DNA of 54,790 bases from positions 1-54,790 of the forward strand of contig JACAEJ010000048.1 of the NCBI GenBank assembly GCA_013388925.1, read 5' to 3'. Both the position numbers and the translations under genes were made by a program. Numbering within the stretch: position 1 is the stretch's first letter; every line of letters begins with the position of its first letter. Below the pieces are notes generated by a model that had not been told where the DNA came from, did no database searches, and saw only the letters and a list, made by a program, of their open reading frames with translations. Below are positions 1 through 54,790 of this stretch, one piece after another. The stretch comes from Nitrososphaerales archaeon (GTDB taxonomy: Archaea; Thermoproteota; Nitrososphaeria; Nitrososphaerales; JACAEJ01).

Positions 1-103
1 ACGCCGATATTTAAACCGATAGTTGAACCTATTTTAAATCTGCTTGTTGTGCGAATCAAAGATGTCGTGAAAAAGACGGCTAAACTGAGCTTTTTGGTCG
101 TAG

Positions 104-188
104 TGCGGGGGGTGGGATTTGAACCCACGAACCCCTTAGGGACGAGGTTCTGAGCCTCGCGCCTTTGACCAGACTTGGCGACCCCCGC
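104..188 (-). tRNA. tRNA-Leu (CAG)
   Basis: Read on the minus strand this folds as a complete type II tRNA. It has a 7-bp acceptor stem (GCGGGGG with CCCCCGC), a D arm, an anticodon stem CGAGG/CCTCG with loop CTCAGAA, an extended variable arm (CCC-TAA-GGG) and a T arm GTGGG/CCCAC with TTCAAAT. The anticodon is CAG and the discriminator base is A, as expected for leucine. The 3' CCA is not encoded. No intron is needed to fold it. Confidence 0.95.
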
Positions 189-210
189 AGTAACGATATA
201 AAATATGCCC

Positions 211-218
211 ATATATGA
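211..218 (-). promoter_or_regulatory. TATA box for tRNA-Leu
   Basis: The minus strand reads CATATAT here, about 25 nt upstream of the tRNA-Leu 5' end. That is the archaeal TBP-to-start spacing. Assigned from motif and distance only. Confidence 0.5.
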
Positions 219-261
219 AATTAAAGTGTGCGAAGGATTCAATCATAGATAGGGCTTGAAG

Positions 262-269
262 ATATATAG
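262..269 (+). promoter_or_regulatory. TATA box for tRNA-Ser(CGA)
   Basis: ATATATAG lies centred about 25 nt upstream of the tRNA-Ser(CGA) 5' end, the standard archaeal TATA spacing. Assigned from motif and distance only. Confidence 0.55.
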
Positions 270-290
270 CTCCAATATAAAATCAATATC

Positions 291-394
291 GCCGGGGTAG
301 CCAAGCCAGGTTAAGGCGACCGCCTCGAGCCCAGATCAAAAGAGTGAGCGGTTGTCCCTTCGTGGACGCGTGGGTTCGAATCCCACCCCCGGCG
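291..394 (+). tRNA. tRNA-Ser (CGA) with a 17-nt intron
   Basis: A type II tRNA: acceptor GCCGGGG/CCCCGGC, D arm, anticodon stem ACCGC/GCGGT, long variable arm (GTCC-CTTCGT-GGAC), T arm GTGGG/CCCAC with TTCGAAT, and discriminator G, all fitting serine. The anticodon arm closes only if bases 330-346 are removed. This leaves loop C-T-C-G-A-G-A with anticodon CGA and places the intron at the canonical 37/38 position. The intron would be cut by the archaeal splicing endonuclease at a bulge-helix-bulge. The exact splice bases are inferred from folding. The 3' CCA is not encoded. Confidence 0.9.
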
Positions 395-493
395 CTAACA
401 TGCCTGAGAAGATCAAAGACCGATTTTGAAGTTGTAGTATGGGTGCTTGATTATTATCGTTTAAATTTCTTACTCCATATCAGCTTGGATGTT

Positions 494-1990
494 CTACATA
501 TCTAGTTGATAGTAGCAAGGTAGATGCCACAAAGTTTTCGGGATTTTTGAGCCGAAAGGACAAGAAGCATCAGGTCCTAGCCAGTCTCCATGGGCGATGT
601 ATGCCGTGTATCTGCAACCGCCACATAGGTCGTTGTAGACACATATTTTACAGGAGCCTTTTAGCGCCTTTCGGTTTCTGATGTAGTTTAGTAGTTCATT
701 TTGAGCCCAGATTTCTTCTAGGTTTTGTTCGAGAAGGTTGCCAAGTTTTATTGATGGGGCAGGAACACATGGAATAAGGTCCCCAGAAGCCGTGAGTCCT
801 GCGTAGGTTAAGCCAGCCGAGCATCCACCGAAACCTGTTGCAAGCCTTCTCACAATCTTAGAGACTTCAAGTCCAAATTTCTCTTGAAACATCCTTTCAT
901 ATCCTGACAAAGCTTCGCTTACCGTGAAGACCTTGCCTTTTGAATGCTCATATCCAAGACGAGCATAGTAGGTCATTCCTCGAGCATAACATTGTATACC
1001 GAATCCCCCTGTTACGCTTTTGTAGAACTTTTTGTACAATGCTTCCAGAGCCTTGATTTTCTCTCGAGGCGTCACGTCAAGGTAGCATGCTTCGACTCCA
1101 CGGCCAGCAGGTATAAGACGGTTTAGATAGAACCTTGTCGCTCCAAGCTTCTCTGCCAAGTCCATAGTTTCTTCTAATTCGTTGATGTTATTCGAGTGTA
1201 ACGTCATGGTGGTGGCCAACTCGTTAAAGCCTACAGTAGCACAATTTCTTATTCCCTTAATCGCCGCTTCAAAACTTCCAAGCTTATTTCTCAGGAAATC
1301 ATGAGTTTCAGCTCTCGCGCCGTCTAAGCCTATTTCTACCCGTTTGATACCCGCTTTAGCGAGCTTTTTCGCTACCTCAAGAGTTATGAGAGTTCCGTTA
1401 GATGCAATTGTACATAGCATGCCGCTATCATTAGCTCTCTTAATTACGTCATAAAGGTCACTGCGTAGTAGCGGCTCACCACCTGAAAAGGTTAGTATGG
1501 CTACTCCCGCGTCACTCATGTTGTCTATCACCCTAAAGGCTTGAAAAGTCGTTAGTTCTGGATAAGAAGACATCGGCGAAGAATCTTGATGGCAGTGCAA
1601 GCAGTTGAGGTTGCATCTGTTGGTGAAGTTCCAGACAATAGTTATTGGAGCACCGGTGGGCTGCGGATATCTTATTCCGAAATTGGCGATTCCTTTCACC
1701 ACACCGAGCATACATCTACGAATAAGCGAGTCTTCTAGCAACCGTTTCGTTATACTATAGTCAACTGTGAGACTGACGAACATTAAGCGGATTAGTGGTA
1801 TTAGCGCGGTTGATGCTACCAAGCAGCCTTCACAAGGTGAGCGTTGACTCCCTGAGCAGATGTCAAAGACTGAGAACAATCGTTCTTGTCCACATTTTTC
1901 ACATTTGCTTGCCAAGAAACGAGCCAGAGCTTTCCAAAGAGGGTTAAAAATCAGAGTTAGAGAGTGGTCGCCGCTAGGTATTTTAGTCAT
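494..1990 (-). CDS. Radical SAM/SPASM protein with N-terminal zinc-ribbon-like segment
   Basis: A 498-aa iron-sulfur enzyme that should cleave S-adenosylmethionine to start radical chemistry; the substrate is unknown. An N-terminal segment carries CEKC (Cys30/33) and CEGC (Cys53/56), which look like a small metal-binding ribbon. The radical SAM cluster CNLNCLHC is at Cys126, 130 and 133, followed by FSGGEPL. The C-terminal third has a SPASM-type cysteine pattern (ending with CKICVYNDLCGGC) for extra Fe-S clusters. Such proteins modify peptides or act in heme/cofactor synthesis, but no precursor peptide or heme gene lies beside it. The gene stands alone, with tRNAs on one side and PhoU on the other. 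The ATG start gives the full N-terminus. Confidence 0.85.
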   Translation of the reverse strand: MTKIPSGDHSLTLIFNPLWKALARFLASKCEKCGQERLFSVFDICSGSQRSPCEGCLVASTALIPLIRLMFVSLTVDYSITKRLLEDSLIRRCMLGVVKGIANFGIRYPQPTGAPITIVWNFTNRCNLNCLHCHQDSSPMSSYPELTTFQAFRVIDNMSDAGVAILTFSGGEPLLRSDLYDVIKRANDSGMLCTIASNGTLITLEVAKKLAKAGIKRVEIGLDGARAETHDFLRNKLGSFEAAIKGIRNCATVGFNELATTMTLHSNNINELEETMDLAEKLGATRFYLNRLIPAGRGVEACYLDVTPREKIKALEALYKKFYKSVTGGFGIQCYARGMTYYARLGYEHSKGKVFTVSEALSGYERMFQEKFGLEVSKIVRRLATGFGGCSAGLTYAGLTASGDLIPCVPAPSIKLGNLLEQNLEEIWAQNELLNYIRNRKALKGSCKICVYNDLCGGCRYTAYIAHGDWLGPDASCPFGSKIPKTLWHLPCYYQLDM

Positions 1991-2178
1991 TGTTTGCCCA
2001 ACAATCTTTTCTCCTCATAATTCAAAGCCTATTAAAAAAGTTTAGTCAATAATTGAATTCGAGCGCGAATACTTTTTGATTCACGCATGAACTTCTGACA
2101 TTATTATCATTGTCTTGTTTTTTTACAACTCTTTTATCTTCGATTTCCATGTGAATTTTTTCTGATAATGTCATTGAT

Positions 2179-2814
2179 TTATCTTCTGGGGCTACTTTCA
2201 CCCGTGACTATGTAGACCACGGTCTCTCCTATGGAGTTGGCGTGGTCCGCTATCCTCTCCAGATACCTTAGGATCAGCGTCGCAGACACCGAGCATCTCA
2301 AATCGCCCCCCTTGTTCTCGATGATCTTTCTTACGTAGTCTTTGTACATATCATCAATTTCATCATCCCTCTTCGTTAGAGTCCTTGCCAACTCCACATC
2401 CCTCTTCACAAAGGCCTCTATGCTCTTGTAGATCATGTCTCTCACCTTGACCGCCATCCTTAGTATCATGGAGTGATCACACTTTGATAGGTCTCCGAAC
2501 ATATTCAGAACATCCACTATGGCAAGGGCGTAGCGACCGAAGCGTGAGAATCCATAAGTGATCTCCATGGAGGACTTGATGAACCTCAAATCCGATGCTA
2601 CGGGCTGATACCTTGCTATCAATTCCACGGCTAGTTCGCTTACTTCATCCTGAAGTATTCTAAGTTCTTCAGACCATTTTGAGACTTCTTCCCTCAGATC
2701 TTTTCCCTCTGTGTATGCCTGAATAGACGTCATAACAGTCTTCTCCGATATCTCAGCCATATCGAGGATCACGCCTCTCAACTTGTCCAGCCCTAAATCG
2801 AGCAGCCTTGCCAT
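2179..2814 (-). CDS. phoU: PhoU-family phosphate regulator
   Basis: About 211 aa, all-helical, matching PhoU proteins, which bind metal clusters and repress phosphate uptake by contacting Pst transporters and their sensors. Two PhoU-like halves can be traced, each with acidic helix patches such as DEVSELAVELIARYQPVASD and the later DDEIDDMY. I chose the ATG at 2814 over the in-frame TTG at 2826 because GGTGG sits at ribosome-binding distance from it. No Pst or two-component genes are in the window, so its partner is encoded elsewhere. It is followed on the same strand by nothing closely spaced; endonuclease III lies just upstream, 23 nt away. Confidence 0.85.
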   Translation of the reverse strand: MARLLDLGLDKLRGVILDMAEISEKTVMTSIQAYTEGKDLREEVSKWSEELRILQDEVSELAVELIARYQPVASDLRFIKSSMEITYGFSRFGRYALAIVDVLNMFGDLSKCDHSMILRMAVKVRDMIYKSIEAFVKRDVELARTLTKRDDEIDDMYKDYVRKIIENKGGDLRCSVSATLILRYLERIADHANSIGETVVYIVTGESSPRR

Positions 2815-2837
2815 AATCCACCACAAGAGCCTTTCAG

Positions 2838-3545
2838 TTATATACCTCTCGGTCGATTCTTCTCATAGATCTGTCTCCCGAATTTCTGATACCACCTACA
2901 GACACTTCTCAATCTGCATTCATTACATCTTGGTATAACGGGTTTGCAAATCCTCTGGCCGAACCTCACAAATAACTCGTTTATATCCATCCAGTACTTT
3001 CTATCGACCTTCTTCATCAACTCGAATTCGGTCTCATCCGGCGTTTTAGCGTTGACAAATCCGAGTCTATTTACAATTCTATGGACGTGGGTATCTACAG
3101 GAATCGCTGGTTTTCCAAAACCATAGACCAGGACACAGTTCGCTGTCTTCCTTCCGACTGATGGCAAAGAGAGCAGTTCTTCGAGATCGCTGGGAACCCT
3201 TCCTTTATACTTCTCCAGGATCATCCTTGAAACTTCCTTTATTCTCTTAGCCTTCACGTGGTAGAAGCCTGAGGGTTTTATCAACTCTTGAATCTGTCTA
3301 TCATCGGCCTCTGAGAGTTCTTTTGCATCTTTATAGGTCGAGAAGAGTTGCTGGAAGGCTTTATTCGTATTTTCGTCTCGCGTCCTATGAGAAAGTATGG
3401 TCGCTATCAGAACTTTAAAGGGATCGCCCATTCCTCTCCTGCTGATCTCCCCCAAAGCGGTTGTGCCCTCTGGCACGTCCTCTTGGAGCATCCTTCTTAT
3501 CTCCCTTATAAAAAATCGCATGCCCATTGGTCGATTATCACCCAT
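2838..3545 (-). CDS. nth: Endonuclease III (base-excision DNA glycosylase/AP lyase)
   Basis: A 235-aa HhH-GPD glycosylase that removes oxidised pyrimidines and nicks the abasic site. The helix-hairpin-helix [17 protein letters not shown] holds the catalytic lysine (Lys133), and VDTHVHR holds the catalytic aspartate (Asp151). The C-terminal [4Fe-4S] cluster motif Cys200-x6-Cys207-x2-Cys210-x5-Cys216 is complete. Length is normal for archaeal Nth. It lies 23 nt upstream of phoU on the same strand, so the two may share a transcript. Several in-frame ATGs sit at the N-terminus (residues 1, 7, 9), so the exact start is uncertain by a few codons. Confidence 0.93.
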
Positions 3546-3646
3546 TTAGATCAATCCATTTTTTCTTATCTAATTTGCTTATCGGGAAGCTTTTAAAGAG
3601 GTTTATATGAAGAATCTTAAGAGAAGAAATCCTTATTGGTGAGATT

Positions 3647-4363
3647 TTGAAAAGGCTCACTCTCGGAGTGCTGGCATCTGGAAGAGGCTCGAACTTCCAA
3701 TCCATAGTTGATCATATAAGATTGGGAGTTTTAGAAAACGTGAGAATTAACGTTCTAATCTGCAACAATAAAGACGCACATGCATTGAAGATTGCGGAGC
3801 AGAATGGAATAGAGAGTAAATTTATGGACCATAGGAACAAGGAGAGAGAGGTCTTTGATAGAGATGTCATCGGTGTGCTAAAAGATCATGATGTAGATCT
3901 TGTAGTTCTATCGGGTTTCATGAGAGTGCTCAGCCCCTATTTCATAGACAAGTTTGAGCACAGGATAATGAACATTCATCCTGCTTTATTACCTTCATTC
4001 CCAGGTTTACATGCCCAAAGACAAGCCATAGATTACGGTGTAAAAGTATCTGGTTGCACCATACAATATGTGAGTAAAGGTGTGGATATTGGGCCTATAA
4101 TTTTACAGCACGCAGTCCATGTGAGAGAAGATGATACGGAAGAGACCCTCTCCGATAGAATCTTGATCTTTGAGCACAGGCTCTACCCAAAAGCCATCCA
4201 ATTACATGCCGATGAAAGATTGAGGATAGAAGGGAGGAGGGTAAGTATCGACTATAGCAGTGATTGGGAAGAAAGATGGAGCGAGAGGCAGAGAGTATAC
4301 ATCGAATATCAAAAAGAAATCTGGGAGAAAGAGGGTAAGCCCTTGGATAAGGTGTTAAGATGA
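3647..4363 (+). CDS. purN: Phosphoribosylglycinamide formyltransferase
   Basis: A 238-aa enzyme that transfers formyl from 10-formyl-THF to GAR in step 3 of purine synthesis. The N-terminus LGVLASGRGSNFQSI is the phosphate-binding segment. MNIHPALLPSFPG holds the catalytic Asn/His, and SKGVDIGPIILQ holds the catalytic Asp. About 30 residues beyond the usual C-terminus are charged and helical. The start is TTG, with GGTGAG just upstream. Its last codons overlap the folD start by 4 nt (ATGA), so the enzyme that uses 10-formyl-THF is translationally coupled to the one that interconverts the folate pool. Confidence 0.93.
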   Translation: MKRLTLGVLASGRGSNFQSIVDHIRLGVLENVRINVLICNNKDAHALKIAEQNGIESKFMDHRNKEREVFDRDVIGVLKDHDVDLVVLSGFMRVLSPYFIDKFEHRIMNIHPALLPSFPGLHAQRQAIDYGVKVSGCTIQYVSKGVDIGPIILQHAVHVREDDTEETLSDRILIFEHRLYPKAIQLHADERLRIEGRRVSIDYSSDWEERWSERQRVYIEYQKEIWEKEGKPLDKVLR

Positions 4364-5409
4364 CGGCAGTAACAATGGATGGGAGGAGACTCTCCGAAGA
4401 GATAAAGGGTAAGATAAGAGATGAGGCAGATACATTCAAGAAAGATGGCATAGAGCCTTGCCTGGCGACCATCTTAGTAGGCGAGAATCCAGCATCTAAG
4501 GTATATCTAAGGATCAAACACAAAAGTTGTGAAGAAGTTGGGATAAAGTCAAGGAACTACCAACTTCCCGAAGATGTAGGGAGAGAGGGGCTTATAGAAC
4601 TCATAGGAGGGTTGAACAAAGACGAGAGCGTTCATGGCATATTATTACAACTGCCCCTGCCAAGGCACATAGATGGATATGATGCTATATCCGCTATATC
4701 ACCAGACAAGGACGTGGATGGTCTTCACCCATATAACGTAGGCCGTCTCTCATCAAAAAGGTACAACCTCATTCCATGCACGCCAGAGGGGATAATGGTG
4801 ATGCTCTCCCGCTACAAGATAGACATCGATGGAAAGTATGTAGTCGTAATAGGTAGGAGCGATCTGGTGGGAAGGCCAATCTCTAAAATTTTATCACATG
4901 TAGACCCTCTGCAGGAGCTCCTCTTTAATGTGGATACATTATTGTTGAACTCCAATGCAACCGTAACTACATGCCATTCTAGGACAAGAAACTTGGAGAA
5001 GCTCACAAGAGATGCCGATATACTGATAAGTGCTGTTGGTAGGCGTCATTCAACAGATCTATCCTCGTCAAGAAAGTTGCTTGAATCCTTGATAGGTATC
5101 TTCAATTCCCTCGGATACTACCCAGATTTCTCAAAACGCTTTGAGAGGGATGGTTTTATCATCACAAAACGCATGGTGAAAGACAAGGCAGTAGTCATAG
5201 ACGTAGGCGTGAACAAGATTGAAGGCAAGATATATGGGGATGTGGATTTTGAAAACGTTAGGAAAAAGGCTGGTTACATAACACCTAACCCTGGAGGTGT
5301 CGGTCCCATGACCGTTGCGATGCTTCTGCACAACACCTTGATAGCTACCAGCAAGCAGACAAAGCATGAACTCAAGTTCGATTTAGAGAGGCTATTTGGG
5401 CTTGAATAA
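4360..5409 (+). CDS. folD: FolD, bifunctional methylene-THF dehydrogenase/cyclohydrolase with two insertions
   Basis: A 349-aa enzyme interconverting 5,10-methylene-, methenyl- and 10-formyl-THF. Catalytic Lys53 lies in YLRIKHKSCEEVG. The PLPxHI-like motif LQLPLPRHID, the DKDVDGLHP loop, VVIGRSDLVGRP (Rossmann dinucleotide site) and PNPGGVGPMTVA are all present. The family usually runs about 280-300 aa. The extra length lies in two places: roughly residues 178-193, between the Rossmann motif and NATVTTCHS, and 229-264, after SAVGR. Both are in frame and leave the core motifs intact. It overlaps purN by 4 nt. The folate or folate-like carrier used here cannot be decided from sequence. Confidence 0.92.
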   Translation: MTAVTMDGRRLSEEIKGKIRDEADTFKKDGIEPCLATILVGENPASKVYLRIKHKSCEEVGIKSRNYQLPEDVGREGLIELIGGLNKDESVHGILLQLPLPRHIDGYDAISAISPDKDVDGLHPYNVGRLSSKRYNLIPCTPEGIMVMLSRYKIDIDGKYVVVIGRSDLVGRPISKILSHVDPLQELLFNVDTLLLNSNATVTTCHSRTRNLEKLTRDADILISAVGRRHSTDLSSSRKLLESLIGIFNSLGYYPDFSKRFERDGFIITKRMVKDKAVVIDVGVNKIEGKIYGDVDFENVRKKAGYITPNPGGVGPMTVAMLLHNTLIATSKQTKHELKFDLERLFGLE

Positions 5410-5475
5410 ACTCCTTCTTCGTAAAAAGGATGCAAAACTCTAATAAGTCAAAAACTTTAACTGGTTCGGGGTATC

Positions 5476-6489
5476 ATGATCAAGGCTATCCATTGTGCGG
5501 GTGTAACTCCAAGTGGATCAAGGATAAGACTCTCAACTCAAAAGTTAGAAGAGGCCATATCACATATCGAAGAGTGTAGAATGGCTTGGTTGGACTTTAT
5601 CGTAAGAGATATCTCCCTAGGTGCGGAAGAGGTCGTAAAAGGACTCAAGATCGATCTGGATCCATCAATGCTCTTTTCAGAATATCTATCTGGCTATGAA
5701 GACAAAGGCGATACCCTTGGCCTAATGGTGCCGGTTGTAAGATTTGAAGAGAAAAGGGTAATTACAACTCCACTTTTGATTTACGTAAAGCAAAATCTAT
5801 TAGTTACTATTCACGATGAGTATTCAGACCATCTACTAAGACTATCCCAATACGCAGATGCCTTTCTTAAGAAACTTCCAATGATTGATGAAGAGTGGGC
5901 TGAAAGGCAGACCCTACTACTGGCAAGGATATTAGATGAAGTGAATGAACATAACTTCAAGGTGCTGGGCTCTATAGTCGAGAGATCTGAATTCATGGAG
6001 ATGAGGTTAGGAACCTTGCCTCTACGTGAACTGAGTAGTGACATGTTTGAGATAAGGAGATCGATAGTAACCTTCCTGAACATTGCTTGGTCCACCCATG
6101 GTGCGGTCCACTCCTTAAGATACGGCGATGCTGAGATGGTCTCAGATAGAGAAGAAATACTTGCGAAATTTAACTTAATCATCACAGATTTAGAGAGGCA
6201 GATATCACTTGCAGAACAAATCCTTGAAATGCTCTCTGCCAGCGTCGGCGTTATCCAAGCGGATGTGACAAATAAAATGACTACAATGTTGCTCTGGCTG
6301 ACGATCATAGGGACAGCCGTTCTAGTACCCAATACTCTTGCAACGATCTATGGCATCCCTTTTCTTATGGACGAGAAGCATTTGATATGGATGGTATCCT
6401 CTCTACTCTTGGCTACAGTTCTGTCCACTTTTTTGGTCTATCTGTATGTAAAGCGGTGGTGGAGGAAGCCACGACTTAGAAGTCTATAG
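5476..6489 (+). CDS. CorA-like divalent-cation transporter with altered GMN motif
   Basis: A 337-aa protein with a long soluble helical N-terminal domain and two closely spaced C-terminal membrane helices, the CorA layout for Mg2+ or other divalent-cation flux. The first helix is TMLLWLTIIGTAVLVPNTLA. It ends in YGIPF (residues 292-296), where CorA proteins carry YGMNF; the selectivity-filter Met-Asn is therefore replaced by Ile-Pro. The short acidic loop (MDEK) and second helix follow, with a basic tail KRWWRKPRLR. It may therefore be a CorA relative with different ion preference. It begins at ATG, 66 nt after folD, possibly in the same transcript. Confidence 0.8.
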   Translation: MIKAIHCAGVTPSGSRIRLSTQKLEEAISHIEECRMAWLDFIVRDISLGAEEVVKGLKIDLDPSMLFSEYLSGYEDKGDTLGLMVPVVRFEEKRVITTPLLIYVKQNLLVTIHDEYSDHLLRLSQYADAFLKKLPMIDEEWAERQTLLLARILDEVNEHNFKVLGSIVERSEFMEMRLGTLPLRELSSDMFEIRRSIVTFLNIAWSTHGAVHSLRYGDAEMVSDREEILAKFNLIITDLERQISLAEQILEMLSASVGVIQADVTNKMTTMLLWLTIIGTAVLVPNTLATIYGIPFLMDEKHLIWMVSSLLLATVLSTFLVYLYVKRWWRKPRLRSL

Positions 6490-6539
6490 TCAAGAAAAGC
6501 GAAATAAAAACAAACATTATCAGAAAATTCGGAGACCTT

Positions 6540-7700
6540 TTACCTCCCAATAAATTTCTCATATAATGCTAAAACTATTGGTGTGAATAGCGAAGTTACG
6601 AGCACAACGATCCCAACCAAAGAATACATCGATAACGTTACTACTCCTAGGCTTAGCCCTATGCCTGCAAATACAAAAGAGAACTCTCCCCTGGGTACAA
6701 TAGTCAGACCTACAATCCACTCTTTTCTATCCATTCTGCAGATCCTTGCGCCCAACCATCCCCCCACGAATTTGCTAAGGATGCCTACCGTCACTATAAG
6801 GATTAGGGGGAGGCTCAGATTTAGAAAGACCTTCGGATCGATAAGGGCGCCCACCGATACGAAGAAGATAACCATGAACAAGTTCTTGAATGGGGCGATC
6901 TCATTCCACAAGAAGCATGACTGTTCACCTCTTATCATTAGTCCCACAGTGAATGCTCCTATGGCTGGAGAGTACCCAAGATATGTCGCCACGATGGCAA
7001 AGAAGAAGCCAATACCTAGGGATAAAAGTAGGGAAGCCTCTCCTGCTACCTTCTCGTATCTTCTAACAAGGTCGATAAGATTGGGTATAAATTTGTCGCT
7101 CAGGGCGACTATTACTATTACAAGAACAAACCCTTTTAAGGCAAGGAACACCAAATCGGGCAGAGAGACGCTTCCAGCTATGGCGAAGCTAGGGAGCAAA
7201 ATCAAAAGGATTACAATAAAGATATCTTCCACCAACATTATCCCTACGATTACGTGGCGGTCTCCTTCGGATAACCCTCTTGCTTCTGGGATCATCTTGA
7301 CAACTATTGCTGTGCTACTTATCGATAAGATAGATGCTAGAAAGAGGGTTTCTATCCAACCCAATCCCAAGACTAGTCCTAACATCAGCCCAGCTATCAT
7401 GCAAACAGCTATCTCGATGGAGGCCAAAGTCAAGACTTTGATGCCAACCTTCTTCAACTGGCTCGGATCCATCTCTACACCTATAATGAACAAAAAGAGT
7501 ATGACGCCAAGAGACGCTATGAGGTTTATGATATCTATACCTGAGATTAGATTAAGGCTGTAAGGTCCGATCAGTATTCCTGCTATCAGATGACCTATAG
7601 CGATGGGCAACTTCAAGCGAATAAAGATCAGACTCAGGACTAAGGTTACCGAAGCAATCAATCCTAACTCGGTAAGAAAGGTAACTTCAGTGGAGACCAA
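6540..7700 (-). CDS. CPA2-family monovalent cation/proton antiporter (Kef/NhaS type)
   Basis: A 386-aa integral membrane protein with about 12 hydrophobic helices and no C-terminal RCK/TrkA nucleotide-binding domain. The family exchanges Na+ or K+ for protons. Typical motifs are AIGHLIAGILIGP, LFLFIIGVEMDP near the N-terminus and SSTAIVV with the acidic GIMLVEDIFIVILL helix that carries the transport aspartate. IVPRGEFSFVFAGIG lies near the C-terminus. The start is TTG at 7700. It faces the corA-like gene tail to tail, leaving about 50 nt between them. Substrate ion not assignable. Confidence 0.88.
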   Translation of the reverse strand: MVSTEVTFLTELGLIASVTLVLSLIFIRLKLPIAIGHLIAGILIGPYSLNLISGIDIINLIASLGVILFLFIIGVEMDPSQLKKVGIKVLTLASIEIAVCMIAGLMLGLVLGLGWIETLFLASILSISSTAIVVKMIPEARGLSEGDRHVIVGIMLVEDIFIVILLILLPSFAIAGSVSLPDLVFLALKGFVLVIVIVALSDKFIPNLIDLVRRYEKVAGEASLLLSLGIGFFFAIVATYLGYSPAIGAFTVGLMIRGEQSCFLWNEIAPFKNLFMVIFFVSVGALIDPKVFLNLSLPLILIVTVGILSKFVGGWLGARICRMDRKEWIVGLTIVPRGEFSFVFAGIGLSLGVVTLSMYSLVGIVVLVTSLFTPIVLALYEKFIGR

Positions 7701-7748
7701 TCAATCTTGTAACTTTGGAATCTATTGTATATAAGAATTGGGAAGCTC

Positions 7749-9557
7749 CTATATGGCAACCAAAATAGTAATCAAGAGGGAGAGAACTATTATGAGGAGA
7801 CCCCCCTTCTTGACCAATGAGAGAGACCTCTCAAGAGCCATGGCAAAGCTATCTATCAACTCATTGCCGATAACCTTTGTCGACGATTCTGTATGAATAA
7901 CCTGAAATTTCGCTCTGGTTATTCGTTCTGTAGCCTTTTCTATGAGCAGATTTGTAGCTTCTGAAAGTTCTTTTGAGTTCGTCCTTTCCCCAAGTGTAAT
8001 ATAACCCTTTGAATTCAGCGTCTTGCCAGCAGTAAAGTGAGTATCAGAGGTGCATAGCTCTAGGATGGGTGCCTTCGATCCCCTGAAGCCTTCTAACAGC
8101 TCTTCCCTTAACCCCCTTTTGGCACTGTTCGAGTCCGCAATCAGTATGCTAAACCTCTTACAATTTATATCAAAGACCATCGCGCCGAGTCCGGCCGGTC
8201 CTATATCATCCCCCAATCGAAGATCGAGCTCTGAAGAATGGGCAAAGCCAACCATAAAATTGTACTGATCAACGCCCTTCAAATTGACCAGAGCATCCTT
8301 GGCTGCTCTGATAAGAGCATCAAAATCTTCCCTGCTTATGGTTTCCCCTTGTGAGTTATGAGCATCCACCACTATAGTGTGAGTATAGCCGACCTTTAGA
8401 GCGAAATTCTCTACCTCTGACTTTAGATCCAATGGCAGATCCTCCATACCAAAGGGGGACAAGGTCAGTATCACAAATGCTACATCTCCAAAGACAATGC
8501 ACGATGCAGTCGCCTTCCCAGCCTTAGCTACGATAGAGATGCTACAAGCATCCCCTAAAGCCATTGTTTTGGGTCTTTCGAACGATGAAACAAATTTGTC
8601 AACCTCACTCCTAGATGGCAGATTGAGCTCGTGTCCAGAGACTCCGTGGAGAATAAAGGGCGAAAAACCATTCTTCAAGAACCAGTCTTGGAGGTGTGAT
8701 GGCAGGTTGCTACTCCCTACAGGATTAAAGGGACCTGGATGCACCTCTGGGATCACCAGAATTGGTCTCATCCCCCCTGTCTCGAATATTATTGCATTGG
8801 CGCTTACAATCTTTTGGGAACCCATCCTTTCCATGATATTTTCTATGAATTCTGGGCGGTTAGCTGCCCAAGCTGAGAGAAAGGCGCGGAGAAGCTCCAA
8901 GGAACCCAACCCTATAGTCTTGGCACCGATTCTATCTATCAATATCAAGTAGAACATGACAGAGCCTAAGATCACAATACCCCCTAGGGTGGGAAGGGAG
9001 TTCAACGCCTCTATGGTTGATGGGACGATGAGTAGCATAGGTGACAGTAAAATAGGTTGAAAGAAGGCGGTAAAAGCCTTCTTCAGCACGCTACCACAGA
9101 AGACAGACTCGTATACAAGTAGCCTGAAGGCTGTAATGCCAAAGAATCCCAGAATCGAAAGAGAATCGATCTGGGCATAGATAGAGAAAGGAATGGAAAG
9201 AAGGAGACCGATTAGTAGTATAAGTAGCCATATGGTGAAAGAAAAAGATGAAATCGCAATAAGCCTTCTTAGGGTGGCCAGTGGGCTGTCCTTCAAGATC
9301 ATGCGCTCTATCATTACAGAGAGAAATAGTATTGCTTCGAAGATTGGTAGATATATCAGCTTAGATGGACCAATCTCATAAAAGTTGGAAGTGATGAACA
9401 AGATTGCAGATGTGATGATGGCTAAAGCCACTGCTACCTTAATTGAAGGAAGGGTGAAGAGGGCCTTGTACCTCTTGGCTATCCTCGACTTCGAGTCCTT
9501 CTGCAGTATTATTCCACCCGAATTATGGTAATAGTATATGCAATAGGATGGAGGCAA
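7749..9557 (-). CDS. DUF2070 archaeal membrane protein
   Basis: A 602-aa protein matching the archaea-specific DUF2070 family, whose function is unknown. Six to seven N-terminal membrane helices (to about residue 210) are followed by a large soluble domain. Conserved segments there include PEVHPGPFNPVGSSNLP, VVDAHNSQGE, DIGPAGLGAMVFD and CTSDTHFTAG. These are rich in His/Asp and look like a metal-dependent hydrolase site. One more membrane helix closes the C-terminus. The ATG at 9557 would overlap the Sec61-beta gene by 35 nt; a later non-ATG start near the GGTGG at about 9510-9520 is an alternative. The link to the Sec translocon gene suggests a role at the membrane, which is inference. Confidence 0.8.
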   Translation of the reverse strand: MPPSYCIYYYHNSGGIILQKDSKSRIAKRYKALFTLPSIKVAVALAIITSAILFITSNFYEIGPSKLIYLPIFEAILFLSVMIERMILKDSPLATLRRLIAISSFSFTIWLLILLIGLLLSIPFSIYAQIDSLSILGFFGITAFRLLVYESVFCGSVLKKAFTAFFQPILLSPMLLIVPSTIEALNSLPTLGGIVILGSVMFYLILIDRIGAKTIGLGSLELLRAFLSAWAANRPEFIENIMERMGSQKIVSANAIIFETGGMRPILVIPEVHPGPFNPVGSSNLPSHLQDWFLKNGFSPFILHGVSGHELNLPSRSEVDKFVSSFERPKTMALGDACSISIVAKAGKATASCIVFGDVAFVILTLSPFGMEDLPLDLKSEVENFALKVGYTHTIVVDAHNSQGETISREDFDALIRAAKDALVNLKGVDQYNFMVGFAHSSELDLRLGDDIGPAGLGAMVFDINCKRFSILIADSNSAKRGLREELLEGFRGSKAPILELCTSDTHFTAGKTLNSKGYITLGERTNSKELSEATNLLIEKATERITRAKFQVIHTESSTKVIGNELIDSFAMALERSLSLVKKGGLLIIVLSLLITILVAI

Positions 9558-9705
9558 CGGTTATTCCCACTGATAGGACTATGACTACCTCAGGCCTAAC
9601 CTTCACCCCTTTGGTTTCATCTTCAAAGAATCGGAGGAGTCCAGCGCTAGAAGCTGGCATTGGCGCACTTTTCTTCTTCTTGCTACTCAATCCATCAGCC
9701 TCCAT
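9523..9705 (-). CDS. secG: Preprotein translocase subunit Sec61-beta (SecG)
   Basis: A 60-aa tail-anchored protein starting MEADGLSSKKKKSAPMP. It has the archaeal Sec61-beta pattern: a basic N-terminus, then SSAGLLRFFEDE and VKVRPEVVI, then one membrane helix ending at the C-terminus. It is the small accessory subunit of the SecYE channel. The frame is open upstream to 9774, but the family begins at this ATG (9705). Its 3' end overlaps the possible start of the DUF2070 gene. Confidence 0.9.
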   Translation of the reverse strand: MEADGLSSKKKKSAPMPASSAGLLRFFEDETKGVKVRPEVVIVLSVGITVASILLHILLP

Positions 9706-9848
9706 TATATCAACAGGGATGTGGTTAAAATGTGTTGCTCTTCCATACATGAATTTCAGAATTTCACTGCTCACTTCGTTGCCTATTTCATGTAGAAAGA
9801 ATTAACATCTTAAATAAGTGTCATGCACAGTTTGACTGAACAAAAGAA

Positions 9849-10727
9849 ATGGCAGATTTCAACAGACTCCTCGACGAGTTGCGGAAGCGTTCTGGCATGG
9901 ATGGAGAAACTCTATCAAGGCTGATAGAGGAGAAGAAAAGGAAAGTGGGGGGAGGCTATCTAACGGAAAGGGGAGCCCTCTTCCTCGTGGCTTCGGACTT
10001 GGGAGTGTCCTTGGAGCAGGTGGCAATTTCGGACCTGACTCTCAAGGATCTTTATGTCGGGGCTAATGAGATAACCATAATGGCTCGTGTGTTGAGCATC
10101 TATCCGATCCAAGAATATACAAAGAAGGACGGTTCTCAGGGCTATTACAGAAGGGTCGTACTCTTCGATGGAGACGATTTTACGAAGGTTAACTTATGGG
10201 ATGATAAGACAAAGTTGATAGAGACTCTTAACATAAGTCCTGATACTGTTGTGAGGATCGTCAAAGGTTACGTAAAAATGGGTTTAGATGGTCGGTCCAT
10301 GCTATATGTAGGCTCGAGGGGGGGCATAGAGGTTGTATATGACCAAGAGTTGGCAAAGAAATTTCCAACTATAGAGGATATAACGAAGAACATCTCATCC
10401 ATAAAGACTCCAGCCCTATACCTTTCTGTTCGTGGCTTCCTAAAGACAGAGCCAAGATTATCCCAATTCACGAGAAAGGATGGCAGTCAGGGCTCTGTCA
10501 TCCAATTTTACATAAACGATATAGAGAGCGATCAGGCTGTTCGCGTTGCTATATGGGATAACGAGCCGAAAGCCGTATCTAGCCTGCAAGTAGGTTCGAT
10601 CATACATTTGATAAATGTAAGGGCGAAGGTACTATCCTATGGTGAGATAGAACTTCATGGAGATGAAGGAGCCATTTTTGAGATTGTCCCAAAGAAAAAT
10701 AGCAGTGGAGCTTCTCCTGAAAGGTAA
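9849..10727 (+). CDS. RPA-like single-stranded DNA-binding protein
   Basis: A 292-aa protein resembling archaeal replication factor A subunits. A short helical N-terminus (residues 1-65) precedes two OB folds. The first covers about 66-165 (LTLKDLYVGANEITIMARVL, then VNLWDDKT), the second about 180-280 (LYLSVRGFLKTEPR, AIWDNEPKA). The repeated KKDGSQG and RKDGSQG turns and VxxWD strands are typical of RPA OB folds. No zinc finger is present. It binds ssDNA in replication and repair. It is transcribed alone, divergently from secG, with a TATA-like TTAAATAA about 35 nt upstream. Confidence 0.85.
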   Translation: MADFNRLLDELRKRSGMDGETLSRLIEEKKRKVGGGYLTERGALFLVASDLGVSLEQVAISDLTLKDLYVGANEITIMARVLSIYPIQEYTKKDGSQGYYRRVVLFDGDDFTKVNLWDDKTKLIETLNISPDTVVRIVKGYVKMGLDGRSMLYVGSRGGIEVVYDQELAKKFPTIEDITKNISSIKTPALYLSVRGFLKTEPRLSQFTRKDGSQGSVIQFYINDIESDQAVRVAIWDNEPKAVSSLQVGSIIHLINVRAKVLSYGEIELHGDEGAIFEIVPKKNSSGASPER

Positions 10728-10822
10728 GCCTGAGAGCTTGGGCGAATGACCTATCGATTCTTTTCAATGCCTGCATCTTAGTTTCTTTTATGGCTTGACC
10801 TTGGCTTGATATATGTGTACAA

Positions 10823-11281
10823 TTATCCCTCAGCTCTAGATATTATCCCATTATAGTCCTTCTCGGGTATTGGGATTATACTCCTCCTAAAGTAGACCTT
10901 CCACAAATCTTTTTTCTTGATGAAACCCAATTCTTCCGTTAAATCTGAGACGGGCAAAGGTTCCCTCCACAATTTGATGTTCTTCAGGTTTACCGCATGG
11001 GTAAATAGAGCGGATGGATAGCCCATGACTCTCTTCCTCTGATCAGTGTCCATGGGATGAGGCTCACTGGCCAAGGTGCATCTACCCATAAACCTTTTTC
11101 CTTCTCGTCCTCCTATGTAAAAGATAACCCTATCGCCTTCCTTTATACGATAAAAGTTTCCAGTCCTCCTATTGAGAGACCAGAATCCTCCCTGCACTCT
11201 ATCCTCAAGAACTTGCATGGCTTTAATTATTCTATTATCCATTTTGTGATCGATGACTACGAATATCCAATAGTGTTGCAT
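10823..11281 (-). CDS. EVE-domain protein
   Basis: A 152-aa protein that is essentially one EVE domain, the PUA-like fold that recognises modified bases in DNA or RNA. Visible hallmarks are the N-terminal WIFVV strand, GGFWSLNRR, GDRVIFYIGG, the GRCTLASEP strand and the closing LWKVYFRRSIIPIPEKDY. Bacterial and archaeal EVE proteins are often linked to modified-base sensing. No methyltransferase or restriction gene is adjacent here, so the ligand is unknown. Confidence 0.85.
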   Translation of the reverse strand: MQHYWIFVVIDHKMDNRIIKAMQVLEDRVQGGFWSLNRRTGNFYRIKEGDRVIFYIGGREGKRFMGRCTLASEPHPMDTDQRKRVMGYPSALFTHAVNLKNIKLWREPLPVSDLTEELGFIKKKDLWKVYFRRSIIPIPEKDYNGIISRAEG

Positions 11282-11361
11282 GCCGAACCAACCCTAATTA
11301 AGGGTTAAATTTAAATTATGCTCACCAGAAAGAACTCTTCCTATAATGAGTTAGAATAAGA

Positions 11362-11478
11362 TTAGCTCTTCTCCTTTCTCTGAACATCGTACTCATAGAC
11401 GAAGATTATTGCTAAGGCTAAGATGAAGAGAATAGGTATAAACCCGTTTATTAGATCGAAGAGCTCGGTTGGCGCCAT
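11362..11478 (-). CDS. Small single-span membrane protein (38 aa)
   Basis: Starts MAPTELFDLINGF, has one hydrophobic helix (IPILFILALAIIFVYEY, about residues 14-30) and ends with a charged tail DVQRKEKS. The composition and helix are protein-like, and the gene fills an otherwise empty 290-nt gap. No family recognised. The start is ATG; a TATA-like run lies upstream near 11490-11540. Its job is unknown; it may be a small subunit or regulator of a membrane complex. Confidence 0.55.
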   Translation of the reverse strand: MAPTELFDLINGFIPILFILALAIIFVYEYDVQRKEKS

Positions 11479-11569
11479 CGATTTTCCCTTTTTATAGCAT
11501 TGGTCTTAAAGAGGTTGATTAAAAACATTTTTAAAATAGGCTAGCGAGATAAGATTAGGTGTTTTAAGA

Positions 11570-12253
11570 ATGTGGGGAAGAATAATGGAGTCTCTTCCTG
11601 AGCAGTTTATGGGGCATCTGAAGAAATTTGTTAACATACCTCCCGAAAAGCACTATCTATGGGTCCGTATGATGAGCCTATATCCATATAATCGATGTAA
11701 AGCGCCTCTGGATAAAATAAGTGAAGACGAGGGTGTTATCGTGGCTCGGTGTGATATCTCAGTTACTAGGAGCCTGTTTGATAAGTCGCTTGAGAGATTC
11801 AAAATACTTGATATCCCAGTCGGAGAATCACGATTGTTGTTAGAGAGGGGGACAGATCCTATTCTATTGGAGGGAGAAGGATTACCTTGGGAGGGGCGTC
11901 TTTGGCTGATGTTCCACCACATCCATCCGCAGATAGGATGGCGGGCTGCCAAGATAGATATAGAATACATGAGAAGTGCGGGTGAAATACTTTACAAAAT
12001 TCTTTGGTCCAAAGACACAATCGTGCTTCACGTTGAGGATCCAGACGGGAAATTGTCATCAAAAGAGAGCGAAGGGAAAATCATAGCCAAGAATTTCAGC
12101 AGAAGCAAAGAAGATAATTCGTGGCTCGTAATAGGTGGCGATACAGATGCTGATGGCCAAGAATGGAGACACGTCTTTGCTAAGAGAGGAGAAATCATAA
12201 GTGTTATGAGAAAGTACGTAAAGTATGGGAAGATAATAGTTCAATCGTTTTAG
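11570..12253 (+). CDS. Hypothetical protein, 227 aa
   Basis: Not recognised. A soluble protein with mixed strands and helices, two Trp-rich patches (EGRLWLMFHHIHPQIGW near residues 107-123) and a C-terminal half with strands such as DTIVLHVEDPDGK and SWLVIGGDTDADG. No signal peptide or membrane helix. The ATG at 11570 is favoured over the ATG at 11585 because AGGTG lies 8 nt upstream of the former. It precedes tyrS by 88 nt on the same strand. Confidence 0.7.
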   Translation: MWGRIMESLPEQFMGHLKKFVNIPPEKHYLWVRMMSLYPYNRCKAPLDKISEDEGVIVARCDISVTRSLFDKSLERFKILDIPVGESRLLLERGTDPILLEGEGLPWEGRLWLMFHHIHPQIGWRAAKIDIEYMRSAGEILYKILWSKDTIVLHVEDPDGKLSSKESEGKIIAKNFSRSKEDNSWLVIGGDTDADGQEWRHVFAKRGEIISVMRKYVKYGKIIVQSF

Positions 12254-12341
12254 CAATATAATATAATGTTGGATTGTATTCAAATCAGATGAACCTTTAA
12301 GGAACAGATTTTTAAGACAAACCTTGGAGACATGAGTTAGC

Positions 12342-13412
12342 ATGGACTTAGAGGAAAAGATCGAACTAGTTCTTAGACTGCCTACCGAAGAAGTTGTTAC
12401 TATGAACGGTCTTAGAACACTGTTAGAAAGTGAAGAACATCCCACGCATTACATAGGATTCGAGATATCAGGGTTGATGCACATAGGCACTTTGCTAATT
12501 TCGGGCTTCAAGATAAACGATCTAATGAAAGCAGGGATCGATTGTAGAGTCTTTCTCGCTGATTGGCATAGTTACATTAACAACAAGTTTGGGGGAGATT
12601 GGAGTAAAATAAAGACGGCGTCTAGGTACTATGAAGAAGCTTTTAGGTTCTTCAGCCCTGGGGTTAAAGTGGTTCACGGCTCAGAGTTATATCAAGGAAA
12701 CGATGACTACTGGAAGGATCTAGTGAAATTCTCGAAGCATATAACACTGGCAAGAAATGTTCGTTGTCTGACTATAATGGGAAGAAGCGAGAAAGATGAA
12801 CTGGATTTTGCCCAGTATCTGTACCCTCCTATGCAGGCTATTGACATCAAGGCTATGGACATAAGCATAGCACATTCTGGCATGGATCAGCGCAAGGTCC
12901 ATATGCTGGCGCGAGAAGTCTTCCCAAAGCTAAAGTGGAAGGTACCAGTAGCCATCCACCACGGATTATTGCCGGGACTGAACGCACCCCATACCTCAGG
13001 ATTGGATAAAGATTCGAAGCTTGACATGTTGTTCTCGAGTAAGATGAGCAAATCGAAACCTTTTACTTGCATATTCATTCACGACGATGCAGATAAGATC
13101 AAAAAGAAGATTCAAAGAGCATGGTGCCCAGAAGGCGTTACAGACTATAACCCTGTATTGGAGATTTCTAGACAGATAATCTTTCACGAATTCAAAACCT
13201 TTGAGATAGATAGACCTACTAAATTCGGGGGGATGATGACCTTTGATGGCTTCAATGAATTAGAGAGAGCCTACAGAGAGCGAAAGCTTCACCCAGCAGA
13301 CCTGAAGTTAGGAGTGGCGAAAGCACTAGATAAGATAATAGCCCCCATAAGGTCCCACTTTGAGGGCAGGCGCGAGCTATTGGAGATCTTCGGACTTCTA
13401 AGCGTTGAATAA
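12342..13412 (+). CDS. tyrS: Tyrosyl-tRNA synthetase
   Basis: A 356-aa class I synthetase of the archaeal/eukaryotic TyrRS type. The HIGH motif is GLMHIGT (His47-Thr50), the tyrosine pocket runs through YIGFEISG and AMDISIAHSGMDQRKVHMLA, and the KMSKS loop is SSKMSKSKP (234-238). The C-terminus is the short archaeal anticodon-binding region. It attaches tyrosine to tRNA-Tyr. The start is ATG. TrpRS shares the fold, but the QRKVHMLAR segment and overall length favour TyrRS. Confidence 0.93.
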   Translation: MDLEEKIELVLRLPTEEVVTMNGLRTLLESEEHPTHYIGFEISGLMHIGTLLISGFKINDLMKAGIDCRVFLADWHSYINNKFGGDWSKIKTASRYYEEAFRFFSPGVKVVHGSELYQGNDDYWKDLVKFSKHITLARNVRCLTIMGRSEKDELDFAQYLYPPMQAIDIKAMDISIAHSGMDQRKVHMLAREVFPKLKWKVPVAIHHGLLPGLNAPHTSGLDKDSKLDMLFSSKMSKSKPFTCIFIHDDADKIKKKIQRAWCPEGVTDYNPVLEISRQIIFHEFKTFEIDRPTKFGGMMTFDGFNELERAYRERKLHPADLKLGVAKALDKIIAPIRSHFEGRRELLEIFGLLSVE

Positions 13413-13483
13413 CATGCCAAAAATTCTTCCTTGACAACGACCAGATTCCGTTATGTTTCGAATATTGCTATTACTTTCTAGCG

Positions 13484-14032
13484 TCATTCTATTCTTCGAA
13501 GGAAGTAGAAAGTGTAGAAAGAGATGATCGTTATTACGAAGAATATCTTTGTGGCAAAGACAAGATTCCAAGGCACCTCTGGATTGGGGAAGGGGTTTAC
13601 AAGTACATCTGGATTCAGCTCGCCCAATATGCTAGTCGAAGCTATCAAGCCCCCCCATATAGTGAAGTTGAAGAGGACCTCATATAAAGCCATGGACAGC
13701 ACGAAGAAGGCGAGGAGGGTACACACCTGTCGAATGGATCTAGGGAGATTTAGGATTCGTTCTTTGTTCAATTCAAGGAAGCAAAACCAGAAGGCGATCA
13801 TAGATGCTACCAGCCAAGTTGTGGGCTTGGCATAAAATAGAAATTCCATGGGTGGGAATTCTATATTGACAAGGGTCTCTCCAACCACCTCTACTCCTTG
13901 TACCACGGTAGCGACGATGCCATAGACTGTTATTGCAACTATTATTGCCGCAGTCACAATACAGATGATTTTGTATACTGTTCTGATTCTCTCTTTTTCA
14001 CTTGGTTGACCTATCAATTCCAAACTCATCAA
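13484..14032 (-). CDS. Hypothetical membrane protein, 182 aa
   Basis: Not recognised. Four hydrophobic segments are visible: residues about 20-45, 70-90, 103-125 and 157-178. An extracytoplasmic loop (GETLVNIEFPPMEF) lies between the first two, and a longer Asn/Pro-rich loop (NPDVLVNPFPNPEVPWN) precedes the last helix. It sits between tyrS and the divergent aminotransferase gene and does not appear co-transcribed with either. Confidence 0.65.
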   Translation of the reverse strand: MMSLELIGQPSEKERIRTVYKIICIVTAAIIVAITVYGIVATVVQGVEVVGETLVNIEFPPMEFLFYAKPTTWLVASMIAFWFCFLELNKERILNLPRSIRQVCTLLAFFVLSMALYEVLFNFTIWGGLIASTSILGELNPDVLVNPFPNPEVPWNLVFATKIFFVITIISFYTFYFLRRIE

Positions 14033-14116
14033 TGTTATGCTCTATGCATTTGCATAAAAACTTTAGTTGCTCATTACCTTTAATTAAATGCCATACCTAA
14101 TGCAGAGCGATAGTCT

Positions 14117-15235
14117 TTGATTCCTATTAACAAGCCCCTGATAGGAGAAGAGGAGAAGAGAGAGGTGATGAAGGTCTTGGAGAGTGGTAAGCTGACAGAC
14201 TCCAGCTTGGACGGGAGTCCCATGGTAAGGGATTTCGAGAAGGACCTTGCCAAGTTCGTTGGTGTAAAGCACGCAGTGGCTGTAAATTCTGGCACATCGG
14301 CGCTGATAGCTTCTCTTCTCGCATTAAATGTTGGCCATGGTGACGAAGTCCTTGTACCCTCCTTTACCTTCATCGCAACCGCCAACGCTGTTCTGGCCAC
14401 GGGTGCAAGACCAGTATTTGTAGACGTAAATCTGGAGGATTATACTATTAGTGTGGAAGATCTTGAGAGGAAGATCAGTGGGAAGTCTAAAGTAGTAATT
14501 CCTGTCCACCTTTACGGTCATCCCGCGGATATGGACCCTATAGTCAAGTTGGCAAAAGAGCACGGTCTGTTCGTAGTCGAAGATGCTGCTCAGTCCTTAG
14601 GCTCTTCATATAAAGTGATAGGCACTGGATCTATCGGCCATCTAGGCTGCTTCAGCTTCTATTCTACGAAAGTTGTGGCGTGTGGTGAAGGCGGTGCTAT
14701 AACGACTAATGATGACGAATTATGTGTAAAGCTGAAGACTATTAGGAATCATGGCCTAGCCAGTAACCATAATTCAGAAGTATTGGGTCTGAACTTGAGG
14801 ATGCCTGAGATAGAGGCCGCTTTAGTAAAAATCCAGATGAGGAGGATAAGTTCTTTTTTGGATGGAAGAAGAAGGAACGCCAAGGCACTTTCGGAGCTTC
14901 TTAAAGAATCAAAAGGGGTAAGGTTGCCAAGGGAAAGAAAAGATCGAGTGTACAACTGGTACCTTTATACTGTCTCTTTGGAGAAAAGTCGCGATATGGT
15001 ATTAGAAATCCTCAACAGAAAGGGCGTCGGGGCTACCGTCTATTATAGGGTCCCTATTCACAGGACTGATCTTTACTCAAAACTTGGCTATAGTAATTTA
15101 CCTCTCCCTAATACGGTCTGGGCGTCTGAGCACGTCATATCCTTGCCTGTTCACCCAGGACTCAAAGATCAGGATGTTTCTATGATCGCATCGTCTTTGA
15201 AGGAAGCTATCAGAACAACCCTTAAGAATTTATAG
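14117..15235 (+). CDS. DegT/DnrJ/EryC1/StrS-family sugar aminotransferase
   Basis: A 372-aa PLP enzyme that aminates keto-sugar nucleotides for surface glycans. Family landmarks: VNSGTSALIASLLAL (cofactor phosphate site), PSFTFIATANAVLATGARPVFVD, VEDAAQSLGSSY, and the Schiff-base lysine in FYSTKVVACGEGGA. The C-terminal YYRVPIHR and LPVHPGL motifs are also typical. The TTG start gives MIPINKPLIGEEE, the usual N-terminus. Only 10 nt separate it from the polyprenyl-phosphate glycosyltransferase gene that follows, so the two probably act in one glycan pathway. The exact sugar cannot be read from sequence. Confidence 0.9.
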   Translation: MIPINKPLIGEEEKREVMKVLESGKLTDSSLDGSPMVRDFEKDLAKFVGVKHAVAVNSGTSALIASLLALNVGHGDEVLVPSFTFIATANAVLATGARPVFVDVNLEDYTISVEDLERKISGKSKVVIPVHLYGHPADMDPIVKLAKEHGLFVVEDAAQSLGSSYKVIGTGSIGHLGCFSFYSTKVVACGEGGAITTNDDELCVKLKTIRNHGLASNHNSEVLGLNLRMPEIEAALVKIQMRRISSFLDGRRRNAKALSELLKESKGVRLPRERKDRVYNWYLYTVSLEKSRDMVLEILNRKGVGATVYYRVPIHRTDLYSKLGYSNLPLPNTVWASEHVISLPVHPGLKDQDVSMIASSLKEAIRTTLKNL

Positions 15236-15245
15236 ATGGTAACGA

Positions 15246-15977
15246 ATGGCAAGGATAGCTATACTGATTCCAACCTACAATGAACGTGACAATATACCCA
15301 TACTTATAGACGATATCTTCAAGATTCTTTCCAATGGCCATGATGTGCATATAGTAGTAATAGATGATAATAGCCCGGATGGGACAGCGCAGGTAGTTAA
15401 GAAGGTCTCTGAGCATAAAAATAATGTTCACCTATTGTCTAGGCCTGGCAAGTATGGGATAGGATCGGCATACATAGACGGTTTGATATGGTCTGGGTCA
15501 AACCTTTCCCCCGATGTGTTTGTACAGATGGATGCTGACCTCTCACACCCTTCTTATTATCTGCCAGAACTTGTGAAGAATATTCTCGAAGGATATGATG
15601 TAGTCATAGGCTCTAGATACGTTGAAGGTGGGGGATCTGTGTCATGGTCTTGGCGTCGCAAGATGATAAGCAAGGGAGCGAACCTGATAACGCGTCTACT
15701 GCTCAGGATAAGGGAGAAGGATGCCACAAGTGGTTTTAGAGCATTGAGTATAAGAGCGGTTCACAAATTACTCGGGTTTAATCTAAGTAGCAAGGGCTAT
15801 GCATACCAGATAGAGAGCCTTTTCCTGTACTCTAAGCTGAAATTGCCCATAAAGGAGGTCCCAATACTGTTCTTTGAAAGAAGAAAGGGGATGACAAAAC
15901 TATCGATTTCAGAAATAACGAGCTTTGCCCTTTTGATCATACGTATGAGTATGACTAGGTTCAGAATTTTCAACTGA
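15246..15977 (+). CDS. Dolichyl-phosphate hexose synthase, GT2 family (DPM1-like)
   Basis: A 243-aa GT2 glycosyltransferase without membrane anchor, like eukaryotic DPM1. It moves mannose or glucose from a nucleotide sugar to dolichyl phosphate for N-glycosylation. It opens with IAILIPTYNERDNI, carries VIDDNSPDGT and the metal-binding QMDADLSHP, then GSRYVEGGG and the C-terminal TSGFRA and FFERRKGMTKLS segments typical of DPM enzymes. It follows the sugar aminotransferase by 10 nt. Donor sugar not assignable. Confidence 0.9.
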   Translation: MARIAILIPTYNERDNIPILIDDIFKILSNGHDVHIVVIDDNSPDGTAQVVKKVSEHKNNVHLLSRPGKYGIGSAYIDGLIWSGSNLSPDVFVQMDADLSHPSYYLPELVKNILEGYDVVIGSRYVEGGGSVSWSWRRKMISKGANLITRLLLRIREKDATSGFRALSIRAVHKLLGFNLSSKGYAYQIESLFLYSKLKLPIKEVPILFFERRKGMTKLSISEITSFALLIIRMSMTRFRIFN

Positions 15978-16007
15978 TTTGTGATTGGCAGTCGGCTCAG
16001 GAATTAA

Positions 16008-17030
16008 TCAACTTATGCATGACTGTATAATTCTTGACAACACACCTGTTACACAAGATTTTAACTCTTCTCCCTTTAACTTTCTAACTATAAAATTGAC
16101 TGTTAATGTTCCACCTCGCACAGAACCAGAAATTCTACTGGTTATTTTGACGCCTTGACTTAAGTCCACCAGACTGGCTTTTAGCGAACCATTGTCAGTT
16201 TTGAAATGAAGTTTAATGTGAACGGTCTCACCTCTCCGAGCTACTATTTCTTTTCTAATTTCCTTCAAAAACTCTTGAACAAATCTTTCAACTTCCAAGA
16301 TATCTGACTGATTTTCAAATTTGACCTCATACTGTTCTGTAACCCAGCTCATCTCCGAAACTACTTCAGCGTGTTTCATAAGAGTCTCTTGCGTTGGCGG
16401 TGCGAGGATCTTTGAGCTTCCGTTAAGCACTATTCTTGATAGTTCATCAAAACCCAAACCAGTTTCAGCTGAAGTCATAAGAATTTCAGAATCTGGCTTG
16501 ATTTTTCTGATATAGCCGGAAATTGTTGCAAGCTCGTTCGAAGGTACTAAGTCCACTTTGTTCATTACCAAGATTTCAGCATCTTTAATTTGTTGAGAGA
16601 GAAGATGGCCAAGTAAGGTTAAACCTAAACCTCCATGTTTCTTATAGAGCTCGTGTATTTTGCGTGTATCTAAAAGAACAACAATTGGTGCCAGGTCTAC
16701 TCGGCCAGCAACATTCTTTCTTATGGTTGCCCAGACCCTTGATGGGAGCCCTATTCCTATGGGCTCTAGGAATATTACGTCTGGGTTGAGTTTTTCTATT
16801 ATGGAACTTATCGAATCTGTGAAATCTTGTACATTAATACAGACGCATCCTCCAGCAATTTCGCTAACTTCAAATCCAAGGTCTTTTACAGTCCTCCCAT
16901 CGACAGCAATCTCGGTTCTGTCGTTTACTATTATTGCTACATGTTTGCCAAGTTCCGAGCGAATCTTCCCACCCATTCAAACGATTGTTGTAGTCTTCCC
17001 ACTTCCATGGAACCCAGCAACGACTACCAT
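16008..17030 (-). pseudogene. COG0523-like (CobW/HypB/UreG) GTPase interrupted by an in-frame TGA
   Basis: The open part (16008-16976, 322 aa) begins MGGKIRSELGKHVAIIVND and carries GGCVCINV, IFLEPIGIG, MNKVDLV (G4) and TSAETGLGFDEL, but no P-loop. The P-loop lies directly upstream in the same frame: ATG at 17030, then VVVAGFHGSGKTTTIV, then TGA at 16977-16979, then MGGKI. Removing that codon restores a normal metallochaperone-type G3E GTPase. GGAG lies 12 nt before the ATG. Either this is a recent nonsense mutation, a base error, or TGA is read through. The family's usual CxCC metal motif is CVCI here, lacking the last Cys. These GTPases insert metals or cofactors into enzymes; the client is unknown. 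Confidence 0.75.
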
Positions 17031-17161
17031 TTTCGGCTTTTGCTCCAAACAATCACTCAGCAAATGATTGACACTCTATGTAATAACTATGTTGATTACA
17101 GGTTCTTGGAAATATAGCAAGGGAAATTTCAAATACTAGTGTTTATAGCAACAAATCTAGA

Positions 17162-17344
17162 TTGAATGGCTCTGAAGACAAAGGCAAAGAGGTATTTGGA
17201 GGGGTTGTGTACGAATGTGTCAGATGTGGCACTAAGATTACGGCTGAGAAGCTTGCCCAACTGCCAGAGATCAAGTGTATATGTGGTTACAAGGTACTTA
17301 AGAAGACCAGACCTTCTGTAGTAAAGCAGGTAAAGGCAATATAA
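17162..17344 (+). CDS. rpoP: DNA-directed RNA polymerase subunit P (Rpb12-like)
   Basis: A 60-aa zinc-ribbon protein. YECVRCGTKI and KCICGYKVL give the CxxC...CxC pattern of RpoP, the small subunit that bridges parts of archaeal RNA polymerase. A 15-residue hydrophilic N-terminal extension precedes the core if the TTG at 17162 is the start; no later ATG or GTG gives a complete core. Its polymerase partners lie 15 kb away. A small open frame follows 27 nt downstream. Confidence 0.85.
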   Translation: MNGSEDKGKEVFGGVVYECVRCGTKITAEKLAQLPEIKCICGYKVLKKTRPSVVKQVKAI

Positions 17345-17371
17345 AATTTTATTATGTGAAATTTATTTTTT

Positions 17372-17500
17372 ATGGTAGTCTATATGAGCGGTGAATTCTT
17401 CACAGAACCCAAACCAAAGGTCGACCTAAGAAGACCGAGCAGAATCTGGCATTGGGGCAAGATACTCTTCGAAAAGTATTGGCTCTGGCGGCATTTCTAG
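17372..17500 (+). CDS. Possible 42-aa protein downstream of rpoP
   Basis: An ATG-initiated frame (alternative ATG at 17384) rich in basic and aromatic residues, ending PSRIWHWGKILFEKYWLWRHF. The pattern PKPKVDLRRPSR followed by an amphipathic aromatic helix does not look random. A hairpin followed by T residues lies immediately after it. No family recognised; may not be translated. Confidence 0.35.
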   Translation: MVVYMSGEFFTEPKPKVDLRRPSRIWHWGKILFEKYWLWRHF

Positions 17501-17507
17501 GCTTGAC

Positions 17508-17541
17508 CTAGAGATGCATAAGCATCTAGCCATATTTTTAT
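17508..17541 (+). terminator. Possible terminator after the rpoP unit
   Basis: CTAG-ag-ATGC-ATAA-GCAT-CTAG forms a hairpin with a 2-nt bulge, followed by CCATATTTTTAT. A hairpin is not required in archaea, but the T run fits a stop of the rpoP transcript. Bases 17542-17679 show no gene. Confidence 0.4.
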
Positions 17542-17679
17542 TATGGTGGCATGAATTAGGACCTGATCCTTTTAGAAGGGTTCAAGTTCAATAACTTGTT
17601 CCGCTCTATAAAGTCCGCTCTTATGAGATTCTCTCCTTAAGGTCTAACAGAACTGTGGCCCATAATCTTAACGAGAAAG

Positions 17680-17754
17680 TGGGCCGGCCAGGATTCGAAC
17701 CTGAGACCTCTACTGTGTGAGAGTAGCGTCCTAACCAGACTAGACGACCGGCCC
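17680..17754 (-). tRNA. tRNA-Val (CAC)
   Basis: Complete cloverleaf on the minus strand: acceptor GGGCCGG/CCGGCCC, D arm GTC...GAC, anticodon stem CTACT/AGTAG with loop CTCACAC (anticodon CAC), T arm CAGG/CCTG with TTCGAAT, discriminator A. No intron, no encoded CCA. Its 5' end is only 7 nt after the L40e stop codon on the same strand, leaving no room for its own TATA box outside the L40e gene. Confidence 0.95.
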
Positions 17755-17761
17755 TATGCTC

Positions 17762-17929
17762 TTACTTCTTCGCACCGAGGGCTCTATTCTTCAATCTCAA
17801 TTCCTCACTCCTGCACTTCCTGCACCTAGTAGCAGAGATGGGGTTCTTCGAACCACACCTCAGGCATATCTTGAAGAACAGCTTCCTCTTCTGGGCCAAC
17901 TGCTTTTTGACAACATCGGTAATGGGCAT
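17762..17929 (-). CDS. rpl40e: Ribosomal protein L40e
   Basis: A 55-aa zinc-ribbon ribosomal protein of the large subunit. The sequence starts MPITDVVKKQLAQKRK and carries CLRCG...CRKC, the four-cysteine ribbon of L40e; the C-terminus LRLKNRALGAKK is also characteristic. The start is ATG with GGTGA about 10 nt upstream. An A/T-rich TATA-like stretch (TTTAAAAAAGG) lies upstream at about 17955-17970. It appears to be transcribed together with tRNA-Val, which follows after 7 nt. Confidence 0.92.
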   Translation of the reverse strand: MPITDVVKKQLAQKRKLFFKICLRCGSKNPISATRCRKCRSEELRLKNRALGAKK

Positions 17930-17994
17930 CGACTCTTCACCAACAAGTCCTTCTTATAATCCTTTTTTAAATCCTTTCAGACAGTATATGCATT

Positions 17995-19281
17995 TTATCT
18001 AAGCTTCTTTGAAGTATCTTTAATGATCTTGTAGGTGCACCAATCACCACACATGGTGCATGTTCCATTTTTACTCTTCTTTCTAGAGTGTATCTCCCTA
18101 GCTTTGTCGGGGTCTAGGCTCAAGCCTATCTGGGCCTCCCAATCTAGGAGGGAGCGAGCCTTCGACATCTCTATGTCGTGCTTTATGGCCCTTCTGCCTA
18201 GCTTTACTATATCGCCTGCATGGGCAGCTATCTTCGATGCTATAACGCCCTGGCGAACGTCATCGATGTCAGGTAGTCCCAAATGCTCCGCTGGGGTAAC
18301 ATAGCAAAGGTAGTCTGCCCCAACCATGACAGCCAACGCCCCGCCTATGGCACCAGCTATATGGTCGAAGCCGGTAGCAATGTCTGTAACAACGGGACCC
18401 AACAGGTAAAAGGGGGCACCCTTGCACAGGAGCTTCTCCATCTTTACGTTGGCCTCGACCTGATCCAAGGGCAGGTGGCCCGGACCTTCCACTATCACCT
18501 GCACGCCAGCATCCCACGCTCTTTTTACAAGGTGGCTGATGGTGAGTAGCTCTTGGAACTGGGCATGATCACTGGCATCGGCAAGGCTCCCAGGCCTTAA
18601 AGCGTCTCCCAGGCTTAGTACTACATCGTACTTTTTTGCCAGCTCGAGAAGGTAATCGTAGTCCGAATAGAGGGGGTTCTCCCTTTCGTTGTAAAGCATC
18701 CAAGCGGCAAGAAAGGCTCCTCCCCTGCTCACTATGCCGTTTAGCCTTGGGTGGTCGATCAAATGCTTCACGGCATCCAAGGTTATGCCACAGTGCACCG
18801 TCATAAAGGCAACTCCATCTTTCATGTGCTTCTCTATGACATTGAAGAGGTGATCGGGGCTCATGCTGACGGGGTTCTTGTTTCTCCTAACGGTCTCTAT
18901 GTAAGATTGGTACAAAGGAACAGTACCAAAAGGGACTTTCACCTCCTTTATAATGGCACTTCTGATATGGTCCAAGTCCCCCTCCGTACTCAGGTCCATG
19001 ATGGTATCTGTTCCATATCTTATCGCGACCTTTGCCTTCTCCAGTTCGATGCCAAGGTCGCAGATGTCAGTAGATGTGCCTATGTTGGCGTTGACCTTCG
19101 TCCTGAGCCCCTCCCCTATGCCAAGGGGTTTACAATCTCCACTATTGTTACAGGCAACTATTACTGTGCCACGGGCTATGCGATCCCTCAGCCTTTCGGC
19201 GGATACCCCTTCCATACGAGCTACTCGTTTAACCTCTTCTGTGATGGTCCCTTGGCGAACTGCTATTATTTGATTGGCCAT
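17995..19281 (-). CDS. thiC: Phosphomethylpyrimidine synthase ThiC
   Basis: A 428-aa radical SAM enzyme that rearranges aminoimidazole ribotide into the thiamine pyrimidine HMP-P. Landmarks: VNANIGTS, DLSTEGDL, FGTVPLYQSY, TVHCGITLDAV, EGPGHLPLDQVEANV, LGPVVTDIATGFDHI. The C-terminal [4Fe-4S] motif is CTMCGDWC (Cys408, 411, 416; CX2CX4C). Full length and ATG start. The leader between thiC and the divergent Alba gene shows a TATA-like CATAAATAAA near 19305, but I see no TPP riboswitch core. No other thiamine genes are in the window. Confidence 0.95.
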   Translation of the reverse strand: MANQIIAVRQGTITEEVKRVARMEGVSAERLRDRIARGTVIVACNNSGDCKPLGIGEGLRTKVNANIGTSTDICDLGIELEKAKVAIRYGTDTIMDLSTEGDLDHIRSAIIKEVKVPFGTVPLYQSYIETVRRNKNPVSMSPDHLFNVIEKHMKDGVAFMTVHCGITLDAVKHLIDHPRLNGIVSRGGAFLAAWMLYNERENPLYSDYDYLLELAKKYDVVLSLGDALRPGSLADASDHAQFQELLTISHLVKRAWDAGVQVIVEGPGHLPLDQVEANVKMEKLLCKGAPFYLLGPVVTDIATGFDHIAGAIGGALAVMVGADYLCYVTPAEHLGLPDIDDVRQGVIASKIAAHAGDIVKLGRRAIKHDIEMSKARSLLDWEAQIGLSLDPDKAREIHSRKKSKNGTCTMCGDWCTYKIIKDTSKKLR

Positions 19282-19383
19282 CTTACCTAAAGTTATCTAT
19301 CGCCTTTTATTTATGAATATTGGGTTCACCAAAATCTCACTCATTAACAAATCAAACTCGATATTGCTCGATCCTACCAAAAT

Positions 19384-19393
19384 CTTTTTAAAG
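19384..19393 (+). promoter_or_regulatory. TATA box for alba
   Basis: CTTTTTAAAG lies about 45 nt upstream of the alba ATG, giving a predicted start near 19413 and a leader of about 20 nt. Assigned from motif and spacing. Confidence 0.45.
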
Positions 19394-19433
19394 AGAGTTC
19401 TTTACTGCCTTCTCCTACAAGCTAGGTGTCAAT

Positions 19434-19709
19434 ATGCAAAATACAAACACTATATTCATAGGACAAAAACCAGTCATGAACTATGTCTTGGCGTGCCTAA
19501 CACTCTTTCAGAATGGTAGTGATTCAGTCATAATCAAAGCAAGGGGCAGAGCCATAAGCAAGGCAGTCGATGTGGCTCAGATAGCCGTCAAGAGATTTGC
19601 CACAGGCATGGATGTGAAGAAGATAAACATAGACACAGAACAGGTCAAGAGCAACGAAACAGGTAACTTAAACAACGTCAGTTCTATAGAGATATATCTG
19701 GGCAAATAA
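19434..19709 (+). CDS. albA: Alba chromatin protein
   Basis: A 91-aa Alba/Sac10b protein that coats DNA and RNA as a dimer. The N-terminal IFIGQKPVMNYVLACLT contains the acetylatable/DNA-contacting lysine region; GSDSVIIKARGRAISKAVDVAQ is the core helix-strand segment, and the C-terminus SSIEIYLGK closes the sheet. The start is ATG. Transcribed divergently from thiC. Confidence 0.95.
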   Translation: MQNTNTIFIGQKPVMNYVLACLTLFQNGSDSVIIKARGRAISKAVDVAQIAVKRFATGMDVKKINIDTEQVKSNETGNLNNVSSIEIYLGK

Positions 19710-19854
19710 ACAAATACCCAGTGACACCAATTTTTTGTTTTAAAAGCAAAATGAGAACCTACTGTACGTCTGGAACAAATCGAAGTCTTCCAAAACTTTA
19801 ACCCAATAGAAAACCTATATACAAAGCAGTCTTTCGAATCATACTATAAGACTT

Positions 19855-20466
19855 GTGTCTGATGGAATGAAATTGATTACTGAGAAAGAAGTTTTGGAGA
19901 ATATAAAAGTCAAGATGATGAGTATAAGGGGAGTAGCAGGGGTTGCTGAGCTGAACGAAGAGCAGCGTGAGACTGTGGCGTGCCTAGAAGAGGAGTCCAT
20001 GAAGAACATATTGGCCGGTATGGGTCGTGGCAAGAACGAGGGAGTCAAAGAATCGCTTTCTCGAAATATTGCCATGGTCTTCTTCATGAACATAGACTTT
20101 GAGCTCCCCAAAGATGTTGACATGATGAAACTATATAGCGGAGGCGAGATGGTTGGAATGGCTTTGATGGATTCGAACAGGATCAAGGAATTCAAGAAGG
20201 ATAAGAATTATGTAGTAATTAGCGATTTTTTTGTCTTAAAGAAGGGCGCAAAGATCAACTCCAGTGCCTTTGCCAACGGAGAAGCGTACTTCGTCTTTAA
20301 TGGTATCCAAATCGATCAGTTTTCACGCATCCAAGAGCTACAGGAGCATGTTGTTTCAATCCCCTCACCACCAGTCTTCGACTTTTTGAAGGAGCAGTTT
20401 AGGGATAAGATAGACCTCTTCGACCCTCAACTAGGCGCACTTATCGTTGGCTTCAATCTGAGCTAA
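19855..20466 (+). CDS. Hypothetical protein, 203 aa
   Basis: Not recognised. A soluble acidic protein with an N-terminal helical half (ending around LSRNIAMVFFMNID) and a C-terminal half rich in strands (VVISDFFVLKKGAKINSS, EAYFVFNGIQID, GALIVGFNLS). No cofactor motif visible. The start is GTG at 19855 or ATG at 19867. The next gene begins 12 nt after its stop, with its own GAGGAG site, so the two are probably one operon. Confidence 0.7.
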   Translation: MSDGMKLITEKEVLENIKVKMMSIRGVAGVAELNEEQRETVACLEEESMKNILAGMGRGKNEGVKESLSRNIAMVFFMNIDFELPKDVDMMKLYSGGEMVGMALMDSNRIKEFKKDKNYVVISDFFVLKKGAKINSSAFANGEAYFVFNGIQIDQFSRIQELQEHVVSIPSPPVFDFLKEQFRDKIDLFDPQLGALIVGFNLS

Positions 20467-20478
20467 GAGGAGTACAGC

Positions 20479-21093
20479 ATGGTCGTCTGTTTGGTTTCAT
20501 GTGGTACTTTGGAGAAAGAGGTGCGGGCCTTAATAGACAAGGGTTCGTTGAAGGCTACGCCTTACTTCTTACCTGGAGAGCTTCACGCGGATTTTGGTAA
20601 ACTAAGAAAGGCGTTAGAAAGGCAGTTAGAGAAGTGCTCAAAGAAATGCCGTGAGGGCATAGTTGTCGTATACGGTGATGCTTGCCATCCAGAAATTCAA
20701 GAAATCGTTAAGAAGTACGGAGCGGTAAAGGTGGGGCCTGCTTTGAACTGTATTGAATGCCTTATGCGCAAAGAAGAACGCGAGATTCTGGACCCTGGGA
20801 AGAGCCTTGTTTATATGAGTGGAGGGTGGTTGAAATTGGGCAGGATTTTGTTTCAAGATCGCTGGGGGTGGAGTGCGGAAGAAGGCAAAAAGCAGTTCTC
20901 GAAGTGCAAGGGCGTAGTCTTTCTTGATAGTATGAGGAACTACAAAGAGCACAAAGAGGAAATACTGGAATTCTGTGATTATACGGGGCTACCCTTTCTC
21001 AAGAAGGTGGACGTTGGCCTCGAGAACCTTAGAAGGCTTTTACTCGAAGCAGAACAGAGGCTCAAAGACGAGAGGCGCGTCAAGAAAAGGTAG
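20479..21093 (+). CDS. DUF1638-like protein
   Basis: A 204-aa protein resembling DUF1638. It opens with VSCGTLEKEV, has PYFLPGELHADFGKLRKALE, then VVVYGDACHPEIQEIV, a Cys pair in ALNCIECLM, and YMSGGWLK. DUF1638 proteins occur in methanogens and anaerobes, often near corrinoid methyltransferase genes, and have no proven function. The conserved cysteines suggest metal or cofactor binding. GAGGAG precedes the ATG. It is coupled to the unknown gene upstream and followed by the KH/zinc protein after 64 nt. No corrinoid genes are seen nearby. Confidence 0.6.
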   Translation: MVVCLVSCGTLEKEVRALIDKGSLKATPYFLPGELHADFGKLRKALERQLEKCSKKCREGIVVVYGDACHPEIQEIVKKYGAVKVGPALNCIECLMRKEEREILDPGKSLVYMSGGWLKLGRILFQDRWGWSAEEGKKQFSKCKGVVFLDSMRNYKEHKEEILEFCDYTGLPFLKKVDVGLENLRRLLLEAEQRLKDERRVKKR

Positions 21094-21157
21094 AACATTC
21101 ACCTCAAATTCTTATCCGTAAAGTAAATTTACCCACAGTTTTCTATTATATATTGAT

Positions 21158-21664
21158 TTGAGGACTCCCATCTGCTCTTTCTGTGCCAGAACGGGGATTC
21201 TGTGCCCGAAGTGTGAGGAAAAACTTAGAGGTGGGCATTTAAGCAAGGCAGATGTGGAAGTCTCCGTTCAGATAACGAAACTGTCCGAGAAGTTGCCCGA
21301 ACTCGATAAAATGACCCTGATTCGCGCTTTCGATGTGGATGAAGATTGCGTTCTTGTATTCAAAGCGGGCGACTTGGTCACCCTGAGGAGAGACCCTGAG
21401 ACAATAAAGAAGATCAAGTTAGGTTTGCAGAGGAAGGTGTGGCTTGTCGAAGGGGAAACATCGGACAGAAAAGTGATTGAGGATCTTTTTTACCCTATAA
21501 AAATAACAACGGTCAACATAGTGTGGCTTCCAGACGGGAGCAAGCTGACAAAGGCCATTGTACTTGGTAGGAAGACGGAAAGATTCCCCATAGATATAGA
21601 TCAGGTAAAGAGAGTTGCAAAGGAAGTCAGGAGGATAGACCTCTTAGTCGAGTTCGAGCGGTAA
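21158..21664 (+). CDS. Zinc-finger/KH RNA-binding protein (NusA-like)
   Basis: A 168-aa protein with an N-terminal four-cysteine finger (PICSFCARTGILCPKCEEKL). After a linker comes a KH-like RNA-binding region: VWLVEGETSDRKVIEDLFYP, VNIVWLPDGSKLTKAIVLG and FPIDIDQVKRVAKEV. Archaeal members are sometimes labelled transcription-elongation NusA-like. The start is TTG. The stop overlaps the aspS start by one base (TAATG), implying coupled translation. A separate true NusA lies at 27792-28235, so this one more likely acts on tRNA, rRNA or ribosomes. Confidence 0.65.
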   Translation: MRTPICSFCARTGILCPKCEEKLRGGHLSKADVEVSVQITKLSEKLPELDKMTLIRAFDVDEDCVLVFKAGDLVTLRRDPETIKKIKLGLQRKVWLVEGETSDRKVIEDLFYPIKITTVNIVWLPDGSKLTKAIVLGRKTERFPIDIDQVKRVAKEVRRIDLLVEFER

Positions 21665-22968
21665 TGGGAGAGATAGAGGGAAGGGTTTTCGCATCAGAAC
21701 TGGACAAGAACCTTATAGGGAAGAAGGTTAGCATAGCGGGCTGGGTCGAAGACATAAGACCCCTTGGCTCTCTGATCTTCTTGACGGTAAGAGATGTCTC
21801 GGGTTTTGCCCAATCGGTCTTCGTAAAGGGCAACACTCCACCAGATGTATTCGCCTCTGTGAAGTCCATAGCTAGGCAGAGTGCCATTGTAATCCATGGC
21901 ACTGCAAAAGAGAGCAAAGCCAAAGACGTAAGGGTAGAGATTCAGGCAGATGGCATGGAGATACTGTCTTCAGCTACCCATCCCCTTCCCATAGATCCTA
22001 CAGGGAGGGTGGGCTCATCCTTGGAGCTAAGGCTAGATGCTAGGGCTCTGGATCTTCGCAATCCCTCCATAGCCGCTCTTTTCAAGATAAGGCACGTAGC
22101 TTTACAATCAGCTCGAAAGTCCCTCATCGAAGAAAAGTTCATCGAAGTCAACACGCCCAAGATCATAGGGCAGGCAGCCGAAGGAGGAGCCACTCTCTTC
22201 CCTCTCAGTTACTTTGGAAAGAAGGCTTTTCTTGCCCAGTCCCCACAATTGTACAAGGAACAACTGACTTTGTCCTTGGACAGGGTCTTCGAGATATCTG
22301 GCTACTTTAGGGCCGAGAAGTCTCACACAAGGAGGCACCTTAACGAGTTCATTAGCGTAGATATCGAATCGGCCTTCTCGAACAAAGAGGATGTCATGAA
22401 AGTATTGGAGAGACTCGTCAAGAATGCCATTGAGGGCGTCTTAGAGAAATGCAAGAACGAGCTAGGCGCCCTTAACATGAGATTGAGGTCCCCTGACATT
22501 CCCTTTGATAGGATTACCTATTCTGATGCTGTAGAGGAGCTGAAGAGGTCAAGCTCAAGAATAGACTTTGGAGACGATCTGGACACAAAAGCTTTGAGAA
22601 AGCTCAGCAAAAAGCATAGTGGTTTTTACTTTATCGTAGACTGGCCCACTACACTTAAGCCCTTTTACGTAGAGACCAAGGAAGGCAACAGTGATCTATC
22701 CGAATCCTTCGACCTAATGTATGGATATCTTGAGCTTGCATCGGGAGGAACAAGAGTCTCAGATAAAGCTAGATTGGAGAAGCGCCTACTGGATAGCGGG
22801 CTTGACCTTAGAAGCTTCTCGAGCCATTTAGAAGTCTTCTCATGGGGGATGCCTCCTCATGCTGGTTGGGGCTTGGGCTTAGATAGATTTATGATGGTTC
22901 TGACAGGGATGAAGAACATAAGGGAGGTAGTGTTATACCCAAGGGACAGGTTCAGACTGAGCCCTTGA
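21664..22968 (+). CDS. aspS: Aspartyl-tRNA synthetase (archaeal type)
   Basis: A 434-aa class II synthetase. The N-terminal OB fold (GKKVSIAGWVEDIRPLGS) binds the anticodon, and the catalytic domain has FLAQSPQLYKEQL, motif 2 FRAEKSHTRRHLNEF and motif 3 GLGLDRFMMVLTG. Whether it charges tRNA-Asp only or also tRNA-Asn is not settled. The residue after GWV (Glu29) is neither the Trp nor the His that I recall as diagnostic. No GatCAB genes lie in the window. The start overlaps the KH/zinc gene stop by one base. Its 3' end meets cdvC tail to tail. Confidence 0.92.
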   Translation: MGEIEGRVFASELDKNLIGKKVSIAGWVEDIRPLGSLIFLTVRDVSGFAQSVFVKGNTPPDVFASVKSIARQSAIVIHGTAKESKAKDVRVEIQADGMEILSSATHPLPIDPTGRVGSSLELRLDARALDLRNPSIAALFKIRHVALQSARKSLIEEKFIEVNTPKIIGQAAEGGATLFPLSYFGKKAFLAQSPQLYKEQLTLSLDRVFEISGYFRAEKSHTRRHLNEFISVDIESAFSNKEDVMKVLERLVKNAIEGVLEKCKNELGALNMRLRSPDIPFDRITYSDAVEELKRSSSRIDFGDDLDTKALRKLSKKHSGFYFIVDWPTTLKPFYVETKEGNSDLSESFDLMYGYLELASGGTRVSDKARLEKRLLDSGLDLRSFSSHLEVFSWGMPPHAGWGLGLDRFMMVLTGMKNIREVVLYPRDRFRLSP

Positions 22969-22978
22969 AGATTATTTC

Positions 22979-24184
22979 CTATAAAGCCTTGAAATTTTCG
23001 CTCCAAGTTATGTAAGCTTTAATCATACTGCCGGATACACTCGGCCTCCTTGCCTTAAGAATTTCTTTGAAATCATTTTGAGTTATCTCCCTTGGTTGCA
23101 AGGATTTGTCGAAGGCTCCACCTCCATCAAAGAGTTCTGAGACCACTCTTATCTGGACGGCTTGGCATATGTCCCGAACGTCGCTACCAGAATAGCCTTC
23201 GGTCATCCTTGCAAGCTCCATCAGGTTGACGCTTGGATCAAGTTTTAGAGGCGATGTGTAGAGCTTCAACATATCCATCCTCGAATTCAAGGATGGCAGA
23301 GGCACATAGATCCTCTTTTGAAACCTTCTCAAGAATGGCCAATCGAGGGACCAAGGCTTGTTAGTAGCCCCAATGACGTACAGGTGTATGTCCTTGCCCT
23401 TGTCAACTATGCCGTCCATCTCCTTGAGAAACTGGTTCCTGACCCGAATCTCTCCTCCTACCTCTTGAGACCTAGACCCGAGCATTGAATCCAATTCGTC
23501 TATGAAGATCGTCACACAATTGCCTCCCTCTAGCATGCCCCTCGCAGAGTTGAAGAGCCTTGCTACATTCTTCTCAGCCTCTCCGAGCCATTTTGACATT
23601 ATAGTTGCAGCATCGACTGTTACGAAGCTGCTATTTATTTCCGAGGCCGTAGCCGCCGCCAGCATCGTCTTACCACAACCAGGGGGGCCATAGAGCAGTA
23701 TTCCACGGGGCCATCCCAGAGGAAAGAGGTCTGGCCTCTGGACAGGGAATACTATAGACTCCCTTAGGGCCTTCTTGGCATCGTTCAGGCCTATTACTTC
23801 GTCCCACTTTACGTTGGGCTTCTCCTTTAACACCAGATCGTCGTAAGATGCCTTTAGAGATTCGACCATCCTAGGTGAGTGGCTAGAAATGGTTGGAGCA
23901 CCCTCGGGCCTTCTGCTAGCTTCTGCTTGATATTCATCTTGGTGTATGATGCCATGAGCCGATTGGAGGGCCTTGATTCTTTCTTGGTAGGCCATAGCCC
24001 TCTCCAGATAGAGCTTGTTCAGCTTGTACTCGGGATAGAGCTGGGCCAGCTTGATTAGGGTCGATATGGCCCTTTGATACATGACTATTGCCATGCCATG
24101 GGCGCCCTGAGAGTCGAGGCGAATGGCCTCTGAGGCGTACTTGCCTGCCGAGTCTTCCAGTTCTTTGGCGACAACCATGCTCAA
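22979..24184 (-). CDS. cdvC: CdvC, Vps4-like AAA ATPase of ESCRT cell division
   Basis: A 401-aa protein with an N-terminal MIT domain (about residues 5-75, three helices, SEAIRLDSQGAHGMAIVMYQ) and one AAA module. Walker A is GPPGCGKT (166-173), Walker B IFIDELDS (226-233), and the arginine-finger region FLRRFQKR follows GATNKPWSLDWP. The C-terminus has the Vps4-type helices. It remodels ESCRT-III (CdvB) filaments at the division neck; the MIT domain binds CdvB tails. cdvB begins 10 nt upstream on the same strand, so the two form an operon. Confidence 0.93.
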   Translation of the reverse strand: MSMVVAKELEDSAGKYASEAIRLDSQGAHGMAIVMYQRAISTLIKLAQLYPEYKLNKLYLERAMAYQERIKALQSAHGIIHQDEYQAEASRRPEGAPTISSHSPRMVESLKASYDDLVLKEKPNVKWDEVIGLNDAKKALRESIVFPVQRPDLFPLGWPRGILLYGPPGCGKTMLAAATASEINSSFVTVDAATIMSKWLGEAEKNVARLFNSARGMLEGGNCVTIFIDELDSMLGSRSQEVGGEIRVRNQFLKEMDGIVDKGKDIHLYVIGATNKPWSLDWPFLRRFQKRIYVPLPSLNSRMDMLKLYTSPLKLDPSVNLMELARMTEGYSGSDVRDICQAVQIRVVSELFDGGGAFDKSLQPREITQNDFKEILKARRPSVSGSMIKAYITWSENFKAL

Positions 24185-24194
24185 TTTCTCTCAC

Positions 24195-24980
24195 TCAAGC
24201 CTTCCTATCTTCAGTGAGGAGCCGCAGAATCGATCGTTTTACCTCGTCCATGGGTATGTTTAGCAAAGTCGAAACTTCTGAAAAGCTAAATTCGCCCTTG
24301 CGATTTCGAATGTAATCCATTATGGCTTCATCGATATTCGAATGGTTTAACAATTCTGGCTCATCTATGGCCTCACCCGTCGCCAATACTGTCACCCTCT
24401 TCTCTGCCTCATAGTCCCTCGATAGAATGGGCTCAGAGATTTCTTCTTCCATAGCCTTCTCTTCCACGTATCTTATGGCTCTCTCGACTATGTCAGTCCC
24501 ATCCTTCGTTTCGATGTTTATATCTATTGGTGTTGGGATGCCCTTCAGTTCGACTAGAGTCGTGTTCATGGTTGAATTGAAATCGTCTACAATACCCTCA
24601 AGGCTAGGTCTCAATTTTGACATAGAGCTACTTATCTCCTTCATGATCTTCAATGCAGAGCTCAGATGGTGTATAATCTCTCCTATATCCTTCAAAGTAC
24701 CCAGCCTTATCGTGACCTGAGTAAGTGTCAACTCGCTCGCAGCAACTGTCTGAATGGCGCTCCTTAATTCTGAGCATTCTTCATCGTAAATCTTGGCTAT
24801 GCTTCTGTCTTTGCCACACTCCCTTGTAGCCATAATCTGAAGGTCTTCATAGCGTCTTTCAAGTCTCTCCCTTATGCCCTTAAGGGTTATCTTATGAATT
24901 TCTAATCTCTTTATAGCAAGAGATAACCTGTCCTTTGTCTCATCCTTGCCATCATTCATAAGAGATCTGAAGGGGTTCAA
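24195..24980 (-). CDS. cdvB: CdvB, ESCRT-III/Snf7-family division protein with winged-helix tail
   Basis: A 261-aa ESCRT-III protein. The helical Snf7 core (about 1-140) includes VTIRLGTLKDIGEIIHHLS; a linker has IPTPIDI and an acidic stretch. The last 55 residues (IDEAIMDYIRNRKGEFSFSE then VSTLLNIPMDEVKRSILRLL) form a winged helix like the CdvA-binding tail of crenarchaeal CdvB. It polymerises into the constricting division ring. The start is TTG; an ATG at residue 8 is the alternative. Immediately followed by cdvC. Confidence 0.88.
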   Translation of the reverse strand: MNPFRSLMNDGKDETKDRLSLAIKRLEIHKITLKGIRERLERRYEDLQIMATRECGKDRSIAKIYDEECSELRSAIQTVAASELTLTQVTIRLGTLKDIGEIIHHLSSALKIMKEISSSMSKLRPSLEGIVDDFNSTMNTTLVELKGIPTPIDINIETKDGTDIVERAIRYVEEKAMEEEISEPILSRDYEAEKRVTVLATGEAIDEPELLNHSNIDEAIMDYIRNRKGEFSFSEVSTLLNIPMDEVKRSILRLLTEDRKA

Positions 24981-25018
24981 AAAACCCGCCCCAGCTATCT
25001 AGCGCAAGGGGTTCTAGA

Positions 25019-25047
25019 GGAACATTTATCGAACCGATGGTTGTTCC
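25019..25047 (-). promoter_or_regulatory. Hairpin upstream of cdvB
   Basis: GGAACA...TGTTCC (6 bp) encloses ATCG-AAC-CGAT (4 bp) around a 3x3 internal loop. It sits about 40 nt upstream of the cdvB start in the 186-nt gap after cdvB'. It could be a leader structure, processing site or attenuator; function inferred from position only. Confidence 0.3.
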
Positions 25048-25166
25048 TTAATTTCAAAAGAAAATAAAGAGTGTAGACAGCCACCGCTCCTCGGTCGTCT
25101 TCAGAAATACTAGGCTTCCTGAACATTACGGGAGCCATGGCTGTCATTTCCTATTTTCGTGTCCGA

Positions 25167-25808
25167 TCATCCTATGTCTTCTGTAGTTGGGATTTTTTCG
25201 TCTATTGGTAGCTCTGGGAACTTGTCTTTCATCCTCTGCTCTGCAACGGCTGATGCTTCTGCAAGGATCTTCTCTGCGTCCTCGTTGGCCGCTTCGAAGT
25301 TGAGAGTGTAACCTCCTAACTGTCCAGCATCGACGAGGATGCTGCTGAGTAGGCCGCTGATCTCTCCTATTTCATGGTCTGCTTCAGGTAACACGCTTAC
25401 GAGCCCTGCCTTCACGTTCCTTATTACCGCCATTGCTGGAGTTAGCGTAACGACTATATCGCCGAGCTCTTGAACTGTATTCAAGCGCAAAACTATCTGC
25501 TCGAGGGCGATCTTGGCCTGTGTGACCATTTTGCCCATCTTTCTTATTTCGGCGAGCTCGTTAGCAAACACTGATGCATGTGGCATATCGTGCTTTTGGA
25601 TGGCTGAGACCACTTTGTTGAATATGAGGTTATCTCTTTCTCTTAGCCTGTTTGTAGTGGAATCGAGCTTTGAGACTTGGACCTGAATCTGCCTTATCGC
25701 AGACTCTAGCCTTGGCTTTAGAGGGCCTGCAGGCCTTATGGTTTCCTTGATCTTCTCACCGACGGTTGGCATCGATGACTTTGACCATTTGTCGGCAAAT
25801 TGAGACAT
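25167..25808 (-). CDS. Second CdvB-like ESCRT-III protein (no winged helix)
   Basis: A 213-aa Snf7-type protein with helical core including VSKLDSTTNRLRERDNLIFN, KMVTQAKIALEQIVLRLNTV and ELGDIVVTLTPAMAVIRNV. It lacks the winged-helix tail of its neighbour and ends in KFPELPIDEKIP, which resembles a proline-rich MIM2 motif that could bind the CdvC MIT domain. The ATG at 25808 is preferred over the GTG at 25817 because AAGGGTG precedes it. It lies upstream of cdvB-cdvC on the same strand and may start that operon. It probably corresponds to the CdvB1/B2 class of paralogs. Confidence 0.85.
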   Translation of the reverse strand: MSQFADKWSKSSMPTVGEKIKETIRPAGPLKPRLESAIRQIQVQVSKLDSTTNRLRERDNLIFNKVVSAIQKHDMPHASVFANELAEIRKMGKMVTQAKIALEQIVLRLNTVQELGDIVVTLTPAMAVIRNVKAGLVSVLPEADHEIGEISGLLSSILVDAGQLGGYTLNFEAANEDAEKILAEASAVAEQRMKDKFPELPIDEKIPTTEDIG

Positions 25809-25962
25809 GTTTAGCACCCTTGAAAAGTAGTGGGAGGGATGAGCGATAAGAGAGTGGGTTTAGAATACTTTATAAAAAACTCAAATTTTGCAACAACTGA
25901 TTTTACACTCTAGAAGGCAAGGTTAACCCTTAAAGCCCATGATCATAAATTAGGTACAAGAT

Positions 25963-26991
25963 ATGGACTACGAAGCCCCTATTCACATCGCTTGGCAGTG
26001 TACCGGAGCCTGCAACCTTCAATGTATACATTGCTATGCAGATGCTGGTAAATCCTTAGAAGATGAACTGGATACCAAAGAGGCAAAGGAGCTCATAGAA
26101 TCTGTCTCGAATTTGGGAGCCAAGAGCATGGTATTTTCAGGAGGAGAGCCCCTTGCCAGGCAAGATATATTCGAGCTGATGAATCATGCAAAGGATGTGG
26201 GGCTGACCCCGATTATAGCCACGAATGGTACCTTAATAGACCGAAGGGCCGCTCGCTCTCTAAAAGACGTCAAAGCAGCGGTGGCCATAAACATGCCAGC
26301 TCTAGATGGGAGGGTTAACGATGCCTTCACCAAGACCACCAATTCTCAAAGGGCCAAGATGGAGGGCTTGGCCAACTGTTTAAAGGAGAGGGTTCCTTTG
26401 AGCCTCGGCGTCGCAGTTATAAATCTAAACATCGATGAGCTATCCAAGATCGTCGACTTCTCGTACCGAATAAGGGTCAACTGTGACATTCTGGCTACAA
26501 TCCCTGTAGGAAGGGCCTCTCTTAGCATATTGCCATCTCCAATGATGTACGAGGAGAAATTGCACCAGATTCTGCGAGATTATTCTGCAGTTCCTATGAA
26601 CGTTATCGATCAGGGCTCTGGAACAAGGGTTTCGGTCTACGAACCTATTTATTCGAAGATCATGGTAGAGGAAGGGCTTAAGAGCCCGCCCAGACTTTGT
26701 ACCATAGGCAAGCTTATGCACGTGATGGAGAACGGAACAGTCAGAACCTGTGTCCACTTGCCAATCAGCTCTGGCAACGTGAGGAGAAAGAGCTTAGAAG
26801 AGATATGGAAGTCCATACACAGATCGAGGCTCTTTTCAAGGTTGAGAGACCCAGACTCCTTGAAAGGTCTATGTGGAAAGTGTGATCATAAGCATATATG
26901 TGGAGGGTGTAGAGCCAGAGCCCACGCTGTTACTGGCGATCTTTACGCTCAGGATCCCATTTGCTCAAAGACCTCAAAGGAGCCAAGGTGA
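25963..26991 (+). CDS. Radical SAM/SPASM protein
   Basis: A 342-aa enzyme with the SAM-cluster motif CNLQCIHC (Cys17, 21, 24), FSGGEPL, and a C-terminal SPASM region (CTIGKLMHVMENGTVRTC, then CGKCDHKHICGGCRARA) for auxiliary Fe-S clusters. This resembles AhbC/AhbD-type heme enzymes and peptide-modifying enzymes, but no heme or precursor-peptide gene is adjacent. It lacks the N-terminal ribbon of the other radical SAM protein at 494-1990. Monocistronic, diverging from cdvB'. Substrate unknown. Confidence 0.85.
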   Translation: MDYEAPIHIAWQCTGACNLQCIHCYADAGKSLEDELDTKEAKELIESVSNLGAKSMVFSGGEPLARQDIFELMNHAKDVGLTPIIATNGTLIDRRAARSLKDVKAAVAINMPALDGRVNDAFTKTTNSQRAKMEGLANCLKERVPLSLGVAVINLNIDELSKIVDFSYRIRVNCDILATIPVGRASLSILPSPMMYEEKLHQILRDYSAVPMNVIDQGSGTRVSVYEPIYSKIMVEEGLKSPPRLCTIGKLMHVMENGTVRTCVHLPISSGNVRRKSLEEIWKSIHRSRLFSRLRDPDSLKGLCGKCDHKHICGGCRARAHAVTGDLYAQDPICSKTSKEPR

Positions 26992-27061
26992 GATCATCGA
27001 TAAAGGATGAGTTTGTTGGGACAATCTCTTTCCTAAAATATCTTTATGAAAAATTAGCTTC

Positions 27062-27709
27062 CTACCTCTTCTGGAATCTCACAGTATAGTTGAAAAATCT
27101 TCCCTCACTCTTCTCGAAGAAAAAGCCAGCTCTTTCACACCTCCTTCTTACAGTCCTCTTCAAAGGATAGTCAGGGTCTAATAGAAACTCACTTATTGAT
27201 AAGATACCATTCTTCTTCAACACTCTGTGCACTTCTCTTAACGCTCTATCTTTATCTGGAATCTCTTCCAAAACCGATATCATATACACTAGATCTAGAG
27301 AATCGTCAGGAAATGGTAGATCATATGCGCCAGCAACTTTTGGTACAACGTTAACAATGTCATTATTTTCTTTTCGCTCTAACTTCTTTTCTAGTTTTTC
27401 TATCATCTTCTTTTGAATATCGATTGCGTAGACTTTGCCATCCTTTCCTACGGATCTTGCAACATCTATAGTGTAGGTACCGGGACCACACCCAAGGTCC
27501 ATGACTGTCATACCCTCTCTTATTCCACTTCCTTTAATTATTCCATCTGGGGGTTGCACCGTCTTCCTGAGCCTACTATCTAGAAAGGAGCCTATGAAAG
27601 ATGGTGCAGGGAACTTGTAGAACCTTCTTACTATTCTTAATGCTATGACATACAGTACTATGAATAATCCCAAATATAGCAAGATATCTTTGATCATAGC
27701 ATCGTTCAT
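27062..27709 (-). CDS. Membrane-anchored class I SAM-dependent methyltransferase
   Basis: A 215-aa protein. One N-terminal membrane helix (DILLYLGLFIVLYVIAL) is followed by a Rossmann methyltransferase: motif I VMDLGCGPGTYT, acidic ribose-binding VYAIDIQ, motif near LPFPDDSLDLVYMISVLEE and HRVLKKNGILSISE. This resembles UbiE-type enzymes. The anchor suggests a lipid or membrane substrate; that is inference. It lies downstream of nusA on the same strand after an 82-nt gap. Confidence 0.8.
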   Translation of the reverse strand: MNDAMIKDILLYLGLFIVLYVIALRIVRRFYKFPAPSFIGSFLDSRLRKTVQPPDGIIKGSGIREGMTVMDLGCGPGTYTIDVARSVGKDGKVYAIDIQKKMIEKLEKKLERKENNDIVNVVPKVAGAYDLPFPDDSLDLVYMISVLEEIPDKDRALREVHRVLKKNGILSISEFLLDPDYPLKRTVRRRCERAGFFFEKSEGRFFNYTVRFQKR

Positions 27710-27791
27710 AAGTTCGAGCCCAAAAACTTAAGCCTTTACTCAGCATTTTCTATAGTTCACTTAATGAAAAACTTCAATTTTATCTATGGTG

Positions 27792-28235
27792 CTATTGAGT
27801 AATTATGTGTATATTTTCTATCTGAAAGTACCTCTTGGCGAGTAGCCTTACTTTTTCAGCGTTCTTTCCACCCTTCCCAACGGCAGCCCCCTTGTCCTTC
27901 TGATCTACTACTATGACGCCTATCTTTGTTCCATCCAGCTTCTCCGTAAGCCTTACATCGTTGATACGCTTTATGTTGATGGCGTTGCTCAGGAACTCCT
28001 TTGGATCCTCGGAATACTCAACCAACTCTACAGGTTTGCCTATTAGTTTCTCTACGGTCTTTATAGCGTGGCCTCCCCGGCCTATGGCCAGACCCATCTC
28101 CCCTTTGTTCACCACAAATATGATCCTATTCATCTTGTTGTCTATGATGCAGTCTTTAGAGGTTGCACCGCTTATTCTCTGGAAGAGGGATATGAGGCCC
28201 AATTCTTCAGAGGTTAATTTGATTTTTTCCATCAT
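27792..28235 (-). CDS. nusA: Archaeal NusA (two-KH transcription factor)
   Basis: A 147-aa protein with two KH domains and no S1 domain, the usual archaeal NusA form. The GxxG loops are GRGGHAI (first KH) and GKGGKNA (second). It ends the rpoH-rpoB-rpoA-rpl30e run, as in many archaea, and likely binds RNA in elongation or termination. The usual next genes, rps12 and rps7, are missing here; a methyltransferase follows instead. Confidence 0.92.
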   Translation of the reverse strand: MMEKIKLTSEELGLISLFQRISGATSKDCIIDNKMNRIIFVVNKGEMGLAIGRGGHAIKTVEKLIGKPVELVEYSEDPKEFLSNAINIKRINDVRLTEKLDGTKIGVIVVDQKDKGAAVGKGGKNAEKVRLLAKRYFQIENIHIITQ

Positions 28236-28319
28236 TTTGAGCGCCCCGTGAAACTAAGACGACGCCACTCAAGTATCAACGGGTGAATTTAAGTTTATTC
28301 ATCAGAAGTTCCTTTAATC

Positions 28320-28622
28320 CTACACAATAAGGAGAGAAAGGTCGCCTTCTCCAGGCGACTTTATAGCCATAGCAGATATGGGGTAGAGTCTGCCACATAT
28401 CCTGCCGAGGTCGACAGATGTCCCTTCAAACTTCATAAGAGGAACTTCTAAGGACTTGCACTCCTTGACGACATTCGATATCTTTTCTTCCGAAAGAGAA
28501 GACGAATATATGACAATCTTTGATCCTTTGACAGATCGTAGTGCCTCCTTTGATCCTATGACCACCTTACCAGTCTTGACAATCGTCCTCAGAACTTTTT
28601 CGAGATCTTTTTTGCTAATCAT
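28320..28622 (-). CDS. rpl30e: Ribosomal protein L30e
   Basis: A 100-aa L7Ae/L30e-fold protein starting MISKKDLEKVLRTIVKTGKV, with KGSKIVIYSSSLSEEKI, VPLMKFEGTSVDLGRICGR and a C-terminal DLSLLIV. It is a large-subunit protein that also binds kink-turns. The frame is open to 28682, but the family start is the ATG at 28622. This overlaps the rpoA stop by 8 nt (ATGATTAG). Same operon as rpoB-rpoA-nusA. Confidence 0.92.
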   Translation of the reverse strand: MISKKDLEKVLRTIVKTGKVVIGSKEALRSVKGSKIVIYSSSLSEEKISNVVKECKSLEVPLMKFEGTSVDLGRICGRLYPISAMAIKSPGEGDLSLLIV

Positions 28623-31600
28623 TTTCGACACCCCCCATAAAGAGATCGACCATACCCGTACCCACTGGTATGGGGAGGCCAACTATAACGTTCTCTGTCA
28701 CGCCTTTTAACTCTTCGACTTCTCCTTTAACAGACGCCTCGACCAAGGTAGGAACAGTTATCTCGAAAGCAGCCCTTGCCAGTATGCTGGTCTTCTTTCC
28801 AGCTATCCCATGCCTCCCTATCTGCTGGAAAAATCCCTTGGATGTCATAAGGTCTGCTACAAGTAGCAAATGCCTGATGTCAACCTCGAGACCTTGTTCC
28901 TCCAAGGTGTTGACCATCTCTTCTATGAGTGCCGTTCTGGTCGCTTCTATGCCCAAAGTGGTTTCCACCTCATAGATACTGTTTGTGGTTGTGTGACTGG
29001 TGTCGACACCCGGTATCTTTAGGACCTTGGCAAGGTTGGATCCCACCGTTTGTATCACCCACTCATCGCCTTTTTTACCGCTCTTCTTCACCAAGGTAAC
29101 GTAGTTGATCCCCGGTATCCCATTTACTCGCATACTCATTATTTTGTCTCTTAAAGTTGGAAGTGTGGAAAAATCGGCACCTTCTACCGCTATATGGACT
29201 ATGCCCTCTTCATCGACTCTCGCTTTACGTTTTCCGGTCTGTACCATTTTGGCAATTAGCTCTGGGTTACAACCCCTCTCTTGTAGGGCCTCCTTGCTCA
29301 AGAACAGCTTTATTTCACCAGCATAATCTATATCGCTATGGTCTACTAGATCAGCAACCCTTGTAAATATGATTTCCTTTGCCACCTTTAGGGCCATCTC
29401 TTTGTCAGACCTGTGCTCTTCATCAAGGTGAATGTCCATAGAAGGCGTCGAGGGTTGCTTTCTTGCATCCACAAGCTCTATGAGCCTAGGCAAGCCCAGT
29501 GTGACGTCTCTTTCTCTAACTCCTGCAAAGTGGAAAGTCCTCAGGGTCATCTGAGTGCCTGGTTCGCCTATGGATTGTGCGGCGACTATGCCGGAAGCTT
29601 CTCCTGGCTCTATGGTGGCCTTGTCTAATAGCTCCAAGACTTTCTTGTAGACATTTTTGACACCCTGAGCGTTTAGAGGAGTCTTGAGTAAGGAATCTCT
29701 CAGATCATAAATCAGTTGAGGATTTAACTCCTTTTCATATTTGTCCAAAATCTTCTTTAAGTCGTCTTCTTCTAAGAACTCTTTACTTTTATTGGTAAGG
29801 GCTTCAGTTTCGACCAAGCGCTCCACATTCACGGCTTTTCCATGGTCACTCTTAGCTGGATCTACGCCGTCCTCCCCATACAAGAATTGGATGATGTTGC
29901 CATGAGGGTCTCTTACAGTCAGATCGTATTCTACTTTTAGATGTTCGAGTGCATTTATAAGTCGCCTCTGCATATAGCCACTCTGCTGGGTCCTTACAGC
30001 AGTATCCACCAACCCCTCACGCCCTCCCATGGCGTGGAAGAAGAACTCTGCGGGGTTCAGCCCATCTCTATAGTTGGATTGCACGAAACCTTTTGAATCA
30101 GGTGTACGGTCCAAAGGTGCAAAATGTGACAGAGCACGACCCCGGTAGCCTTTTTCTATCCTCTTCCCTCTAACGGATTGTTGCCCTAGGGTGGCTGTCA
30201 TCTGACCGAGATTCAGGCTTGAGCCTCTGGCACCAGTCCTAGCCATAACCACACCGCTATTATCAAGAGGGAGGGCTTTGTCGGCAATTCGTCCTGCACG
30301 ATCCCTTGCCCTTGCCAGTTCGTTTACTACATAATACTCAAGGTTTTCTTCGGGGGAGAGCCCACGGACTGTTGAAAGTGTTCCTTTTTCAAATTGACCT
30401 ATGAGGTCTCTGACTTTCTCATAAGTCTTATCGATCTCTTTAGCTATCGTCCCTCTTGCTTCTTCATCGAGGATCAATTCGTCGTAGCGGTAAGAGAAAC
30501 CATGTCTTGTGATGAAATTCTTCAGTACTGTTAATACAGAATTCAGGAAAGTGCGGGCCGCATCCACACCATAGTCCTTTGCTATTCTGTGAAGAACGCT
30601 ATCCGCTTCCTCGGCCCCAATGGCAGCCCTGTCAATTACTCCGCCCATCAACGTACCGTTCTTGATCACTATGTCTCTGGCAACTCCGCCCTTTCTTAGG
30701 CTTTTGGCCCACTTAGAAGTCATAACATAGTTGAAGTCATTTGGCAAAAAAAGGGAGAATAACTGCCTACCATTGAAGAGCTCTACCGGCTTCTCAATCT
30801 CAGGCTTGGGCAGAGGTCCAGTATAACCTCCTGCAAGGGCCAGACAGGCGAACTCTTCTTTTTTCAAGATGGTTTCTGGCTTCGTAAGTAGGTAAGCAGC
30901 AGTGATGAAGTCTCTTATGGCGCCTATGATTGGCCCACCATACCTTGGAGATAGTATCTGTTGTTGAACCCTCATCAAGGTTAAGGCTTCTGCCCTTGCC
31001 TCTTCGCTCTGGGGGACATGAAGGTTCATCTCATCACCATCAAAGTCGGCGTTATAAGGTGGACATACAGCTGGGTGAAGCCGGAAGGTCTTGTAGGGCA
31101 GTACCTTGACATGATGCGCCATTATGGACATTCTATGTAAAGAAGGCTGTCTATTGAATATCACTATGTCTCCATCCATGATGTGCCTCTCAACGGTGAA
31201 GCCTGGGGCAAGAGTGTCTGCCAATGACACTCTATCACTAACGTAATCGAGCCTTATCTTTACTCCATCCGGTCTGATGATGTAATTCGCCCCTGGGTGC
31301 TGAAAAGGGCCCCTAGCGATCAGATTCTTCAGGAAATCGGCATTCTGAGGAGAGACCTTTTCTGCTACGGTTAGTTTCTTTGCCACTTCTAATGGCACCC
31401 CAACTTCAGATATGTCCAGGCTTGGATCCGGCGATATGACCGTCCTGCTGGAGAAATCCACACGCTTGCCTGACAGGCTTCCTCTAAAGCGTCCCTCCTT
31501 CCCCTTCAGGCGTTGACTTATGGTCTTTAGAGGCCGCCCTGATCTATGATGTGCTTGGGGGATACCGGAGACTTCATTGTCAAAAAAGGTAGTTACATGA

Positions 31601-32427
31601 TACTGCAGCAGGTCCACTAGGTCCTGAACGATTAAGGGGGGCGTGCCAGATTCTTTACTCTCTCTGACTCTCTGGTTTACTCTCAGTATGTCGACCAGTT
31701 TATGTGTTAGATCGTCTTCAGACCTTATTCCAGATTCGAGCGTGATGGAGGGTCTAACACTGACCGGGGGGATCGGCAAGACCTGCAAGACGAACCACTC
31801 AGGCCTCGAAGACTTGGGATCATAACCTATAAGCACTAGATCGTCGTTGGGAATCCTCTCAAGTCTCTCCCTTATTGCCACAGGTAGAAGTCTTATGGCC
31901 CCGCCCTCTTCCGTAATTTCATGGAAGATCGTAGGCTTTGTGAACTCTATCTCGTATTGTTGTTTGCCACAGTGAGGACAAATTTTTGTCTTCTTTGCTT
32001 TAACCATGATTTCCTTTGCGATTTCTTCCTCAGACCCTGGTGCAAAATCGTTCTTATTGGCTATTCTATCTTGGAAGCTTTCAAGATCATCCCCAGGGAT
32101 TAGAAGTCTTCCACAAGCTCGGCAGGTCGAGAGAAGCAGCTTATGGATAACATCCACAAAGGCTATGTGAAGTACTGACTCTGCCAACTCTATATGGCCA
32201 AAGTGTCCTGGACATCTGGCGGTCGTGTTACCACATGTGGCGCACTTTTGGCCTGGCTCCAGCGTTCCAAGCCTACTGTCCATGAGCCCACTTTGGACAG
32301 GCATACCGTCTTCGTCATAGGTTTCAGGAGCTGTTATCTCAACAACGGAGTATCTTCTGATCTCGCTCGGAGAAAAGACCGAGAATTTTATGGAACCCAC
32401 AGTCTTAATGGATTCTTCCAGAGTCAC
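28615..32427 (-). CDS. rpoA: RNA polymerase subunit A, unsplit (A' and A'' in one chain)
   Basis: A 1270-aa largest subunit. Most archaea encode A' and A'' separately; here the chain runs uninterrupted through the usual junction (about residue 880) into the A'' part with EPGEASGIVAAQSIGEPGTQ and TLRTFHFAGV (trigger loop). Near the N-terminus, CATCGNTTARCPGHFGH binds zinc. The catalytic Mg2+ loop NADFDGD is near residue 460. The unsplit form is known mainly from Thaumarchaeota, Aigarchaeota and some Asgard archaea, and from eukaryotes. It follows rpoB by 12 nt and overlaps rpl30e. Confidence 0.96.
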   Translation of the reverse strand: MTLEESIKTVGSIKFSVFSPSEIRRYSVVEITAPETYDEDGMPVQSGLMDSRLGTLEPGQKCATCGNTTARCPGHFGHIELAESVLHIAFVDVIHKLLLSTCRACGRLLIPGDDLESFQDRIANKNDFAPGSEEEIAKEIMVKAKKTKICPHCGKQQYEIEFTKPTIFHEITEEGGAIRLLPVAIRERLERIPNDDLVLIGYDPKSSRPEWFVLQVLPIPPVSVRPSITLESGIRSEDDLTHKLVDILRVNQRVRESKESGTPPLIVQDLVDLLQYHVTTFFDNEVSGIPQAHHRSGRPLKTISQRLKGKEGRFRGSLSGKRVDFSSRTVISPDPSLDISEVGVPLEVAKKLTVAEKVSPQNADFLKNLIARGPFQHPGANYIIRPDGVKIRLDYVSDRVSLADTLAPGFTVERHIMDGDIVIFNRQPSLHRMSIMAHHVKVLPYKTFRLHPAVCPPYNADFDGDEMNLHVPQSEEARAEALTLMRVQQQILSPRYGGPIIGAIRDFITAAYLLTKPETILKKEEFACLALAGGYTGPLPKPEIEKPVELFNGRQLFSLFLPNDFNYVMTSKWAKSLRKGGVARDIVIKNGTLMGGVIDRAAIGAEEADSVLHRIAKDYGVDAARTFLNSVLTVLKNFITRHGFSYRYDELILDEEARGTIAKEIDKTYEKVRDLIGQFEKGTLSTVRGLSPEENLEYYVVNELARARDRAGRIADKALPLDNSGVVMARTGARGSSLNLGQMTATLGQQSVRGKRIEKGYRGRALSHFAPLDRTPDSKGFVQSNYRDGLNPAEFFFHAMGGREGLVDTAVRTQQSGYMQRRLINALEHLKVEYDLTVRDPHGNIIQFLYGEDGVDPAKSDHGKAVNVERLVETEALTNKSKEFLEEDDLKKILDKYEKELNPQLIYDLRDSLLKTPLNAQGVKNVYKKVLELLDKATIEPGEASGIVAAQSIGEPGTQMTLRTFHFAGVRERDVTLGLPRLIELVDARKQPSTPSMDIHLDEEHRSDKEMALKVAKEIIFTRVADLVDHSDIDYAGEIKLFLSKEALQERGCNPELIAKMVQTGKRKARVDEEGIVHIAVEGADFSTLPTLRDKIMSMRVNGIPGINYVTLVKKSGKKGDEWVIQTVGSNLAKVLKIPGVDTSHTTTNSIYEVETTLGIEATRTALIEEMVNTLEEQGLEVDIRHLLLVADLMTSKGFFQQIGRHGIAGKKTSILARAAFEITVPTLVEASVKGEVEELKGVTENVIVGLPIPVGTGMVDLFMGGVEND

Positions 32428-32439
32428 AATTCAACCTCC

Positions 32440-35400
32440 CTACACTTTATCCCTCAAGATTAACCTAGGCGCTATATTCAGGCTCATCATCTCCTGCAAC
32501 AGTAGTTTGAATGCGTATGCCACTACAATGGTCGAAATTTCTGCCGAATCACCACAAATCTTACACAAGTACTTCCTCTGCCTTGCGTCATAGTATGATA
32601 TCAGACCACACTTTCCACAGACATGAACCTCAGTTTTGTCGGATTCATCAAGTAGCCTATCCTTCAGTACCATTGAAGCACCATAAGCTATTAGGCAGTC
32701 CCGTTCCATCTCTCCAAATCTCAATCCGCCGCCTCTGGCCCTCCCTTCGGTAGGTTGCTTCGTAAGCATCTGCACCTGCCCCCTTGCTCTGGCGTGAATT
32801 TTATCGGCAACCATATGGTGAAGCTTTTGGTAATACACAACACCCATGAACACTTCCATGTCATACTTCTTGCCAGTTTTTCCATCGTACATCACTTCTC
32901 TCCCTAAGGGATGAAAACCTGCTTCATCCAGCAATTTTCCTAAATCGTCTACCTTCTCTCCAGAGAATGCTGTACCATCAGCAGGAAAACCTCTTAATGC
33001 AGCTGCCTTCCCCGCTATGGATTCTATGAACTGACCAACGGTCATTCTGGATGGAAAGGCATGTGGATTTATGATGATGTCTGGAACTATACCATCTTCG
33101 GTATAGGGCATGTCTTCCTGGCTCACTAAAAGACCGATCACTCCCTTCTGTCCATGCCTAGAGGCAAATTTGTCCCCTATCTCGGGAACCCTCATGTCTC
33201 TTGCCCTTACCTTGAACATCTTGCCACCATCAATACTTTCGGTAAGAAATACAGAGTCTATCACCCCTGACTCGGAGGGCCTCATTGTTATGGAGGTGTC
33301 TCTCCTATATGGACCCTTAACTTCGAACTCTCTATATTCCTCCATAAACCTGGGTGGACTCGTTCTTCCTATTATTACGTCTCCACCATATACGTTGGTC
33401 TCATGCATAACGACACCATCAGACTCTAGGAGACGATAGTACTTCTCCCCATGATATCCCCTCACATTTTCATCTGGTGCAGGTATTTTGAACTCATCCT
33501 TCATGCCGCCTAGGTACTGCTTTGCCTCAGCCTCGTAGATTCTGTAAAAGAAAGAGCGGGCAAGCCCTCTATCCACAGAAGACTTGTTTATGACTATGGC
33601 ATCTTCTATGTTATACCCTTCGTATGACAACACGGCCACTATGCAGTTCTGCCCAATAGGTCTCTCATCTAACCTTAACAACGGAGATAGGCGAGTCTTG
33701 ATCAGCGGTCTTTGGGGATACACCATCATGTGACTTCTCACATAAGTCGAAAATGGGAAGGTAGGCATCGGGAAACCCAAGGATTGTTTGATCATGGCGG
33801 CTTCGTACGTATTGCGTGGCGACTGATTGTGCTCAGGATACGGGATTATGGAGGCGGTAACTCCGAATATGGCGGATGATGAAGGCTCAAGATGGGTATG
33901 CTTTTCTGTTAGAGAGCCTATGTCCATGGCCACCAAGCAGTTCTCCTCCTCATTGGCATCTATCAATTCTATTGCCCCTCCTTTTAGCAGGTCGTACCAA
34001 GTCAGCTCTCCTCTCTGGATACGCGCAATCATCTCATCAGTCAAGAGGGGCTTCCCATTCTTTACTATGATGAGTGGTCTCATGACTCGCCCAGAGCTCG
34101 TAGATATGTAAATTCTCTTGGTTCCTCTTGCATCTTTTGGCGTATAGAGGTAAACGCTCACATTTGAATATACCGACTCTTGCCTGCGCAACTCCCTGAA
34201 GGCCGTTACAAAAGGTTCGCCATTTTCTACATACCCTATAAGGCGGCCTTCTACAAAGACTTTACAACCATCCCTCCTAATCTCCTCACTGGCTTCTGGC
34301 ACAAGCTTGACTCCCCGCTCCAATAATTTATCTATGATTTCAGCCTCTGGTGCGCTGATAGAAATGACGACCGAGAGGGCAAGGTTCTTAACAAGGCCAC
34401 AGTTGGACCCCTCAGGTGTCTCATTGGGACAGATTCTCCCAAAATGCGTCCCATGTAGGTCCCTAGCCGCGTAGTTTGGTTGACTTCTGCTCAATGGGGA
34501 CTGAATGCGCCTTAGATGGCTCAAGGTCGAGAAGTAGTTCGTCCTGTCGAGAAGTTGTGTGACTCCGACTCTGCCTCTCCCCCAGTTGCCTGTTGCAATA
34601 GCGTTATTCAATTTGTCCGTGATTATGCCAGGCCTTATGGCAACCCCTACCGCACCAATGCCACGCCTCTGCCCCATTCGCTCAAGCTGATACTTCATAT
34701 CTCTTACCATGTTTCGAAAACTCGTCCTGAATAGGTCTGCTATCATCTGCCCTGCGAATTTGATAACCTTGTTGCCATAGTGATCCTTATCGTCAGGTTC
34801 TAGCCAACCTAGCCTAAGCTCAAACAGCTTACATGCAGTCTCTCCCAGAAATATGGCCTTATTTATGCGATCTTCTGGTGATCTGCCAAGGTGTGGGAGG
34901 AGTCCCCAATCCAGCAGTGACTCTGCCCTTCTTTTCCTGAATTCGTCGAGCATCCCATGGGCGATCCTGTTGCCTATGTATATCAAAGCCTCATCGGGAG
35001 TCGTTACTTCGCTAGACTTTTCGAAAGATGCCTCCAATAAATCTTGAATTTCCCTTTTGATCGAGACCATGTCCGCTATCTCCTTATCTGACTGGATTCC
35101 TAAAGCTCTCATTATAGTTATGAAGGGGAGATCGACAGGGGATGTGGGAACTTTGACGTAAAGGGCCCCGTCGTGCTTTAGGGACAACTCAAGCTTGGCA
35201 CGATAGCCAACTATGGAAGAGTAGACTTTTGCCTTGTACAAGGAGATGCCACCACTCTTTTCGTAGTCCACTAGGATCTTATTGGGGGAGAGATCTTCAA
35301 GTCCCACTACGACTCGCTCCGATCCATTGATAATAAAGTAGCCTCCTGGGTCATCACGATCTTCACCGACCTGAACCAGATCCTCTCTCGTCATCTTGTG

Positions 35401-35796
35401 AAGGGGGCACAGAGTGGACTTGACCATGACCGGGATGTCGCCTATATAATGAATCTGAGACTCTCTGACAGAGTCGCCTTCTACTATACTCATCTCAAGA
35501 TACACGGGCGAACCATAAGTCAGGTTACGCAGCCTGCCCTCCATGGGTAAGATGTTGCTTACAGAGCCGTCTAGTTCGACAACTCTGGGTTGCTTGATGG
35601 AGGCTCTACCAAACCTTACCTTATAGGGACCTGCAGTTGCCTCTATGTCCACTTCTCCAACTTCTTTGATGATGCTATCTATAGCATCTGCGAGAAATTC
35701 ATTGTATGAATTCAGGTGCTGACGAGCAACACCCTCCTTTTCTAGCATGTCCCGCAGAATAACCCAAGAGTCGTACCCCTTTGCTTCCATGATCAT
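32440..35796 (-). CDS. rpoB: RNA polymerase subunit B, unsplit
   Basis: A 1118-aa second-largest subunit, with B' and B'' in one polypeptide. Landmarks: PVMVKSTLCPLHKMTREDL near the N-terminus, SQPNYAARDLHGTHFGRICP (fork region), MIKQSLGFPMPTF, SRHGQKGVIGLL (active-site lysines) and the C-terminal zinc ribbon CGKCG...CKICG near residue 1065. The start ATG overlaps the rpoH stop by 4 nt (ATGA); a second in-frame ATG lies two codons on. Confidence 0.96.
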   Translation of the reverse strand: MIMEAKGYDSWVILRDMLEKEGVARQHLNSYNEFLADAIDSIIKEVGEVDIEATAGPYKVRFGRASIKQPRVVELDGSVSNILPMEGRLRNLTYGSPVYLEMSIVEGDSVRESQIHYIGDIPVMVKSTLCPLHKMTREDLVQVGEDRDDPGGYFIINGSERVVVGLEDLSPNKILVDYEKSGGISLYKAKVYSSIVGYRAKLELSLKHDGALYVKVPTSPVDLPFITIMRALGIQSDKEIADMVSIKREIQDLLEASFEKSSEVTTPDEALIYIGNRIAHGMLDEFRKRRAESLLDWGLLPHLGRSPEDRINKAIFLGETACKLFELRLGWLEPDDKDHYGNKVIKFAGQMIADLFRTSFRNMVRDMKYQLERMGQRRGIGAVGVAIRPGIITDKLNNAIATGNWGRGRVGVTQLLDRTNYFSTLSHLRRIQSPLSRSQPNYAARDLHGTHFGRICPNETPEGSNCGLVKNLALSVVISISAPEAEIIDKLLERGVKLVPEASEEIRRDGCKVFVEGRLIGYVENGEPFVTAFRELRRQESVYSNVSVYLYTPKDARGTKRIYISTSSGRVMRPLIIVKNGKPLLTDEMIARIQRGELTWYDLLKGGAIELIDANEEENCLVAMDIGSLTEKHTHLEPSSSAIFGVTASIIPYPEHNQSPRNTYEAAMIKQSLGFPMPTFPFSTYVRSHMMVYPQRPLIKTRLSPLLRLDERPIGQNCIVAVLSYEGYNIEDAIVINKSSVDRGLARSFFYRIYEAEAKQYLGGMKDEFKIPAPDENVRGYHGEKYYRLLESDGVVMHETNVYGGDVIIGRTSPPRFMEEYREFEVKGPYRRDTSITMRPSESGVIDSVFLTESIDGGKMFKVRARDMRVPEIGDKFASRHGQKGVIGLLVSQEDMPYTEDGIVPDIIINPHAFPSRMTVGQFIESIAGKAAALRGFPADGTAFSGEKVDDLGKLLDEAGFHPLGREVMYDGKTGKKYDMEVFMGVVYYQKLHHMVADKIHARARGQVQMLTKQPTEGRARGGGLRFGEMERDCLIAYGASMVLKDRLLDESDKTEVHVCGKCGLISYYDARQRKYLCKICGDSAEISTIVVAYAFKLLLQEMMSLNIAPRLILRDKV

Positions 35797-36050
35797 CCCT
35801 CTATAACGTAGCGATAATAGGTGACCTCTCCCGCGGTCTTGCTCTTTCTTGTGATCTTTATCAGGTCGCCAGGCTTTGCCCCTTTCTCTTTCATGACAGG
35901 ATCAGTGCTCAGGATGTAAGGAAGTTGGTCGATCCTAACGTTGTACTTCTTGAGAAACTTTTCTACTTCTTTTGGTGGTAATATCTCGTGATGGGGCACA
36001 AACACATGATCGGTAACCTTCACACTCAATTTCTCAGAGCTTTTCTCCAT
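35793..36050 (-). CDS. rpoH: RNA polymerase subunit H (Rpb5 C-terminal-like)
   Basis: An 85-aa protein equal to the C-terminal assembly domain of Rpb5: DHVFVPHHEILPPKEVEKFL, LPYILSTDPVMKEKGAKPGD, and a closing VTYYRYVIEG. It has a short extra N-terminus. It heads the rpoH-rpoB-rpoA-rpl30e-nusA operon and overlaps rpoB by 4 nt. A TATA box lies about 95 nt upstream of its ATG. Confidence 0.95.
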   Translation of the reverse strand: MEKSSEKLSVKVTDHVFVPHHEILPPKEVEKFLKKYNVRIDQLPYILSTDPVMKEKGAKPGDLIKITRKSKTAGEVTYYRYVIEG

Positions 36051-36142
36051 ACAATCACCTAATTAGAGCACATACTCTATCCATACCATAAATTGGCGCA
36101 GGAAACTCTAATATTAACTCGTTATAACTCCAATATTTAAGT

Positions 36143-36151
36143 CTTTATATA
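36143..36151 (-). promoter_or_regulatory. TATA box of the rpoH-rpoB-rpoA operon
   Basis: The minus strand reads TATATAAAG, preceded by ACG, a good archaeal TATA element. Predicted start is near 36120, leaving a leader of about 70 nt before rpoH. The plus strand also reads TTTATATA here, but no convincing plus-strand gene follows. Confidence 0.55.
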
Positions 36152-36259
36152 CGTAAATCGATTTATTCGCCCATTGGGAGACACGCCCGTCGATGAAATC
36201 ATAAAGGCTGAGAATTTACCTTTTGATAGTACTTTCCAAGAATTCATGATGATGCCAGG

Positions 36260-36625
36260 CTATCCTCTCTTGGCCAACTGCTTGAGGGCTCTTGCCACAT
36301 CTCGGAAGATCTCGCTGTTGCTCACGTCTATGATGGGAATCTTAACATTCGTCTCCTTTATCGTTACGGCACTCTGATAGACAGGGAAGACGGCGAAGGT
36401 GACGCTCATCCAGTGTAGCCTCCCCTCCATCATCTCCTTGACTATGGGAGCTATGTGGGGCATGCCATGAAAGCCAAAAATTACCCCATCGGTCCAGTGG
36501 AGGGGTGGTGCCAAAGCTCCGGCCCGTTGCCCCAGTCCATGGAGCTTGACAAGGTCCTCAGCCTTGTACTCCATTACCTCATGAATTATGAGCTCATCAT
36601 AAGGCTTTATTGTAACCTTCACCAA
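36260..36625 (-). CDS. Hypothetical protein, 121 aa
   Basis: Not recognised. A soluble protein with strands at both ends (VKVTIKPYDELIIHEVMEYK; NVKIPIIDVSNSEIF) and a His-rich middle: LHGLG, HWTDGVIFGFHGMPHIAPI and RLHWMSVTF. The clustered histidines could bind a metal. The start is TTG at 36625 or GTG at 36622. A TATA box at 36656-36663 puts the start of transcription within about 10 nt, so the message may be nearly leaderless. It lies between dnaG (divergent) and rpoH (downstream, own promoter). Confidence 0.65.
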   Translation of the reverse strand: MVKVTIKPYDELIIHEVMEYKAEDLVKLHGLGQRAGALAPPLHWTDGVIFGFHGMPHIAPIVKEMMEGRLHWMSVTFAVFPVYQSAVTIKETNVKIPIIDVSNSEIFRDVARALKQLAKRG

Positions 36626-36655
36626 CCTTATACTCGTTGAAGATATCTATATTGG

Positions 36656-36663
36656 TATATAAG
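36656..36663 (-). promoter_or_regulatory. TATA box for the 121-aa protein gene
   Basis: The minus strand reads CTTATATA about 34 nt before the TTG start, predicting a leader of 10 nt or less. Assigned from motif and spacing. Confidence 0.45.
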
Positions 36664-36714
36664 CGTCTAACAATGGCTAGATGTTGTGGCAACCACTAAG
36701 AATAATATGTAAGA

Positions 36715-36722
36715 TTTATATG
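36715..36722 (+). promoter_or_regulatory. TATA box for dnaG
   Basis: TTTATATG about 70 nt upstream of dnaG; predicted start near 36744, leaving a leader of about 45 nt that contains a strong ribosome-binding site. Confidence 0.45.
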
Positions 36723-36776
36723 CTAGCATTTCCAGAGCTAGTATATTACACTTAGCGAGTTAAAGAGTAAATCGAA

Positions 36777-36785
36777 GGAGGTGAT
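36777..36785 (+). promoter_or_regulatory. Strong Shine-Dalgarno of dnaG
   Basis: GGAGGTGAT, a near-perfect match to the 16S rRNA 3' end, lies just before the TTG at 36789 and decides this start over downstream candidates. Confidence 0.75.
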
Positions 36786-36788
36786 AAT

Positions 36789-37919
36789 TTGCATAGCTCT
36801 ATAGTAAAGTATCATGTGAGGCTAAAGTTCGATGTAGAAGGGGTAGTGGAGAAAGCAGACCTGATAGGAGCCATCTTTGGGCAGACAGAAGGCCTATTCG
36901 GTCCTGAGATGAATCTTAACGAGCTTCAAAAGTCTTGGAAGGTCGGTAGGATCGAAGTTTCTCTAGAATCTAAAGGGGATAAAACACACGGTGAAGTCTT
37001 GATCCCTATGTCCACTGATATATCTACCGCTGCCCTGATAGCTGCTGCTGTAGAGAATGTGGACAAAGTAGGTCCTTGTCCGGCCCACTTCACGCTTTTG
37101 GGTATGGAAGATGTGAGAGTATCCAAAAGAAGAGTTATCGTCGAAAGAGCAAAGAACATCATAAAAGAGTGGGCTTCAAAGTCTGTGAGCGAGAGCGAAG
37201 AATTGCTGAAAGATATAATGGAAGTGACTAGGCGATCAAAACTCATGACTTTCGGCAAAGAAGAATTGCCTGCTGGTCCAGGGCTCCTAACATCAGATAC
37301 CATCATAATTGTCGAAGGAAGGGCTGACGTGATCAATCTCCTTAGAACTGGAATAGAGAACGTAGTAGCCCTCGAGGGCGTAAAGATCCCTGAATCTGTG
37401 ATAAAACTCTCGAAGGAAAAGAAAGCCATAGCCTTTTTGGACGGTGATAGAGGTGGAGATATTATATTGAAAGAGCTCTCACAAGTAGCCAAGATTGACA
37501 AAGTCTTGAGGGCACCTCCAGGAAGAGAAGTCGAAGATCTGACACCTATTGAAGTCCTTGGGATATTGAAAAAAGAAGTACCGACACAGCCCCCTGAAGA
37601 AGCCCATGTACCTTTTTCTGAGAATTTATCTACTAAGCTTCAAGAGTTATTCCCTAGCATCAATGGAACATTAGAAGCTGTAGTTTTGGATGGAAATCTC
37701 GATCAGATAATGAGGGTTCCAGTGAATGAGCTTGTACAACGCTTAGAGAGCACCAAAGAAGCCAAGTATCTAATCTTCGATGGTATAATAACTCAGCGCT
37801 TGGTTGATATGGCATCTAACATGGGTATCGATGTCATCATAGGACACAGAATGGGAGACATAACGAAAAAGCCAACCGATATGCTGTTGAAGACCTTCGA
37901 CGAACTCGGACTGGAGTGA
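36789..37919 (+). CDS. dnaG: Archaeal DnaG-like primase/exosome protein
   Basis: A 376-aa archaeal DnaG. An N-terminal archaea-specific region (to about residue 165) precedes a Toprim domain: IIIVEGRADVINLLRTGIEN holds the catalytic Glu, and FLDGDRGGD the metal-binding Asp residues. The C-terminus is the archaeal DnaG tail (YLIFDGIITQRLVDMA). Archaeal DnaG primes in vitro and also sits on the RNA exosome as a poly(A)-binding subunit. The start is TTG behind a strong SD. It is followed by pelota after 18 nt, which suits a shared RNA-quality-control role. Confidence 0.92.
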   Translation: MHSSIVKYHVRLKFDVEGVVEKADLIGAIFGQTEGLFGPEMNLNELQKSWKVGRIEVSLESKGDKTHGEVLIPMSTDISTAALIAAAVENVDKVGPCPAHFTLLGMEDVRVSKRRVIVERAKNIIKEWASKSVSESEELLKDIMEVTRRSKLMTFGKEELPAGPGLLTSDTIIIVEGRADVINLLRTGIENVVALEGVKIPESVIKLSKEKKAIAFLDGDRGGDIILKELSQVAKIDKVLRAPPGREVEDLTPIEVLGILKKEVPTQPPEEAHVPFSENLSTKLQELFPSINGTLEAVVLDGNLDQIMRVPVNELVQRLESTKEAKYLIFDGIITQRLVDMASNMGIDVIIGHRMGDITKKPTDMLLKTFDELGLE

Positions 37920-37937
37920 ACTCTCTATTTGGAGTAA

Positions 37938-39008
37938 ATGATTATACATAAGTTTATCAAAAACAAAGGCTTGATATCTCTCACCCTAGAGGATGCCAGT
38001 GATCTATGGTGCCTGAAACGGGTCATAGAACCTGGGGATTTGATTTCGGGAGAAACGACTAGGGTGATGAAACGCGAAGGAGAATACTCTAGACCGGATA
38101 AGGGAGAACGCGTAAAGGTTAGAGTCGTATTGAGAGTCGAAAGAGCAAATCTTGACAACAGTCTTGAGAGATTGAGGATATCTGGCAAAATCGTGGATAT
38201 GCCGGAGGATATAATCACAAGAGGATCCTTCCATTCTATGATCGCTACGCAGAACTACAGCCTATCCCTGCAGAAAAATCATTGGAACGAGATGTACTTG
38301 AGGATATTGAAAGATGGCACAAAGACGACAGAGCGGTTCATAATCGTTGCCATGGATAGAAGGGAGGCCGGCATTGGGGTAGTCCAGGGTACACATCTTC
38401 AGGTCCTTCCAACTGTAGAGTCTGGACTGGCGGGCAAACATTACGATTCGGAAGGTAGATCTCCACATTCTTATTACGACAAAGTAGCCCAAATAATTCA
38501 GTCGGTTCACAAGCCCTGCGCAAAAATCTTTGTTACAGGGTCTGGCCATACGAAAAACTCCTTCATAAGCTTTCTATCAAGCCAGAGTAAGAATATGACG
38601 GATCTTTTAAGGATAATAGAAGGCGTAGACGTGGCGGGTGAGGATGGGGTCTACATGGCACTCCGCTCCCCTCAGCTCAGAAGATATATCGAAGATAGCA
38701 AACTGGCACAGGCAACCAATATACTGGAGCGAGCCATAAAGAAGATAGACGATGGCGATAAAAGGGTAGCCTTCACGTTTAATGAAGTCAAAGAGGCGAG
38801 CAGGCTAGGGGCCGTGGATTCTGTAGTGATATCTGACAAGGTCTTTGATCAAAGCGTAGACGAGGACGATATTGCCGAGCTTCTCAATTTTGTCGAAGAA
38901 TTCCGTGGGAAGAGCTACATGATAGACTCGTCTACAGAGGTTAGCTCTCAGGTCATGGCATTGGGTGGCATAGTCGCCCTCCTTAGGTTCTCTTCCAGGG
39001 CGGCTTGA
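37938..39008 (+). CDS. pelA: Pelota (aPelota/Dom34) ribosome-rescue factor
   Basis: A 356-aa eRF1-related protein that, with aEF1A in archaea, splits stalled ribosomes. It has the N-terminal Sm-like domain (KGLISLTLEDASDLWCLKRV then ISGETTRVMKREGE), a central domain (GSGHTKNSF), and the C-terminal L30e-like domain (LGAVDSVVISDKVF). There is no GGQ motif, which separates it from aRF1. The start is ATG, 18 nt after dnaG, probably the same transcript. Its end is convergent with cutA. Confidence 0.94.
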   Translation: MIIHKFIKNKGLISLTLEDASDLWCLKRVIEPGDLISGETTRVMKREGEYSRPDKGERVKVRVVLRVERANLDNSLERLRISGKIVDMPEDIITRGSFHSMIATQNYSLSLQKNHWNEMYLRILKDGTKTTERFIIVAMDRREAGIGVVQGTHLQVLPTVESGLAGKHYDSEGRSPHSYYDKVAQIIQSVHKPCAKIFVTGSGHTKNSFISFLSSQSKNMTDLLRIIEGVDVAGEDGVYMALRSPQLRRYIEDSKLAQATNILERAIKKIDDGDKRVAFTFNEVKEASRLGAVDSVVISDKVFDQSVDEDDIAELLNFVEEFRGKSYMIDSSTEVSSQVMALGGIVALLRFSSRAA

Positions 39009-39015
39009 TGATTTG

Positions 39016-39339
39016 TTAAGAGCCTGTGCTCTCATCTAGCCATGATAGGTAACTGGGATCGACGTACTTTGGAGTTATTTCTACTATCTCCGGAACTTCA
39101 TAAGGATGACTCTTCTTGATGAAGCTTTTCAATTCGTTTACGACTTTCTCTGCAGTCTTGAATAGTACTAGGGACTCTTCTGCATCATCTATCTTTCCCT
39201 TCCATACATAAACTGATCTAACTTTAGCGATGTTTGCGCATGCAGCCAATCTGGCTTTTATGGAGTCTTTTGCAACCTTTTCGGCAATCATCTGATCAGG
39301 GTATGTGGTAATTACAATTCTACACTCCATTTTGATCAT
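39016..39339 (-). CDS. cutA: CutA1 divalent-cation tolerance protein
   Basis: A 107-aa CutA1 protein, a trimer resembling PII signal proteins. Family features: VITTYPDQMIAEKVAKDSIK, ARLAACANI, VYVWKGKIDDAEESLVLFKT, HPYEVPEIVEI and YLSWLDES. Linked to copper tolerance in bacteria, with unclear function elsewhere. ATG at 39339, with a second in-frame ATG three codons on. Tail to tail with pelA, only 7 nt apart. Confidence 0.93.
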   Translation of the reverse strand: MIKMECRIVITTYPDQMIAEKVAKDSIKARLAACANIAKVRSVYVWKGKIDDAEESLVLFKTAEKVVNELKSFIKKSHPYEVPEIVEITPKYVDPSYLSWLDESTGS

Positions 39340-39378
39340 GATCTATAAACCAGAGAGGTATATCAAGGCTCCAATGGG

Positions 39379-40614
39379 TTATCTCATAAGGTACGGAACT
39401 GTTATCATCAGTATTACCAATGATACCATCGCCATCGTTACACCCGTAGTGATTCTTGTAACGCTTTTCTCACTGAGCTTATTCTTTCCTAGAGCTTGCA
39501 AAAGTACTCTGAAGGCCTGACCGCCATCCAACGGGTATATAGGAAGAGCGTTGAATACAGCTAAGTTGATGTTGATAAACCACACCCAGAACAGTAGGTT
39601 TGCCAAAGGATAAAACGCATAACCTATACTGGATGTGTAGAACATACTCATAGCATCGGAGAAGGGCACCACGTATATTTTCATGGTATCGGATAGTGTT
39701 GGCAGGAAAAAGTAGAGCGAGAGTGAAGCAGGAGATAGGTTTCTGTACCTGTCCAATGACTGAGTAATGTTTGCCAAGAACACACCCATTATTCCCCTCT
39801 GAGGATTGTCAGGGTCTTGAGCAAGTTGTACATCGAAGTCCACTATTTCTGAACCGTGGCGGGCTGTCACAGTTATATTTGTTCCCGGCTCAAGGGGGTC
39901 GAGGATCTTTTTTAACTCTTGAACCGATGTGACATTCTTTCCGTCTATCGCTGTAATTACATCGCCAGGCATCATTCCTACTTCATGGGCGGGGCCATCT
40001 GGATCGACTCCAACCACCCCTACCCCTGTTACAAGAGGTGTCATTGTGCCTACTATGAGTAGTAGCACAAGAAGAGATATCGCCGCCGCTATTACATTGC
40101 TCCCAGGTCCGGCTGCAAAAACCCTTCCTGAGTCTCTTGCCTTTGCATTTTTGATCTCATTTTCATCTATATCAACAAAAGCGCCTATGGGTACTATCAG
40201 GAATAATACCAACCCGCTAGATTTCACCTTGAACCCTAGAGATCTAGCGAGCACTCCGTGCATCCCTTCATGAACTACCAGGGCTATCACCAGAGCCATC
40301 CATCCGTAGACTATCGGCAAGTAGGGGTTGATTCCTGGAAACAATAGGTTTCCTAGTGGGGTTATCTCTCTTGCAATGCCTCTTAGAAAGGCGCTCGAGA
40401 TGTACGCTATTACTGAACTCAGGATGAGGTAGAAGCCTACGGCTGCAAAAATTGGAAGCATGTATAATAGGATCCATCCCAACCTCTTGATGAATCCTAA
40501 TCGCCCTAATCTCTCTAGGATTGAAATGCCTTTCTTAGTCCTTATGAGGATGAAAGGGAAGCTCACCTCTACCCTCTTCGTTTCTCGATCGCCCTTGGGG
40601 TTGTTCTCTGCCAA
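39379..40614 (-). CDS. Site-2 protease-like M50 metallopeptidase with PDZ domain
   Basis: A 411-aa membrane protease. HEGMH in LVIALVVHEGMHGVLARSLG holds the zinc ligands and catalytic Glu, and the third ligand is in LPIYPLDGGQ near the C-terminus. A PDZ domain (about residues 195-270, VGVDPDGPAHEVGMMPGDVI) lies in a loop between them. Seven or so membrane helices. It should cut membrane-bound substrates such as anti-regulators. The start is TTG with GGTAGAG upstream. No obvious substrate gene is adjacent. Confidence 0.9.
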   Translation of the reverse strand: MAENNPKGDRETKRVEVSFPFILIRTKKGISILERLGRLGFIKRLGWILLYMLPIFAAVGFYLILSSVIAYISSAFLRGIAREITPLGNLLFPGINPYLPIVYGWMALVIALVVHEGMHGVLARSLGFKVKSSGLVLFLIVPIGAFVDIDENEIKNAKARDSGRVFAAGPGSNVIAAAISLLVLLLIVGTMTPLVTGVGVVGVDPDGPAHEVGMMPGDVITAIDGKNVTSVQELKKILDPLEPGTNITVTARHGSEIVDFDVQLAQDPDNPQRGIMGVFLANITQSLDRYRNLSPASLSLYFFLPTLSDTMKIYVVPFSDAMSMFYTSSIGYAFYPLANLLFWVWFININLAVFNALPIYPLDGGQAFRVLLQALGKNKLSEKSVTRITTGVTMAMVSLVILMITVPYLMR

Positions 40615-40708
40615 TTGGTCTCTACCACTAGACTATGGTTATAAGTGTAAATGCATTATTATAAACTATTCAAAACATTTCTGATGTCCCTTAATCGAGT
40701 AACTTTAA

Positions 40709-41686
40709 GTGTACTTCGTTGCTAAACTTGGTAGGGAGGACTCAGAGACTTTGATACAGCCCCAAAGATGCACCAGATGTAGCAATAGTTCGATATACAA
40801 TAGGGCCTACTCTGGAGAAGCGTTGTGTGGTTCCTGCTTCTGCTCCTCAATAGAAGAGAAGGTAAAGAGAGCCATATCAAAATACGGTCTCCTAAAGCAT
40901 GGCGACAAGGTGGGCGTAGCTGTCTCTGGTGGAAAAGATAGCTTAACCTTGTTAAGAATATTGAGCGAAATGTGTAGGCATCACGCTTCAAAGATCTTTG
41001 CCATAACTATAGACGAGGGAATCTCGAGCTATCGTGAAGAGGCCATAGACTTATGCAAAGAATTTACAGGAGAGCTAGACATACCTCATTGCGTAGTATC
41101 TTTCAAGGAGCTCTATGGATTCAGCCTAGACAATGTCATAAAATCCAGAAGAGTACAGGGGGCGTCTGCCTGCTCCATCTGTGGAATTCTGAGGAGGAGG
41201 GCTATAGACATAGCTGCGAGGAGTCTAGGAGTTGACGTCATAGCTACTGCCCACAATCTTGACGATATGCTCCAGACCTTTATGATAAACTTGCTGAATG
41301 GAGATATGGCGAGGGTGAAATGGTTTGATTCTGCAATCAAACCGAAGGAGGAGTTTGTTGTGAGGAGAGTGAGGCCTCTCATGGATATCTATGAGAAAGA
41401 GATTGCCATGTACGCTTTTCTCAAGAATACCCCATTCCAGACTGTAAGTTGCCCCTATATGAACGAAGGAATTAGATCTGAAATCAGGTCTATGCTGAAT
41501 GCTCTGGAAGAAGAGCATCCTGGGATAAAATACAGTACTCTGAATTCTGCCATAAGAATTTCAAAAAGCATAGCCATAGATGGGAGAGAGCTAAAGCTTT
41601 GTAAAATGTGCAATTTTCCCTCCTCTGGTGAACTCTGCTCTGTATGTAAGACTATAGAGATGGTAAAGGGAAATATGTATATATAA
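40709..41686 (+). CDS. tRNA 2-thiolation protein (TtuA/Ncs6 type)
   Basis: A 325-aa PP-loop ATPase of the TtuA/CTU1 group, which adds sulfur to tRNA uridines. It has an N-terminal zinc finger (CTRCSN...CGSCF), the PP-loop VAVSGGKDSLTLL, catalytic cysteines in ACSICGILRRRAID and VSCPYMNEG, the motif ATAHNLDDMLQ and a C-terminal finger CKMC...CSVC. The start is GTG at 40709 or TTG at 40751 (better placed behind GGGAGG). The SRP RNA gene follows on the same strand after about 20 nt. Confidence 0.88.
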   Translation: MYFVAKLGREDSETLIQPQRCTRCSNSSIYNRAYSGEALCGSCFCSSIEEKVKRAISKYGLLKHGDKVGVAVSGGKDSLTLLRILSEMCRHHASKIFAITIDEGISSYREEAIDLCKEFTGELDIPHCVVSFKELYGFSLDNVIKSRRVQGASACSICGILRRRAIDIAARSLGVDVIATAHNLDDMLQTFMINLLNGDMARVKWFDSAIKPKEEFVVRRVRPLMDIYEKEIAMYAFLKNTPFQTVSCPYMNEGIRSEIRSMLNALEEEHPGIKYSTLNSAIRISKSIAIDGRELKLCKMCNFPSSGELCSVCKTIEMVKGNMYI

Positions 41687-41706
41687 AAATCATGCATAAC
41701 AGATTT

Positions 41707-42026
41707 GCGGCGATAGGTAGGGCTGGGAGGATAGCCGTCTCCCAATCCTGAAAACGGCTATACGCAGGGGCCAGTAACCGACTGGTAAAGCATGCTGATC
41801 GGGATACCTGTCAGTTGCGCAGGAATGAAGACACGCCGTGATGGGCGGTCGCAAGAGGCGACCCCTTCGAAGGAAGGGAATCGACCTTCAACTGTTGAAA
41901 CGGGCGAGGTCCGGGAGGGAGCAACCCTAAGGCAGGGCGGCCACGCTGTCACGCCCACGTGATTGACTCAGCGGATTGAAGATGGGGCTCGATTAGGGTG
42001 TGAAATCTGTTCGGGGCTATCGCCGC
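41707..42026 (+). ncRNA. Signal recognition particle RNA (7S)
   Basis: The helix 8 core GGTCCGGGAGGGAGCAACCC followed by TAAGGCAG closely matches the universal SRP54-binding motif (GGGA tetraloop, AGCA internal loop). A 10-bp terminal helix pairs GCGGCGATAG (41707-41716) with CTATCGCCGC (42017-42026), which sets the ends. Near the 5' end, GGGAG/CTCCC and ATAGCCGT/ACGGCTAT give the archaeal 5' domain helices. GGTCGC-AAGAG-GCGACC (about 41848) fits helix 6. The length of about 320 nt is normal for archaeal SRP RNA. It scaffolds SRP54/SRP19 for membrane targeting. Confidence 0.9.
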
Positions 42027-42125
42027 ATCCAATGGAGCATAAGATTCTGCACTACAACCATCTCACTTGTTCAAAATGGGTTGACAAGGCTGGGCAACCA
42101 TTTGATGATGTAGGTGTAAATAGAC

Positions 42126-43172
42126 TTAGCCGAGTTTGCTTACTGCACGCTCTGCCATAGATTCTAATCCTCTGTACAAGATTCGTCCCATATCCCAAAC
42201 CAATAATACTACTATGGCCGCCACCACGGTTTGTGCCGCTACCATCAGTTGCGGCAGTACAAGGACTATCAACTGTGATGCAACCCAGTATGCGACCACT
42301 ACTAAGATTATTAGGGAGAGGTTCATGAGCACTCTTTTAAAAGATCCAGAATGTTCTGAAGTTATTCCTGGCACCATATACGCAAGGGTCTCAAAGCGTA
42401 CGCCTGCAAGAGCGAACGCATTTATTGCAAATTTAACCGCTGTGAAACCGATTATAGCCAACAACATTACTAAGATGATAATGCCTACCGTTATCCCTGT
42501 ACCTGGGAAAGTTATGGTAAAAGTGGGCAAAATCAAAGGTAGAAATGAGTAGCTTACAACTATTAGTCCGACAGTAGCTATGAAGTACGCAACCATCCTC
42601 AACATTCGCTCTTTAACTTCTATATATGATGTTTTGCCAAAACTTGTTTCTGATATTATCTTGTTCGTCGCTTCGTCTACTATGAGAGATAGTCTTCTTC
42701 CCACATCCCAAAAGAAGAGCACTAGTATGGCAGCTACTACCAATTGGGATGCTGGAGTGATTATGAATCCTACTATGGGAATCATGGGCAGCAATGGAGC
42801 AAAAGACCAATATCCGATCAAGATTAAGATAATGAAAAGGAAATTGGTCAGAGTTCTGATTGCATGTCTTACTTGCTCAGAAGTCGTGCCAGGAACTAAT
42901 TCGGCCAGATTCTCCGGTTTGAAACCTGCTAAGCGAAGAGCGCTACTTACAAACTTGATGAAGAAGAAGCACAGTATTGCGAAAATAGCGATGTAAATAG
43001 TAGTGCCAAGTGAGACTCCGATGCCTGGCAAGTTCATCTCGAAGGAAAACCTCAGTAGTGGTAAGATGGAGTAGCTGATTATGATTACCCCTGTCAGAGC
43101 TATAAGATATAGCATGGTCTTGGCAAGCGTTCTCTCTATACGCCTATAGATAGAGTTGCTCTTCATGATCAA
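42126..43172 (-). CDS. Membrane protein made of two tandem repeats
   Basis: A 348-aa protein of two roughly 165-residue units. Each unit has about four membrane helices and matching motifs in the same order: IIISYSILPL / IVVSYSFLPL, LPGIGVSLG / FPGTGITVG, ALRLAGFKPENLAELVPGTT / AFALAGVRFETLAYMVPGIT, and ILVLFFWDVGRRL / IVVLLVWDMGRIL. This internal duplication implies an inverted or pseudo-symmetric channel or transporter. I do not recognise the family; its short PGxTSE loops and helices vaguely recall small-conductance channel proteins. It faces the SRP RNA tail to tail. Confidence 0.75.
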   Translation of the reverse strand: MIMKSNSIYRRIERTLAKTMLYLIALTGVIIISYSILPLLRFSFEMNLPGIGVSLGTTIYIAIFAILCFFFIKFVSSALRLAGFKPENLAELVPGTTSEQVRHAIRTLTNFLFIILILIGYWSFAPLLPMIPIVGFIITPASQLVVAAILVLFFWDVGRRLSLIVDEATNKIISETSFGKTSYIEVKERMLRMVAYFIATVGLIVVSYSFLPLILPTFTITFPGTGITVGIIILVMLLAIIGFTAVKFAINAFALAGVRFETLAYMVPGITSEHSGSFKRVLMNLSLIILVVVAYWVASQLIVLVLPQLMVAAQTVVAAIVVLLVWDMGRILYRGLESMAERAVSKLG

Positions 43173-43243
43173 TTGCTAGGAGAGTTTAACAGATGGTTCA
43201 ACCTAATAAACAAATACATTATAAAAAATGCCATCTCTTAAGA

Positions 43244-43250
43244 TTTATAT
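43244..43250 (+). promoter_or_regulatory. TATA box for the 122-aa protein gene
   Basis: TTTATAT (inside AAGATTTATATG, nearly the same context as upstream of dnaG) lies 27 nt before the ATG at 43277, implying a leaderless or nearly leaderless message. Confidence 0.5.
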
Positions 43251-43276
43251 GTATATCGATCCAAGAAAAATACACG

Positions 43277-43645
43277 ATGAACAGAGATTGGATCCAAGTT
43301 GAGTCTGGCTGCCAGATTATTACGCTTTCTAGAGATTGTCTGACCATAAGGCTAAAGCCTGATGTTGTTGAGAGGTTGAAGGAATCTATAAAGGATGACC
43401 ATATGCTAAATCAGGCCTTATTAACTCTGCTAACATGGGCTCATTACTCAACCATACCAATTATGGATGTCTTGGATGTTGTGATCGAAACTATCCCCAG
43501 TCCTCCGGGTAGCCCAGAGCTCATGAAGTTGATCATAAAGAGCAACTTTCAGGGTGGCCAGAGATTGTATGAGGTTTATCTCAACCCTGCCGATGCTCAG
43601 AAACTAGCCTCTGAGGTCAAAAAAATCATAAGTTCCAAGTTCTGA
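43277..43645 (+). CDS. Hypothetical protein, 122 aa
   Basis: Not recognised. A small soluble protein: an N-terminal strand pair (WIQVESGCQIITLSRDCLTI), a helical middle (QALLTLLTWAHYSTI, DVLDVVIETI), then LMKLIIKSNFQGGQRLYEVY and a C-terminal helix. The frame is open to 43193, but the ATG at 43277 fits the TATA box 27 nt upstream. It lies 190 nt before treT on the same strand and may or may not belong to that cluster. Confidence 0.6.
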   Translation: MNRDWIQVESGCQIITLSRDCLTIRLKPDVVERLKESIKDDHMLNQALLTLLTWAHYSTIPIMDVLDVVIETIPSPPGSPELMKLIIKSNFQGGQRLYEVYLNPADAQKLASEVKKIISSKF

Positions 43646-43834
43646 GTGGTTCACCCAAGATCAGGTTCTATGAATGAGATAAACGATCGTAGTGTAAGAA
43701 TCAATAGCGATCTGTTCCAGTAGATTTTCTTAGTAAAGTGATCTATTTGTGACATTCCCTTAACTAAAGATCCTTTTGTGGTTAATTACATTAAAGTTAA
43801 AAGGAAATAGTCATTTGTACGTATATGGGGCAAC

Positions 43835-45142
43835 ATGCCTTCCCTTCGGGATTATGAAGAAATAGTTGGAGCTGAGGCCGTCAACGAAATCATGAGTCTA
43901 GGGGAGAGGTTGGCAGGCAGGAAAATCGTCCACATAAACTCAACAAAAGTTGGAGGGGGAGTTGCAGAGATACTCCAAAAGCTCATACCTCTTCTAAAGG
44001 AGTGCAAACTGAATGTTGAATGGCGAGTCATCGAGGGAGATGATGAGTTCTTCAGAATCACAAAGGATTTTCATAATGCGCTCCATGGAACAGATGTAGA
44101 GATAAGCCAAGTGATGCTGGATAACTATCTAAAGGTGAATGCTAAGAATGCCCAACAGATGGCAGACCTAAGCGAAGCTGACTTCGTTATTATCCATGAC
44201 CCACAACCCGTGGCATTGATCAAGCATTTTCCCAAGAGGCGAGGGAAGTGGATATGGAGGTGCCATATCGATGTTTCGACGCCAAATCTGAGAGTCTGGG
44301 AGTTTCTCAAAACTTTTGTATCCCAATATAATGCTGCAGTCTTTCACATAGACAAATTTGCAAAGAAAGACCTCTTAATCAGGCAGTTCATAGTTCCGCC
44401 CTCCATTGATCCCCTCAGCCCAAAGAACATAGAAATAAATGTAGATGATATTGATAAAATTCTTTCGAAACATGGAATAAAGAAGAATAAGCCCATAATA
44501 TCTCAGATAGGTCGATTCGACAGATTAAAGGATCCTGCAGGTGTGGTCAAGATGTATAAATGTGTGAAGAACCCCGGCGAGGTCGTCGATGTATTTCGGC
44601 TCTTTATGGGTGGCGATTTTTTGGATTTCACACGTGTTGCGAAGAAGCGTATCGATTGTCAACTTGTGCTTGCAGGGGGATTGGCCACAGACGATCCTGA
44701 GGGACAGGAAGTCTACCAAGAAGTTGTGAGAATGGCTGAGGGTGATAAGGACATCAAGATATTAGTCCTTCCACCATTTGCAGATATTGACATCAATGTG
44801 ATACAGAGGGCATCCCAGGTAGTCCTCCAGAAATCCTTGAAAGAAGGCTTCGCCTTGACTGTGAGTGAAGCTCTTTGGAAAGGCACACCTGTAGTTGGAG
44901 GAAATGCGGGAGGCATACCTCTCCAGATAATCGATAGGATTAACGGTTTTCTTGTCAATAACATTGAAGAAGCCGCTGATAGAGTTCGCTTCCTTCTGAT
45001 GAACCCTCAAAAGGCTAAGGAGATGGGGAGGGCTGGAAGGGAGCATGTCAAAAAGAACTTCCTTATAACAAGGCACGTAAGGGACCATCTTTTGATGTAT
45101 CTAACTTTGGAGCTAATTCCTAGAAAACTCGTTCAGGTCTGA
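43835..45142 (+). CDS. treT: Trehalose glycosyltransferring synthase (TreT), GT4 family
   Basis: A 435-aa GT-B enzyme that joins NDP-glucose and glucose to make trehalose reversibly, in the cytoplasm. Near the N-terminus are HINSTKVGGGVAEIL and WRVIEGDDEFF, then FVIIHDPQP and WRCHIDVSTPN. The C-terminal donor domain has SQIGRFDRLKDP and QKSLKEGFALTVSEALWKG (EX7E motif) with GNAGGIPLQI. These are TreT landmarks. The start is ATG. A trehalose-phosphatase gene follows after 53 nt. TreT needs no phosphatase, so the pair implies a second route or a related phosphorylated product. Confidence 0.88.
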   Translation: MPSLRDYEEIVGAEAVNEIMSLGERLAGRKIVHINSTKVGGGVAEILQKLIPLLKECKLNVEWRVIEGDDEFFRITKDFHNALHGTDVEISQVMLDNYLKVNAKNAQQMADLSEADFVIIHDPQPVALIKHFPKRRGKWIWRCHIDVSTPNLRVWEFLKTFVSQYNAAVFHIDKFAKKDLLIRQFIVPPSIDPLSPKNIEINVDDIDKILSKHGIKKNKPIISQIGRFDRLKDPAGVVKMYKCVKNPGEVVDVFRLFMGGDFLDFTRVAKKRIDCQLVLAGGLATDDPEGQEVYQEVVRMAEGDKDIKILVLPPFADIDINVIQRASQVVLQKSLKEGFALTVSEALWKGTPVVGGNAGGIPLQIIDRINGFLVNNIEEAADRVRFLLMNPQKAKEMGRAGREHVKKNFLITRHVRDHLLMYLTLELIPRKLVQV

Positions 45143-45195
45143 ATTTTTCCTAATGCTTAGCACTATATGGCATGTTATAAAGAAGGTTAAAGTAA

Positions 45196-45963
45196 ATGAA
45201 GTATTTGTTTGATTGCTGGCATGAAATCGAAGAGTTCATGAGACCATATAGAAGAACGTATATTCTAACGGATTATGATGGCACCCTAACACCCATAGTC
45301 GATTATCCTGATCAGGCAATATTAAATCCAAATGTTAGAGATTTGTTGAAGTCTCTTGTAAAAGATAGAAGGTTCATATTAGCGATAATAACTGGGAGGA
45401 CTCTGAAAGAAATCATCCAACTCATTGGTATTGAAGGAGCCTACTACATAGGCAACCATGGACTGGAGATAAAGGGTCCTTCACTGACCTTTGTGCACCC
45501 CATGACAGAGAAACTCTCCTTGATAATTTCGAAGATATGCAACGATATGAAATCCAAGTTTGAATCCAATCATGGTGTAATAGTTGAGGATAAAGGGATG
45601 ACAGCTAGCATTCATTATAGGATGGCGCCTAAAAACATGACAGGAGAGATAAAGAAGGTTGTTAGGAACACTGTAAGATCGTATGAAGATTTTGAAATCA
45701 GGCACGGGAAGATGGTCGTTGAGATAAGGCCTAAGGTTCTTTGGGATAAAGGTGATGCAGTATTATGGCTAGTCAGAAAGTTAGGAGAAGACGGAATCCC
45801 GATATACATTGGGGATGACAAGACAGATGAAGATGCCTTTAGGAAGATCGATCGAGGTTTGACCATTCTTGTCTCGAAGAGGAGGAGGCATTCAAATGCC
45901 AGATACTATCTCAAAAGCGCAGAAGATGTGCACGAATTCCTTTACAGGCTACTTGATTTCTAG
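45196..45963 (+). CDS. otsB: Trehalose-6-phosphate phosphatase (OtsB-type HAD)
   Basis: A 255-aa HAD phosphatase. Motif I is LTDYDGTLTPIVD (nucleophile and acid Asp residues), motif II ITGRTLKEI, the cap contains YIGNHGLEIKGP, and motif IV is YIGDDKTDEDAFR. It removes phosphate from trehalose-6-phosphate. The GNHGLEI and RPKVLWDKGDAV segments are typical of OtsB. The start is ATG with AAGG about 10 nt upstream. It follows treT; no trehalose-6-phosphate synthase (OtsA) is in the window. Confidence 0.88.
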   Translation: MKYLFDCWHEIEEFMRPYRRTYILTDYDGTLTPIVDYPDQAILNPNVRDLLKSLVKDRRFILAIITGRTLKEIIQLIGIEGAYYIGNHGLEIKGPSLTFVHPMTEKLSLIISKICNDMKSKFESNHGVIVEDKGMTASIHYRMAPKNMTGEIKKVVRNTVRSYEDFEIRHGKMVVEIRPKVLWDKGDAVLWLVRKLGEDGIPIYIGDDKTDEDAFRKIDRGLTILVSKRRRHSNARYYLKSAEDVHEFLYRLLDF

Positions 45964-46109
45964 ACTATTTTATCTGTAAAACATTTTTATTAGAGTCTGA
46001 ATTATTATGTTAATGACTAGAGAATGGGAAAGCCTAGAATAATGCAGCATAATGTCCCTTTGGAAAATATTGATATCACTCTCCACTTTAAGTAGAAGGA
46101 GTTTTAACA

Positions 46110-46640
46110 TTGGAGGAAGCGAAGCCAATCGTACTGCCCTATGCCCTTGATATTGATGAGAAAGGATGGGAGAGGGGCCTTACAAGAGAAGCAGAAGAGT
46201 CTCTCTTCTTCCTCTTTGTCGATAGTGAACGTAAAAGATTACTGTTTAATGGAGCCCATGGATACACCTTCAAAAGGTTTTTTAAGAAGCCTGAAAGCGC
46301 CGTAAAAATCACTCTCATAAGTAGAATATACTATTCTGCATGGATTGCACCTTGGAAGGAGGGAAGAGGCCTAATCATTGATGGTCTGGGGCTCTTCCCC
46401 CAGGTTGTGTATTATGATGAGCTTCCTGGCTACAAGACTCTCATCAATGGAATCAAGGAATCGGCATCTGCTGAGGAATACTTGTATGTCCTGAGGAAGC
46501 ATTCACTCACCTTCCTCAACATCAAGGGTTCTAGGTCGTTTATTATCAGCCTTATTCCACAAAAAGATTCGGTCTCCGATTTGCAATCCTACATCATCCA
46601 CTCCAGAAGGGAGGCCGTTACCAACGCTCTCTCTCTCTGA
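46110..46640 (+). CDS. Hypothetical protein, 176 aa, trehalose cluster
   Basis: Not recognised. Mixed alpha/beta and soluble: an N-terminal region VLPYALDIDEKGWERGLTRE, then strands around SLFFLFVDSERKRLLFNG, aromatic ISRIYYSAWIAPW, and LIIDGLGLFPQVVYY. No cofactor motif or signal. The start is TTG with AAGGAG upstream. It ends where the frame of the coiled-coil gene is already open (CTGA at 46637-46640), so the two may be translationally coupled. The location between otsB and a GT4 gene hints at sugar metabolism or the cell surface; inference only. Confidence 0.65.
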   Translation: MEEAKPIVLPYALDIDEKGWERGLTREAEESLFFLFVDSERKRLLFNGAHGYTFKRFFKKPESAVKITLISRIYYSAWIAPWKEGRGLIIDGLGLFPQVVYYDELPGYKTLINGIKESASAEEYLYVLRKHSLTFLNIKGSRSFIISLIPQKDSVSDLQSYIIHSRREAVTNALSL

Positions 46641-46759
46641 ATCCTAGAATTCCTTGGCAACAATTCCTAAGTTTTATCGAGATATTATGGGAATCAGAAG
46701 TAGATATTGAAAGTCTCAACGCCATAAGAAAAGATGTCGTAAACAGAACTAGTAAATGG

Positions 46760-48091
46760 GTGGAGTGGCAGAAAGAAAAGATCGATAGCATTCAGAAAGA
46801 GTATCTCTCACAGATCGAAGAGGAGAAGGCAGAAGTCAGAATAGGGAATCTACAGGCTGAATACCAATCAAAGGTCACCGAAGCCGAAAATAAGATGGAA
46901 GAAGAAATCAAGAATCTAAGTAATGAACAAACAGAAGTCCAAAGTAAAATACAGAACCTCCAAGAGAAGCGGGGTGAATACTCTAACACTCTCAAGAATA
47001 TGCAGAGGCAAATTGAAGCATTATCAAAGGAACTGAATGCACCACAGAATATACGCAACGAATTATCTCTAGAACTTTCTAACCAGAAGACCAGGCTTGA
47101 AGCTTTCAGGAAGGAGCATCTCAAGCTGGAAGATTTAGTGGAGGCACAAGAAGGTATTACGGAGGAGTTGGATACAATAAGAGAGCGCCTTGCACAGATC
47201 GACATGGAGATAAATAAGATTACAGAATCAATATTCAAGGTGGAGCAAGAACTCCGCCAAGAAGATGAAAAGTGTGAGATCCTTCAGGAATCCATGGCAA
47301 AGTTGAAGAGGCAGATGGCTGATATGATGAAAGCTATGAGAGATCTTGATATGTTGGTGACGGAGAAACAAGATCACTTGGCGAGCATTCCGCACCAAAT
47401 TGAAGATGCTAAGAAAAGAGGGCATGAGGGCATCTTAGGAATTGATAAGGATTACAGACTGAAGTTTGACGAAATAAAAGGGAAGACTAACGCACTAAGG
47501 GTTGAGATGAAGCGGAAAATTGAGACCTATCAGAGAAGAATGTATGAGATGATGAGGAGAACCGATGGGATAGTATCACAGATCGACAGATTGACTGAAG
47601 CCAAATCATCATTTATTCACAGTTTCCACGATGCAACCATCTATCTCCCTAAGAACTTAGAAATCAATGCGCCTACCTTGTTGCAGATACCCCTTTATTT
47701 GGTATGTTATGAGACTCCCACTGGGCAAGGGTATACATTTTATTCTCCTATAACCGTCAAGCGTATTCGTAAGATGCTTTTATCTAAAAAGACATCTATA
47801 GAGATACGGATGAAGAACTTTGATCGAGCTGTAAAAAGTGAGCTTCATGAAGTGATAAAACAAGACTCCTCATTCGAAGAGGAGGTGCTCAATTCTTGTG
47901 CCAAACTTAACATGCTTGAGAACCCTGAAATGCCGGAAGTTCTGCTTAAGGGTCTTGCCCAATTGAGGCTCAGAAAACTAGTTTCTTCTGCTGAAGCCAA
48001 TAAAGCAATGGCGATTCTTTTCGAGTACATTCATGCTCAAAAGAGGAGAAACAAAAAACATGAGCAACCATTTCTCAAGATCTCGAGCTGA
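46760..48091 (+). CDS. Long coiled-coil protein with C-terminal domain
   Basis: At least 443 aa from the GTG at 46760. Residues 1-285 are almost pure charged heptads (KIQNLQEKRGEYSNTLKNMQ and similar), broken once near PHQIEDAKKRGHEG; then a globular C-terminal domain begins at DATIYLPKNLEINAPTLLQI and ends basic (HAQKRRNKKHE). No ATPase motif, so it is not an SMC or Rad50. The same frame is open for 41 more codons upstream (to CTG 46637), with protein-like sequence such as NPRIPWQQFLSFIEILWESE, but no ATG, GTG or TTG. The true start is unresolved. It sits 10 nt before the GT4 gene. Confidence 0.7.
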   Translation: MEWQKEKIDSIQKEYLSQIEEEKAEVRIGNLQAEYQSKVTEAENKMEEEIKNLSNEQTEVQSKIQNLQEKRGEYSNTLKNMQRQIEALSKELNAPQNIRNELSLELSNQKTRLEAFRKEHLKLEDLVEAQEGITEELDTIRERLAQIDMEINKITESIFKVEQELRQEDEKCEILQESMAKLKRQMADMMKAMRDLDMLVTEKQDHLASIPHQIEDAKKRGHEGILGIDKDYRLKFDEIKGKTNALRVEMKRKIETYQRRMYEMMRRTDGIVSQIDRLTEAKSSFIHSFHDATIYLPKNLEINAPTLLQIPLYLVCYETPTGQGYTFYSPITVKRIRKMLLSKKTSIEIRMKNFDRAVKSELHEVIKQDSSFEEEVLNSCAKLNMLENPEMPEVLLKGLAQLRLRKLVSSAEANKAMAILFEYIHAQKRRNKKHEQPFLKISS

Positions 48092-48101
48092 GCATTTCGG
48101 G

Positions 48102-49363
48102 ATGAAGATATGCGCTGTCAGTCCTTCTTTCCATATACGGGAGGAGTCTCTTATTATCTTCTTTGGCTTGGACGCAGATGTCGTGAACTGAGTCACAAGC
48201 TAAGTATAATACACCTTCGTCCCAAAGATTCGCCTATTGAGGAAGAGGTTGAATCCATAAAGGTTTACCGTGTCCCTAAGGAGCAGCCCGACCTAAGGGT
48301 AATAGGAGGCTATACACGGTTCAAAGAGCTTATTCTGAAGGTCTTCCACGGTGTAGAGACATCTGACGAGAAGCTGATAAACAGACATCTTTATGGTTTC
48401 AACGAATATTTGACAGTCAATACGCACTTTGCCGAGAGGGTGAGAGAAGTCTATGAGAAGGAGTCCTTCGATCTTCTACACGTACACGACTTCCAAGTAC
48501 TCCCACTAGGGTCGATGTTGAGGGATCTTAAGATACCTAAGATTTTCACCTGGCATATTCCATTCGCAGGAAATACACCCAAAGCATGGATAGATTTCAT
48601 CATCAAGTACATGATGGAGTACGATAACGTGGTTTTATCTACAAGAGCCTATGTAGCGACCGCTATCCACTACGGCTTGCCTTGGAATAAAGTCTCATGC
48701 ATACCCCCCTTCATAGCGGTTGAGAAGCCTCGGGAGAACGAGTTTCGAAGTAAGTATGGAATAGATCAAGATGAAAAGATCATCCTATGTGTTGCAAGGA
48801 TAGATTCGTTAAAGGGTCAAGATAGGTTGATCAGGGCGCTACCGGATATAGTTAAAGTGCTTCCTAAGATAAAATGTGTATTTATTGGAAACGGTTCCAT
48901 GACAAAGGATGTTCTAAAGGTGAATGAAAAGAAGATATATGATCAGAATCTGAAGCAACTTGTAGAAGAGCTGCATTTAAAGGATATCATCATATTCACT
49001 GGGAGTATATCTAGGAGTGAGTTGATGCAGGCGTACGAAGCGTGTGATGTCGTAGTGCTACCTTCGATCATGGAGGGATTTGGCTTAACTATCACGGAGG
49101 GGATGGCATTCGGCAAACCTGTGATCGGATCGGCTACGGGCGGAATATTGGTGCAAATCTGGCCAGGGATCAACGGTTATCTTGTTGAGCCTGGTGATCC
49201 AAGACAGCTGTCTGAAGCACTCATAATGATACTTTCCAACGAATATCTGAAAAGATCGTTAGGAGCTAAGGCGAAGGAGGTTTATGAACGGGAGTACAGC
49301 TTGGAGAGAGGGGTTAGAGATAACCTGGAACTGTATGAACGTGTGCTAGCCACTAGAATATAG
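48102..49363 (+). CDS. GT4-family glycosyltransferase with an apparent N-terminal frameshift
   Basis: A GT-B enzyme of about 420 aa. From ATG 48102 the peptide MKICAVSPSF matches the usual GT4 opening strand. One base is missing in the run at about 48121-48130, and the frame then continues as FFPYTGGVSYYLLWLGRR, the usual next segment. The frame used downstream can also start at ATG 48110. The rest is intact: FDLLHVHDFQVLPLG, FTWHIPFAG, CVARIDSLKGQDRLI, PSIMEGFGLTITEGMAFGKP (EX7E) and GSATGGI. Donor and acceptor sugars unknown. It is the last gene of the trehalose cluster. Confidence 0.85.
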
Positions 49364-49498
49364 CCGTTCCAACCTTAAATTCAAAGAATTCAGCAGAAAA
49401 GATAGAATCACTATTGGAGAATAAGGAAGCATCTATGAAAATGGGGGATAAAGCAGTTCTAAGGCTTTATTTGTTCTACATATTCTTAAAAGCAAAAG

Positions 49499-49508
49499 AT
49501 ATTTAATG
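49499..49508 (+). promoter_or_regulatory. TATA box for tRNA-Ser(GCT)
   Basis: GATATTTAAT centred about 27 nt upstream of the tRNA 5' end, the standard archaeal spacing. Confidence 0.55.
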
Positions 49509-49530
49509 CCAAGGAGAACTTTCTCATCGT

Positions 49531-49618
49531 GCTGCGGTAGCCAAGCCAGGTAAGGCGACGGCTTGCTAAGCCGTTTCCCCATCGGGGATCGTGGGTTCGA
49601 GTCCCACCCGCAGCGCCA
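49531..49618 (+). tRNA. tRNA-Ser (GCT), CCA encoded
   Basis: Type II cloverleaf: acceptor GCTGCGG/CCGCAGC, D arm, anticodon stem ACGGC/GCCGT with loop TTGCTAA (anticodon GCT), long variable arm (TCCCC-ATC-GGGGA), T arm GTGGG/CCCAC with TTCGAGT, discriminator G at 49615. CCA follows at 49616-49618 and is encoded, unlike in the other three tRNAs here. No intron. Confidence 0.95.
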
Positions 49619-49702
49619 ATTTTAACACAAATATTAAGACTGCCATATGAGGGTGGTGGAGGCAAATTTCCGACTCCTTCAATTTCATCTCTCCTTCTTT
49701 TC

Positions 49703-50338
49703 CTAAAGCCAAGAAATGCCACTATGCCCACAACCATAACACAAATTCCAACAATTAGCAATAAACTCCCATTGCAGTTCTGTTGTTCTTTCCAAACTCG
49801 ATCTTCTTGCTTTACCTAATAAAGCATCTTCAAGAGGGATAAATAAAACTGGAGTGAAGAACATTTTTGCATCCTTTAGTCTATCAACTAATTCAAGAGT
49901 TGCAATAATATCTTCTTCTGTCTCATCAGGCATTCCAGTCATAATTGTGCAGAGTGGATACCACTCATAATCATTCATAATTCCGATTCCTTGACAAACT
50001 AACTCTGGCCAATTATCGACGCTAAAAGGCAATGCTTTTCCCTTCATATGTTTTTTCATTAACCTCGGGCTTCCTGTCTCAATTCCAACTTCAACAATGA
50101 TGTATCTCTTTTTTCTTAACCTTCTAATCGTCTTTTCCATCAAAATAGGGGTCAACTTCTCCAATATCTTGGGATCATAGATTATTGGTGCTAAAGAGGC
50201 ATGCGAGAGGCAAATATATTCAACGCCTCCATAACTTGCTATGGTTCCATATAGTTTTGCAATCTCTTTTCTATTGGGAATAAAACCGTCATATGATTTG
50301 TATGCCTTGTTAATACCATATTTATGATTTACCACCAT
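49703..50338 (-). pseudogene. Remnant of a B12-binding-type radical SAM protein
   Basis: A 211-aa frame that matches only the middle and C-terminal part of a radical SAM protein: YIIVEVGIETGSPRLMKKHM, YPLCTIMTGMPDETEEDI and MFFTPVLFIPLEDALL. The CxxxCxxC cluster and any B12 domain are absent; a stop codon lies just before the first ATG. At the C-terminus the frame ends in GHSGISWL, while another frame at the same place reads LIVGICVMVVGIVAFLGF followed by RKRRR, a credible lost tail. So it is 5'-truncated and probably frameshifted. The stretch is AT-richer than its neighbours and abuts tRNA-Ser. Confidence 0.7.
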
Positions 50339-50476
50339 TCACACTTACGGCTCTTTCACTCATCCTTATCTGCTTACATAATATCACGGGCCTCAAAAGT
50401 CACATACCTAGCACAAACCTTAACACTTATAACAAAGTTGATAGGCACGATTAATCAATAAGATTTGGAGGAGGTA

Positions 50477-50785
50477 ATGTTGAAGAAAAATTATGTAGTC
50501 ACAGAAATATCGGCTGCACCAGATGGAGGGCCTTATGTTCTAGTCGCCCTTGTCGAGCCTAGAGACCTGAAGAGCACTTCCCAACCATTCTTCAGTCCAA
50601 ATGTCACAATGAGTTTCACATCGATTGAGGACCTTATGAAGAACTTACAGAGAACTTTCACGGGTCTGTCGAGGCAGACAGTAACAATAGTAAAGTTTGA
50701 CATGAGGGAATACGAGGAGTCAGGGTTGAAGGTAGGAGACAAAGTTTACCTAGAAATTACCAAGGTGGAGAAAGAAGGAGTATAA
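50477..50785 (+). CDS. Hypothetical protein, 102 aa
   Basis: Not recognised as a named family. A compact beta-rich protein: NYVVTEISAAPDGGPYVLVA, VEPRDLKST, VTMSFTSIEDLMKNLQ, VTIVKFDMREYEE, and VGDKVYLEITKVE. Looks like a small barrel fold. The ATG at 50477 is preferred to the upstream TTG because GGAGG directly precedes it; a TATA-like CTTATAAC lies near 50425-50432. Faces the L29-S3-L22 block tail to tail. Confidence 0.65.
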   Translation: MLKKNYVVTEISAAPDGGPYVLVALVEPRDLKSTSQPFFSPNVTMSFTSIEDLMKNLQRTFTGLSRQTVTIVKFDMREYEESGLKVGDKVYLEITKVEKEGV

Positions 50786-50869
50786 TCCCAATTCTGGTTT
50801 TATCTTTATACATTTAGGATGATTTTGTTCACCTTTTCATTGGTGAATAAAACCTTTGGACTTGTAATT

Positions 50870-51082
50870 TCATCGGCCAAGCTTTCTTTCATTAATTATC
50901 GTTAGTATCCTTGCTATAGCCCTTCTTGTACTTCGAATCTTTCCGGTCTCCTTCTTCAGGGTGCCTCTTGAAGATTCGCTTTTGAGCTTGACCAATTCGG
51001 CCCTTAATTCAAAGAACTTGTCCTGAAGATCTTCATCACTCAACTTCCTCAGCTCTTCACTCTTGAGCTTTGGCACCTTCAT
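50870..51082 (-). CDS. rpl29: Ribosomal protein L29
   Basis: A 70-aa two-helix protein of the large subunit: KLKSEELRKLSDEDLQDKFF, then ELRAELVKLKSE and RSTRRAIARILTIINER. The start lies 26 nt inside the end of rps3, so they are translated from one message. The genes that normally follow in archaea (SUI1, Rpp29, S17) are absent; a plus-strand gene ends 85 nt away instead. Confidence 0.94.
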   Translation of the reverse strand: MKVPKLKSEELRKLSDEDLQDKFFELRAELVKLKSESSRGTLKKETGKIRSTRRAIARILTIINERKLGR

Positions 51083-51701
51083 CTCCCTCCTTTTGAGTCT
51101 CTTCAGGTCTCTTCTCTACTATCTCCACCTCTGAGGGTACCGCATCCCTTAAAGCGATTTTGACCTTTATTCCATAAAGCCCCATCTTGAGTAAAACATG
51201 AGTTGTAGCCTCTCTCACAGCCTTCGATGCCATCTCTCCGCTCTTGGGAACCACTCCCACCCTATATTTTTCATGGTGCGCCCTTTCGCTTCTCAGTTTC
51301 CCTGAAACCATTATTTCTGCACCCATGGCACCAGCATTCTTTATGGAATTTAGAGCCCAGAGGGCAGCTCTCCTAAAGGCCCCTCCCCTCATAACGTTCT
51401 GGGCTATCCTATTGGCCATGACCATGGGATTCAACTCAGGAACTTCCAACTCCAACACGGAAACCTGAGGGTTGGGCAGGCCGAACTTCTGCTCTATAGT
51501 GGAAGTGAGTCCCTTAATGCCCATGCCACGCCTTCCTATGACTAAGCCAGGTCTTATCACGGAGACGGTTATTCTGGTTCCTATGGGCGTCTTGAGGATT
51601 TCCACTCCCCCGTACCCTGCATTGGCCAACTCATTTTGCAAGAATTCGTCCAACTCAGCGTTCTTGGCATAGTTTTTCATTATGTTCTTGGTGGCTGACA
51701 T
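51057..51701 (-). CDS. rps3: Ribosomal protein S3
   Basis: A 214-aa small-subunit protein. The KH domain near the N-terminus has IRPGLVIGRRGMGIKGLTST, and the C-terminal S3 domain has RGGAFRRAALWALNSIKNAG and GVVPKSGEMAS. The Glu/Lys-rich tail (PEETQKEGDEGAKAQE) is typical of archaea. It overlaps rpl29 by 26 nt and follows rpl22 by one base. Confidence 0.95.
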   Translation of the reverse strand: MSATKNIMKNYAKNAELDEFLQNELANAGYGGVEILKTPIGTRITVSVIRPGLVIGRRGMGIKGLTSTIEQKFGLPNPQVSVLELEVPELNPMVMANRIAQNVMRGGAFRRAALWALNSIKNAGAMGAEIMVSGKLRSERAHHEKYRVGVVPKSGEMASKAVREATTHVLLKMGLYGIKVKIALRDAVPSEVEIVEKRPEETQKEGDEGAKAQE

Positions 51702-51702
51702 G

Positions 51703-52182
51703 CTACAGGGCCTCCTTTCCTACCATCTCTATGTGAACCAAGGTATTGAACTTCGGTGATGAACGACCAAAAGCCCTAGGGATATATCTTTTCACCTTCG
51801 TGCCCCTCAAGGCAGCGGCGTGGACTATTACCATCTTCTCCGCATCCATTCCCTTAAACTCGGCGTTGGCTTCGAGGTTCATGATGACCTTGAGTATCTC
51901 TCTTGCAGCCTTTTTGGGGTAGCCTCCAGAGTGGAACTTGAATTGGGAGGCCTGATGAGGTACCTCCTTCTTGTACCTCCTAAATGGTACCGCCTGCTTC
52001 TTGGCTATCACGTCCTCCAAGAAGTTCTTCGCTCTGGCAATTGGCATGTCCTTTATTACAATACAGATCTCTCTGGCATCCTTTGGAGAAATATCGACCT
52101 CTCTCCCGCTTGCCCTCACTTGAGTCAGGGAGTCATACTCTGTAAAGCTGTATCCAAACCTCACTTCTTGCACTGCACCCAT
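51703..52182 (-). CDS. rpl22: Ribosomal protein L22
   Basis: A 159-aa protein lining the peptide exit tunnel. Archaeal L22 features: GREVDISPKDAREICIVIK, ARAKNFLEDVIAKKQAVPFR, HQASQFKFHSGGYPKKAARE, and VKRYIPRAFGRSSPKFNTL. The start is ATG. It is the first gene of a three-gene ribosomal unit; S19 and L2, which usually precede it, are not upstream. Confidence 0.94.
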   Translation of the reverse strand: MGAVQEVRFGYSFTEYDSLTQVRASGREVDISPKDAREICIVIKDMPIARAKNFLEDVIAKKQAVPFRRYKKEVPHQASQFKFHSGGYPKKAAREILKVIMNLEANAEFKGMDAEKMVIVHAAALRGTKVKRYIPRAFGRSSPKFNTLVHIEMVGKEAL

Positions 52183-52332
52183 CCGATAAGAATGTGCGTT
52201 CGTGGACTGTTTATTTTAACCTTTTCTTATGTAGCATGACAATAATAGGCATAACGTAAACAGGGATACACCTTTCTTTTATCAGAACCGATAAATACTC
52301 ATTCCATAGAATCTATCGAAGAAACAGTAGCA

Positions 52333-53091
52333 ATGAAGGATAGTGACCTCTCCGAAATTACGAACAGTCCAGCAAGAGTTAGGATTCTAGAGATCATTGG
52401 GGAGAAGGGGAGCGCCAGCTTCACTGATATAAAGAAGGGATCAGACCTGAGCACAGGCTCGATATACTACCACCTATCATACCTTAAGGACTTCGTCACA
52501 AGGGACGATAACAGAAGGTATGCACTAACAGAAAGGGGCGTGAGGCTGTTGGAGAGGATGGGAATAAAAACCATTGCCAAAGAGGAGATTAGCCTCATGC
52601 TCAGGTCTCTGTCTATTGTAACCCTCTCCCCCATCCTAAAGCGCCTTACGCACTCTAGGTGGAGCTGCATAGTCGTAACCATCCTTGCACTGGTTATAGG
52701 TTCATTTGCAAACTTCTACTCTGGATCGAATCAATTTCTCCTATCAGTCCCTGGCAAGTATATCATGAACCCGATTCTATCAACTTTGATGACGGGGTGG
52801 CTGGTGAGCTTTGCCCTTGCAGAAGTCTATTCGCTAGTTGTAACGAGGATGAAGTTTGGTGGAGAGTTCGAGCTCGCCGCCACGATGGCCCTTAGCTTTG
52901 TACCCCTCTACCTCTATTCTTCTATCTCTTACCTGCAGATTTCCAGAATAATCCTGATACCAATGCAGGTGTGGAGTGCCATCCTCCTTGCGGGGGGTCT
53001 AAACATATCGAAGGGCGTTAAACTAACCTACTCCTTGATCTTCAGCCTTATTATGCTCTACCTATCCATCTACATCTGGCTGACTGTATGA
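52333..53091 (+). CDS. Winged-helix DNA-binding protein with membrane C-terminus
   Basis: A 252-aa protein. Residues about 8-75 form an ArsR-like winged helix (PARVRILEIIGEKGSASFTD, then TGSIYYHLSYLKDFV, then RRYALTERGVRLLERMG). After a linker come about five membrane helices, starting IVVTILALVIGSFANFY and ending SLIFSLIMLYLSIYIW, reminiscent of Yip1-like domains. This suggests a membrane-tethered regulator that senses something in or across the membrane. Target and signal unknown. Its 3' end overlaps the opposite-strand gene by 30 nt. Confidence 0.8.
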   Translation: MKDSDLSEITNSPARVRILEIIGEKGSASFTDIKKGSDLSTGSIYYHLSYLKDFVTRDDNRRYALTERGVRLLERMGIKTIAKEEISLMLRSLSIVTLSPILKRLTHSRWSCIVVTILALVIGSFANFYSGSNQFLLSVPGKYIMNPILSTLMTGWLVSFALAEVYSLVVTRMKFGGEFELAATMALSFVPLYLYSSISYLQISRIILIPMQVWSAILLAGGLNISKGVKLTYSLIFSLIMLYLSIYIWLTV

Positions 53092-53745
53092 TGATAGCAA
53101 GTTCATGATTTCTTTAGCCCTTTCCCTTGCCTTTTGCCCTAGGTCTCTGTTGATGGGCGCCTTTTTGATGAACTCTTCGAGTAATCTTATCGCCTTCTCT
53201 GCCCTTCTCTTAGCATCATGCTGATCAATGGCCTTGAAGCCCTGAAGCTTCTTTGGTCCTTCGTTACCCCCTTCTGGAATGTACCAGTCTCTGAAACTCG
53301 CCCAGCACCCAGCGTAGGAAAGAAGGTACCCTATGGGAGTTGCTATGGGTGGTATCCCAAGGCTCAGGGCCCTAATTGTATCCCTGTGAACATCGCTTTC
53401 GCCCCAGATCATGCCATAGGCCACCATCATGCTACCCCCTGGTGGGATCAGGTCGCCTAAGGTCCTGAAGAGTTTTACGTCAAGAGCGGACTCTGCCAAG
53501 CTCATTTTTACCCCATCAGAAGATATGATCTCGTAGTAGTCCCCGTCTATCCAGCCACTTATTCTCAAGGAGCTTCGGCCAGAGCTGTATATGCCAATAA
53601 AGGCGGGGGGTTTAAATCTGCTGCCCTCCCTTATGAGGGAGAGCTCAAAGTACCTTTGCTCTATGCAACGTCTTCTTTTGACTTCTATGTGGAGCTCATA
53701 GCCATCCAAGTGTTTGCCTTCAAGAGTATAAAGGGGGTGCTGCAA
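53062..53745 (-). CDS. DUF1122-like hypothetical protein
   Basis: A 227-aa protein tentatively assigned to DUF1122, an archaeal family of unknown function. The core has FIGIYSSGRSSLRISGWIDG, PPGGSMMVAYGMIW, LGIPPIATPIGYLLSYAGC and WYIPEGGNEGPKKLQGFKAI. The last 60 residues are a charged helix (KRRAEKAIRLLEEFIKKA). No membrane helix. The 3' end overlaps that of the HTH-membrane gene by 30 nt in antisense. Confidence 0.6.
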   Translation of the reverse strand: MQHPLYTLEGKHLDGYELHIEVKRRRCIEQRYFELSLIREGSRFKPPAFIGIYSSGRSSLRISGWIDGDYYEIISSDGVKMSLAESALDVKLFRTLGDLIPPGGSMMVAYGMIWGESDVHRDTIRALSLGIPPIATPIGYLLSYAGCWASFRDWYIPEGGNEGPKKLQGFKAIDQHDAKRRAEKAIRLLEEFIKKAPINRDLGQKARERAKEIMNLLSSYSQPDVDG

Positions 53746-53849
53746 ATCGCTCTTACTGTAACGAGTGCGGTTTTAAAGATTTATTCCAAATCGTGATTTC
53801 AGTTAAGATTTATTAAAAGTTTTTATTTGTGAAGTCTTAAACTTACTTC

Positions 53850-54455
53850 ATGCCAAAGAGATACGTTTTGCCAGATTTGCCTTACAAAAACGATGCACTG
53901 GAACCGACAATCTCGAAGGAGATAATGAAGTTCCACCATGATAAGCACCATTTGGGCTATGTCAACGGAGCCAATGCGGCCCTAGAGAAGCTCGAAAAGG
54001 CCCGAAAGGAGGGGTTCACAGGCTTCGATGTAAAAGCTACAGTGAGGGATTTGTCCTTCAATGCTTCAGGCCATGTCCTCCATTCGATATTCTGGACCAA
54101 CATGAGACCTAGTGGTGGAGGAAAGCCTGGAGGGGCCTTGGCCGATAGTATAGACGAGGATTTTGGGGGCTTTGACGCTTTCAAGCAGCAACTCAGCATC
54201 GCCGCAAAGACCGTTGAGGCCTCGGGTTGGGGGGTTCTAGCCTATGATCCAGTGTTAAACCAACTCATGGTAATACAGGCGGAGAAGCATCAAGACCTTG
54301 CGGTCCAAGGGGCTACACCCATTCTGGTAATAGATGTTTGGGAACACGCCTACTATCTGCAGTACAAGAACGATCGTGGGGCCTTTGTCGACAATTGGTG
54401 GAATGTTGCGAACTGGGATGATGCCGATAGAAGATTAGAGAAGGTTAAACGCTAG
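53850..54455 (+). CDS. sod: Iron/manganese superoxide dismutase
   Basis: A 201-aa Fe/Mn SOD that dismutes superoxide in the cytoplasm. The four metal ligands are recognisable: His in KFHHDKHHLGYVNGAN, His in NASGHVLHSIFW, and Asp and His in VIDVWEHAYYLQY. The C-terminus NDRGAFVDNWWNVANWDDAD is typical. The metal (Fe, Mn or either) cannot be told. The start is ATG. Presence of SOD implies exposure to oxygen. Confidence 0.95.
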   Translation: MPKRYVLPDLPYKNDALEPTISKEIMKFHHDKHHLGYVNGANAALEKLEKARKEGFTGFDVKATVRDLSFNASGHVLHSIFWTNMRPSGGGKPGGALADSIDEDFGGFDAFKQQLSIAAKTVEASGWGVLAYDPVLNQLMVIQAEKHQDLAVQGATPILVIDVWEHAYYLQYKNDRGAFVDNWWNVANWDDADRRLEKVKR

Positions 54456-54462
54456 CCCTTCA

Positions 54463-54472
54463 CCTTTTTTGT
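54463..54472 (+). terminator. T-run terminator after sod
   Basis: CACCTTTTTT directly after the sod stop matches the oligo-T terminators of archaeal RNA polymerase. Confidence 0.4.
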
Positions 54473-54490
54473 TGCTGAATGATAGATTGT

Positions 54491-54790
54491 TCAGCTAAAG
54501 TCTTCGCACTTATACTCTGTTAGAGGTTCAACTTGGTTCCATTTCACCAAGAAAGTATCCTCACACTTTAAAGAGCCTACACCTGACACCATCAAAGGGG
54601 CGTGGACAAAGGCAAGGGTCATGTTCTCAACCACTTTGTACTGCCTCTGGGCAGACAGAATGGTTGTTATGGGATCCTCTTCCACCAAAAGGCCTACGCT
54701 ATGAGCAAAACCCGTCAGGTAGTACTTATCATAGCCATCTTTTTCAAGGGTCTGCTTTATCACATTTTCTACATCGATGAACTTTACTCC
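54491..54790 (-). CDS. M24-family metallopeptidase (Xaa-Pro dipeptidase-like), C-terminal part
   Basis: The frame is open to the window edge, so the N-terminal part lies outside. The visible end has TGFAHSVGLLVEEDP (metal-site His), MTLAFVHAPLMVSGVG and SLKCEDTFLV (metal-binding Glu), the last motifs of the pita-bread M24 fold. This fits prolidase or Xaa-Pro aminopeptidase. At the first metal motif GFAHSVG replaces the more usual GHGVG. No promoter or start visible. Confidence 0.75.
   Translation of the reverse strand, partial: GVKFIDVENVIKQTLEKDGYDKYYLTGFAHSVGLLVEEDPITTILSAQRQYKVVENMTLAFVHAPLMVSGVGSLKCEDTFLVKWNQVEPLTEYKCEDFS

Follow-up and report, generated by a model that had tools for sequence, protein, structure and literature searches.

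With NDP-glucose and glucose as substrates, TreT makes free trehalose. In the yeast trehalose synthase complex, non-catalytic subunits organise the synthase and the phosphatase. Among the archaeal systems closest to the locus described here, Sulfolobus acidocaldarius possesses a proven GT4 trehalose-6-phosphate synthase (TPS), Saci_1249, together with the TPP Saci_0016 (PMC7688234); in this analysis, Saci_1249 was identified by four published primers that match L183 exactly. In the Thermoproteus tenax msc-gt-tpsp operon, the GT4 protein has no TPS activity alone and activates TPSP, and complex formation has been shown (PMC3634074).

The locus lies in a 54,790-nt stretch of DNA from a Nitrososphaerales archaeon (the window), and comparison with related genomes (denoted by G numbers) established its protein families, a frameshift and conserved gene pairs. 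It resembles the S. acidocaldarius system in combining a GT4 enzyme distant from TreT with a HAD phosphatase, alongside TreT and without GT20. In contrast to Saci_1249, however, the GT4 enzyme of the window (GT4w) falls in a separate clade, has a coiled-coil (cc) partner and lacks the ~35-residue N-terminal insertion, and its phosphatase neighbour is a canonical OtsB instead of a HAD protein of the Saci_0016 type. In the T. tenax operon, too, a GT4 gene occurs together with an MscS-like channel and a trehalose-6-phosphate phosphatase function, but this operon encodes a fused GT20-TPP with no cc protein described, whereas here GT20 is missing and the gene order and content are different; a T. 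tenax-type system was rejected for the window, which has no fused TPSP, no GT20 in its genome and no Pfam mechanosensitive-channel match in the membrane protein TM348. The archaeal TreT pathway (structures 2x6q and 6zj4) has the same treT as judged by domain, closest structures and tree, and differs in the small companion p122. On the best reading of these sequences, two trehalose routes would lie side by side in one uncultured archaeon.

Gene content of the locus

The preliminary description of the window had placed the open reading frames (ORFs) on one strand with short gaps, and both positions and strand were borne out (gaps of 189, 53, 146, 119 and 18 bp from the p122 to the GT4w ORF); matches to PF21269, TIGR00685 and GT4 likewise upheld its identification of TreT, an OtsB-type phosphatase and a GT4 enzyme. 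The features are as follows.

42126–43172, minus strand: TM348, a membrane protein with two similar halves, divergent from the p122/treT pair
43277–43645, plus strand: p122, the 122-aa TreT companion, with clear homologues all directly 5' of treT
43835–45142, plus strand: TreT, trehalose glycosyltransferring synthase (GT4), of the TreT clade
45196–45963, plus strand: OtsB-type trehalose-6-phosphate phosphatase (HAD-IIB)
46110–46640, plus strand: 5' piece of the cc gene, N-terminal domain (formerly the '176-aa unknown')
46627–46638, plus strand: (CT)6 tract with two bases more than in relatives, a frameshift in the cc gene
46641–48091, plus strand: 3' piece of the cc gene, coiled coil and C-terminal domain, in open frame
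48110–49363, plus strand: GT4w, a GT4 glycosyltransferase carrying an HIPF motif as in OtsA, in its own clade

Just 3' of the locus there is a fragment of a truncated radical-SAM gene.

TreT scored 196 bits against PF21269 (cut-off 27) and also matched PF00534, thereby carrying both domains that define membership; it belongs to the TreT clade with support of 100/100, and among solved structures the TreT entries 6zj4 and 2x6q come closest to it, while its score against the NCBIfam Thermococcales equivalog (413) lies under the cut-off of 775. OtsB reached 185 bits against TIGR00685 (cut-off 68.05) and 169 against PF02358 (cut-off 27), which places it among trehalose-6-phosphate phosphatases. TM348 gave no Pfam match above cut-off, and its homologues (28–76% identity) lie divergently at the corresponding place in G001, G003, G005, G012, G018, G031, G040 and G167.

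A 122-aa ORF does precede treT, as described before, although its homologues favour a start at 43277 over 43193. By gene order, p122 is a conserved TreT companion: all ten clear homologues lie directly 5' of treT on the same strand, nine in the order sample and one further in the phylum. No Pfam family matched p122 above cut-off; its AlphaFold2 model (pLDDT 87) weakly resembles a PH-like fold (best E 1.3e-3, TM 0.61). We know of no description of a TreT with a p122 companion.

A coiled-coil gene split by a frameshift

The ORFs of 176 and 443 aa had been described as two unknown proteins; their absence from known families stands, but they are one gene split by a 2-bp indel. Both align to a single continuous protein of 643–653 aa in G012, G018 and G040, a continuity in relatives that rules out two separate proteins, and the intact cc protein of relatives spans 643–660 aa. 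DNA alignments with G012, G018, G040 and G081 locate the break at an extra CT in the (CT)6 tract at 46627–46638, by which the TGA at 46638–46640 comes into frame. The 3' frame, uninterrupted for 518 codons, extends 5' beyond 46640; the GTG at 46760 is a false start, and the residues NPRIPWQQF... of this piece continue the relatives' NALSLNPRVSWQQ. Outside the indels, the cc protein is 50% identical to its orthologues. A 2-bp indel can thus make one gene look like 'two unknown proteins'.

Alignments and profile comparison revealed the architecture of the paralogues, an N-terminal domain, a coiled coil and a C-terminal domain ('IPxYLV'). Searches of Pfam, NCBIfam and PADLOC with the cc protein returned only generic coiled-coil or domain-fragment matches below cut-off. 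With the coil left out, the end domains still proved homologous to more distant proteins of another family, f20 (N-domain at 96% probability, E 6.5e-9; C-domain at 49%, E 1.8e-4), crossed controls being near 0. The structure model of the N-domain was poor (pLDDT 56, pTM 0.28), so the fold search with it, which gave no match better than E 2.5, is uninformative.

Genomic partners of GT4w and OtsB

GT4w also carries an indel: 4 bp are missing from the window between 48118 and 48119. The ORF start at 48110 results from this deletion; relatives begin with MKICxVSQSFFPYTGG, and the ancestral start is the ATG at 48102. The enzyme is 75–78% identical to three orthologues and forms with its relatives a clade of its own (support 96/98), outside the Saci_1249-type TPS clade (98/98) in which we had considered placing it. 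The tree gives it no firm sister group among the GT4 enzymes (support 75/37), and the AU test rejected neither a grouping with TPS (p 0.16) nor one with TreT (p 0.09). Beyond its own clade, GT4w matches members of the TPS clade best, with scores of up to 216 bits against at most 114 for TreT. The HIPF motif, common to OtsA and Saci_1249, is present in every TPS-clade row and in 10 of the 11 GT4w sequences, G167 having HIPY, and all TreT rows have HID. GT4w is not a GT20 (OtsA) enzyme, as its matches to PF00982 are confined to short stretches (the best over residues 71–154; 44.8 bits in all), compared with 524 bits for the true OtsA-OtsB fusion of G002 used as control. A defence system was also rejected, PADLOC having given only generic coiled-coil matches and a weak NsnC match to GT4w (E 0.0097).

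The cc protein is the constant genomic partner of this GT4w clade. Across six family groups, each of the 13 loci has the cc gene directly 5' of GT4w and co-oriented with it, at a distance of −4 to +43 bp, and cc homologues in the relevant clade are always at this GT4 gene. The link to treT, adjoining in 4 of the 13 loci, is looser, and a phosphatase gene stands beside the pair in 8. The refuting condition set in the preliminary description, homologues never near treT/otsB, therefore has a mixed outcome: homologues of the 122-aa protein are always at treT, and cc homologues are mostly elsewhere. The gene 3' of GT4w in the f20 family is a Saci_0016 homologue at six of seven loci (31–35% identity, E 1e-26 to 1e-37). 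The breadth of the HAD family to which Saci_0016 belongs counts against the two-module reading below. The idea that GT4w and TPS-type GT4 exclude each other was dropped, as G081 has one of the latter besides cc-GT4w; the two are therefore not simply interchangeable.

The search for a full-length GT20 came up empty in the window's genome, and likewise among the unfused-otsB genomes checked and the further cc-GT4w genomes searched; OtsB therefore needs another synthase. In all eight order-sample genomes having both genes, otsB lies within ~4 kb of a GT4 of ~453 aa that shares one clade with Saci_1249 (support 98/98). Such orthologues adjoin otsB in the window's own family (G001, G003 and G005) and in other families, and in the window cc-GT4w fills the slot after otsB that the Saci_1249-type TPS holds in these three genomes. 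An OtsB that serves TreT was abandoned as the main reading because otsB follows GT4-TPS across genomes and the TreT product carries no phosphate; otsB is better explained as the partner of a GT4-type synthase, a pairing proven in S. acidocaldarius.

Functional interpretation and alternatives

We regard the chances as evenly balanced that this is an osmotic/salt-stress trehalose locus of two modules, p122-TreT and GT4w/OtsB with its cc partner. In the first, with the TM348 gene diverging from p122-treT, TreT would make trehalose from NDP-glucose and glucose, and p122 would serve as its dedicated small partner or regulator, possibly through a PH-like protein- or membrane-binding domain. Because the clade of GT4w is distinct from that of Saci_1249, we only infer a trehalose-6-phosphate synthase activity for the second module: GT4w would most likely move glucose from NDP-glucose onto glucose-6-phosphate, OtsB would dephosphorylate the resulting trehalose-6-phosphate, and the cc protein would most likely hold or regulate the synthase, perhaps with the phosphatase. 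The locus may be regulated by stress. A sigma-70 promoter scan gave no excess, the sigma-70 model not being meaningful for an archaeon. The idea of a stress-linked cluster or scaffolded trehalose pathway, put forward in the preliminary description, thus gains comparative support from the conserved cc-GT4w and p122-treT pairs, but its tie of the cc protein to treT/otsB does not hold.

It is somewhat unlikely that the product of cc-GT4w is another glycoside (a glycolipid, a surface glycan or a solute of the glucosylglycerol/glycerate type) and that the pair's place at treT-otsB reflects only chance or co-regulation. Against the two-module reading, the cc-GT4w pair stands away from treT/otsB in G018, G040 and G167, with no trehalose gene adjoining; an HMG-CoA reductase gene follows the pair in f20, which could point to lipids; and the clade of GT4w is distinct from both TPS and TreT. 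Yet in the window the pair follows otsB, in the slot of the TPS, treT and phosphatase genes adjoin at the 4 and 8 loci given above, and OtsB would otherwise be without a synthase in this genome. We consider it improbable that GT4w is an activator of another trehalose enzyme, with the cc protein in that complex. T. tenax, with GT4, an MscS-like channel and TPSP in one operon, offers the precedent (PMC3634074), and MscS-type channel genes adjoin GT4-TPS/otsB in G017, G022, G031 and G032 and neighbour cc-GT4w in G299 and G234; the T. tenax GT, however, needs a fused GT20-TPP, for which the genomes searched contain no full-length GT20, and GT4w has kept the OtsA-like HIPF.

As both cc and GT4w carry indels, their module may be decaying in the window. 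That the two are a pseudogene pair here, with only TreT (and p122) and OtsB working, is a real possibility, if a little short of even, and is compatible with the two-module explanation elsewhere. Changes of +2 and −4 bp in two adjoining genes, none being seen in TM348, p122, treT or otsB, and the radical-SAM fragment downstream point to decay, but the indels could be errors of an 89-contig assembly, and outside them identity to orthologues is 50% (cc) to 78% (GT4w).

A further, rather unlikely extension of the two-module reading is that the cc protein, itself non-enzymatic, serves a new GT4-type trehalose-6-phosphate synthase as its dedicated scaffold or regulatory subunit and links it to a phosphatase. 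This would make an archaeal counterpart, independent in origin, to the eukaryotic trehalose synthase complex, with p122 a comparable dedicated subunit of TreT. The likeness to the yeast complex would lie in the idea of a subunit without enzyme activity that organises synthase and phosphatase. GT4-type trehalose-6-phosphate synthase was earlier reported as narrow, mainly in Sulfolobales, and its orthologues, beside otsB and MscS genes, are now placed in several Nitrososphaeria-related families. The addition of two conserved partners, one per pathway, makes archaeal trehalose-synthase complexes directly testable.

Gene content and a divided coiled-coil gene

The open reading frames (ORFs) described at the locus were found, and family searches bore out the assignments proposed for three of them:

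TreT: PF21269, 196 bits
OtsB-type trehalose-6-phosphate (T6P) phosphatase: TIGR00685, 185 bits against a cut-off of 68
GT4 enzyme (with its orthologues, GT4w): assigned by family searches

Pfam and NCBIfam searches with the 150-, 176- and 443-aa ORFs returned only generic coiled-coil or sub-cut-off matches. The preliminary description had counted the 176- and 443-aa ORFs as two unknown proteins; they are one gene split by a frameshift, which relatives keep as a single frame. An open frame of 648–655 codons in G040, G018 and G012 matches both sequences, and DNA alignment with relatives revealed two extra bases in the CT tract of the window at 46627–46638, which bring the TGA at 46638–46640 into frame. 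Past the break, the second frame, which is open from upstream of 46640, carries on the relatives' protein exactly (NALSL followed by NPRIPWQQ); the GTG start of the 443-aa ORF is therefore not real. Similarly, alignment with relatives, whose GT4w proteins begin with MKICxVSQSFFPYTGG, showed that 4 bp are missing from the GT4w gene between 48118 and 48119, and the rest of its frame is reachable only from an internal ATG at 48110. The indels in both genes are either assembly errors or real mutations; the assembly comprises 1.28 Mb in 89 contigs and is 94% complete. Near a tRNA-Ser (49531–49618), a radical-SAM fragment at 49703–50338 (−) spans no more than the C-terminal half of its domain and is probably a gene remnant.

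The small gene upstream of treT

Homologues of p122, the 122-aa protein encoded upstream of treT, were found in nine genomes (151 genomes of the order searched), all directly upstream of treT on the same strand with gaps of 32–57 bp, compared with 189 bp in the window. One more strong homologue, in G167 from the phylum sample (398 genomes), is also directly upstream of treT; the resulting count of 10 loci covers the clear homologues, beside which the phylum sample gave two weak matches (E 4e-5 and 2e-4). This and the other counts come from sampled, partly incomplete genomes with common ancestry, and the loci are therefore not independent events. A membrane protein of two similar halves, encoded at 42126–43172 (−) and matching no family in a Pfam search, is a conserved divergent neighbour: it or a homologue lies divergently upstream in nine of the 10 p122-treT loci, the exception being G067. 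At two loci (L193 and L206) of f20, a family group with more distant coiled-coil proteins, the divergent neighbour of treT encodes a shorter protein with weak similarity to this one. The AlphaFold2 model of p122 was good (pLDDT 87), and its top structural matches, the PH domains of SIN1 (E 1.3e-3, TM 0.6), are at most suggestive of a PH-like fold.

Pairing of the coiled-coil gene with GT4w

In 13 of 13 loci, the coiled-coil gene lies immediately upstream of GT4w in the same orientation, separated from it by −4 to +43 bp (the window, G040, G018, G012, G081, G167 and seven f20 loci), a count covering the GT4w orthologues whose surroundings were read, with other f20 GT4w-type matches outside it. 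At L190 (G228, f20), the coiled-coil gene was assigned by alignment with other f20 proteins, not by profile search. The f20 proteins are shorter (527–549 aa); in profile comparisons with the coiled-coil family, their N-domain alone reached 96% probability (E 6.5e-9) and their C-domain alone 49% (E 1.8e-4). Since the end domains match alone and crossed N/C controls were near zero, the relationship does not arise from coil periodicity. From the constant pairing and the shape of the protein alone, we infer that it may act as a scaffold. The one-strand gene run noted earlier is present in the window, but in the corresponding neighbourhood of G012 the pair is encoded on the other strand, with nadE intervening; the run is therefore not a conserved operon.

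The wider family (N-domain, coiled coil and C-domain) is archaeal and has no Pfam family by Pfam search; a second copy occurs in the window's genome (G000:C21; L018:3291–4922). It was matched, in some cases weakly, in 24 of the 151 genomes of the order, mostly in unrelated neighbourhoods, and the protein type is therefore not trehalose-specific, while one branch is tied to GT4w. The expected co-occurrence with treT/otsB held for p122 (10 of 10 homologues upstream of treT) but not for the coiled-coil family as a whole.

GT4w and the archaeal T6P synthases

No full-length GT20 was found in the window's genome or in the checked genomes with unfused otsB (control G002, 524 bits). A GT4 gene of ~453 aa directly adjoins otsB in G001, G003, G005, G017, G022 and G032, is separated from it by one MscS gene in G031, and by treT and p122 in G067. 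The ~453-aa GT4 next to otsB is orthologous to Saci_1249 (one tree group, support 98/98), a GT4 T6P synthase (TPS) proven biochemically and genetically in an organism that requires trehalose for growth under salt stress (PMC7688234); the gene in L183 (2,225,959-base genome) was identified as Saci_1249 because all four published primers checked match exactly (PMC7688234). MscS-type channel genes adjoin the TPS/otsB pairs in G017, G022, G031 and G032. Saci_1249 orthologues are widespread outside Sulfolobales (L158–L185, L092–L104), often beside otsB, Saci_0016-like HAD, TreT or MscS. The T6P phosphatase domain of G002 (L105:2119–4293), G006 and G020 lies inside a frame of 739–751 codons, shown for G002 to be a GT20-OtsB fusion; trehalose routes therefore differ within the group.

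In the window, the coiled-coil–GT4w pair directly follows otsB, the position held by TPS in G001, G003 and G005, whose treT and otsB are 85–86% and 74–77% identical to those of the window. Outside its own clade, GT4w scores highest against members of the TPS clade (up to 216 bits, compared with at most 114 for TreT), and GT4w, OtsA and Saci_1249 have a common HIPF motif where TreT has HID. The gene after GT4w at six of the seven f20 loci encodes a HAD phosphatase homologous over its full length (31–35%) to Saci_0016, the trehalose-6-phosphate phosphatase (TPP; PMC7688234); a treT gene lies nearby in two genomes (G222 and G274) and an MscS gene in two others (G299 and G234). GT4w forms its own clade, for which tests neither reject nor show TPS or TreT as sister. 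Three of the 13 loci (G018, G040 and G167) have no trehalose gene nearby, and the G081 contig is too short to tell; G081 has the pair plus a TPS-type GT4, the latter beside an MscS-like gene. The place that the pair occupies, the phosphatase beside it, the shared motif and the lack of another candidate for the role together suggest that GT4w may be a T6P synthase. An HMG-CoA reductase gene follows the pair (or its HAD gene) at f20 loci L188, L189, L190, L191, L192, L193 and L206, possibly reflecting a link to lipid synthesis or chance.

Taken together, this archaeal trehalose gene arrangement is real, conserved and partly new, combining known enzymes with two new conserved partners, p122 and the coiled-coil protein, and the GT4w clade may represent a second kind of GT4 T6P synthase.
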